A stretch of 33,133 nt of DNA from the NCBI RefSeq assembly GCF_001995175.1, contig NZ_MUKN01000043.1:1-33133 (forward strand). The letters run 5' to 3'. Origin of the DNA: Rathayibacter rhapontici (GTDB lineage: Bacteria > Actinomycetota > Actinomycetes > Actinomycetales > Microbacteriaceae). The position numbers and the translations under genes were made by a program. Under the pieces are notes generated by a model, which did no database searches, had not been told where the DNA came from, and was given only the letters and a program-made list of their open reading frames with translations. Shown here in pieces: positions 1 through 33,133 of this stretch. The first letter of the stretch is position 1. Each line of letters opens with the position of its first letter.

Positions 1-160
1 CGGGGCGGTCGGGAGCGGGGGCGGCCGGAGCGGGGGCGGCCGGGGCCGACGGAGCCGGAGCGGCCGCGGCCGGAGCCGCGGCGGGCCCTCCGACGACGAG
101 TCCGGAGGCCAGCAGCAGTCCGGTGAGCGCTCCGGGGAGCAGGGCGGGTCGTGGTCGCAT
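1..160 (-). CDS. Secreted protein, N-terminus only (cut by window edge)
   Basis: Only the first 53 codons are visible, running off the left edge. The ATG at 160 is preceded by AGAGGAC at a usual distance. The product starts with MRPRPALLPGALTG, a hydrophobic stretch (LLLASGLVVGG) and Ala-rich residues, which is a Sec-type signal peptide. An Ala/Pro-rich low-complexity linker follows, as is common at the start of large secreted actinobacterial enzymes. The catalytic part lies outside the window, so no function can be read. A 14-bp palindrome matching the operators of the neighbouring LacI-type regulon lies about 97 bp upstream, and the preceding beta-galactosidase gene ends in a strong hairpin, so this gene probably has its own promoter within the same regulon. 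A secreted arabinogalactan-active enzyme is a guess from context. Confidence 0.75.
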   Translation of the reverse strand, partial: MRPRPALLPGALTGLLLASGLVVGGPAAAPAAAAPAPSAPAAPAPAAPAPDRP

Positions 161-256
161 GGTCGTCCTCTGGGTCGGTCCTCGCTGAGTGCCCCGAGCG
201 GCAGCGGGCGGGGCACGAGCTCCCGCCGACCACCTCGCCGCTGAGGAGTCGGCCGA

Positions 257-270
257 TGTTACCGTGAACA
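257..270 (-). promoter_or_regulatory. Putative LacI-type operator upstream of secreted gene
   Basis: TGTTACCGTGAACA matches 12 of 14 positions of the palindrome TGTTSACGTSAACA seen twice at 5564-5612 and twice at 12245-12294. On the minus strand a TACGGA hexamer (276-271) abuts it and could be the -10 element of the gene starting at 160. Only one clear copy is present here; the paired arrangement of the other two promoters is not repeated. Confidence 0.55.
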
Positions 271-335
271 TCCGTACAGGAACGGGCCGATGTCCCTTAG
301 AGGCGGCCCCTTTCCGGGTGGGGACCAGAAATACC

Positions 336-363
336 GGAGGCCGGGGGCGCACCCCCGGCCTCC
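336..363 (-). terminator. Hairpin terminator after beta-galactosidase gene
   Basis: A perfect 12-bp stem (336-347 with 352-363) closes a 4-nt loop and begins 8 nt downstream of the GH35 stop codon. It lacks a U-tract, as is usual for GC-rich actinobacterial terminators. It separates the transporter/GH35 operon from the secreted gene at 160-1. Confidence 0.75.
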
Positions 364-371
364 CATGCCGA

Positions 372-2132
372 TCAGATCTCGGTGTGCCCCAGATCCGCCG
401 CGTCCAGCAGTCGGATCTCGGCCTCGGCGAACGCCTCGAGCTCGAGCACGACGACCTCGTTCCGCCCCGCCCGCGTCACCGGCGACGGCACGATCAGCGT
501 GCGCTGGGGCCCGCGCCGCCAGTAGCGGCCGAGCAGGAACCCGTTCACCCAGACCAGGCCCTTGCCCCAGTGCAGCGTGTCGACGAAGAGGTCGGACGGG
601 GCGTCCAGCTCGAACGACCCCGAGGCGAGCGAGGGCCCAGCCGCGAAGCCCTCCGCGGCCCCCGCGAGCGAGGGCAGGCGCGACACGTCGAGCGCCCGGG
701 CCGTCCAGCCGGTGAGGGGTGCCCCGTCGAGCTCGAGCCCGCCGATCAGCCCCTTGTGCTCGCCGATCCGCACGCCGTAGTTCACGCGCCCCTGGTTCTC
801 GACGAGGATCGCGAGCGCCCCGCGGCCGCGAGGCAGCGTCAGCGCCCGCTCGTGGTTGTCGCGCGCGAGCACGCCCACGGGTGAGCCGTCGAGCAGCACC
901 CAGGCGCGGTCGCGCACCTCCTCGCCGACGACCAGCCGGGCGGGGGCGTCGGAGGAGTCGAGCACGGTCTCGAAGAGCACGAAGCCGTCGGCGTGGCCGA
1001 GCTCGTCGAAGGACGCCATCGCCTCGAGCGCGGTCGCCTCGCCGAAGGCGTCGAGCCCGAGCAGCGCGGGGCCGGGGAGCAGGGGCGCGGTGAGCGCGGG
1101 CGACGGCGTCCGCGGCGCGGGCACCTCCTCCGGTACCGGCGCGTAGCGCGCGATGACCTCGCGGAACGCCCAGAACTTCTCGGTCGGGTGCCCGGCCTCG
1201 TCCAGCGGTGCGTCGTAGTCGTAGCTCGTGGTGATCGCGGCGTAGCGGCCCTTGTCGTTCGCTCCGCTGGTCAGGCCGAAGTTCGTGCCGCCGTGGAGCA
1301 TGTAGATGTTCACGGAGCCGCCCACCGCGAGCAGCGCGTCGAGCTCGCGGGCCGAGGCGTCGGCGTCCGTCGTGTGGTGCTGGGTGCCCCAGTCGTCGAA
1401 CCAGCCGCACCAGAACTCCATGCACATCAGCGGGCCGGTCGGCTGGAACTCGCGCAGCGTCGCGAGGCGCTCGGGCGTGCGCGAGCCGAACGAGCCGGTC
1501 AGGTGCAGGCCGGGGAGACTGCCGTCGGCGAGCATCTGCGGCGTCGGCTGGTCGATCGTCGTGAGCGGCACGGTGACTCCGGCGTCGCGCGTGACGCGCA
1601 CGAGTTCGGCCAGGTACTCCTTGTCGGAGCCGTACGCCCCGTACTCGTTCTCGATCTGCACCAGCACGACCGGCCCGCCCCGGTCGATCTGCCGCGGCGC
1701 GACGATCGCGTAGACCTCGCGGAGGTACTCGCTCACCGCGGCCACGTAGTGCGGCTCGGACCTGCGGACGCCCACCTCGGGGTCGCGGAACAGCCAGGCC
1801 GGGAGCCCGCCGTTGTCCCACTCCGCGCAGATGTAGGGCCCGGGCCGCACGATCGCGTGCATGCCCTCGGCGGCGACGAGGTCGAGGAAGCGGCCGAGGT
1901 CGAGGCCGCCCTCGGCGCGGAAGGAGCCGCGGACCGGCTCGTGCGCGTTCCAGGCGACGTAGGTCTCGATGGTGTTCAGGCCCATCAGCCTCGCCTTGCG
2001 GATGCGGTCGGCCCAGAGGTCGGGGTGCACCCGGAAGTAGTGCAGCGCGCCGGACAGGATCCGGTGCGGCCGTCCGTCGAGCTCGAAGTCGGTGGCGCCG
2101 ATGGCGAAGCGGCTCTCGGGTGCGGTGGTCAT
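372..2132 (-). CDS. Beta-galactosidase, glycoside hydrolase family 35
   Basis: This cytoplasmic retaining beta-galactosidase of about 586 residues removes terminal beta-galactose from oligosaccharides. The N-terminal TIM barrel shows family 35 landmarks: SGALHYFRV near residue 28, RPGPYICAEWDNGG near 96-109, QIENEYGAYG with the acid/base Glu near 163, and MCMEFWCGWFDDWG with the nucleophile Glu near 239. Beta-rich domains fill the C-terminal half. There is no signal peptide. The ATG at 2132 is preferred over the one at 2138 because GAGGG lies 6 nt upstream of it but directly abuts the earlier ATG. It is the last gene of the permease-permease-binding protein operon, separated from the binding-protein gene by a hairpin. 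With the neighbouring GH30 enzyme, the likely substrates are imported galacto-oligosaccharides from arabinogalactan. The substrate is inference; the family is clear. Confidence 0.93.
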   Translation of the reverse strand: MTTAPESRFAIGATDFELDGRPHRILSGALHYFRVHPDLWADRIRKARLMGLNTIETYVAWNAHEPVRGSFRAEGGLDLGRFLDLVAAEGMHAIVRPGPYICAEWDNGGLPAWLFRDPEVGVRRSEPHYVAAVSEYLREVYAIVAPRQIDRGGPVVLVQIENEYGAYGSDKEYLAELVRVTRDAGVTVPLTTIDQPTPQMLADGSLPGLHLTGSFGSRTPERLATLREFQPTGPLMCMEFWCGWFDDWGTQHHTTDADASARELDALLAVGGSVNIYMLHGGTNFGLTSGANDKGRYAAITTSYDYDAPLDEAGHPTEKFWAFREVIARYAPVPEEVPAPRTPSPALTAPLLPGPALLGLDAFGEATALEAMASFDELGHADGFVLFETVLDSSDAPARLVVGEEVRDRAWVLLDGSPVGVLARDNHERALTLPRGRGALAILVENQGRVNYGVRIGEHKGLIGGLELDGAPLTGWTARALDVSRLPSLAGAAEGFAAGPSLASGSFELDAPSDLFVDTLHWGKGLVWVNGFLLGRYWRRGPQRTLIVPSPVTRAGRNEVVVLELEAFAEAEIRLLDAADLGHTEI

Positions 2133-2170
2133 GATCATCCCTCGGATCAGGAGAAGCGGGTGGTACGCGA

Positions 2171-2202
2171 GGAGGCCGGCCGGAGCGATCCGGCCGGCCT
2201 CC
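2171..2202 (-). terminator. Intercistronic hairpin between binding protein and GH35
   Basis: A perfect 13-bp stem (2171-2183 with 2190-2202) encloses a 6-nt loop in the 85-bp gap after the binding-protein stop codon. Such hairpins behind solute-binding-protein genes usually protect the upstream mRNA and let only part of transcription continue. Here that would yield more binding protein than beta-galactosidase. The attenuating role is inference. Confidence 0.7.
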
Positions 2203-2217
2203 CTTGGGGGCTCTGAC

Positions 2218-3574
2218 TTACTCGGAGACCGTGAAGCCCTGCTCGTTGCCGTACTGCACGAGCTTGCCCTGCCAGTCGGCCAGGCCGTCGTCGAGGCTCG
2301 TGCCGTTGGCGTAGGCCTGTCCGACGGTGTCGCCGAACACGCTGTTCGCGTAGACCTGGTAGGGCAGGTAGGACCAGCCCGGGCGGACGTCCTCGGAGGC
2401 CTGGGTCAGCACCTCGTTGATCTTCTGGCCGCCGAAGTACTCGGACTCGGCCGAGACGAACTCGGGGTCGGTCAGGTCGGCGGTGGTCGACGGGAATCCG
2501 CCGCTCTCGAGGAACACGTCGACCGAGGCCGGGTCGCTGTTCAGCCAGCGCAGGAACGCGGCCGCGAGGGCCGGGTTCTCGCTCTGCGAGGTGACCGACT
2601 GGCCGCCTCCGCCGTTCTCGGCGCTGACGGGGGTGCCGTCGTAGGTCGGGATCGGCGCGACGGCCCAGTCACCGGACGCGTCCGCGACGCTGGACTCGAG
2701 CACGCCGGGCATCCAGCGCCGGTGATCAGCGAGGCGATCGATCCGTCGCCCAGGCCCTTGTACCACTCGTCTCCCCAGCCGGGGGTGTCCGAGAGCAGGC
2801 CCTTCTCGACGAGCTGGTTCCAGACGCCCGTCCACTTCTTGGTGCCCTCGTCGGCGACGTCGACGGTGATGTCGGTGCCTTCGAACTGGAAGGCTGGCCG
2901 CCGGCCTGCCAGATCATGCTGGTCGCGAAGCCCGCGTCGCCGGTGTCGGCGGTGATGTACTTCGTCGGGTCGGCGGTGTGCAGCTTCTCGGCCGCGGCGA
3001 CGTACTCGTCCCACGTGGTCGGCACGGCGATGCCGTACTGGTCGAAGACGGTCTTGTTGTAGAACATGGCCATGGGGCCCGAGTCCTGGGGGAGGCCGAC
3101 GAGCTTGCCGTCGACGTTCACGCTGCCCCACGTGGAGGCGCTGAACTTGTCCTCGAGGTCGCCGAGACCGTACTGCGAGAGGTCGAGCAGCGAGTCCGAC
3201 AGGGCGAACTGCGGCATGGCGTAGTACTCGATCTGCACGACGTCGGGAGCGCCCGAGCCGGCCTTGATCGCGTTCTGGAGCTTGGTGTACTCCTCGGTGT
3301 TCGTGCCGGCGTTGACCAGCTCGACGTCGACCTCGGGGTAGGCCTCCTCGAACGCGGCGACCTGCGCCTCGGCGCTGGGGGTCCAGCTCCAGTACGTGAT
3401 CTTGCCGCCGGCCTCGAGGGCGGCGTCGAGGTCGGCTGCAGTGCCGCCCTCAGCGCTGGTGCCACCTCCGCCGCCGGGGGAGGGGGCGGAGCAGGCGGCC
3501 AGCGAGCCGGCGGCCAGGGCGGCCGCGGCGGCCACGGTCAGGGTCCGCCGGAGGGCGGAGCTCGTGAACTTCAT
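2218..3574 (-). pseudogene. Sugar ABC transporter substrate-binding lipoprotein (two frameshifts)
   Basis: This is an extracellular lipoprotein receptor for a carbohydrate ABC importer (family 1 solute-binding proteins). The N-terminus MKFTSSALRRTLTV is followed by a hydrophobic stretch and the lipobox LAAC, with acylated Cys28. Family sequence runs through ITYWSW, a polar segment ending in APDVVQIEYYAMPQF, and GPMAMFYNKTVFD. The frame breaks at 2892-2893 after WQAGGQP and resumes as FQFEGTDITV. It breaks again at 2716 after SLITGA and resumes as WMPGVLESS. Adding one G on the plus strand at each place gives about 452 residues, the normal length, with no other defect. Both lesions are single-base losses in G/C runs, so assembly error is more likely than decay. 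Unusually, the gene is third in its operon, behind both permeases. Confidence 0.85.
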
Positions 3575-3658
3575 AGGGGGGATCCCTTCACTTCTTCGTG
3601 CTGCGGGTGGTGGCGGCCGGCGCGGGTGCTCCGGCTGCAGGGGGGAGGTCGGAGGGCG

Positions 3659-4576
3659 TCAGCCCTTGACGCTGCCGGCGCTCAGCCCGGACTGCCAGAA
3701 GCGCTGGAGTCCGAGGAAGGCGACGACGATGGGGATGATCGTGAGCAGCGAGCCCGTGATCACCAGGTTGTAGATCGGCTGCGCGCTGACGCCGGTGGCC
3801 TGGGCGTTCCACTGGTTCAGGCCCACGGTGAGCGGGTACCACGACGGGTCGCTCAGCATGATCAGCGGCAGGAAGTAGTTGTTCCAGGTCGCGACGACCG
3901 AGAACAGCAGCACGGTCACGATGCCCGGCGCCAGGAGGCGGATCGAGATCGTGAAGAACGTGCGGAACTCGCCCGCGCCGTCCATCCGCGCCGCCTCGAG
4001 CAGCTCGGTGGGCACCGACTCGACCGCGTAGACCCAGACCAGGTAGAGGCCGAAGGGGCTGATCAGCGAGGGGATGATGATCGCCCACGGGGTGTTCGTC
4101 AGGCCCAGCTGGCTGAACATGAGGAACGTCGGGACGGCCAGGGCCGTGCCGGGGACGGCGATCGCTCCGAGGACCACCGCGAAGACCGCCTTGCGGCCGG
4201 CGAAGCGGAACTTCGCGAGACCGTAGCCGGCGAGCGTGGCGAGCAGCGTCGCTCCTCCGGCGCCGACGACGACGTAGAGGAGGGTGTTGCCGAGCCAGCG
4301 GAGGAAGATGCCGTCGCGGTAGGTCAGCGTCTCGGCGATGTTCTGGAAGAAGACGAAGTCGCCGTCGAACCAGAGACCGAAGCTCGAGAGCAGCCCGGCC
4401 TGCGTCTTCGTCGCGTTGATGACCAGCCAGGCCAGCGGCACGAGGCTGTAGAGGATGAACGCCGACATCAGCAGGGTGAAGGCGATCGACTTCTTGGGGT
4501 GCACGGACGATCCGCGGCGGGGAGCGCGGCGCGGTCGGCTCGAGCGGGGGGCGGTGGGTGCGGTCGTGACGGCCAT
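3659..4576 (-). CDS. Carbohydrate ABC transporter permease (MalG type)
   Basis: This inner-membrane permease of about 305 residues belongs to a sugar ABC importer. A basic, Ser/Arg-rich N-terminal tail precedes six hydrophobic segments. The first is FTLLMSAFILYSLVPLAW. The cytoplasmic EAA loop that contacts the ATPase reads EAARMDGAGEFRTFFTI, and VATWNNYFLPL follows. The ATG at 4576 overlaps the stop of the upstream permease gene by one base (TGATG), so the two are translationally coupled. No ATPase gene lies in the operon. As in many actinobacterial sugar importers, a shared MsiK-type ATPase encoded elsewhere probably energises it. A GH30 galactanase and GH35 in the locus suggest galacto-oligosaccharides as cargo. 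Confidence 0.92.
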   Translation of the reverse strand: MAVTTAPTAPRSSRPRRAPRRGSSVHPKKSIAFTLLMSAFILYSLVPLAWLVINATKTQAGLLSSFGLWFDGDFVFFQNIAETLTYRDGIFLRWLGNTLLYVVVGAGGATLLATLAGYGLAKFRFAGRKAVFAVVLGAIAVPGTALAVPTFLMFSQLGLTNTPWAIIIPSLISPFGLYLVWVYAVESVPTELLEAARMDGAGEFRTFFTISIRLLAPGIVTVLLFSVVATWNNYFLPLIMLSDPSWYPLTVGLNQWNAQATGVSAQPIYNLVITGSLLTIIPIVVAFLGLQRFWQSGLSAGSVKG

Positions 4577-5520
4577 CAGTTCTCCTTGCGCGCGCCGCGG
4601 AGCTGGACCACGTAGGCGATGATCGCGGTGATCACGCCCATCACGATCGCGACCGTGGCCGACGCGTTGTACTGCTGACCGGCGAAGGACAGGTTGTAGG
4701 CGTACATGTTCGGCGTGAAGTAGGTGGTGATGATGTTCGGCGCCAGCGTCCGGAGGATGTTGGGCTCGTTGAACAGCTGGAAGCTGCCGATGATCGAGAA
4801 GATCGTGGCGATGACGATGGCTCCGCGCAGGGCGGGCAGCTTGATCGAGCGGATGACGCGCATCGGGCCGGCTCCGTCGATCTCGGCGGCCTCGTAGAGC
4901 TCGCCGGGGATCGTCTTGAGGGCGGAGTAGAAGATCAGCATGTTGTAGCCGACGAACTCCCACGTCACGATGTTGCCGATCGAGACCAGGATCCAGTCGC
5001 GCGAGAACGGAGCGACGACGTCGGAGCCGAGCAGGTCGTTGACGTTCGCCGCGAGGCCGAAGTTGTCGCCGTAGATGAAGCCCCACATCAGAACCGCGAC
5101 GACGGCCGGGACCGCGTAGGGGAGGAAGACGACGATGCGGAAGAAGCCGGTGCCGTGCAGGCGGCCGCTGTCGATCGCGAGGGCGGCGACGAGGGCGAGC
5201 ACCAGCATGACCGGCACCTGGACCGCCAGGAACAGGACGACGCGGACGAAGCCCTCCCAGAAGTTCGCGTCGCCCAGCAGCGTCAGGTAGTTGTCGAGGC
5301 CGACGAAGGCGGTGCCGCCGACGAGCTGCTCGCGGAACAGGCTGAGGTAGATCGAGTAGATCACCGGAGCGATGAAGACGAGCAGGAAGACGACCAGGAA
5401 GGGGGCCACGAAGGCCAGGCCCTTCCACTCGCTCTTCGCACGCGAGCGCGGCACCTGCTTCAGGGGCGGCGCGGGCGGGTCGACCTCGCGCAGGGGGACG
5501 GGTGGAGACGTCGTCGTCAT
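4576..5520 (-). CDS. Carbohydrate ABC transporter permease (MalF type)
   Basis: This is the first gene of the importer operon, encoding a MalF-like permease of about 314 residues with six membrane segments. The first segment is LAFVAPFLVVFLLVFIAP. The EAA loop reads EAAEIDGAGPMRVIRSI. The ATG at 5520 is chosen because GGAAG lies 7 nt upstream. A GTG at 5547 would add nine residues but has no clear ribosome site. The promoter region at 5564-5612 has two identical palindromic operators flanking a TACGGT -10 element, so repression by the divergently encoded LacI protein is expected. It works with the adjacent MalG-type permease and the lipoprotein receptor to import oligosaccharides. Confidence 0.92.
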   Translation of the reverse strand: MTTTSPPVPLREVDPPAPPLKQVPRSRAKSEWKGLAFVAPFLVVFLLVFIAPVIYSIYLSLFREQLVGGTAFVGLDNYLTLLGDANFWEGFVRVVLFLAVQVPVMLVLALVAALAIDSGRLHGTGFFRIVVFLPYAVPAVVAVLMWGFIYGDNFGLAANVNDLLGSDVVAPFSRDWILVSIGNIVTWEFVGYNMLIFYSALKTIPGELYEAAEIDGAGPMRVIRSIKLPALRGAIVIATIFSIIGSFQLFNEPNILRTLAPNIITTYFTPNMYAYNLSFAGQQYNASATVAIVMGVITAIIAYVVQLRGARKEN

Positions 5521-5563
5521 CAGTGACTTCCGTTCGATTTCGGCCACGGTGGGGGAGGCGGCG

Positions 5564-5612
5564 TGTTCACGTCAACATGGCAGATCGCCACCGTATCATG
5601 TTCACGTCAACA
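5564..5612 (-). promoter_or_regulatory. Promoter of transporter operon with two LacI operators
   Basis: TGTTCACGTCAACA occurs twice, at 5564-5577 and 5599-5612, 35 bp apart centre to centre. Between them, reading the minus strand, lies TACGGT (5595-5590), a plausible -10. One operator therefore overlaps the -35/-10 spacer and the other the start of the transcript. The GH30 promoter at 12245-12294 has the same layout with 36-bp spacing. The CG centre fits LacI-family hinge-helix insertion. Assignment to the neighbouring LacI protein is inference. Confidence 0.75.
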
Positions 5613-5688
5613 CGTTCAGTATCGATCGGATCACGGTGGTTTCCCGTACGGGCGCCCCTGGTCGGCCCGATTAGGTTCGGCGACGCGC

Positions 5689-5694
5689 TATAAA
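5689..5694 (+). promoter_or_regulatory. Possible -10 of lacI-type regulator gene
   Basis: TATAAA ends 9 bp before the ATG at 5704, which would leave a leader of only a few bases. No convincing -35 is visible. GAGGG at 5697-5701 could still serve as a ribosome site. Confidence 0.35.
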
Positions 5695-5703
5695 CGAGGG
5701 ACC

Positions 5704-6744
5704 ATGGCTGCCGACGCGACTCCGACGACGAGCACCGCCCCGCGTCGCCGCGGGCCCTCCATGGCCGACGTCGCCCGGCTCGCGAAGGTGTCCGGCCAGA
5801 CCGTCTCGCGCGTCTCCAACGGGCGGTCGAACGTCGACGGCGAGACCCGAGAGCGGGTCCTCCAGGCGATGCGCCAGGTCGGCTACCGCCCCAACAGCGC
5901 AGCCCGGGCCCTGCGCACCGGCCGTTTCCACAGCATCGGCGTGATCATGTTCACGCTGTCCTCCTTCGGCAACATGCGCACCCTCGACGCGATCGCCGTC
6001 GCCGCGGCGGACGCGGGCTACTCCATCACCCTCATCCCGGTGCCGCACCCGACGCAGGGCGAGGTCTCGGTCGCGTTCCACCGGCTGAGCGAGGAGGCCG
6101 TCGACGGGGTCATCATCATCGTCGAGGCGCACCTGCTCGACGAGGCCGACATCGTGCTGCCGCCCGAGCTGCCGGTCGTCGTGGTCGACTCCGCCGGCGA
6201 CGACAAGCACTCGGTGATCGACACCGACCAGATGTCGGGCGCCCGCCAGGCCGTCGAGCACCTGCTCGACCTCGGGCACCGCACCGTGCACCACATCTCG
6301 GGCCCGCCGCGCTCCTACTCGGCCGAGCGCCGCCGCGAGGCATGGGAGGCGACGCTGCGCATGCGCGGCGCGGAGGTGCCCGAGGCGCTCGTCGGCGACT
6401 GGTCCAGCGCGTCGGGCCACCGACTGGGCGTCGAGCTCGCCGCCGACCCCGCGGTGACCGCGATCTTCGCCGCGAACGACCAGATGGCGCTCGGAGTGCT
6501 GCGCGCGCTGCACGAGGCGGGTCGCGCGGTGCCGGGCGAGGTCAGCGTCGTCGGCTTCGACGACATGGAGGAGTCGGCGAGCTTCTGGCCGCCGCTCACC
6601 ACGGTGCGCCAGTCGTTCGCCGACACGGGCCGCCACTCCGTCGACATGCTGCTGCGCGAGCTCGAGACGGGCGAGCGCACCGGGGCGACGCTCGTCCCGA
6701 CGGGCCTCGTCGTCCGCGCCAGCACGGGGCCCGCCCCGGCCTGA
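5704..6744 (+). CDS. LacI-family transcriptional regulator
   Basis: This DNA-binding repressor has about 346 residues. The helix-turn-helix and hinge read MADVARLAKVSGQTVSRVSNG near residues 20-40, followed by RVLQAMRQVGYRPNSAARAL. A periplasmic-binding-protein-like effector domain extends to the end (IFAANDQMALGVLRAL, SVVGFDDMEESASFWPPLTTV). The ATG at 5704 has GAGGG just upstream. The canonical family start would be Met20, but that codon lacks a ribosome site. The gene diverges from the transporter operon. Five copies of the 14-bp palindrome TGTTSACGTSAACA stand before three transcription units of this locus, so the protein is probably their repressor, released by a galactose-containing sugar. 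The ligand cannot be read from sequence. Confidence 0.95.
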   Translation: MAADATPTTSTAPRRRGPSMADVARLAKVSGQTVSRVSNGRSNVDGETRERVLQAMRQVGYRPNSAARALRTGRFHSIGVIMFTLSSFGNMRTLDAIAVAAADAGYSITLIPVPHPTQGEVSVAFHRLSEEAVDGVIIIVEAHLLDEADIVLPPELPVVVVDSAGDDKHSVIDTDQMSGARQAVEHLLDLGHRTVHHISGPPRSYSAERRREAWEATLRMRGAEVPEALVGDWSSASGHRLGVELAADPAVTAIFAANDQMALGVLRALHEAGRAVPGEVSVVGFDDMEESASFWPPLTTVRQSFADTGRHSVDMLLRELETGERTGATLVPTGLVVRASTGPAPA

Positions 6745-6770
6745 GGGCGTCGCTCCCGGTCCGCCAGCGT

Positions 6771-6828
6771 CGAGTCGCCCGGAAGGGCTCGTGCCGGCGG
6801 CGTGTCGGGAGCCCTTCCGGGCGACTCG
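6771..6828 (+). terminator. Long inverted repeat after the LacI gene
   Basis: A perfect 20-bp inverted repeat (6771-6790 with 6809-6828) encloses an 18-nt loop and starts 27 nt after the LacI stop codon. It most likely terminates that transcript before the DUF808 gene. No U-tract follows. The arms are unusually long for a terminator. Confidence 0.65.
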
Positions 6829-6955
6829 GCGACTCGCGGCGGCGGCGCGGGGGTCGAGGCGGCGCCGTCAAGGGGACCGGGCGCGCGGTGTGCGCGTCGG
6901 TACTGTGGACGTCGTCCCGGTCGAGCGGCCGGGCGAGACGATACGGGAGAAGAAC

Positions 6956-7849
6956 ATGTCGGTCGGTCTGCTCGCGGTGGTCGATGACATCCTCACCGCC
7001 GCCCTGAAAGCCAGCGCCAAGACCGCGGGAGTCGTCATCGACGACGCGGCCGTCACTCCGCAGTACGTGCAGGGCCTGACGCCGGCGCGCGAGCTGCCCG
7101 TCGTGTGGAAGATCTCGCTGGGCAGCCTCTTCAACAAGTTCGTCATCATCATCCCGCTGGCGCTGCTGCTGTCGGCCTTCGCGCCGGCGGTGCTGCCGTT
7201 CCTGCTGATCATCGGAGGCGCGTTCCTCTGCTTCGAGGGCGCCGAGAAGGTGTCGGAGTGGTTCGGGCTGCACCACGCGCACGAGGAGACCGAGGCGCGC
7301 GACGAGAAGAAGCTGGTCTTCGGCGCGATCCGGACCGACCTCATCCTGAGCACCGAGATCATGCTGATCGCGCTCGACGGCCTCGACCCCGACTTCGGCT
7401 TCGGGCCCACGCTCGGAGCGCTCGCGATCATCGGCCTCGGCATGACCGCGCTGGTCTACGGCGCCGTGGCGCTGCTGGTGAAGATCGACGACGTGGGCCT
7501 GGGGATGATGAAGAGCCCCTCGCGCGGAGTCCGTCGCGCCGGCGTCCGCATCGTCGCGTCGATGCCGTTCGTGTTCCGCGTGATCAGCATCATCGGCACG
7601 CTCGCGATGCTGTGGGTCGGCGGGCACCTCGTGATCGCGAACCTGGCCGAGACGTTCTGGCACGGACCCTACGACCTCGTCCACGTCGTGACCCACGCGG
7701 TCGAGGCGGCGGGCCCGGTCGTCGTGTGGCTGGCCGACACGTTCGTGTCGATGATCTTCGGCCTCGTGCTCGGAGCGATCATCGTCGCGATCGTCACCGG
7801 CGTCTCGGCGCTGCGCCGCAAGGGCGCGCCGGCGCCGTCGGCGCACTGA
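6956..7849 (+). CDS. DUF808 family inner-membrane protein (YedI-like)
   Basis: This membrane protein of about 297 residues belongs to the DUF808 family, named after E. coli YedI, whose function is unknown. The start MSVGLLAVVDDILTAAL and the following KTAGVVIDDAAVTPQYVQG are typical. Several hydrophobic segments follow (FVIIIPLALLLSAFAP, LGALAIIGLGMTALVYGAVA, TFVSMIFGLVLGAIIVAIV). A Glu/Lys-rich loop (HHAHEETEARDEKKLVFG) lies between the first and second groups. GGAGAAGA lies just before the ATG. It is flanked by a long hairpin upstream and REP-like repeats downstream, so it is probably transcribed alone, and nothing links it to the sugar genes around it. Confidence 0.88.
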   Translation: MSVGLLAVVDDILTAALKASAKTAGVVIDDAAVTPQYVQGLTPARELPVVWKISLGSLFNKFVIIIPLALLLSAFAPAVLPFLLIIGGAFLCFEGAEKVSEWFGLHHAHEETEARDEKKLVFGAIRTDLILSTEIMLIALDGLDPDFGFGPTLGALAIIGLGMTALVYGAVALLVKIDDVGLGMMKSPSRGVRRAGVRIVASMPFVFRVISIIGTLAMLWVGGHLVIANLAETFWHGPYDLVHVVTHAVEAAGPVVVWLADTFVSMIFGLVLGAIIVAIVTGVSALRRKGAPAPSAH

Positions 7850-7874
7850 GCGCGGGCGGCCGCGGCGCCTTGCC

Positions 7875-7975
7875 CTGCAGATCGAGTAGCGCGCGGAGCG
7901 CGCGTATCGAGATCCGCGACGTCCCGGGAGTGCGTGGGTCTCGATGCGCCCCTGCCGAGCTGCTCGGCCGGCAAG
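7875..7975. repeat. REP-like imperfect palindrome, copy 1
   Basis: The left arm GATCGAGTAGCGCGCGGAGC and a degenerate right arm (TCTCGATGCGCCCCTG then TGCTCGGCCGGCA) form an imperfect palindrome of about 100 bp. It is the first of three related copies between the DUF808 gene and the GH30 terminator. Similar elements with a TCGAGTAGC core are scattered through intergenic regions of Microbacteriaceae (recalled, not searched). The gap 7850-8474 holds no gene I can support. Confidence 0.7.
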
Positions 7976-8108
7976 GTCGGCGTGTGGAACCTCGGCCGAG
8001 AGTGCTGCTCAGCCACGATGGTGACTGACGGGTGCTCCTGGCTGACGTTCTGCGGCGGCAGTGCTCGGCCGCGCGCCGCGCTCCTCTCCGGGCGTCCGGG
8101 TGCTCCTC

Positions 8109-8206
8109 TGCTGATCGAGTAGCGCGCGGGGCGCGCGTAGCGAGATCCGCGAAGTCTCGGAGTGGGTGGGTCTCGATACGCCCCTGCGGGGCTACTCGAC
8201 CAGCAA
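8109..8206. repeat. REP-like imperfect palindrome, copy 2
   Basis: This is the best-preserved copy. TGCTGATCGAGTAGCGCGC opens it, and TCTCGATACGCCCCTGCGG followed by GGCTACTCGACCAGCA closes it, giving two arms that pair over the outer 15 bp or so. Confidence 0.75.
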
Positions 8207-8248
8207 GGGGGACGGCGGCCGGCGTCCCCGGAACGCGGCCCGCCGCTC

Positions 8249-8263
8249 ATCCGTCACGAACGG
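8249..8263. repeat. Isolated copy of the RT-array motif
   Basis: ATCCGTCACGAACGG is identical in form to the repeated motif of the array at 16466-17209, about 8 kb away. A weak inverted partner (TTCGACGGAT) lies some 40 bp further on. The motif is therefore not confined to the reverse-transcriptase locus. Confidence 0.65.
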
Positions 8264-8378
8264 CCGTCCCGGGAGCTGAGGGGCGGCCCTCTTCGACGGA
8301 TCAGTCGGCGCCCGCCGACGATGTGCGCTCGCGCGCCACCTCTATGCGGTGAACGGCGCTCCACGTCGGGTGCTCCTC

Positions 8379-8463
8379 TGCAGATCGAGTAGCGCGCGTA
8401 TCGCGATCCGCGATGTCCGGGAGGGGAGTCTCGAGACGCCCCTCCGGGGCCACTCGACCTGCG
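8379..8463. repeat. REP-like imperfect palindrome, copy 3
   Basis: This is a shorter copy: GCAGATCGAGTAGCGCGCG on the left, and TCTCGAGACGCCCCTCCGG with CCACTCGACCTGC on the right. It ends 12 bp before the hairpin that terminates the GH30 gene. Confidence 0.7.
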
Positions 8464-8474
8464 GGCGCAACGAC

Positions 8475-8510
8475 GTGACCGCCCCCGCCCGGAGGGGCGG
8501 AGGCGGTCAC
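8475..8510 (-). terminator. Hairpin terminator of the GH30 gene
   Basis: GTGACCGCC (8475-8483) pairs with GGCGGTCAC (8502-8510). After one mismatch, CCGCCC (8485-8490) pairs with GGGCGG (8495-8500) around a 4-nt loop. It starts 22 nt after the GH30 stop codon. Confidence 0.75.
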
Positions 8511-8532
8511 GGGCAGTGCGTCGGCCGGAGCG

Positions 8533-11500
8533 TCAGCCGCAGGAGCGCGCCGAGTAGGTCGCGGGGACGACCGTGGTCACGGTCTTCCCGTCGACCACGG
8601 CGGTCGCGGTGACGGACGCCTGGCCCTCGGTGACCGAGGCGGCCCGCGTCGAGAACGCGGCGGCCGCGCTCTTGCCGGGGGCGACTCCGGTGAACTGCTT
8701 CGAGCCCCACGACGAGGCCGTGGTCAGCGACACCGGCACGGCCGAGTCGTTGCGCGCGGTCACCGTCAGCGTCACCTTGCCCGAGATGCAGCGCGTGGAC
8801 GCCGTCACCGTGAGGGCGAGCGCGGCGGGCTGCCGCAGCTCCACGGTGACCCGGGTGGTGCTGGTCCGCGAGCCGTCGGCGGACGTCACCGTGACGGCGC
8901 CGACTCCGTTGGTCGCGGTGCTGGGCTGGGTCACGCGGACCGTCGCGGCCGAGTCGGTGGCGACGGCGGCGAGCACCGGCATCCGGGTGCCCTCGACGAC
9001 GACCGCGTACTCGGTGCGCGCCGGGTCGAAGCCGGCCACGCCGACCCCGTCGAGGCGCAGGGCGCCGAGCGTGCTCACCGAGGCGGGCACGGCCACCTTG
9101 TCGGCCGCGTCGAACAGCTGCACCTCGGACACGATCATGTGCGTGTTGGCGTAGGCGTTCATCACGACGCGGAAGCCGGTCGCGGTGACCGGGGCGAACG
9201 ACGCGGTGTACGTCGGGGCTCCGCCGGCGGGGGACTCGACGGGCTGCGCCGTCTCCCAGCCGGGGACGGAGGTCCAGACGCCGTCGGCGCCGCGGGCCTG
9301 CAGCTGGATCGACTGCGCCCAGCTGTTGGTGCCGTCGCGGTAGAACTGCACGCTGGCCTTCTCGACCTGCTTCGCGGCCGGGAAGGTGTAGGTCAGCGTG
9401 CTCTGGGTCGCCTTGTTCGACGCGACCCAATTCGACCAGCCCTTGTCGCCGAGCACGCCGTTGCGGGTGCGCTCGGGTCCGTAGCCCGACTCGGACGACG
9501 ACGCGGTCGCGACGATGCCGGCATCCGGGTTGAAGTTCCGCGGCGTCCCCGCGGTGACCAGCACCGTGAGGGTCGCGGGCAGCGTCGCTCCGTCGGCGGT
9601 CGCCGTGCCCGCGATCCGGACGGATCCGGTCTGCGCGAGCGAGGCGGTGGTCAGCGGGGTCCAGTCCCACGTGACGGGCACCGGGAAGGTGCTGGCCGAG
9701 GCTCCGACGCGGGCCGGGACCGTGGTGGGGGCGGCGGCGCGGACGGCCGTGGTCGCCGCTCCGGTCGCGACCGTCACCGACACGGGGTCGGTCGCGGTGA
9801 GTCCGCCCACGTCGACGAGCGCCGTGACGGCGATCGACTGCCCGTAGAGGTCGGTCGCGGTGCCGGGCACCTCGACGCGGCCGGCGGTGCCCCATGCGGA
9901 GGACGCCGGCTGCTGCCAGGTCACCGCGACGGGTGCGCCTGCGCCCCACTGGTACTGCGGCGTGACGGAGGCGGGCAGGGTCGGCGCGACGCCCACCGTG
10001 GTGCGCACCGGGACGGTCTGGGTCGCGAGCGGCGCGAGGTCGCGCAGCTGCCACGACTGGTTCGCTCCGCCGTTCGAGCCGTAGACGCCCACCGCGGTGT
10101 TCTCGGCGGTCGACTGGCCGTTGACGTCGAGCGAGAGCCCGAGCGCCTCGTTGACGAGGGTGTAGCGGACGCCGTCGGTCGTGTTGACGATCCAGCGGGT
10201 CGCGGGAGCGGCCTTCGCGGTGGCGACGGAGACGCTGCGCAGGTCGGTGCCGGCGCTGGTCGCTCCGAGCACGCGTCCGTCGGCGTTCTCGAGGACGACG
10301 CGACGGGTCGCCTCGCGCTCGCCGGCCGGCACCTCGTGCACGGTCCAGGTCTGCTTGGCGGCGGTGGCGGAGTCGGTCGCGACCGTGGTGATCGCGGTCG
10401 ACGAGGTCGTCGCGGTCAGCGCCTTGCTGCTCTGCGTGCCGACCAGCTGGTAGTCGTGGCCGTCGCGCAGGGCGGGGGCGGTGTCGGCGACTCCGGAGAC
10501 GCCGTCGATCGAGAAGGTGGTGACCGACTTGGCGGGCACCGTGACGGTCGCGGTGCGCGCCTCGCGGTCGATCACGACGGGGGCCTTCTCGACGAGCGCG
10601 TTGCCGGTGGGGGCTGCGACCGAGGCGGCCTGGGTCGTGACGTAGGGCGTGACGTCGGCGCCCTCGGCGATCGTGCCGAAGCGCGAGAGGTCGAGGGTGA
10701 CGGTGCGCTCGGCGGTGGTGGTGTTGGTGTGCACGACGGTCGCGCCGGAGCCGTCCGCGCGGGTGGCGGCGGTGGTCGCGGCGTCGTCGACGGCGATCAG
10801 GTGGTCGCCCTCCTGGATGAACTTGGTGAAGTTGCGGATCGTGTTGAACTTCGAGTTCGTCTCGACGCCGCAGACGGGAGCCTTGGTCGAGTCGCCACCG
10901 GCGTCCGCGACGCGGCGCACCGACTTCCAGACCTCGGCCCCGCCCTCCTGGTAGGGCTTGCAGTCGAGGTCGATGAACACCGAGCCCCAGTTGAGGTTCT
11001 CGCCCTTGGGCGGAGCCTTCTCCATGTTGTAGTAGTCCTCGACGGGCTGCCAGAGCACCCACGCCTTCGGCTCGAGCTCGCGGAGGTCGTCGGTGATCCG
11101 GCCGGCGATGCCGAGGCCGTTCTCGATGCTGGTGGGGTTCCAGCCCTGGACCCAGTTGCCCTCGATCTCGCTCATCCACAGGTCCTTGTCGGCCTGCTTG
11201 GCGAGGTCGCGGACCGCGAGGCGGTCGCCGGTGCCGTAGGTGTGGACGTTCATCCGGTCGACGAGATCGCGGGCGGACTGCGGGTAGGCGGCCCAGTTGG
11301 TCTTGAAGATGCTGGGGTTGGTCTCGTCCATGGCGGCGATGCCGGCCTCGGAGTCGGAGGCGGCCAGGGCGGCGGCGACGTCGGGGAGCAGGCTCACCTG
11401 GGCCGCGGGGCCCATGTGCATGCCCTCCTGGCGGCCGCCGGTGGGGACGCCGTTGGTGAGCGTGGTGCCCCAGTAGTTCGTGTTCGGCTCGTTGAACGGG

Positions 11501-12207
11501 TCGAGGGTGTCGAACTCGATGCCGTACTCGGCCTCCATCCGCTCGGTGACCGTGGCGAGGTACTCGGCGAACTTCGCCTCGGCGGCGGGCTTGAGCTGCT
11601 CGGCCGTCGAGCTGAAGCCGCCCGAGACGTAGCCGCTCTCGGTCATGAAGTACGGGGCGGAGTTGGCGAACGACTCCCAGTGCGTGATCTGCTGCTCGGC
11701 GGCGAGCTTCTCGACCCACCAGCGCTGCGTCTCATCGGCGGTGAAGTCGTAGGAGGCGGGGTCGGAGGGGTCCCACTTCGCCAGCAGCGCGTCGCGGTCG
11801 GCGAGGTTCGTGGAGGTGCCGCCGTAGACGGACGGATCGCCGGTGGGGTTCTTCGCCCACCAGCCCTCGACGGCGCCGCCGGGGCGGAGGTAGTCCTTCA
11901 CGTCGGAGGCGTTGCCGCCGCCGATGTTGTAGCGCGCGATGTTGAGGTCGAGGCCCTCCTCGCCGAACACCTTCTGATAGAGGTCCTCGCGGAGGGCCTC
12001 GGGGTAGTTCCCGGTGGCGTTCGCGAACCAGACGAGGCTGGTGCCCCATCCCTCGTAGGCCTCTCCGGAGTAGGCGGGGTTCGGGGTGATGCGGACCCCG
12101 TCCGCGGCCTCGGCGGGAGCGGCCGCCGTGGGGAGGGCGAGCACCGCCCCGGCGGCCAGTGCGGCGCTCGTGGCGAGCGCGGCGAGTCGTCTAACGGACA
12201 TCGACAT
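8533..12207 (-). CDS. Secreted modular GH30 glycosidase (endo-beta-1,6-galactanase-like)
   Basis: This secreted enzyme has 1,224 residues. A signal peptide (MSMSVRRLAALATSAALAAG, cleavage near AEAA-DG) precedes a GH30 catalytic domain at about 37-570. GWGTSLVWFANATG and NIARYNIGGGN resemble bacterial and fungal endo-beta-1,6-galactanases. The likely acid/base is Glu240 (DPFNEPNTNYW) and the likely nucleophile Glu347 (WMSEIEGNW). Next come a ricin-type lectin-like segment (about 575-725), two bacterial Ig-like domains (about 730-815 and 820-885), a discoidin/CBM-like domain (about 890-1035), a cadherin-like repeat (about 1045-1125) and a C-terminal beta domain. GAAAGAGAG lies upstream of the ATG at 12207. 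It would cut beta-1,6-galactan side chains of plant arabinogalactan outside the cell. The family is clear; the exact substrate is inferred. Confidence 0.88.
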   Translation of the reverse strand: MSMSVRRLAALATSAALAAGAVLALPTAAAPAEAADGVRITPNPAYSGEAYEGWGTSLVWFANATGNYPEALREDLYQKVFGEEGLDLNIARYNIGGGNASDVKDYLRPGGAVEGWWAKNPTGDPSVYGGTSTNLADRDALLAKWDPSDPASYDFTADETQRWWVEKLAAEQQITHWESFANSAPYFMTESGYVSGGFSSTAEQLKPAAEAKFAEYLATVTERMEAEYGIEFDTLDPFNEPNTNYWGTTLTNGVPTGGRQEGMHMGPAAQVSLLPDVAAALAASDSEAGIAAMDETNPSIFKTNWAAYPQSARDLVDRMNVHTYGTGDRLAVRDLAKQADKDLWMSEIEGNWVQGWNPTSIENGLGIAGRITDDLRELEPKAWVLWQPVEDYYNMEKAPPKGENLNWGSVFIDLDCKPYQEGGAEVWKSVRRVADAGGDSTKAPVCGVETNSKFNTIRNFTKFIQEGDHLIAVDDAATTAATRADGSGATVVHTNTTTAERTVTLDLSRFGTIAEGADVTPYVTTQAASVAAPTGNALVEKAPVVIDREARTATVTVPAKSVTTFSIDGVSGVADTAPALRDGHDYQLVGTQSSKALTATTSSTAITTVATDSATAAKQTWTVHEVPAGEREATRRVVLENADGRVLGATSAGTDLRSVSVATAKAAPATRWIVNTTDGVRYTLVNEALGLSLDVNGQSTAENTAVGVYGSNGGANQSWQLRDLAPLATQTVPVRTTVGVAPTLPASVTPQYQWGAGAPVAVTWQQPASSAWGTAGRVEVPGTATDLYGQSIAVTALVDVGGLTATDPVSVTVATGAATTAVRAAAPTTVPARVGASASTFPVPVTWDWTPLTTASLAQTGSVRIAGTATADGATLPATLTVLVTAGTPRNFNPDAGIVATASSSESGYGPERTRNGVLGDKGWSNWVASNKATQSTLTYTFPAAKQVEKASVQFYRDGTNSWAQSIQLQARGADGVWTSVPGWETAQPVESPAGGAPTYTASFAPVTATGFRVVMNAYANTHMIVSEVQLFDAADKVAVPASVSTLGALRLDGVGVAGFDPARTEYAVVVEGTRMPVLAAVATDSAATVRVTQPSTATNGVGAVTVTSADGSRTSTTRVTVELRQPAALALTVTASTRCISGKVTLTVTARNDSAVPVSLTTASSWGSKQFTGVAPGKSAAAAFSTRAASVTEGQASVTATAVVDGKTVTTVVPATYSARSCG

Positions 12208-12244
12208 TGATGCTGTCTCTCTTTCGCCAGTGAAAAGCGGCGCG

Positions 12245-12294
12245 TGTTCGCGTGAACACGTCCGGACGGCCCACGCTACATGTTGACGTCACCA
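12245..12294 (-). promoter_or_regulatory. GH30 promoter with two LacI operators
   Basis: Two near-palindromes, TGTTCGCGTGAACA (12245-12258) and TGTTGACGTCACCA (12281-12294), each match 13 of 14 consensus positions and are 36 bp apart. TAGCGT on the minus strand (12278-12273) lies between them as a -10 candidate, 2 bp from the upstream operator. This repeats the layout of the transporter promoter, tying the GH30 gene to the same repressor. Confidence 0.72.
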
Positions 12295-12351
12295 TGCGGA
12301 AGGAGGACGGGTGCCGGGATCGCCGACGGGGCGCGACTCCGGTTCCGACTG

Positions 12352-12412
12352 CGCGAGATGCCACTGCGGTACAGGTACTCCGGCGTATCGCGAACCGGAG
12401 TGGCATCTCGCG
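12352..12412 (-). terminator. Inverted repeat after the ArsR gene
   Basis: A 14-bp inverted repeat (12352-12365 with 12399-12412, arm CGCGAGATGCCACT) encloses 33 nt that also contain partial pairing. It starts 15 nt past the stop of the ArsR gene and probably ends the metal-efflux transcript before the GH30 promoter. Confidence 0.55.
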
Positions 12413-12426
12413 GGAGGCGGACGGGG

Positions 12427-12849
12427 TCAGGGGTGCTCGGGCGGGTCGCAGGGCTCCGCGGCGGGGTCGACGTGGTGGACCAGCACGGTGTGGCCGACGT
12501 GGGCGAGGCCGAGCTCGAGGAAGTCGCGCACGTGGGCGTCGGCGAGGGCGTACGAGGCGGTGCGGCCCTCGCGGCGCACCTCGACCACGCGGTGCGAGCG
12601 GAGGAGCCGCAGCGCGTGCGAGGTCGCGGACGGGCTCAGCCCGCTGCGCTCCGAGAGCTCGCCGACGCGCAGGGGGCCGCCGAGCAGGGCGAGCAGGATC
12701 CGCATGCGGCCCGGGTCGCCGAGCAGGCCGAACACGTCGGCGAGGTCGGCGACGGCTGCGTCGGACGGGAGTCCGTGCGCGTCGGGTGCGGAAGGGGTCA
12801 CGGCTGCTCCGTCCGGGTCGGGTCGCGTCGCCCCGGGCTCAGATCGCAT
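12427..12849 (-). CDS. ArsR/SmtB-family metal-sensing repressor
   Basis: This winged-helix repressor has about 140 residues. The recognition region reads LSERSGLSPSATSHALRLLRSHRVVEVRREGR, and DPGRMRILLALL marks the first helices. Its C-terminal helix carries DAHVRDFLELGLAHVGH, an Asp-x-His then 10 residues then His-x2-His. That is the spacing of the alpha-5 metal site of CzrA and NmtR (D-x-H...H-x2-H), so zinc, nickel or cobalt sensing is expected. A further His/Cys tail (HHVDPAAEPC) follows. The ATG at 12849 overlaps the transporter gene by 11 bp. A GTG at 12801 with CGGAG upstream is an alternative start. The perfect palindrome at 13784-13799 before the transporter gene is its likely operator. 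Confidence 0.88.
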   Translation of the reverse strand: MRSEPGATRPDPDGAAVTPSAPDAHGLPSDAAVADLADVFGLLGDPGRMRILLALLGGPLRVGELSERSGLSPSATSHALRLLRSHRVVEVRREGRTASYALADAHVRDFLELGLAHVGHTVLVHHVDPAAEPCDPPEHP

Positions 12850-13762
12850 GCGCCTGCTCCGGGAACTCCTCCGGCTCGCACTGGATCGTCGCATGGGCGA
12901 CTCCGTGATCCTCCCGCAGAACGGCGAGCACCGCGCTGAGCACCTCGCGGTAGTCGGCGTCGGGCGCGACCACGATGTGGCCGCTGGCGCTCTCCATGCC
13001 GGACGTGATGGTCCAGACGTGCAGGTCGTGCAGTGCGAGCACTCCGGGCACGGCGCGGACGTCGCGCTCGATCGCGTCGACGTCGAGGTGCGCCGGCGCC
13101 GACTCCATCAGGATGCCGAGCGCCTGGCGGGTCAGAGACCAGGTCCGCGGCAGGATCAGCAGCCCGATCAGCACGCCGACCACCGGGTCCGCCCAGGCCC
13201 AGCCGGTGGTGAGCAGCACGATCGCGGCCACGATCACTCCGACCGAGCCGAGCGCGTCGCCGAGCACCTCGAGCGAGGCTCCGCGGAGGGTGATGCTCTC
13301 CTTCGCGCCGGCCGAGAGCAGGCGCAGGCTCACCAGGTTGACCAGGAGCCCGACGATCGCCGTGACGAGGAGGGGCAGTCCGGGGACCGCGGGCGGCTCG
13401 GCGAAGCGGCGCACCGCCTCGACGATCACGAAGGCCGCGACACCGAAGAGGAGGAGCCCGTTGGCGAGCGCGGCGAGGACCTCGAGGCGGTAGGAGCCGT
13501 AGGTGCGGCCGCGGGCGGCCGGGCGGGCGGCGAGCGAGATCGCGGCCAGGGACATGCCCAGGGCGATCACGTCGGTGCCCATGTGCGCGGCGTCCGAGAG
13601 CAGGGCGAGGGAGCCGGTGCTCAGGCCGACGACGAACTCGACGACCATGAACGCGGCGGTGAGGACGAAGGCCGCGAGGAGGGGGCCGCGGTGGCGCGCG
13701 GCCGCGGATCCGCTCGCTGCTGATCCGCCCGCCGCGGGGCCGTGGGAGTGCCCGGCGCCCAT
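12839..13762 (-). CDS. Cation diffusion facilitator family metal efflux transporter
   Basis: This membrane antiporter of about 307 residues should export Zn(II) or a related divalent cation. A His-containing N-terminus (MGAGHSHGP) precedes six hydrophobic segments and a cytoplasmic domain (SAPAHLDVDAIERDVRAVPGV, HDLHVWTITSGMESASGH). In segment 2 the metal ligands are visible as SDAAHMGTD. In segment 5 the expected His-x3-Asp reads LEVLGDALGSV, with Glu in place of His, which may alter metal choice. The ATG at 13762 has AGGAG about 12 nt upstream. The downstream overlapping gene is an ArsR-family sensor, and a perfect 16-bp palindrome lies 22 bp upstream, so expression is metal-induced. Confidence 0.93.
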   Translation of the reverse strand: MGAGHSHGPAAGGSAASGSAAARHRGPLLAAFVLTAAFMVVEFVVGLSTGSLALLSDAAHMGTDVIALGMSLAAISLAARPAARGRTYGSYRLEVLAALANGLLLFGVAAFVIVEAVRRFAEPPAVPGLPLLVTAIVGLLVNLVSLRLLSAGAKESITLRGASLEVLGDALGSVGVIVAAIVLLTTGWAWADPVVGVLIGLLILPRTWSLTRQALGILMESAPAHLDVDAIERDVRAVPGVLALHDLHVWTITSGMESASGHIVVAPDADYREVLSAVLAVLREDHGVAHATIQCEPEEFPEQAHAI

Positions 13763-13783
13763 GGTCAGGCCGCTCCTGAATGC

Positions 13784-13799
13784 CTGTTCATATGAACAG
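13784..13799. promoter_or_regulatory. ArsR-type operator before the efflux operon
   Basis: CTGTTCATATGAACAG is a perfect 16-bp palindrome 22 bp upstream of the CDF start codon. The TGTTCA/TGAACA half-sites match those of known SmtB/ArsR-family operators. The AT centre distinguishes it from the CG-centred LacI-type sites in this window. Confidence 0.75.
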
Positions 13800-13818
13800 T
13801 CTTGCACATGTCGCTGCG

Positions 13819-14295
13819 TCAGCGGAGGGGCGGACCGTCCCAGAGGGTCTCGAGCGGGTCCTCGCGGTCGACGCCGTCGAGGTGCTCCCGGTGGCGCCGC
13901 TCCGCCTCGGCGGCCGAGATCTCGCCGCGCTCCTCCGAGGCGCGGATCGCGGCGGCACGACCGCCGTCGCGGGTGAGGAAGGGGTCGGCGGGAGTCGCAC
14001 GGCGCACGCCGTCGCGGCGGTCGAACGAGCGGGCGCTGATGCCGGTGACGGTACCGGAGGAGGCCAGGAGGGCGAGGGCGACCGAGTCGGCGGCCCGCCA
14101 GGCCGCTGCGCTGGAGCGGCGCTCGACGGACACGGGGCCCTCCGCCGTCTCGAGGGTCAGCTGCTCGACCTCGGGGAGCAGGTGCAGGATCCGCACCGCC
14201 GCGTCGAGGGTCTCGGGGGGCACCGACTCGACCGAGCCCGAGTACCGGGGCGACCACTCGTCGTCGGTCGGGAGGTGGCGCCGCCACTCGTCCAT
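13819..14295 (-). CDS. Hypothetical protein
   Basis: I do not recognise this predicted soluble protein of about 158 residues. It starts MDEWRRHLPTDDEWSPRY, with GAGGA 7 nt before the ATG at 14295. A moderately hydrophobic centre (AAAWRAADSVALALLASSG) follows a segment that reads like a small beta unit (LEVEQLTLETAEGPVSVERR approximately). The C-terminal third is charged and probably helical (EERGEISAAEAERRHREHLDGVDRED). It lies upstream of the metal-efflux operon on the same strand but is separated from it by the ArsR operator, so co-function is doubtful. Codon use is normal for the window and the frame is intact, which supports a real gene. Confidence 0.7.
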   Translation of the reverse strand: MDEWRRHLPTDDEWSPRYSGSVESVPPETLDAAVRILHLLPEVEQLTLETAEGPVSVERRSSAAAWRAADSVALALLASSGTVTGISARSFDRRDGVRRATPADPFLTRDGGRAAAIRASEERGEISAAEAERRHREHLDGVDREDPLETLWDGPPLR

Positions 14296-14352
14296 CGCTC
14301 GTCCTCTCCGCTCCGCGCGCCCAGGGGAGGACGGCACCGGGGTCTCGGGTGC

Positions 14353-14358
14353 TCTATA
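14353..14358 (-). promoter_or_regulatory. Possible -10 for the 158-residue protein gene
   Basis: TATAGA on the minus strand lies 58 bp before the ATG at 14295, in a locally AT-richer stretch (14341-14390). TTGAAC at 14384-14379 is upstream but 20 bp away, longer than ideal for a -35. A perfect palindrome, GATCGCGCGCGCGATC, sits at 14394-14409. Confidence 0.35.
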
Positions 14359-14555
14359 CGGGCGAATGTATCCGAACGGTTCAACGATGTCACGATCGCG
14401 CGCGCGATCAGGTCTTCTTCCCCCCACAGCTGGGGCGACCCGACCGGGGGGTGGGCTCACCTCGGGGTGAGTGCGGGGTCGGAGGGCGGGTGGCGGCTCG
14501 CGGGACAGGAGACACGAGAGACGGGGATGTCCGCTGTCAACCGTGAGGGGTGTCT

Positions 14556-14650
14556 CGCCGCCGACGTTCTGCAGTGAGGCGGGTGGCGGTCAGCGGTCTC
14601 TGCGGCTGACGCTCTGCGGCCGCTGTCCTGCGGCCGACGTTCTGCGGCGA
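14556..14650. repeat. Short direct repeats in the 14296-14662 gap
   Basis: The 11-13-mer CGACGTTCTGC(GG) occurs at 14562-14572 and 14635-14647, with a variant TGACGCTCTGCGG at 14607-14619. A fourth copy (TGACGTTCTGCGG) lies at 8043-8055 in another gene-free stretch. Apart from the promoter-like stretch near 14350, nothing else is recognisable in this 367-bp gap. Confidence 0.5.
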
Positions 14651-14662
14651 GCCGCGAGGCGG

Positions 14663-14887
14663 TCAGCGGCTGTCGCGACGGAACCGGGCCTCGCGGCTCG
14701 CGAGATGCACCCCGAAGCCCGCCACTCCGACGGTGAAGGCGGCGAGCACGCCGAGGAACGCGATCTCGATCCCCGCACCGACGGCGAACGCCGAGACCAG
14801 AAGGGCGATCGCGGCGACCGCGACGACGACCAGGCCGGCGATCTCACCGGCACCGGCGCCCGAGGAGGGGCTGCGCTCGTCCGTCAT
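14663..14887 (-). CDS. Small two-helix membrane protein
   Basis: This product of about 74 residues has a polar start (MTDERSPSSGAGAGE) and two hydrophobic segments (IAGLVVVAVAAIALLVSAF and IEIAFLGVLAAFTVGVAGF). A basic tail (ASREARFRRDSR) suggests a cytoplasmic C-terminus. The start is the first ATG in frame and has only a weak GGCGG ribosome site. It diverges from the reverse-transcriptase gene with 262 bp between them. No family could be assigned. Small two-helix proteins accompany some retrons as effectors, but they are also common everywhere in actinobacteria, so a link is speculative. Confidence 0.6.
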   Translation of the reverse strand: MTDERSPSSGAGAGEIAGLVVVAVAAIALLVSAFAVGAGIEIAFLGVLAAFTVGVAGFGVHLASREARFRRDSR

Positions 14888-15070
14888 GCCGCCAGCCTGC
14901 GGGGCGGGAGGGCGCGGCGCAAGGACCTCGAGGGGGCACCGGGGTGAACAGCGGGCCGCTCCCTCCGGGCGACCTGTCGGGAAGTGCGGGCGCTGAGCCG
15001 CGCGGAGCGCGGGCGGGTGCCTGCGGTGCGGTGCCTGGTCGATCCACGTGCCCCGGGGTGACCCCGGAGA

Positions 15071-15095
15071 GGACGGTGCAGCTCGTGCATCGTCC
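15071..15095 (+). other. Hairpin in the RT leader (candidate retron ncRNA part)
   Basis: GGACGGTGCA (15071-15080) pairs with TGCATCGTCC (15086-15095) through ten pairs including one G-U, around the loop GCTCG. It lies 55-79 bp before the RT start codon, where retron msr-msd RNAs usually end. The boundaries of any such RNA and a priming guanosine were not identified. Confidence 0.35.
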
Positions 15096-15121
15096 GCCTC
15101 GCCCGGAGGGAGCGGTGCCGC

Positions 15122-15135
15122 CCAGCCTAGGCTGG
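15122..15135. promoter_or_regulatory. Perfect palindrome overlapping the presumed RT promoter
   Basis: CCAGCCTAGGCTGG is a perfect 14-bp palindrome ending 14 bp before the RT ATG. It contains TAGGCT (15128-15133), a plausible -10 element, so it may be an operator or a small transcript-start structure. No good -35 is visible. Confidence 0.45.
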
Positions 15136-15149
15136 TGCAGGGGGTTCGC

Positions 15150-16448
15150 ATGCGAGGTCGGGACGCGCTCGTCGAGGCGCTCGTGCACGCGTTCCTCGGG
15201 GCGGAGTGGACGCACGACGCCCTGCGCGCCGCGGCGGCCGACTCCCTCGGCGCCCGACGGCGCTGGCTCGGACCGCTCGTCACGCGCGTGCTCGTCGCGT
15301 TCCCGCATCCGCCGGTCGACGCCCCGCGCGAGCTCGGGTGCTGCATCGCGGCGCTGCTGCCGGACAGGGCGCAGCCCGTCGTCGCGCACCTCGCGCCGGT
15401 CGCCGCGAGCGCGGCCTCGTCCTCGTCCCCGGTGCCCCGGATCGACGGGATCGCCGATCTCGCCGCGCTGCTCGGGCTGAGCGTCGACGCCCTGGACGGG
15501 CTCGCCGACGCGGGGTCCTGGAACCGCCGGGCTCCGGAGGGGCGGCTGCAGCACTACGACCACGTCTGGCGGGAGCGGCCGGGCAGGGTCGCGCGCCTGC
15601 TCGAGGTGCCGCGCGGTCGCCTGCGCGCGGTGCAGCGCACGGTGCTGGACGAGATCGTGGGCCTGGCGCCGGTGCATCCCGCCGCGCACGGATTCGTGCC
15701 CGGTCGCAGCGCCATCACCGGGGCGGCGGAGCACGTCGGCAGCGCGGTCGTGGTGACGCTGGATCTGCAGCGGTTCTTCGCGCAGGTGACGGCGCCGCGG
15801 GTGTTCGGGCTGCTCCGCCGGGAGGGGCTTCCGGAGGCGGTCGCCTACACGCTGACGGGGCTCTGCACGCACGCGGTGCCGGTCGCGGTGCTGCGGCGGC
15901 TGCCCGAGGGCGGGTCCCCGGAGGAGCGCGCGGGGCTGCGGCGGGCGCTGACCCTGCCGCACCTGCCGCAGGGCGCGCCGACGTCGCCGGCGCTCGCCAA
16001 TCTGGCGCTGCGTCGCCTGGATGCGCGGCTCACCGGGTACGCCGAGGCGGCTGGCGCGCGCTACACCCGGTACGCCGACGACCTCACGTTCAGCGGCGAC
16101 GAGCACTTCGCGCGGCGGGCCGAGGCGTTCGCGCGCGGGGTGCAGCGGGTGGTGGAGGACGCGGGGTACGCGGTGAATCCGCGGAAGACGCGGATCCGGC
16201 GGGCGTCGGTGCGGCAGAGCGTGACCGGAGTGGTGGTCAACGTGCGGCCGAACGTGCGGCGGGCCGACGTGGACCGGCTGCACGCGATCCTGCACAACTG
16301 CGCGGTGCACGGGCCGGCGGGGCAGAACCGCGCGGGGGTCGAGGACTTCCGGGCGCACCTGCTGGGGCGGATCGCGTGGGTGGCGGCGGTGAATCCGGGT
16401 CGCGGGGCGTCGCTCCGGGCGGTGTTCGACCGGATCGAGTGGAGCTGA
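15150..16448 (+). CDS. Retron-type reverse transcriptase
   Basis: This RNA-directed DNA polymerase has about 432 residues. The N-terminal 95 or so residues form an Arg/Trp-containing extension (RRRWLGPLVTRVLVAF), then a short Ser/Ala linker, then the polymerase from about 100. Motifs run in order: HGFVPGRSAIT; GAAEHVG at 191-197, a variant of the retron NAxxH element; LDLQRFF with the first metal Asp at 205; LPQGAPTSPALANL at 272-285; the catalytic YADD at 308-311; NPRKTRI; and VTG at 358-360, the retron-specific motif. The ATG at 15150 has GCAGGGGG before it. No transposition or diversity-generating partner is present. A 744-bp repeat array starts 17 bp after the stop codon, and a nuclease-like gene follows. 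An antiphage retron is likely, but its RNA is unproven. Confidence 0.9.
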   Translation: MRGRDALVEALVHAFLGAEWTHDALRAAAADSLGARRRWLGPLVTRVLVAFPHPPVDAPRELGCCIAALLPDRAQPVVAHLAPVAASAASSSSPVPRIDGIADLAALLGLSVDALDGLADAGSWNRRAPEGRLQHYDHVWRERPGRVARLLEVPRGRLRAVQRTVLDEIVGLAPVHPAAHGFVPGRSAITGAAEHVGSAVVVTLDLQRFFAQVTAPRVFGLLRREGLPEAVAYTLTGLCTHAVPVAVLRRLPEGGSPEERAGLRRALTLPHLPQGAPTSPALANLALRRLDARLTGYAEAAGARYTRYADDLTFSGDEHFARRAEAFARGVQRVVEDAGYAVNPRKTRIRRASVRQSVTGVVVNVRPNVRRADVDRLHAILHNCAVHGPAGQNRAGVEDFRAHLLGRIAWVAAVNPGRGASLRAVFDRIEWS

Positions 16449-16465
16449 GGGGCGCGCGCCGCGCT

Positions 16466-17209
16466 GATCCGTCGCAGAGGGCCGACCGCGGGGTGAGGTG
16501 CTGACCCGTCGCGAACGGCTGTTGTGCTCACTGCAGGCGGACGCGATCCGTCGCGAACGGCCGTCGCGTGGCGGTTTGGCCGGCCGTTCGTGACGGATGA
16601 CCGCGCCCTGCGAGCGTGTGTGGCTGATCCGTCGCGAATGGCTGCTGCTCTCACTGCTGGGTAAACGATTCGTCGCGAACGGCCGTCGCGTGGCAGTCGG
16701 TCCGACCGTTCGTGACGGGTGACCGCACGTTCCCTGCGTGCGGGTGGCGATCCGTCGCGAATGGCCGGTGCGCTCGCTGAAGGGGAGGTGATCCGTCGCG
16801 TACGGCCGTTGCGCGGCGGTATGGCAGACCGTTGGTGACGGATGACCGCACCCGTCCGCGTGCGGGTGGCCGATTCGTCGGGGATGGCTGTTGCGCGCAC
16901 TGCTGGGAAGGTGATCCGTCGCGAAGGGCCGTTGCGTGGCGGTCGGGCCGACCGTTGGCGACGGATGACCGCACCCCTTCGCGCGTGGGTGGTCGATCCG
17001 TCGCGGACGGTCGTCGGCGGTTCTTCGGGGCAGCGATCCGTCGCCGATAGCCGACTCGGAGTCCGGCGGGCGGCCGCTCGTGACGGGTGACCGGTCTTCT
17101 CGCGGCCGGGTGACCGATCCGTCACGAACGGCAGGTGGGGTGCTGAGTGGGTCGTGATCCGTCGCGGATGGACGTTTCGGAGGCGGGTGGGCGGCCGTTC
17201 GTGACGGAT
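16466..17209. repeat. 123-bp tandem array of inverted/direct motifs after the RT gene
   Basis: About 18 copies of a 15-16-bp motif occur in this 843-bp gene-free stretch. Forward copies (GATCCGTCGCGAACGG and variants) start at 16503, 16545, 16626, 16667, 16749, 16790, 16872, 16913, 16995, 17035, 17116 and 17156, plus a degenerate one at 16466. Inverted copies (CCGTTCGTGACGGAT) start at 16584, 16706, 16829, 16952, 17074 and 17195. The order is forward-forward-inverted, with steps of 39-43 bp. The unit is 123 bp four times in succession, then 121. Each inverted copy can pair with either neighbour. For example 16706-16720 pairs with 16750-16764 with no mismatch, only three G-U pairs, around an inner 7-bp stem. 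One motif copy also lies at 8249-8263. Confidence 0.85.
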
Positions 17210-17291
17210 CGGCGAAGCGCGGGGGCTGTGGAGAACGGTGGGGGCCTGTGGACAGCGGTTCGAGAGGTGACGGGCACGGCAGTGTGTGCGC

Positions 17292-18230
17292 ATGCCGAGC
17301 CCGTCCCCGCTTCCCCTGGTCCTCCGAGACACGTCCTTCACCGTCGCCGCGGCGCGAGCTGAGGGGGTCGGGCGGGGGCGCCTGCGCCGGAATGATCTCG
17401 TCGCTCCTTTCCACGGAGCGCGCAGCCCTGCGGCCGACCTCGATCCGAGGCGGCGGGCGGAGGCGCTGCTCGCGCTGCTCGGGCCGGGCGCCGTGCTGAG
17501 TCACCTGACCGCTGCGCGGCTGTGGCCGCTCGAGCTGCCGGACGCCGCTCCGGAGGAAGGGCTGCACGTGAGCGTCCGAGCGCCGGCACGGGCACCGCGA
17601 CGTCCCCGAGTCGTCGGGCACGCGATCAGCGACCCGCTCGTCCGACGGACCGTGCGCTGGGGACTGCCCATGACGGATCCGGCCTCGCTCTGGTGTCATC
17701 TCGGCGCGCTGCTCGAGCTCGACGACCTCGTCGCGGTCGGCGACGCTCTCGTGCGCGTCCCGGTCCGCGAGGAGGACGGTGATCCTCGGCCGTGGGTGAC
17801 GCTGCGCGAACTCACCGCCCGCTCGTTGCGCTTCGAGGGGAGGGGTGCGGTGCAGGTGAGACGGGCGATCGACCTGGTGCGCGACGGGGCCGACTCGCGG
17901 CAGGAGACGCGCTTCCGGCTCGCCTGCATCCGGGCGGGACTGCCGGAGCCGCAGCTGCAGGTTCCGATCCGCTTCCCGTCCGGGCTGCTCGCGGGCTACG
18001 CGGACGGCTGGTACGAGCACGAGAGGGTGGCGTGGGAGTACAAGGGCGACGGGCATCGCACGAGCGACCGGCGGTTCGCTCGGGACATCGGCCGCTACGA
18101 CGACTTCGCCTCACTGGGGATCAGGACCGTGCGGATCGTGAAGTCCGAGTTCCTCCCGTACCCCGAGCGGTCGGTCGAGCGCCTGCGGCGTGCGCTCGCG
18201 GAGCGCGCGGGCGGCGGTGACCGTCGGTGA
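17292..18230 (+). CDS. AbiEi-like / restriction-endonuclease-fold protein
   Basis: This protein has about 312 residues. The N-terminal part resembles the AbiEi antitoxin-type winged helix (GRLRRNDLVAPFHGAR, LLALLGPGAVLSHLTAARLW). The C-terminal part, from about 200, resembles the DUF559/Vsr endonuclease-like fold: SRQETRFRL with Glu205, a strand ending GYADGW (Asp238), AWEYKGDGHR (Glu249, Lys251), then FARDIGRYDDFASLGIRTVRI. The Asp-x10-Glu-x-Lys pattern fits a PD-(D/E)XK active site. Such proteins are frequent in actinobacteria, usually without known function. The start may be the ATG at 17292 or a GTG at 17286. Its position directly behind the RT and repeat array makes it a candidate partner, but the family is common enough for this to be chance. 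Confidence 0.75.
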   Translation: MPSPSPLPLVLRDTSFTVAAARAEGVGRGRLRRNDLVAPFHGARSPAADLDPRRRAEALLALLGPGAVLSHLTAARLWPLELPDAAPEEGLHVSVRAPARAPRRPRVVGHAISDPLVRRTVRWGLPMTDPASLWCHLGALLELDDLVAVGDALVRVPVREEDGDPRPWVTLRELTARSLRFEGRGAVQVRRAIDLVRDGADSRQETRFRLACIRAGLPEPQLQVPIRFPSGLLAGYADGWYEHERVAWEYKGDGHRTSDRRFARDIGRYDDFASLGIRTVRIVKSEFLPYPERSVERLRRALAERAGGGDRR

Positions 18231-18290
18231 TGGCCGGACCCGCGATCGAGCGCGGCCCGCCGAAGGAGCGGGGTCGCGGAGGAGGGGGAG

Positions 18291-18357
18291 CGAGGAGTCG
18301 CGGGAGCAGCGCCGGCGTGGAAGGGAGGGAACGAGGAGTCGCGGGAGCAACGCCGGC
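18291..18357. repeat. Direct repeat, 41-bp period
   Basis: A 26-bp segment beginning CGAGGAGTCGCGGGAGC occurs at 18291-18316 and 18332-18357 with one difference. Weaker echoes (GCGGGAGCCTCGCCCGCGCG) continue to about 18400. The stretch 18231-18467 holds nothing else recognisable besides the ribosome site of the next gene. Confidence 0.6.
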
Positions 18358-18467
18358 ACAGAGATGAGGTGCGGGAGCCTCGCCCGCGCGGAGGTGAGCT
18401 GCGGAGCCGTCGAGCCCGGCCGCCCCGACCGCTGGACGGCGCGACGCGGGGTCGAGAGGATGAGCGC

Positions 18468-18920
18468 GTGCGGAGGCGGCGAGCGGGAGCGGGGGGTGCG
18501 GTCCTCGTCGCGACCGTGCTGCTCGCCGGGTGCGCGCCGACCGAGGGGTGCCGGGGGTGGAGCACGACGCTGACCGTGAGCGTCGAGGGACCGGGGAGCG
18601 GCTCCGTCGCGGATGTGCGGCTGTGCTCGGGCGAGGTGTGCTCGCGGCCCGAGGCGATCACTCCGGACGGAGCGCCCACCTACCCCCTCGCGCGGGACGC
18701 CGACGGCGGCTGGGTGTTCGAGGTGGGCACGGATCCGCCGGACGAGGCGACGGTCACGCTCGCGGACCGCTCGGGCGAGGTGCTGATCGAGCGGGAGCAG
18801 CCGCTCTCGTGGCGGCTGCTCGGCGAGCCGGAGGGGCCGGAGTGCGGCTGGCGTGCGCAGTCGCGGACGCTCGTGATCGCGGTGCCCGAGCCGCGCGGAT
18901 CCGTGTTCGGGACCCGCTAG
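18468..18920 (+). CDS. Putative lipoprotein
   Basis: This small exported protein of about 150 residues starts with GTG at 18468, with AGAGGA 7 nt upstream. The signal sequence reads VRRRRAGAGGAVLVATVLLAGC, with the lipobox LAGC at the expected place, so it should be acylated and anchored to the outer face of the membrane. The mature part contains paired Cys residues (VRLCSGEVC) and alternating polar/hydrophobic stretches that suggest a beta sandwich (WSTTLTVSVEGPGSGSVADV, TVTLADRSGEVLIE). No family was recognised. It is followed 86 bp later by the oxidoreductase gene, which appears to have its own promoter. Confidence 0.75.
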   Translation: MRRRRAGAGGAVLVATVLLAGCAPTEGCRGWSTTLTVSVEGPGSGSVADVRLCSGEVCSRPEAITPDGAPTYPLARDADGGWVFEVGTDPPDEATVTLADRSGEVLIEREQPLSWRLLGEPEGPECGWRAQSRTLVIAVPEPRGSVFGTR

Positions 18921-18952
18921 AGCGCTCTCACGCAGACGCGGGAACGGGTGCT

Positions 18953-18958
18953 AGCGTC
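18953..18958 (+). promoter_or_regulatory. -10 candidate for the oxidoreductase gene
   Basis: TAGCGT lies 48 bp before the ATG at 19007. The same hexamer is placed as a -10 at 12278-12273, 23002-23007 and 31050-31045, so it may be the preferred form in this genome. The -35 region is not conserved. Confidence 0.45.
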
Positions 18959-19006
18959 GCCCGGACGACCGATCGCACCGAGGCGATCCCCACGAGAAGG
19001 CGACCC

Positions 19007-20365
19007 ATGACCGTGACGCTCCCCGCTCCGCGACCGATCGACCCCGGCTCCGTGCCGGAACTGCGCTGGGGAGTGATCGGCACCGGCATCGCGGCCCGCT
19101 TCGTGCGCGCGATCCACGCGCACACGACCCAGCGCGCCGTCGCCGTGACCGCGCGCGACGCGGAGAAGACCCGCGCGTTCGCCCAGGAGCACGGGATCCC
19201 CACGGTGCACGACTCGGTCGAGGCGCTGCTCGCGGACCCGGAGGTCGACGTCGTCTACGTCGCCACTCCGCACCCGCTGCACCGCGACCAGGCGCTCGCC
19301 GCGATCGCGGCGGGCAAGCACGTGCTGATCGAGAAGCCGATCGCGATGTCGGCGCGCGAGGCCGAGCAGATCACCGACGCCGGACGGGCGGCGGGCGTGC
19401 TCGTGATGGAGGCGATGTGGACGCGCTACCTCCCGCAGGCCGACGTGATCCGCCAGGTGCTCGAGAGCGGGGTGCTGGGCGAGCTGCGCCTCGTGCGCGC
19501 CGACTTCGGGTTCCTGATGCCGTTCCTCCCGGAGCACCGGCTCTGGAACCGCGAGCTCGGCGGCGGCGCGCTGCTGGACGCCGGGGTGTACCCGATCTCG
19601 TTCGCGTCCTCGGTGCTCGGCGCCCCCTCCTCCGTCACCGCGTCCGGCTCGATCAACCAGGCGACCGGAGTCGACGCCAGCGCCGATCTGCTGCTCGAGA
19701 CGGAGTCGGGCGCGCGGGCGCTGCTGTCGACGTCGCTCGAGGCGTCGCTGCCGGTCGAGGCGCTCGTCGTCGGATCGGCGGGACGGCTCCTCGTGCACAG
19801 CCCGTTCTTCGGCCCGAGCGGGCTCACCCTGACCCTCGGAGGGCTCGGGGCGGACGAGTCGGCGACCTGGACCGACGAGTCGCACCCGGAGCTGCACGAC
19901 GGGCTCGCGCACCAGGCCACGGCCTTCGCGTCGTACGTGGCGCAGGGGCTCGTCGAGTCGCCCGTGCACCCGCACCACGAGATCGTCTCGGTGATGGCGA
20001 CCATCGACGAGGCCCGCCGGCAGGTGGCGGAGGAGATCGCTCCCGGCGCCTCGATCCAGCACACCGTCGCGTTCTCGCTGGTGCACGCGGCGGGCTCGCC
20101 CGAGGAGGACGAGTTCCTCGCGAGCGCCCGCCGGATTCTGACAGGGATCCCGGGGGTGCAGGACTTCACCGTGAACCGCCAGGTCAGCCCGAAGAACGGC
20201 CTGGCGTGGCAGTTCTCGATGGTGTTCGCCGACCGGGCCGCCTTCGCGGCGTACGACGCGCATCCGGAGCACGCGGCCTTCGTGCAGGAGCGGTGGCTGA
20301 GCGAGGTCTCCGAGTTCCAGGAGGCCGACTTCGAGGAGGACGCGCGGATCGGCGCCGCGGGCTGA
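19007..20365 (+). CDS. Gfo/Idh/MocA oxidoreductase fused to a Dabb domain
   Basis: This protein has 452 residues. Residues 18-140 form an NAD(P)-binding Rossmann domain (WGVIGTGIAARF, VDVVYVATPHPLHRD, and IEKPIAM with the conserved Lys near 110). Residues 140-345 are the substrate domain (GGGALLDAGVYPISF). This part matches sugar or dihydrodiol dehydrogenases of the Gfo/Idh/MocA family. Residues 348-445 look like a stress-responsive A/B barrel (Dabb): IQHTVAFSLVH, then GIPGVQDFTVNRQVS, then WQFSMVFADRAAFAAYDAHPEH. Dabb proteins are usually separate, about 100 residues, and dimeric. The frame is uninterrupted across the junction, so the fusion is real in this sequence. AGAAGG lies 7 nt before the ATG. 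The substrate is unknown. Confidence 0.9.
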   Translation: MTVTLPAPRPIDPGSVPELRWGVIGTGIAARFVRAIHAHTTQRAVAVTARDAEKTRAFAQEHGIPTVHDSVEALLADPEVDVVYVATPHPLHRDQALAAIAAGKHVLIEKPIAMSAREAEQITDAGRAAGVLVMEAMWTRYLPQADVIRQVLESGVLGELRLVRADFGFLMPFLPEHRLWNRELGGGALLDAGVYPISFASSVLGAPSSVTASGSINQATGVDASADLLLETESGARALLSTSLEASLPVEALVVGSAGRLLVHSPFFGPSGLTLTLGGLGADESATWTDESHPELHDGLAHQATAFASYVAQGLVESPVHPHHEIVSVMATIDEARRQVAEEIAPGASIQHTVAFSLVHAAGSPEEDEFLASARRILTGIPGVQDFTVNRQVSPKNGLAWQFSMVFADRAAFAAYDAHPEHAAFVQERWLSEVSEFQEADFEEDARIGAAG

Positions 20366-20490
20366 CCCGCGATCCGGGCGCCGGTGCGCACCCGCGATCC
20401 GGGTGGCGGCCTGCGCCCGTGGTCCGGGCGCCGGTGCATCCGCGACTCGCTGCACCCGCGACCTGGTGCACCCGCGACCCGGTGCGCCCG
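20366..20490. repeat. Degenerate short tandem repeats between convergent genes
   Basis: CCCGCGATCCGGG starts at 20366 and 20391, CCCGTGGTCCGGG at 20416, and a weaker copy near 20439, giving a 25-bp period. CCCGCGACCTGG (20455) and CCCGCGACCCGG (20471) then continue at 16 bp. The repeat fills the gap between the oxidoreductase gene and the convergent gene ending at 20520. No clear hairpin terminator is present. Confidence 0.6.
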
Positions 20491-20519
20491 CGCGCTCCGC
20501 GGACCCTCGGGTCGCGCGC

Positions 20520-21587
20520 TCAGCCCGCCTCGAGCCGCGTCACCGGAGCGAGCGGGCCGCCCGCGCGGGTCGGCAGCAGGGCCGCTCGGCGCACCACGAG
20601 CGAGGTGTGCAGAGCGGCCACGGTCGACTCGGCTCCGCGGTTCTCGTTGCGGCCGGTCGGCTCGAGTCCGTCGAAGCCGGCTCCCGTCACCGGGTCGAGC
20701 ATGACTGTCCCGGAGTCGTTGTCGCCGAGGAACCAGGCCCAGCAGGAGGCGAGGCCGGCGCGCCAGAGCGGGTCCTCCTCGAGGGTCAGCGCGCGGGCGC
20801 AGGCGGCGGCCAGCGCGGCGACCTCGATCGGCTGCTGGTCGAACAGGGCGCCGCGATCCGCGGGCCCGCGGCCCTCGGTGCCGGCGACCGAGAGGTGCCC
20901 GTCGCGCGACTCCGTCTCGAGGAGGAACGCGAGCGACGCGAAGCCCCGCTCGAGCAGCGCCGGGTCGCCGAGGGCCGCGCCGGCCGCGAGGAGCGCCTCG
21001 GGGATGCAGCCGTTGGCGTAGCGCAGCCGCGGCTCGGGCCACGGCCAGCCGGGATCGGACCCCCGGAGCAGCATCGGAGCGGCGTCGACGAGGAGCAGGG
21101 CCGCGGCGGCCGAGTGCGGGCGCACCGCGACGACCTCCGCGGCACCGAGCACCGCGAACGTCATCGCGCGCAGGTCGGGCGAGCGCTGCTCGGCGAGCCG
21201 GAGGAAGAGCCGCATCGCCCGGCGCCGGGTCAGGGGCAGCTCGGCGTGCGCCGCCGCGATGCCGGCCGCCCAGACGCTCCGCCCCCACCAGTCGCCGACC
21301 GAGGCGTCGTCGACGAGCACGCCGCCCGCGTTCATGCGGTTGTGCACCGCTCCGTCCTCGTCGGCCGCGTGCTCGAGGAAGCGCAGGTACTGCTCCGTCA
21401 GCCGCCGGGTGAGGAAGGACTGCTCGGGCTCCTGTACCACGACGATCAGCGCGCGGGACACGTCGTCGACGCAGTAGCCGTGCTCCCTCCGGGGGGCGTC
21501 GAGGAGCGCGTGCTCGAAGAGGCCCCGCTCGTCGGTCAGCGCGTCGAGGTGCGCGTAGGGCAGCGGGGCGGCGCGCGGACCGGTCAC
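20520..21587 (-). CDS. Six-hairpin glycosidase-fold protein coupled to a GT4
   Basis: This protein of about 355 residues appears all-helical. It resembles the (alpha/alpha)6-barrel proteins encoded next to, or fused with, GT4 glycosyltransferases. Typical pieces are HALLDAPRREHGYCVDDVSRA, HNRMNAGG, DASVGDWWGRSVWA, WPWPEPRLRYANGCIPEAL, and FDQQPIEVAALAAACARAL. There is no signal peptide. The start is a GTG at 21587 overlapping the glycosyltransferase stop by 4 bp (GTGA), which indicates translational coupling. An upstream ATG at 21650 is unlikely. The role is unknown; with the glycosyltransferase it may build or trim a polysaccharide or glycoside. The fold assignment is from motif resemblance only. 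Confidence 0.75.
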   Translation of the reverse strand: MTGPRAAPLPYAHLDALTDERGLFEHALLDAPRREHGYCVDDVSRALIVVVQEPEQSFLTRRLTEQYLRFLEHAADEDGAVHNRMNAGGVLVDDASVGDWWGRSVWAAGIAAAHAELPLTRRRAMRLFLRLAEQRSPDLRAMTFAVLGAAEVVAVRPHSAAAALLLVDAAPMLLRGSDPGWPWPEPRLRYANGCIPEALLAAGAALGDPALLERGFASLAFLLETESRDGHLSVAGTEGRGPADRGALFDQQPIEVAALAAACARALTLEEDPLWRAGLASCWAWFLGDNDSGTVMLDPVTGAGFDGLEPTGRNENRGAESTVAALHTSLVVRRAALLPTRAGGPLAPVTRLEAG

Positions 21588-22723
21588 GCTGCGCGCTCCA
21601 CGCGCAGGCGCTCGATCAGGTCGAGGTAGCGACCTGCGGCGTCCGGCCACGACAGGGCCGCGGGGACGATCCCCGTGGCGCTGCCCGTCGCGGCGAGCAC
21701 CTCGTCGAGCGCCCGTGCCATCGCCGACGGATCCTGGTGTGCGACGGCCCGGCCCTGGGGGCCACCGAGGAGCTCGAGGGCGTGCGGGAACGCGGTCGCG
21801 ACCACGGGCTTGCCGGCCGAGAGCGCCTCGACCAGCACGCCGGACGTGACCTGGTTGCGCGAGTCGTAGGGGAGCAGGACCGCGTCGGCCTCGGCGACCG
21901 CGGCGGCGAGCTCACCCGGATCGAGGTAGCGGCCGTCGAGCAGGACGTCGTCCTCGAGCCCGAGCTCGGTGACGAGCGCTGCGAGGGACTCGCGGTAGGC
22001 CTCCCCGTGCGAGGCCAGCACCTTCGGGTGGGTCTGCCCGTGGACGGTGTAGCTCGCGGGGACTCCTGCGGCGCGCAGCTCGGCGATCGCGCGGATGCCC
22101 CACTCGATGCCCTTGCCCGGGCCGATCAGACCCCACGTGATGATCCGCGGTCGCTCCGGGCGGCGGCTCGCGGCCGTCGCGCCGCTCCACACCGGCACCC
22201 CGTGGGCGATGACGCCGACGCGGTCCGGATCGACGTCGTAGCAGCGCTCGAGGATCTCGGCGGCGACCGCGGTCATCACGACGACGGCGTCGGCGAGCGC
22301 GGCGACCCTCTCGAGCACGAGCCGCTGCGTCGGGCTCGGCGTCTCGAGGACCGTGTGCAGCACCACGATCGCGGGAACGGTCAGCTGCTCCAGGACCTCG
22401 ATCACCTCGGACCCGTCGGGCCCGCCGTAGATGCCGTACTCGTGCTGGATCACCGCGACCTCGCTGCGGCTGAGCGCACGGGCCGCGGCGGCGATGCTGC
22501 GGGGGTCGCCGGCGACGAGCTCGGCGACCACCTCCTGCCCGCGGCCGGGAGCAGCGGAGCCGGGCACCGCCAGCTCGTCCATCACCCGGACGGTCCGGAT
22601 CGACGCGCCGTGCGACTCGACGAGCGCAGCCGCCAGGGACTGCGAGAAGGTCGCGAGCCCGCAGCGCGTGGGCGGGAAGGTCGAGAGCAGGCCGATCGTC
22701 GCGCTGCTGAGGGGGTGGTCCAT
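21584..22723 (-). CDS. Glycosyltransferase family 4 protein
   Basis: This is a GT-B fold glycosyltransferase of about 379 residues. The N-terminal acceptor domain has STFPPTRCGLATFSQSLAAAL and VIQHEYGIYGGPDG. The C-terminal nucleotide-sugar domain has ITWGLIGPGKGIEWGI (about 196-211), PYDSRNQVTSGVLVEALSAGKPVV (about 286-309) with the conserved Glu of the E-x7-type motif near 299, then FPHALELLG. The ATG at 22723 has GGAG 8 nt before it. Longer in-frame starts upstream lack support. The gene overlaps the downstream glycosidase-fold gene by 4 bp, so the two probably form one pathway step pair. Donor and acceptor are unknown. Confidence 0.88.
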   Translation of the reverse strand: MDHPLSSATIGLLSTFPPTRCGLATFSQSLAAALVESHGASIRTVRVMDELAVPGSAAPGRGQEVVAELVAGDPRSIAAAARALSRSEVAVIQHEYGIYGGPDGSEVIEVLEQLTVPAIVVLHTVLETPSPTQRLVLERVAALADAVVVMTAVAAEILERCYDVDPDRVGVIAHGVPVWSGATAASRRPERPRIITWGLIGPGKGIEWGIRAIAELRAAGVPASYTVHGQTHPKVLASHGEAYRESLAALVTELGLEDDVLLDGRYLDPGELAAAVAEADAVLLPYDSRNQVTSGVLVEALSAGKPVVATAFPHALELLGGPQGRAVAHQDPSAMARALDEVLAATGSATGIVPAALSWPDAAGRYLDLIERLRVERAA

Positions 22724-22979
22724 CGGGGGCTCCAGCCGCAGAGGGCGGCCCCGGGGAAGCAGGACCGCGAACGGGCGGGACGGCTGCCGGTCGGCACCTC
22801 CCGCGGGATCGCCGAGGGGCGGATCCGGTCCACGACCGGCGGACCGGGGTGAGTGCGCAAGATCCTGAAGGTGCGGGATGAACATCCGGGGTCGCGGGCG
22901 CCGGGGCTTGACGCGGCGCACGCGCAGGGGTGGCGCGGATCGACGGGTGTGACGGCACCGGTCCGGTCTGTCCACGGGG

Positions 22980-23007
22980 TTGCGCGCCGGGGGACCCTGA
23001 GTAGCGT
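22980..23007 (+). promoter_or_regulatory. Promoter candidate for the first DUF7882-like gene
   Basis: TTGCGC (22980-22985) and TAGCGT (23002-23007) are 16 bp apart. They leave a leader of about 70 nt containing a small hairpin (23032-23037 with 23043-23048). The rest of the gap 22724-23082 shows no gene or repeat. The glycosyltransferase promoter must lie within it on the other strand but was not identified. Confidence 0.45.
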
Positions 23008-23082
23008 CGAAGATGCGAGAGCGTTCACGACACCGCTCGAGCAGCGGTCCGGCGGGGATCGCGAGGGCGACAGGGGTTCACC

Positions 23083-23412
23083 ATGGGCAGGATGATCTAC
23101 GACTCGACGACGGAGGCCGATTTCGACGACCGCCTGCTCGCGCATCTGCAGATCGTGATCGGCACGAAGCTCGGCAAGGGCGAGTCGTTCTACTTCTCGT
23201 GGCGGGACGCCGGAGCGGCCGGGGACGGACGCACGTCGCTGTGGCTGCACCCGGCGATCCCGCTGCGCTTCAAGTACTTCGGCGGGCGCGCCCCCTCGAT
23301 CAACCCGGAGTGGGTGCGTCGGCTGCTGATGGACTCGTACAGCGCCCAGGGGCTGCGGGTCTCGCCGGAGCCGGAGCACGCGGTGCACACGGCGGCGATC
23401 CCGACGGTGTGA
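23083..23412 (+). CDS. DUF7882-like small protein, copy 1
   Basis: This is a 109-residue protein of a family common in Microbacteriaceae, often left as hypothetical. It starts MGRMIYDSTTEADFDDRLLA and contains HLQIVIGTKLGKGESFYFSW, LWLHPAIPLRFKYFGGRAPS and INPEWVRRLLMDSY. The whole length resembles the gene at 30642-30971, roughly four residues in five being the same by eye. AGGGG lies just before the ATG. There is no signal peptide or membrane segment. Unlike the second copy, it has no overlapping partner downstream. Function is unknown. The family label is from memory of the MGRLxY...LHPAIPLRFKYFGGR pattern. Confidence 0.8.
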   Translation: MGRMIYDSTTEADFDDRLLAHLQIVIGTKLGKGESFYFSWRDAGAAGDGRTSLWLHPAIPLRFKYFGGRAPSINPEWVRRLLMDSYSAQGLRVSPEPEHAVHTAAIPTV

Positions 23413-23479
23413 GGGTCGGGCGAGGCCGACAGAGACCGACGATCACCGGTCGTTCGGCGATCAGGGACGATCGCGCGCG

Positions 23480-23785
23480 TCAGTGCACCCGGTCGGCCAG
23501 CCGGCCGATGATCCACTCACCCGTGGCACTGCGCGCCCGGACGAGGAGTCGCGTCACCGACGCGATGTCGGGCTCGTCCGGCTCGGCCGAGTCGTACTCG
23601 ATCACCATCGGCGTCGATTCCGACAGCGCGACCGTGGCGACCGAGAGCGAGGTTCCCTCGGCGACCCAGACGAACAGGCCCGACCCTCCGTCGCGGCGCA
23701 GGATCGCCGTCGCGTACTCGAGGCGGGTGAGAGTCGCGTCGTCGACCTGCAGGGACGGGAGGGAGGCGAGCTTCAGGACACCCAT
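23480..23785 (-). CDS. Hypothetical protein
   Basis: This small protein of about 101 residues starts MGVLKLASLPSLQVDDATLT and probably forms a beta-rich domain (GLFVWVAEGTSLSVATVALSE approximately, PMVIEYDSAEPDEPD) followed by a helix and the end RSATGEWIIGRLADRVH. The ribosome site is weak (GGGGCGG). It converges on the DUF7882-like gene with 67 bp between the stops. No family was recognised. Small genes of this kind cluster with DUF7882-like genes here and at 30445-31476. The region 23786-23958 upstream shows nothing recognisable. Confidence 0.6.
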   Translation of the reverse strand: MGVLKLASLPSLQVDDATLTRLEYATAILRRDGGSGLFVWVAEGTSLSVATVALSESTPMVIEYDSAEPDEPDIASVTRLLVRARSATGEWIIGRLADRVH

Positions 23786-23958
23786 GGCGCCGCCCCGCGC
23801 CGTGCTCGTGGTTCGTCCGTGCGTGCTGTGTCCATGCGTCTCCCCAACCCTCTGAGGCCTGTCGGCCGAGCATCGGGGTCCGGGATGCAGGGACAGGCTA
23901 CGCCTCGTCGCCGAGGAGGGCTCCGGGGTTGCGCATCGCGGGAAGGAGGAGACGGCGC

Positions 23959-25415
23959 TCAGCGGCGCACGCGGACCGTCTGCAAGGACGTGTCGGTGAC
24001 GTCGGGCACGGTCATCCCGATCTCGAGACCGGATCGCAGGTAGGAGAGGACGGCGCCCGTGAGGCGCTCACCCGGGACGAACGCGGGGATGCCCGGCGGG
24101 TAGGGCGTGGCGAGCTCGGCGGCGATCCGGCCCTCGGCCTCCCCGATGGGCACGGACTCGGTGCCGCCGAAGAACGCCTCGCGCGGGGTGCAGACCGAGT
24201 CGAGTTCGAGCTCGCCGGGATCGGGCAGGTCGATGCGCGCAGGCGCGGGCAGGTCCCCGGCGTGCGCCGAGAGGTCGCGGAGCGCCGCCAGCAGCCATCC
24301 GGTCGTCGTCTCGTCGTCGGCGATCGAGATCTCGACGCCGATGCGCCGGTGATCGCTGAGGCTGACATCGAGCGCGTGCTCGGCGCGGATCCAGTCGGCC
24401 GCCTGATAGCCGGAGACGCCGAGCCCGTCGAGGTCGATCACCGCGTGCAGGCGGTCGAGGTCGTGCGAGGCCTCGGCGCCGAGGAACTCCTCCTCGAGGA
24501 CGTGCAGTCCGTCGATCCGCTCGATCGAGGCGCGCACCCGCGTCGAGAGGTCGAGGGCGCCGCCCAGCAGACGGTCGCCCTCGCGCACCATGTGCCTCCG
24601 CCAGCCGTCCATCGCCGCGTAGACGAGCACGTTCGGGCTCGTGGTCATCAGCAGATCGGCGCACTGCGAGAGGTGCGACGGATCGACGAGGTCGCCCTGC
24701 ACGTGGAAGACCGAGCCCTGCTCGAGGCCGAGCCCCATCTTGTGCACGCTGACCACGCAGACGTCCGCACCCGCGCTCATCGCCCAGGTCGGCAGCGGCT
24801 CGTGGAAGGGCAGGTGCGCCCCCCACGCCTCGTCCACGATCAGCGGCTTGCCGTAGCGGTGGCAGACCTCGGCGATGCCGGCGATGTCGGCGCAGGTGCC
24901 GTACGGGGACGGACTGACGATCAGGCGCCGGCGGCGTCGGGGTGCCGCTTCCAGGCCTCCTCGACGTCGGCGGGCGAGGGCGCGTGCGAGAGGTGCTGCT
25001 CGCCGTCCCAGCGGGGCGCGACCCAGTAGGGCTGCAGACCCGAGAAGACCAGACCGGCGACCACCGACTTGTGCACGTCGCGCGCGACGATGATGCCGCC
25101 GGAGCAGCCCGCGACGGCGAGCATCGCGGCCTTGACCGACAGCGAGCTGCCGCACGTCGAGAACATCGTGTGCTCGGCGCCCACCGCCTCGGCCATCAGC
25201 TCCTCGGCCCTCTGGAGGTAGCCGTGCGAGGAGGAGCGGTCGTCGAGTCCGCTGGTGCTCAGCAGATCGCCGCGGAACACGTCCCGACCGAGCACGGCCA
25301 GCGTGTGCTCGTCCACGCCGCGGCCCTGCCGGTGCGCGGGAGGGGTGAAGCCGTAGCGGGCCCGCGCGTGGTAGTCGGCCACTCCGTCGAGCAGGGGTGC
25401 GTCGTCCTGGTGCAT
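23959..25415 (-). pseudogene. Orn/Lys/Arg decarboxylase, PLP-dependent (one frameshift)
   Basis: This fold-type I PLP enzyme would decarboxylate arginine, lysine or ornithine to a polyamine precursor. The first 164 codons read FTPPAHRQGRG, DLLSTSGLDDRSSSHGYLQ, TMFSTCGSSLSVKAAM and ARDVHKSVVAGL. A stop then follows at 24921 after HPDAAGA. One base added in the G run at 24924-24925 (plus strand) restores LIVSPSPYGTCADI, IVDEAWGAHLPFHE (the pyridine-binding Asp near 195), SVHKMGLGLEQGS (the PLP Lys near 226) and the C-terminal domain with GYQAADWIR and PPGIPAFVPGERL. The repaired length is about 485 residues, close to Bacillus SpeA. An assembly deletion is likelier than a real pseudogene. The YbdK-like gene ends 37 bp upstream on the same strand. 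Confidence 0.85.
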
Positions 25416-25452
25416 CGTCGTCTCTCGTCTCGTCGATCGGGTCGGAGGGGGG

Positions 25453-26642
25453 TCACGAGTGCCGCGCGACCGGCACCCGGGGCGGATCGACCGGCCGCGG
25501 CGGGGCGACGCCCTCGGGCAGCCCGACCGACACGGCGTCGCGCAGGTCCCCGCGAGCCGCCGCGGCGCGCTGCCGCTCCGCTCCGGTGCCGCGGTAGAGG
25601 ATGCGGTTCACACCCGAGCAGACCCGCGCCAGATCGCCGCTGCGCTCGAGGGCGGGACGGACCCGGGCCAGGAGGGCGTCGAGCACCACCGACGCGGCAC
25701 GGGGGCGCCCGGAGCGCGGATCGACGAGCGGCCCGAGTGTGCCCGTCAGGGCCGCCTGCCAGGACGCGAGACGCAGCACCGCGGTCGGGATCTCGTCCGG
25801 CGGCGATCCGCGGCGCCACTCCTCGGCGGCCGTCTCGACCATCGCGCGGGTGAGCAGCGCCAGGGTCGTCGCGCTGTCGACGTCGGCGCAGACGTCGGCC
25901 ACGCGGATCTCGACCGTGGGGTGCACGGCGGACAGGCGGGCGCGAGGTAGAGCATCCCGTTGTCCAGCAGAGTGCCCGTGGCCAGCATCCGCTCCTCGAA
26001 GGAGGTGTAGTCGACGACGGAGGAGAACACGTCGGTCGGTCCGGCCGAGGGCCAGCGGTGCCAGTCGAGGAAGCGGTAGCTGGCGTAGCCGCTGTCGGCT
26101 CCGTCGTGGAACGGCGAGTTCGCGCTCAGGGCGCGGAGCGCGGGCAGCCAGCCGCGGATCCGGTTCAGGACGGCGACGCCCTCCTCCGGCGACTCGATCC
26201 CGACGTGCACGTGCAGCGCGCAGGCCAGGCTCTCGCGCCCGGTGCAGCCGTAGCGGCGGGCCAGCTCCCGGTAGCGCGGAGTGTCGAAGGAGTGCGGCGA
26301 GCAGGGCAGCGGTGACGAGGCGACGGCGCTGGCTCGCGCGCCCAGCCGGCGCGCCAGGCCGTCGGCCAGCGCCCGTCCCGCGGTGAGCGCCCGGGTCAGC
26401 TCGGCGCCGCTCGTGAACGGTGCCGACACCACCTCGATCATCTCGTCCTGCATCTCGGCGACGAGGACCGTGCCGTCGGGAGCCGCGGCCTCGCGGGCGT
26501 GCGCGGCGAGGATCTGCGCCGCGACCGGGACCGGCGCTCCTGTCTCTGCGGACACCAGCAGCAGCTCCTCCTCGACGCCGACGGTCCTCGGTGCGGCGGT
26601 GCTCGTGGAGACGGTGCTCCTGCTCCGGGCAGTGGTTCTCAT
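25453..26642 (-). pseudogene. YbdK-type carboxylate-amine ligase (one frameshift)
   Basis: This ATP-dependent carboxylate-amine ligase belongs to the glutamate-cysteine ligase family 2 group. The N-terminus reads TVGVEEELLLVSAETGAPVP. MQDEMIEVVSAPFTS, CALHVHVGIESPEEG and SANSPFHDGADSGYASYRF follow, all typical of the YbdK family. The frame is lost after DNGMLYLA at about 25938-25942 in a G run. With one base added it continues RLSAVHPTVEIRVADVCAD to the stop at 25453, for about 396 residues, the normal length. The ATG at 26642 lacks a ribosome site. A GATACT hexamer 6 bp before it suggests a leaderless transcript. It diverges from the NAGGN-type amidotransferase gene and may supply a gamma-glutamyl compound; the substrates are unknown. 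Confidence 0.85.
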
Positions 26643-26648
26643 GGCGTC

Positions 26649-26654
26649 AGTATC
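26649..26654 (-). promoter_or_regulatory. -10 of a probably leaderless transcript
   Basis: GATACT on the minus strand is separated by exactly 6 bp from the ATG at 26642. Transcription would then start at or next to the A of the start codon. No ribosome site is present, which agrees with leaderless translation, common in actinobacteria. Confidence 0.5.
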
Positions 26655-26845
26655 GGAACGCCCGATCCGCCGCACGCAGAGGCTTGCCACGGACGCCCCG
26701 GGCGGCGATCATGCCGCGCCGCCCGCTCGCGCGAACCACACGGCACCGCCTCCGGGCAAGGGGGTGCATCGAGGACACCGGGCGCGGATAGGACTTCGAG
26801 GACGGCAGCGCTCCAGGACCGACGCGCTGCAGCAGGAGGAGCACC

Positions 26846-28624
26846 ATGTGCGGCATCGCCGGCGAGATCAGGACCGACGGGGCGGAGGCGGATCGCGACG
26901 TCGTGGGGAGGATGACCGCGGCGCTCGCCGCCAGGGGACCCGACGGCGAGGGGCTCTGGAGCGACGGACCGGTGGCGCTCGGGCACCGGCGGCTGAGCAT
27001 CATCGACCTCTCCGACGCCTCCGCGCAGCCGATGACCGACGACGCGGCCGGTCTCGCGATCGTCTTCAACGGCTGCATCTACAACCACCGGGAGCTCCGG
27101 GCGGAGCTGGGCCCGCAGTGCTTCCGCACGTCGGGAGACACGGAGGTGATCCTGCGCGCCTACGAGCGCTGGGGGCTCGACTTCGTGCAGCACCTCGTCG
27201 GCATGTTCGCGATCGTCCTCGTCGACCGGGCGGCGGGGCGGGTGGTGCTCGTCCGCGACCGCCTCGGCATCAAGCCGCTGTACGTCACCCGCGTCGGGGC
27301 GGCCGTGCGCGTCGCCTCGACGCTCCCTGCGCTGCTCGCGGGCGGCGGGGTCGACACCCGGATCGACGACGTGGCGCTCCACCACTACCTCAGCTGGCAC
27401 TCCATCGTGCCTGCGCCCCGGACGATCCTGCGGGGCGTCCGCAAGCTGCCGCCCGCGACGCTGCGGGTGATCGACCGCGACGGCTCCGAACGGGACCTGC
27501 GCTACTGGGAGCCGCGCTACGAGCGGGATCCCGAGCGCGCCTCCTGGAGCGACGCCGACTGGCGCGAGGCGGTGCACGACGCGCTGCGCACCGCTGTGCG
27601 GCGCCGGACCGTGGCCGACGTGCCCGTCGGCGTCCTCCTCTCGGGCGGAGTGGACTCGAGCCTGATCGTCGAGCTCCTCGCCGAGGAGGGGCTCGCGGAC
27701 GGGATCGAGACGTTCTCGATCGGCTTCGAGGACCGAGGGGGCCGCGCCGGCGACGAGTTCCGCTGGTCGGACGCGGTCGCGCAGCGCTTCGGGACGGCGC
27801 ACCACCGCCTCCGGGTCGGCGTGGACGACCTGCCCTCGGCCGTCTGCGCCGCGGTCGGCGCGATGTCGGAGCCGATGGGCACCCACGACGCGACCGCCTT
27901 CTTCCTCCTCGCGCGGGCCGTCTCGGAGCACGTCACGGTCGTGCAGTCGGGGCAGGGCGCCGACGAGGTGTTCGGCGGCTACGGCTACCACCGGATCGAC
28001 CCGGGCGCGCGGCGGAAGGACGCCTACCGCGCGTTCACCCGCGCGTTCCGCGACCGCCCGCACCGGAGCGTCCTGCGCGCGGTCGAGGACGAGCACGCGC
28101 TCCTCGAGGACCCCAGCGGCGCGCTCGTGAAGTCCGCGTTCCGGTCGGGCGGTGCCGACACTCCGCTGGACGTCGTGCTGCGGCTCGACACCCACGTGCT
28201 CATGCCCGACGACCCGGTGAAGCGCGTCGACACGATGACGATGGCCTGGGGAGTGGAGGCGCGCGTGCCGTTCCTGGATCACGAGCTCGTCGAGCTGGTC
28301 GCGGCGGCGCCTCCGCACCTCAAGTCCGGTCGCGGGGGCAAGACGCTGCTGAAGGACATCGCGCGCCCGCTGCTCCCGGAGGGCGTGGTGGACCGGCCCA
28401 AGGGGTACTTCCCGGTGCCGGACCTGCTCGAGCCGACCGGGCCGCTGCTCGACCTCGTCGAGGACGCCCTCGACTCCGAGACGGCGCGGGGCCGCGGGCT
28501 GCTGCGGCGCGGCTTCGTCGACGAGATGCTCGTCGATCCGGGGGCGCTGCTGCCCACCGGGGGCAACCGGCTCTGGCAGCTCGCGGTGCTCGAGCTGTGG
28601 CTGCAGGAGCACGGGATCCGGTGA
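26846..28624 (+). CDS. N-acetylglutaminylglutamine-type amidotransferase (AsnB family)
   Basis: This glutamine-dependent amidotransferase has about 592 residues. The N-terminal Ntn domain has Cys2 as nucleophile (MCGIAGEIR), with RGPDGEG and FNGCIYNHRELR. The Cys in FNGCIYN, where ordinary AsnB has Glu, marks the enzyme that makes N-acetylglutaminylglutamine amide, an osmoprotectant dipeptide. So do LPALLAGGGVDTRID, HHYLSWHSIVPAPRTILRG and VQSGQGADEVFGGYGYH. The ATP-pyrophosphatase motif SGGVDS is at 266-271. AGGAGG lies 6 nt before the ATG. Its usual partner, the Ngg ligase/acetyltransferase, is not in the window. The divergent neighbours are a YbdK-type ligase and a decarboxylase. The family call is strong; the product in this organism is inferred. 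Confidence 0.92.
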   Translation: MCGIAGEIRTDGAEADRDVVGRMTAALAARGPDGEGLWSDGPVALGHRRLSIIDLSDASAQPMTDDAAGLAIVFNGCIYNHRELRAELGPQCFRTSGDTEVILRAYERWGLDFVQHLVGMFAIVLVDRAAGRVVLVRDRLGIKPLYVTRVGAAVRVASTLPALLAGGGVDTRIDDVALHHYLSWHSIVPAPRTILRGVRKLPPATLRVIDRDGSERDLRYWEPRYERDPERASWSDADWREAVHDALRTAVRRRTVADVPVGVLLSGGVDSSLIVELLAEEGLADGIETFSIGFEDRGGRAGDEFRWSDAVAQRFGTAHHRLRVGVDDLPSAVCAAVGAMSEPMGTHDATAFFLLARAVSEHVTVVQSGQGADEVFGGYGYHRIDPGARRKDAYRAFTRAFRDRPHRSVLRAVEDEHALLEDPSGALVKSAFRSGGADTPLDVVLRLDTHVLMPDDPVKRVDTMTMAWGVEARVPFLDHELVELVAAAPPHLKSGRGGKTLLKDIARPLLPEGVVDRPKGYFPVPDLLEPTGPLLDLVEDALDSETARGRGLLRRGFVDEMLVDPGALLPTGGNRLWQLAVLELWLQEHGIR

Positions 28625-28926
28625 GGAGCATGCAGCGCGTGCGCCGCCCGGAGCCCCGCGAGGAGGGCGTCCTGGTGCTCGGGTCGACGGAGGAGGAGCT
28701 CGCGCTGCTCCTGCGCGAACTGGCGTCGATCGCGCAGTCGCCGTGCCTCGACGCGCGCACGGCGGCGATCGAGCGCCGCCGTGCGCTGCAGGAGGAGGCG
28801 GCGGGCTGGTCCGCGCTCCCGGCGCGCGACGTCCGGCGGGTCAGAGTGCGGCTGCGACTCGAGCGCGAGAACCTGCGACGCGGACGGATCGGCTGCCGCC
28901 ACGTCCTCGATCCGCCCGGACGGTAG
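28621..28926 (+). CDS. Hypothetical protein coupled to the amidotransferase
   Basis: This is a protein of about 101 residues, unrecognised. The GTG at 28621 overlaps the amidotransferase stop by 4 bp (GTGA), and AGGAG lies 11 nt upstream. The ATG at 28630 is a weaker alternative, because its purine stretch is too close. The sequence is mostly charged helix, for example STEEELALLLRELASIAQ and RTAAIERRRALQEEAAGW. It ends in an Arg-rich stretch with one Cys-His pair (GCRHVLDPPGR). The overlap implies co-translation and perhaps a regulatory or assembly role for the amidotransferase, which the sequence does not prove. Confidence 0.6.
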   Translation: MRSMQRVRRPEPREEGVLVLGSTEEELALLLRELASIAQSPCLDARTAAIERRRALQEEAAGWSALPARDVRRVRVRLRLERENLRRGRIGCRHVLDPPGR

Positions 28927-29013
28927 CAGCCGCCGCCGGAGGGGTAAACCCTCTCCGCGTCCGGGCCGGGGGCGACGTACCGTCGCCGGATCGATCGAGG
29001 AGAGGCGGAGACG

Positions 29014-29301
29014 ATGTCCGACGAGATCCCCCAGTGGGTGCGCTTCGCGCGCAAGGAGCCGCAGACCGCCACCGTCGGTTCGCGGCGGATCGAGATCGGC
29101 GCCCCCGATCCTGTCGCGGGCGAGGTGCTGCTGACGGTGTCCGAGGACGGCGTGCCGATCGGGTACGTGCTGCCGACGGATCCGCCGACCTCTCTCCGGC
29201 GGACCGGGGAGCGGACGCCTCGGCCGGTCGGCACGATGCAGGACCTCGTCGACATCCTGGCGCCCGTGCGCGCCGTCCCTCCCGCGCGGAGCAGCGGATG
29301 A
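29014..29301 (+). CDS. Hypothetical protein
   Basis: This small soluble protein of about 95 residues starts MSDEIPQWVRFARKEPQTA with GCGGAG 5 nt upstream. A beta-rich middle (RRIEIGAPDPVAGEVLLTV, GVPIGYVLPTDPPT) is followed by a short helical segment (MQDLVDILAPVRAV). No family was recognised. Its stop overlaps the next small gene by 4 bp (ATGA), and that gene precedes the sugar-kinase gene by 16 bp, so the three form one operon. TACCGT at 28978-28983 is a possible -10. Confidence 0.65.
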   Translation: MSDEIPQWVRFARKEPQTATVGSRRIEIGAPDPVAGEVLLTVSEDGVPIGYVLPTDPPTSLRRTGERTPRPVGTMQDLVDILAPVRAVPPARSSG

Positions 29302-29507
29302 GCGGGGCGCGGCTCCACATCGGCATCCGGTTCCACGCCGCCGACGATCCGGCGAGCGAGGAGTGGACGGTGCGCTCGGTCGACGAGCGCGGCGGAGTGG
29401 TCTGCGAGAGCGCCACGGGCCGGCGCACCTTCTCGAGGGGCGCCGTCGAGGACGGCATCTCCCGCACCGCGGAGGCGACCAGCGCCTTCGACGACACGCG
29501 GGCGTGA
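29298..29507 (+). CDS. Hypothetical protein
   Basis: This small protein of about 69 residues has an ATG overlapping the upstream stop (ATGA) and GGAG 7 nt before it. It reads MSGARLHIGIRFHAADDPAS, then EEWTVRSVDERGGVVCESA and RRTFSRGAVEDGISRTAE. This suggests a compact beta domain with a short C-terminal helix. No family was recognised. The overlap and the 16-bp gap to the kinase gene support it as a real operon member. Confidence 0.65.
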   Translation: MSGARLHIGIRFHAADDPASEEWTVRSVDERGGVVCESATGRRTFSRGAVEDGISRTAEATSAFDDTRA

Positions 29508-29523
29508 CGGAGGAGGTCCTCGG

Positions 29524-30417
29524 ATGAGCGGCGTGCTCGTGCTGGGTCAGATCGCGCGCGATCTCGTGCTGGCCGTGCCTCGGGTGCCCGAGGGCGGTGG
29601 CAGCGCGACGGTGCGCGCGAGACGCGAGGTGCTCGGCGGCAAGGGCGCCAACCAGGCGGTCGCGCTCGCGCAGCTCGGCGCCGAGGTCGACCTGATCGGA
29701 GTGGCGGGTCGGGACGCGGTGGGCGAAGCGCTGGTGGCGCGGCTGCGCACCGACGGCATCGGGGTGCGCTACGTGGCGCGACGCGGCGCCTCCGCTCTGC
29801 TGGTCGACGTGGTCGACGCCGACGGGGTCTCGCGGCTGCTCGAGGACGTTCCGGAGGAGTCCCTCGTGCGAGGCGCGGACGTGGCGGCCGTGCGCGAGCT
29901 GGACCGGTGGGACACGGTGAGCCTCCAGCTGCAGCAGCCCGCGGCGGCGGTGCTGCGGCTCGCGCGGCGCGCGTCGGCGGCGGGGCTCCGGGTCGTGCTC
30001 GACGGGGCCGTGCAGGGCGGGGAGGCCGACGAGCTGCTCCGGCTCGCCGAGGTGCTGCGCGCCGACGCCGACGAGGCCTCGGAGCTGGTCGGCGGGACGG
30101 TGCGCACGGCGTCGGAGGCGGCGGACGCCGCCGACCTCCTCCGCTCGCGCGGGCCCGCGATCGTCGCCGTGGCGAGCGAGGACGGCAACACGATCGCCTG
30201 GGGGCGGCACCGGGTGCACGTGCCGTTCGGCGAGCTCGTGCCGGTCGACCGCACGGGCGGTGGCGACTCCTTCGTCGCGGGGCTCGTCCAGGGACTGCGG
30301 CGGGGACTCGGACCGGAGGCCGCGGGACGCTGGGCCACCGCGTGCTCGGGATCCACCGTCGCCCGGCTGGGCGGGCGGCCGTATCTCGTCGAGACGGTCG
30401 CGCACGCCGGCACGTGA
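29524..30417 (+). CDS. PfkB-family carbohydrate kinase (ribokinase-like)
   Basis: This ATP-dependent sugar kinase has about 297 residues. The first signature is GGKGANQAVALAQLG at 38-52, and the C-terminal signature VDRTGGGDSFVAGLVQGL places the catalytic base at Asp248. The usual DTxGAGD motif here reads DRTGGGD, a mild departure in the anion hole. The opening MSGVLVLGQIARDLVLAVPRV fits ribokinase-type enzymes, but ribose cannot be separated from adenosine or other sugars by eye. GGAGG lies 9 nt before the ATG. It is third in an operon behind two short unknown genes and converges on the gene ending at 30445. Confidence 0.9.
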   Translation: MSGVLVLGQIARDLVLAVPRVPEGGGSATVRARREVLGGKGANQAVALAQLGAEVDLIGVAGRDAVGEALVARLRTDGIGVRYVARRGASALLVDVVDADGVSRLLEDVPEESLVRGADVAAVRELDRWDTVSLQLQQPAAAVLRLARRASAAGLRVVLDGAVQGGEADELLRLAEVLRADADEASELVGGTVRTASEAADAADLLRSRGPAIVAVASEDGNTIAWGRHRVHVPFGELVPVDRTGGGDSFVAGLVQGLRRGLGPEAAGRWATACSGSTVARLGGRPYLVETVAHAGT

Positions 30418-30444
30418 CGGTGCTGCTCCGGGGACGTGGCGGTG

Positions 30445-30645
30445 CTACTCCGGAGCGCTGATCGCGAGGGGGACCCCCGGCGTGATCAGGAGATGCGCGC
30501 TGCGGGCGTCGGCCTCGCCCTCGGCGACCTCGAGCCAGTGCGGCTCGGAAGCGAGCGCCTCGGCCACGCGGGCCTGCACCTCGTCGATCGTGACGTCGGC
30601 TAGGGAGTACCGGCGTCCGCCGTACTGGAGCTCGACCCGCTTCAT
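30445..30645 (-). CDS. Small protein coupled to DUF7882-like copy 2
   Basis: This product of about 66 residues starts MKRVELQYGGRRYSLADVTI and ends AHLLITPGVPLAISAPE. Its ATG overlaps the stop of the DUF7882-like gene by 4 bp (ATGA), so it is translationally coupled. It resembles the first 60 residues of the protein at 31093-31476 (MRRLHYAGGVMLVGDAT to AHLLLGPASQLSS), pointing to one small domain family. Function is unknown. Confidence 0.7.
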   Translation of the reverse strand: MKRVELQYGGRRYSLADVTIDEVQARVAEALASEPHWLEVAEGEADARSAHLLITPGVPLAISAPE

Positions 30646-30971
30646 GCGCTGACCGCCACTCGGTCCGGCACGGCCGACTCCGGCTCGGGCGTGATGCGCA
30701 GGCCCTGGCCCGCGTACGAGTCCTGGAGCAGGCGGCGGATCCACTCCGGATTGATCGACGGAGCCCGGCCGCCGAAGTACTTGAACCGCAGGGGGATCGC
30801 CGGGTGCAGCCAGAGCGCGGTGCGGCCGTTGCCGACTCCGCCGGTGTCCTTCCACGAGAGGTAGAAGCTCTCTCCCTTGCCCAGCTTGGTGCCGATGACG
30901 ACCTGGAGGTGGGCGAGGATCCTGTCCTCGAAGTCCGCCTCGGTGCTCGAGTCGTAGAACAGCCTGCCCAT
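30642..30971 (-). CDS. DUF7882-like small protein, copy 2
   Basis: This is a 109-residue paralogue of the protein at 23083-23412. It has the same length and nearly the same core: MGRLFYDSSTEADFEDRILA, HLQVVIGTKLGKGESFYLSW, LWLHPAIPLRFKYFGGRAPS and INPEWIRRLLQDSYAGQG. The divergence is mostly in the last ten residues. GGGAG lies upstream of the ATG. It is followed by an overlapping 66-residue gene. TAGCGT at 31050-31045 as -10 would give a leader close to 70 nt, as for copy 1. Function is unknown. Two copies 7.5 kb apart suggest duplication or a small dispersed family. Confidence 0.8.
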   Translation of the reverse strand: MGRLFYDSSTEADFEDRILAHLQVVIGTKLGKGESFYLSWKDTGGVGNGRTALWLHPAIPLRFKYFGGRAPSINPEWIRRLLQDSYAGQGLRITPEPESAVPDRVAVSA

Positions 30972-31044
30972 GGTGTCTCCCGCCGTTGCCGGCGCCCGGG
31001 GCGGACGCCGTGCTCCGCGCGCTCCGGTTCCGCGCAGATCCTCT

Positions 31045-31050
31045 ACGCTA
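31045..31050 (-). promoter_or_regulatory. -10 candidate for DUF7882-like copy 2
   Basis: TAGCGT on the minus strand begins 79 bp before the ATG at 30971. The corresponding hexamer of copy 1 begins 81 bp before its ATG. The -35 regions do not align. Confidence 0.45.
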
Positions 31051-31092
31051 CGGGGGCGCTGGGGATTTCCACGCGGGGGTTGACGGAGTGGA

Positions 31093-31476
31093 TCAGGTGC
31101 CGGGCGAGGCCGAGTCGGTGCTCTGGCCGAGGACGTCGGTGAAGTCGAGGAAGTCGACGTCGGGGTTGTCGGTCATCTCGTCGCTCCACGACGGCCGGGC
31201 GGGCTGCATCCGCCGCGCCTCGAGCTCGATGCGGGCGACGACCCCCTCGTCCAGCGGATCCTCGCCCTGGCTGTTCTCGACGGGGGTCGAGGAGAGCTGG
31301 CTGGCGGGACCGAGGAGCAGGTGGGCGTGGGCGCGGCTCCCGCCCTCGGTCACGACCGGGATCTGCACCACGTCGGACTCGCCGACGTCGGCGAGCGCCC
31401 TCGCGTAGCGGAGGACGGCCTTGCAGGTCGCGTCCCCGACGAGCATGACGCCGCCGGCGTAGTGCAGTCTTCGCAT
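31093..31476 (-). CDS. Hypothetical protein with a DUF7882-associated small domain
   Basis: This protein of about 127 residues starts MRRLHYAGGVMLVGDATCKA. Its first 60 residues resemble the 66-residue partner of DUF7882-like copy 2. The rest is acidic and low in predicted structure (ENSQGEDPLDEG, SWSDEMTDNPDVDFLDFTDV). The ATG at 31476 has no obvious ribosome site. An upstream TTG at 31524 is in frame but less likely. No membrane segment or signal peptide is visible. It lies 121 bp upstream of the DUF7882-like gene on the same strand, with a separate promoter between them. Confidence 0.65.
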   Translation of the reverse strand: MRRLHYAGGVMLVGDATCKAVLRYARALADVGESDVVQIPVVTEGGSRAHAHLLLGPASQLSSTPVENSQGEDPLDEGVVARIELEARRMQPARPSWSDEMTDNPDVDFLDFTDVLGQSTDSASPGT

Positions 31477-31546
31477 GCCGACACGATCACCGACTGCTGC
31501 CCACCGGGTGAAGAGGGTTGCCAACCGGGGGCGGGGGTGGGCGGAA

Positions 31547-31580
31547 CGCGGAGGTGCCTGGGTCGCGGAGGTGCCTGGAT
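31547..31580. repeat. 17-bp tandem duplication
   Basis: CGCGGAGGTGCCTGGGT (31547-31563) is followed directly by CGCGGAGGTGCCTGGAT (31564-31580). It lies between the ANTAR gene and the next minus-strand gene. Confidence 0.6.
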
Positions 31581-31596
31581 CGCGGTCGGCGTTCGA

Positions 31597-32307
31597 TCAC
31601 AGGGTGCCGGTGGTGGCGACCACTCCGTTCGCCACGTCGCGCAGCCGCGCGCCGGTGCGGCGGGCATGACTCCTGAGCAGCGTGAACGCGTGGTCGATGC
31701 TGATGCTCTGCCGCTCGGCGAGGACGCCCTTGGCCTGCTCGATCACGATGCGGGAGTCGAGCGCGTGCTGCAGCTGCGCCGTGATGTCGTTCTGCTCGCG
31801 CACGGTCTCGCTGAACACGATGCCGAGGGTGGCGACGTCGGCGAGGGCCTGCAGGACGGCCACGTCGTTGTCGCTGAAGGAGCCGGGCTCGCTCGCGAAG
31901 ACGTTGATCGCGCCGAGCGTGCGGTCGCGGTGGCGCAGCGGAGTCGCGTGCACGGCACGGAAGCCGCGGTCGAGCGCGGTGCGGGTGAAGTCGGGCCAGC
32001 GGTCGGACCGCTCGAGGTCGGCGAGCTCGACGACGGCGCCGCCGTGGAACGCCTCGAGGCACGGGCCCTCGCGAGTACCGAGCTGCTCCTCCTCGATCTC
32101 GGCGGCTCGCTCGCTCGTGGACGCCATCACGTGCAGGGTGCCCTCGCCGTCGGCCAGGACGATGCCGGCGTCCACCGCCGCGGTGAAGCGGGTCGCGGCG
32201 TCGACCAGCGTGTCCATCGTGTCGATGACGTCGTGCTCGGGGCGCAGGGCGTCGGCGAGCGCGACGAACACGTCGGCGAGGCGGGCTTCGCGATCGGAGG
32301 AGGTCAT
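31597..32307 (-). CDS. GAF and ANTAR domain transcription antitermination regulator
   Basis: This cytoplasmic regulator has 236 residues. A GAF sensor domain covers about 25-165 (AAVDAGIVLADGEGTLHVMA, GPCLEAFHGGAVVELADL, HATPLRHRDRTLGAINVF). An ANTAR RNA-binding domain follows at about 178-230 (LQHALDSRIVIEQAKGVLAE, ERQSISIDHAFTLLRSHARR). ANTAR domains bind paired hexaloop hairpins in leader RNAs and prevent termination. GAF-ANTAR proteins are common stress-linked regulators in actinobacteria. The ATG at 32307 follows TAGATT by 6 bp, so the transcript is probably leaderless. GAGG also lies close by but is too near the ATG. The ligand and target are unknown. Confidence 0.92.
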   Translation of the reverse strand: MTSSDREARLADVFVALADALRPEHDVIDTMDTLVDAATRFTAAVDAGIVLADGEGTLHVMASTSERAAEIEEEQLGTREGPCLEAFHGGAVVELADLERSDRWPDFTRTALDRGFRAVHATPLRHRDRTLGAINVFASEPGSFSDNDVAVLQALADVATLGIVFSETVREQNDITAQLQHALDSRIVIEQAKGVLAERQSISIDHAFTLLRSHARRTGARLRDVANGVVATTGTL

Positions 32308-32313
32308 GCCTCG

Positions 32314-32319
32314 AATCTA
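32314..32319 (-). promoter_or_regulatory. -10 of a probably leaderless ANTAR transcript
   Basis: TAGATT on the minus strand is 6 bp from the ATG at 32307, the same geometry as at 26649-26654. No -35 consensus is visible. Confidence 0.45.
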
Positions 32320-32523
32320 CGGACGCATCGGCGCTCGGGGGAAGCCGGGAGCGCGAGGGCTTCGCTCCGGGTCCGTCGGCCGCGGGCACTGCCAGAGACG
32401 GGCGGCGGAGTCAACGCCCTCCACACATCCGACGAGCCCGACTTAGTGTCCAGAGCATCCCGGAGGAACCGCGTGACCGACTCGGAGCGCGGGGGACTTC
32501 GGGTGGGACGAGGGGAGTGGACG

Positions 32524-32709
32524 ATGTCGAGGGACGATGTGGCGCCGGGGCGGTTCGCGCGCTTCGTGAAGTGGGTTCCGCGGGCGGACGGCTGGGAGCC
32601 GCAGTACCTGCGCGGGCGCGTGATCGCGAAGCGGGACGGCGAGTGGATCGTCTCGGTGAACGGCGAGGAGAAGCGCGTGATCAAGAAGGAGTGGAGCGTC
32701 TACCGCTGA
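32524..32709 (+). CDS. Small basic protein, SH3-like
   Basis: This product of about 61 residues starts MSRDDVAPGRFARFVKWVPR, with GGGGAG 7 nt before the ATG. The rest alternates in a way that suggests a small beta barrel: LRGRVIAKRDGEWIVSVNGE, then EKRVIKKEWSVYR. It is rich in Arg, Lys and Trp and could bind nucleic acid, but no family was recognised. The next small gene starts 31 bp after its stop and is probably co-transcribed. Confidence 0.65.
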   Translation: MSRDDVAPGRFARFVKWVPRADGWEPQYLRGRVIAKRDGEWIVSVNGEEKRVIKKEWSVYR

Positions 32710-32740
32710 CGCTGCTCTCGGAGGACGGGAGGAGGGCGGC

Positions 32741-32956
32741 GTGAGACTGCCCGATCGACGCAGCCCCGAGGTCCGCGAGGCGCGACCCGGGCTGTTCGTG
32801 CTGGAGCTGCGGCGCACGCGCACGCGGCCGGCGCAGGAGCTGGGCGTGCTGGTGCGGACGGGGCCGACCTGGACGGTGCTGAGCCTGGAGGGCGTGGCCG
32901 CGGGGGTGGGCACGTTCCACGAGGCGGTGTCGACTCTGACGCCGGCGCAGGGGTGA
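32741..32956 (+). CDS. Hypothetical protein
   Basis: This small protein of about 71 residues starts at a GTG at 32741 with GGAGG upstream. It reads MRLPDRRSPEVREARPGLFV, LELRRTRTRPAQELGVLVRT, then TWTVLSLEGVAAGVGTFHEA. This looks like a compact beta domain with a short helix. No family was recognised. The strong ribosome site and position 31 bp behind the preceding small gene support it. Confidence 0.6.
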   Translation: MRLPDRRSPEVREARPGLFVLELRRTRTRPAQELGVLVRTGPTWTVLSLEGVAAGVGTFHEAVSTLTPAQG

Positions 32957-32995
32957 CGGGGGCTGCGGGAGGCTGCCTGTGGTGGCTGGTGCTGC

Positions 32996-33133
32996 TTCTC
33001 CAGTAGTTGCGGGAGACGCGCGTGGTTACCGCAACTTCTGCGGAAGGGCGGAGGCTGAGGCGGGCGGTGGTGTGTGCCGGCGGTCTCGACTCGTGCTGGT
33101 TCTCCAGTAGTTGCGGGAGACGCGTGCGGTTAC
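32996..33133. repeat. 34-bp direct repeat, 104-bp period, at the right edge
   Basis: A 34-bp segment starting TTCTCCAGTAGTTGCGGGAG and ending GGTTAC occurs at 32996-33029 and 33100-33133 with two or three differences. In the first copy AGTTGCGG (33005-33012) can pair with CCGCAACT (33029-33036). The second copy is cut by the window end, so the repeat may continue. No gene is visible from 32957 onward. Confidence 0.65.

What the first reader, a model, noticed from the sequence alone, without database searches (positions are those of the whole stretch)
15150..17209. Retron-type RT followed by a 744-bp structured repeat array
The RT has the VTG motif, a GAAEH variant of NAxxH, and YADD, so it belongs with retrons. 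Starting 17 bp after its stop codon lies an array of about 18 copies of a 15-16-bp motif. Known retrons have one msr-msd RNA, normally upstream of the RT. A tandem array of hairpin-forming units directly downstream would be a new arrangement if transcribed: it could be a multi-copy template or RNA partner. The alternative is that a dispersed genomic repeat expanded there, since one motif copy exists at 8249-8263.
Basis: partly seen in the sequence, partly recalled or inferred. Interest (0 to 1): 0.85.

Follow-up and report, generated by a model that had tools for sequence, protein, structure and literature searches.

The report
Nuclease-linked palindrome array beside a retron
The repeat array next to this bacterial reverse transcriptase does not seem to be part of the retron; it is made of DNA palindromes that are scattered through the genome and that appear to belong to the nuclease-like gene on its other side, one of a group of such genes that often sit among palindromes of their own.

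Summary
The RT and the array are real, but they do not belong together. The array is six 55-bp DNA palindromes at 121-123-bp spacing plus half-sites. The same palindrome is dispersed in this genome and was found in 15 of 15 genomes of the genus, three of them without a detected RT. A sister genome with a 97% identical RT lacks the array. The RT has a conserved msr-msd-like block just upstream; its relatives in other genera show strong compensatory change.

About 75 bp after the array starts a DUF559/MTES_1575 nuclease-like gene (17286-18230). Its homologues are often bracketed by palindromes: 30 of 59 genes against 2 of 171 control genes; own flanks match in 49 of 86, unrelated pairs in 5 of 6564; 16 of 26 in a further set. 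The window's own copy has palindromes upstream only. Three palindrome families are shown dispersed.

Best reading: a REPtron-like module whose enzyme is a Vsr/DUF559-type nuclease instead of a Y1 transposase. That the protein acts on the palindromes is inferred. In nine genomes the retron RNA block is inverted relative to the RT.

The parts
16466..17210 (+). Array: six 55-bp palindromes (16545-16599, 16667-16721, 16790-16844, 16913-16967, 17035-17089, 17156-17210) at 121-123-bp spacing, with extra direct half-sites
17286..18230 (+). 314-aa nuclease-like gene, proposed partner of the palindromes: C-terminal MTES_1575/DUF559 type, weak AbiEi-like match in the N-terminal part
   Evidence: Pfam MTES_1575 21.9 bits, below the curated cut-off of 38.2; PADLOC AbiEi E 3.9e-4; in 60 homologues MTES_1575 matches 51, DUF559 36, AbiEi_4 1; profile match to PDB 3hrl, E 4.7e-4
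8248..8302 (.). Single copy of the same palindrome; absent at the matching place in sister genome G199
15150..16448 (+). Retron-type reverse transcriptase (PADLOC RT_other / RT_outgroup); not part of the palindrome module
14958..15113 (.). msr-msd-like block: arms 14958-14972 and 15099-15113 (GCTCCCTCCGGGCGA / TCGCCCGGAGGGAGC). Inverted relative to the RT when compared with other genera, so the RNA strand is open
15122..15135 (.). Perfect palindrome CCAGCCTAGGCTGG, kept in nine of nine genus sequences; possible two-way -10 element (inference)

Best explanation
The array is a local expansion of a dispersed, mostly intergenic 55-bp DNA palindrome. It belongs functionally to the nuclease-like gene that starts about 75 bp after it, not to the RT. 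Shown: homologues of this gene are often bracketed by palindromes, each protein group has its own palindrome sequence, and three such palindrome families are dispersed in the genomes or replicons that carry their gene. Inferred: the protein recognises its palindrome and cuts or nicks it (in duplex or as an extruded hairpin on single-stranded DNA during replication), and this has copied palindromes to new places and kept gene and palindrome sequences co-evolving, as a RAYT does with REPs, but with a Vsr/DUF559-type nuclease in place of a Y1 transposase. Unequal recombination between copies then explains the tandem array and its length differences between sister genomes. The insertion beside the retron is incidental. 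The RT uses its own upstream msr-msd-like RNA.
For: Palindrome at many loci without RT; no link to RT presence outside the genus: 2 of 20 RT-carrying genomes against 22 of 175 without. Array and gene together absent from sister G199, where 45 bp with a decayed palindrome stand in place of 1908 bp. Motif within 1.5 kb of 7 of 7 close orthologue loci (65-100% identity) and of 0 of 23 loci of more distant homologues. Flank repeats 30 of 59 against 2 of 171 control genes. Own up/down flank match at score 18 or more 49 of 86 against 5 of 6564 unrelated pairs, rising with protein identity. Further set 16 of 26, including Arthrobacter and Nocardioides. Second family at fixed 46-bp spacing, 5 to 194 half-sites per genome against 0 to 2 in the control. 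Third family: 22 places in one Arthrobacter plasmid, found from its gene. Copy number higher where the cognate gene is present: 41.7 against 15.6, p 0.010, and 113 against 29.7, p 0.034, without correction for kinship. E207, D240, E251 and H257 kept in 81 to 84 of 86 homologues.
Against: The window's own gene has palindromes upstream only and fails the up/down flank test (score 10), and it alone of 86 has Lys at position 253, where most have Asp or Glu. 29 of 59 homologues do not pass the flank test at 16. Two of the 30 that pass, L163 and L164, score through another palindrome family. No clean empty site was found among 209 dyads in 629 kb of compared stretches, and three single copies examined keep their place in G199, so recent movement is not shown. 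Genomes without a cognate gene also carry copies, for example G199 with 51 matches. No common core between palindromes of different groups was found. The structure model was unusable (mean pLDDT 32.7). The AbiEi-like match is weak.
Confidence: 0.57

Rival explanations
1. Regulator and operators: the protein binds its palindromes to control its own gene and a set of other genes; the palindromes spread by other means.
For: An upstream palindrome about 90 to 170 bp before the start is frequent; weak AbiEi-like match. That AbiEi binds inverted repeats in its own promoter is recalled, not looked up.
Against: The downstream palindrome and tandem arrays are not expected of an operator; nuclease-type residues are kept.
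Confidence: 0.18
2. Hitch-hiking: palindromes are ordinary REP-like repeats mobilised by something else, and the nuclease genes are inserted or kept next to them, for example as homing-type endonucleases that cut palindromes.
For: The nuclease domain resembles DUF559/Vsr-type proteins, which include EDxHD homing endonucleases (recalled; the term was seen only in an abstract listing). The gene sits in at least four contexts in the genus. Palindromes occur in genomes without a cognate gene.
Against: Each protein group has its own palindrome and similarity follows protein identity. No Y1 transposase was found in the own genome at E 0.001 or better.
Confidence: 0.15
3. The array is the template or RNA partner of the retron RT.
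For: It starts 17 bp after the RT stop codon.
Against: Absent beside the 97% identical RT of G199. Of 106 RT loci examined only three, the window's included, had a tandem array of score 150 or more within 1 kb, each with another unit. No compensatory change. The RT has its own upstream block.
Confidence: 0.03
4. The palindromes are plain terminators or neutral repeats with no link to the nuclease gene.
For: Palindromes are common between genes here, and another dispersed family (GGTCTCGATACGC type) lies next to several copies.
Against: 2 of 171 control genes against 30 of 59; 5 of 6564 unrelated pairs against 49 of 86 own pairs.
Confidence: 0.07

Closest known systems
REPtron: REP palindromes with RAYT (TnpA-REP, Y1 HUH transposase)
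   Same: Palindromes bracket one gene and are dispersed as single copies and clusters; partner and palindrome differ together between lineages. REPtrons and TIRtrons as described in passages of PMC3733652.
   Different: The enzyme is a DUF559/MTES_1575 nuclease-like protein; no Y1_Tnp match in the own genome. Palindromes are about 45-60 bp, longer than the 20-40 bp given for REPs in the abstract of PMC3733652 (listing).
DUF559 / Vsr-like / MTES_1575 nuclease families
   Same: The protein matches these profiles.
   Different: No link with bracketing palindromes was found in print by searches.
Retron (PADLOC RT_outgroup / RT_other)
   Same: RT motifs and upstream msr-msd-like RNA.
   Different: In nine genomes of the window's genus the RNA block is inverted relative to the RT. 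No adjacent effector was identified.

Membership tests
REPtron / RAYT | Y1 (HUH) transposase gene in the module | tested here: not met
   PF01797 not found in the own genome at E 0.001 or better, though it rang in 5 of 14 control genomes; the bracketed gene matches MTES_1575/DUF559 instead
REPtron / RAYT | Palindromes on both sides of the gene | tested here: inconclusive
   Met for many homologues; the window's copy has them upstream only
REPtron / RAYT | Palindromes dispersed in the genome | tested here: met
   four of four sites in 150 kb of an annotated plasmid lie between annotated genes, two of them beside the gene
DUF559 / MTES_1575 nuclease | Profile match of the protein | tested here: inconclusive
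   Window protein E 1.9e-4 but 21.9 bits, under the cut-off of 38.2; 51 of 60 homologues match at E 0.01 or better
DUF559 / MTES_1575 nuclease | Nuclease activity | not testable with these tools
   Candidate residues kept in 81 to 84 of 86; no activity known
Retron | RT with retron-type motifs | tested here: met
Retron | msr-msd RNA with a1/a2 arms next to the RT | tested here: met
   Window block folds with both arms paired, z -3.43; relatives: 49 pairs, 32 with double change against 23.2 in shuffles, 0 of 500 as high. Which strand is transcribed in the window is open
Retron | msDNA made by the RT | not testable with these tools
   needs experiment
Retron | Tandem array as RNA partner | tested here: not met

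The most novel reading that the evidence does not exclude
A class of mobile palindromes in Actinomycetota, spread by a Vsr/DUF559-type nuclease that recognises and cuts its own palindrome: many parallel enzyme-palindrome pairs (24 protein groups under 55% identity, one of them a broken gene), each with its own sequence code. It would be a second solution, independent of RAYTs, to how genomes acquire dispersed palindromes.
Probability: 0.4. Interest if true: 0.85.

Novelty: new variant of a known kind. Interest (0 to 1): 0.73.

Why it matters
Many bacterial genomes carry dispersed palindromes with no known mobiliser; PMC3733652 says of one large REP group that it apparently lacks a dedicated transposase (passage seen). 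Here a candidate partner gene can be named for palindromes of a whole bacterial family and beyond, in a way that makes the question testable: each nuclease gene predicts the sequence of its own palindrome, and that prediction worked on an Arthrobacter plasmid. If the protein acts on the palindrome, it is a set of ready-made, sequence-specific hairpin or palindrome nucleases. Separately, a retron RNA inverted relative to its RT would show that the usual order is not essential.

Tried and rejected
Array as an RNA structure: rejected, since pairing of the 55-bp unit is no better than in shuffles that keep column make-up. Array tied to the RT: rejected. RAYT as mobiliser: not found in the own genome. 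Direct proof of movement by empty sites: looked for among 209 dyads in 628,861 bp, no clean case; G000 against G199 gave three single copies kept in place and one absent. A common core shared by palindromes of different groups: top 5-mer count 7 against a shuffle maximum of 8. Strand of the inverted retron block by G-U against A-C pairs: contradictory and too few (5 A-C and 0 G-U; 11 G-U and 10 A-C). Structure prediction of the nuclease-like protein from one sequence: mean pLDDT 32.7, so no fold search was made. Viral scan with the nuclease alignment: not run, no stretch conserved enough. Rfam: no match in the window; in six RT loci only a tRNA and an msiK RNA. Papers on retron classification that I recalled are not held, so whether this retron RNA has been described elsewhere is not known.

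Rows dropped: identical or weak sequences from the retron RNA sets (48 gathered; 37 from other genera used; 33 in A8); one short fragment (L333) from the set; L254 for lack of flank. A3 contains one frame-shifted copy (L217), read in a single frame as it stands. Thresholds for flank scores were printed at several levels and not fixed beforehand. The set used 200-bp flanks and had no control genes of its own.

Full report
What is there. The RT at 15150-16448 is a retron-type enzyme: YADD, VTG and the GAAEH variant, best PADLOC matches RT_other (575.5 bits) and RT_outgroup (544.8 bits). From 16466 to 17210 lies the array. Laid out by half-sites it is six 55-bp palindromes whose two arms start exactly 38 bp apart, spaced 121-123 bp, with further direct half-sites between them.

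The unit is a dispersed DNA palindrome. The half-site has 67 matches in the genome with up to two mismatches, against one for the control pattern; 54 of the 67 lie outside the window. In the fetched stretches many are whole palindromes, single or in local arrays with other spacings: of 66 arm pairs found, 43 have the 38-bp distance. Forty-two copies align without a gap. Their pairing is no better than in shuffles that keep the column make-up (83.0% against 83.8%; covariation 0.139 against 0.150, reached by 436 of 500). The symmetry is therefore that of a DNA site; nothing supports an RNA hairpin kept by compensatory change.

It is not tied to the RT. With a model of the palindrome, 15 of 15 genomes of the genus have matches, three of them (G200, G201, G208) without an RT at E 1e-20 or better; three genomes have only one or two matches (G206, G207, G209). 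Counts take both strands and at most 150 candidates a genome, so they are rough. In the family sample, outside the genus, 2 of 20 genomes with the RT and 22 of 175 without it have the palindrome. Of 106 RT loci, three (the window's, L115 and L080) have a tandem array of score 150 or more within 1 kb, with different units. The RT of sister genome G199 is 97% identical, and there 45 bp, containing a decayed palindrome, stand where the window has 1908 bp with the array and the next gene. The array at L205 is also of different length in the two genomes (about 500 against 217 bp).

The RT has its own RNA. Directly upstream, a block of about 176 bp is 93% identical in eight aligned sequences and was found in nine genomes. 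It folds with paired end arms, z -3.43. A profile of it finds relatives upstream of RTs in other genera: 40 loci kept from 102 sources, after taking out two duplicates and short hits. In 33 of these, 49 pairs show 94.8% paired cells against 77.8% in shuffles and 32 pairs with double changes against 23.2, none of 500 shuffles as high. The a1/a2 arms differ in sequence from genus to genus and stay complementary. This is what a retron msr-msd looks like; Rfam 15 had no match to it.

An inversion. In all 40 relatives the block has one orientation relative to the RT; in the nine genomes of the window's clade it has the other. The two genus members with divergent RTs (G206, G207) have the usual one. 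Which strand is transcribed in the window is open: pair counts disagree (no G-U, five A-C on the strand opposite to the RT; 11 and 10), while a TAGGCT palindrome at 15122-15135 sits at the place of the TAGCGT of other genera relative to the arm, which by eye suggests a divergent promoter. That -10 reading is mine, from recall of actinobacterial promoters.

The partner gene. About 75 bp after the array begins a 314-aa gene. The protein matches MTES_1575 weakly (under the curated cut-off); among 60 homologues MTES_1575 matches 51, DUF559 36 and AbiEi_4 1, and the profile matches an endonuclease-like protein of known structure, 3hrl, E 4.7e-4. E207 and D240 are kept in 84 of 86, E251 in 81 and H257 in 84; the window is the only one with Lys at 253. 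The palindrome motif lies within the 1.5-kb flanks of 7 of 7 close orthologue loci and of 0 of 23 loci of more distant homologues. In the genus the close orthologues sit in at least four contexts.

Homologues have palindromes of their own. Comparing the 260 bp before and after each gene, 30 of 59 homologues have a shared repeat of score 16 or more against 2 of 171 control genes of the same stretches (Fisher p 5.8e-19; at 18, 27 against 1). Two of the 30, L163 and L164, score through a different, common palindrome family, and the window's gene itself scores only 10. In 86 homologues the upstream flank matches the gene's own downstream flank at 18 or more in 49, but flanks of unrelated homologues (under 45% identity) in 5 of 6564; the share rises to about half for pairs above 60% identity. 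Typical layout: one palindrome about 90 to 170 bp before the start, one within about 40 bp of the stop. Examples: in G201 a gene at 624989-625837 between palindromes at 624848-624908 and 625848-625908; in G118 a gene at 3464137-3465024 between matches at 3464057 and 3465095 (G118 was chosen because it has such matches). In a further set of 26 loci, mostly of named genera including Arthrobacter, Subtercola, Frigoribacterium and Nocardioides, 16 pass at 16 (200-bp flanks, no control genes of its own).

Dispersal of three families. Besides the window's palindrome, a second family (CGCGAGATGCCACTT with arms 46 bp apart) is in 15 of 15 genus genomes with 5 to 194 half-sites against 0 to 2 for the control. 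A third was predicted from the flank of a gene on plasmid NZ_CP012477.1 of Arthrobacter sp. ERGS1:01: its palindrome has 22 places in that record, and one weak place (E 4 in the rows shown) in each of 15 others. In 150 kb of that plasmid four of four sites lie between annotated genes, which cover 87.6%; two of the four flank the gene, and the gene table is known to be incomplete. Copy numbers are higher where the cognate gene is present (R1: 7 against 8 genomes, 41.7 against 15.6; second family: 9 against 6, 113 against 29.7), without correction for kinship.

Mechanism. What is shown: bracketing, cognate matching, dispersal, array length change. What is inferred: that the protein binds and cuts the palindrome and has spread it. 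No insertion event was caught, and genomes without a close cognate gene also hold copies. The system works like REP/RAYT, but fails the defining feature, a Y1 transposase, so I do not file it as a REPtron. Five searches of the held library found no paper that links DUF559/MTES_1575 genes with bracketing palindromes; only listings were seen, and of PMC3733652 passages. The library holds open-licence papers only.

Noticed in passing
window 14958-15135; L150-L157: The msr-msd-like block of the retron is inverted relative to the RT in nine genomes of this clade, compared with 40 of 40 relatives in other genera and divergent genus members; possible divergent promoter between block and RT.
   Followed up: partly
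window 12352-12412: One copy of a second palindrome family (CGCGAGATGCCACTT arms); its likely partner gene in this genome is on C47 (L258), bracketed by the same family.
   Followed up: partly
window about 7902-8440; L196, L195: A third kind of dispersed palindrome (GGTCTCGATACGC ... type) lies next to copies of the array palindrome; no partner gene was identified for it.
   Followed up: no
G204 C1 3833096-3834000 (L217): A second copy of the nuclease-like gene in G204 is split over two frames, so it looks broken; palindromes lie beside it.
   Followed up: no
L170, L171, L177, L178, L180, L181: A group of homologues at 47-51% identity to the window protein shows no shared flank repeat; it may have lost or never had palindromes.
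   Followed up: no
L042 (WNZI01000030.1): A contig labelled Vibrio cholerae carries an RT and RNA block very like those of Arthrobacter agilis; the label or the assembly may be wrong.
   Followed up: no
   Followed up: partly
G208 C99 (L211): G208 has the nuclease-like gene at the same place as the window by its right-hand side, but the contig ends 229 bp upstream and no RT was found in that genome.
   Followed up: no
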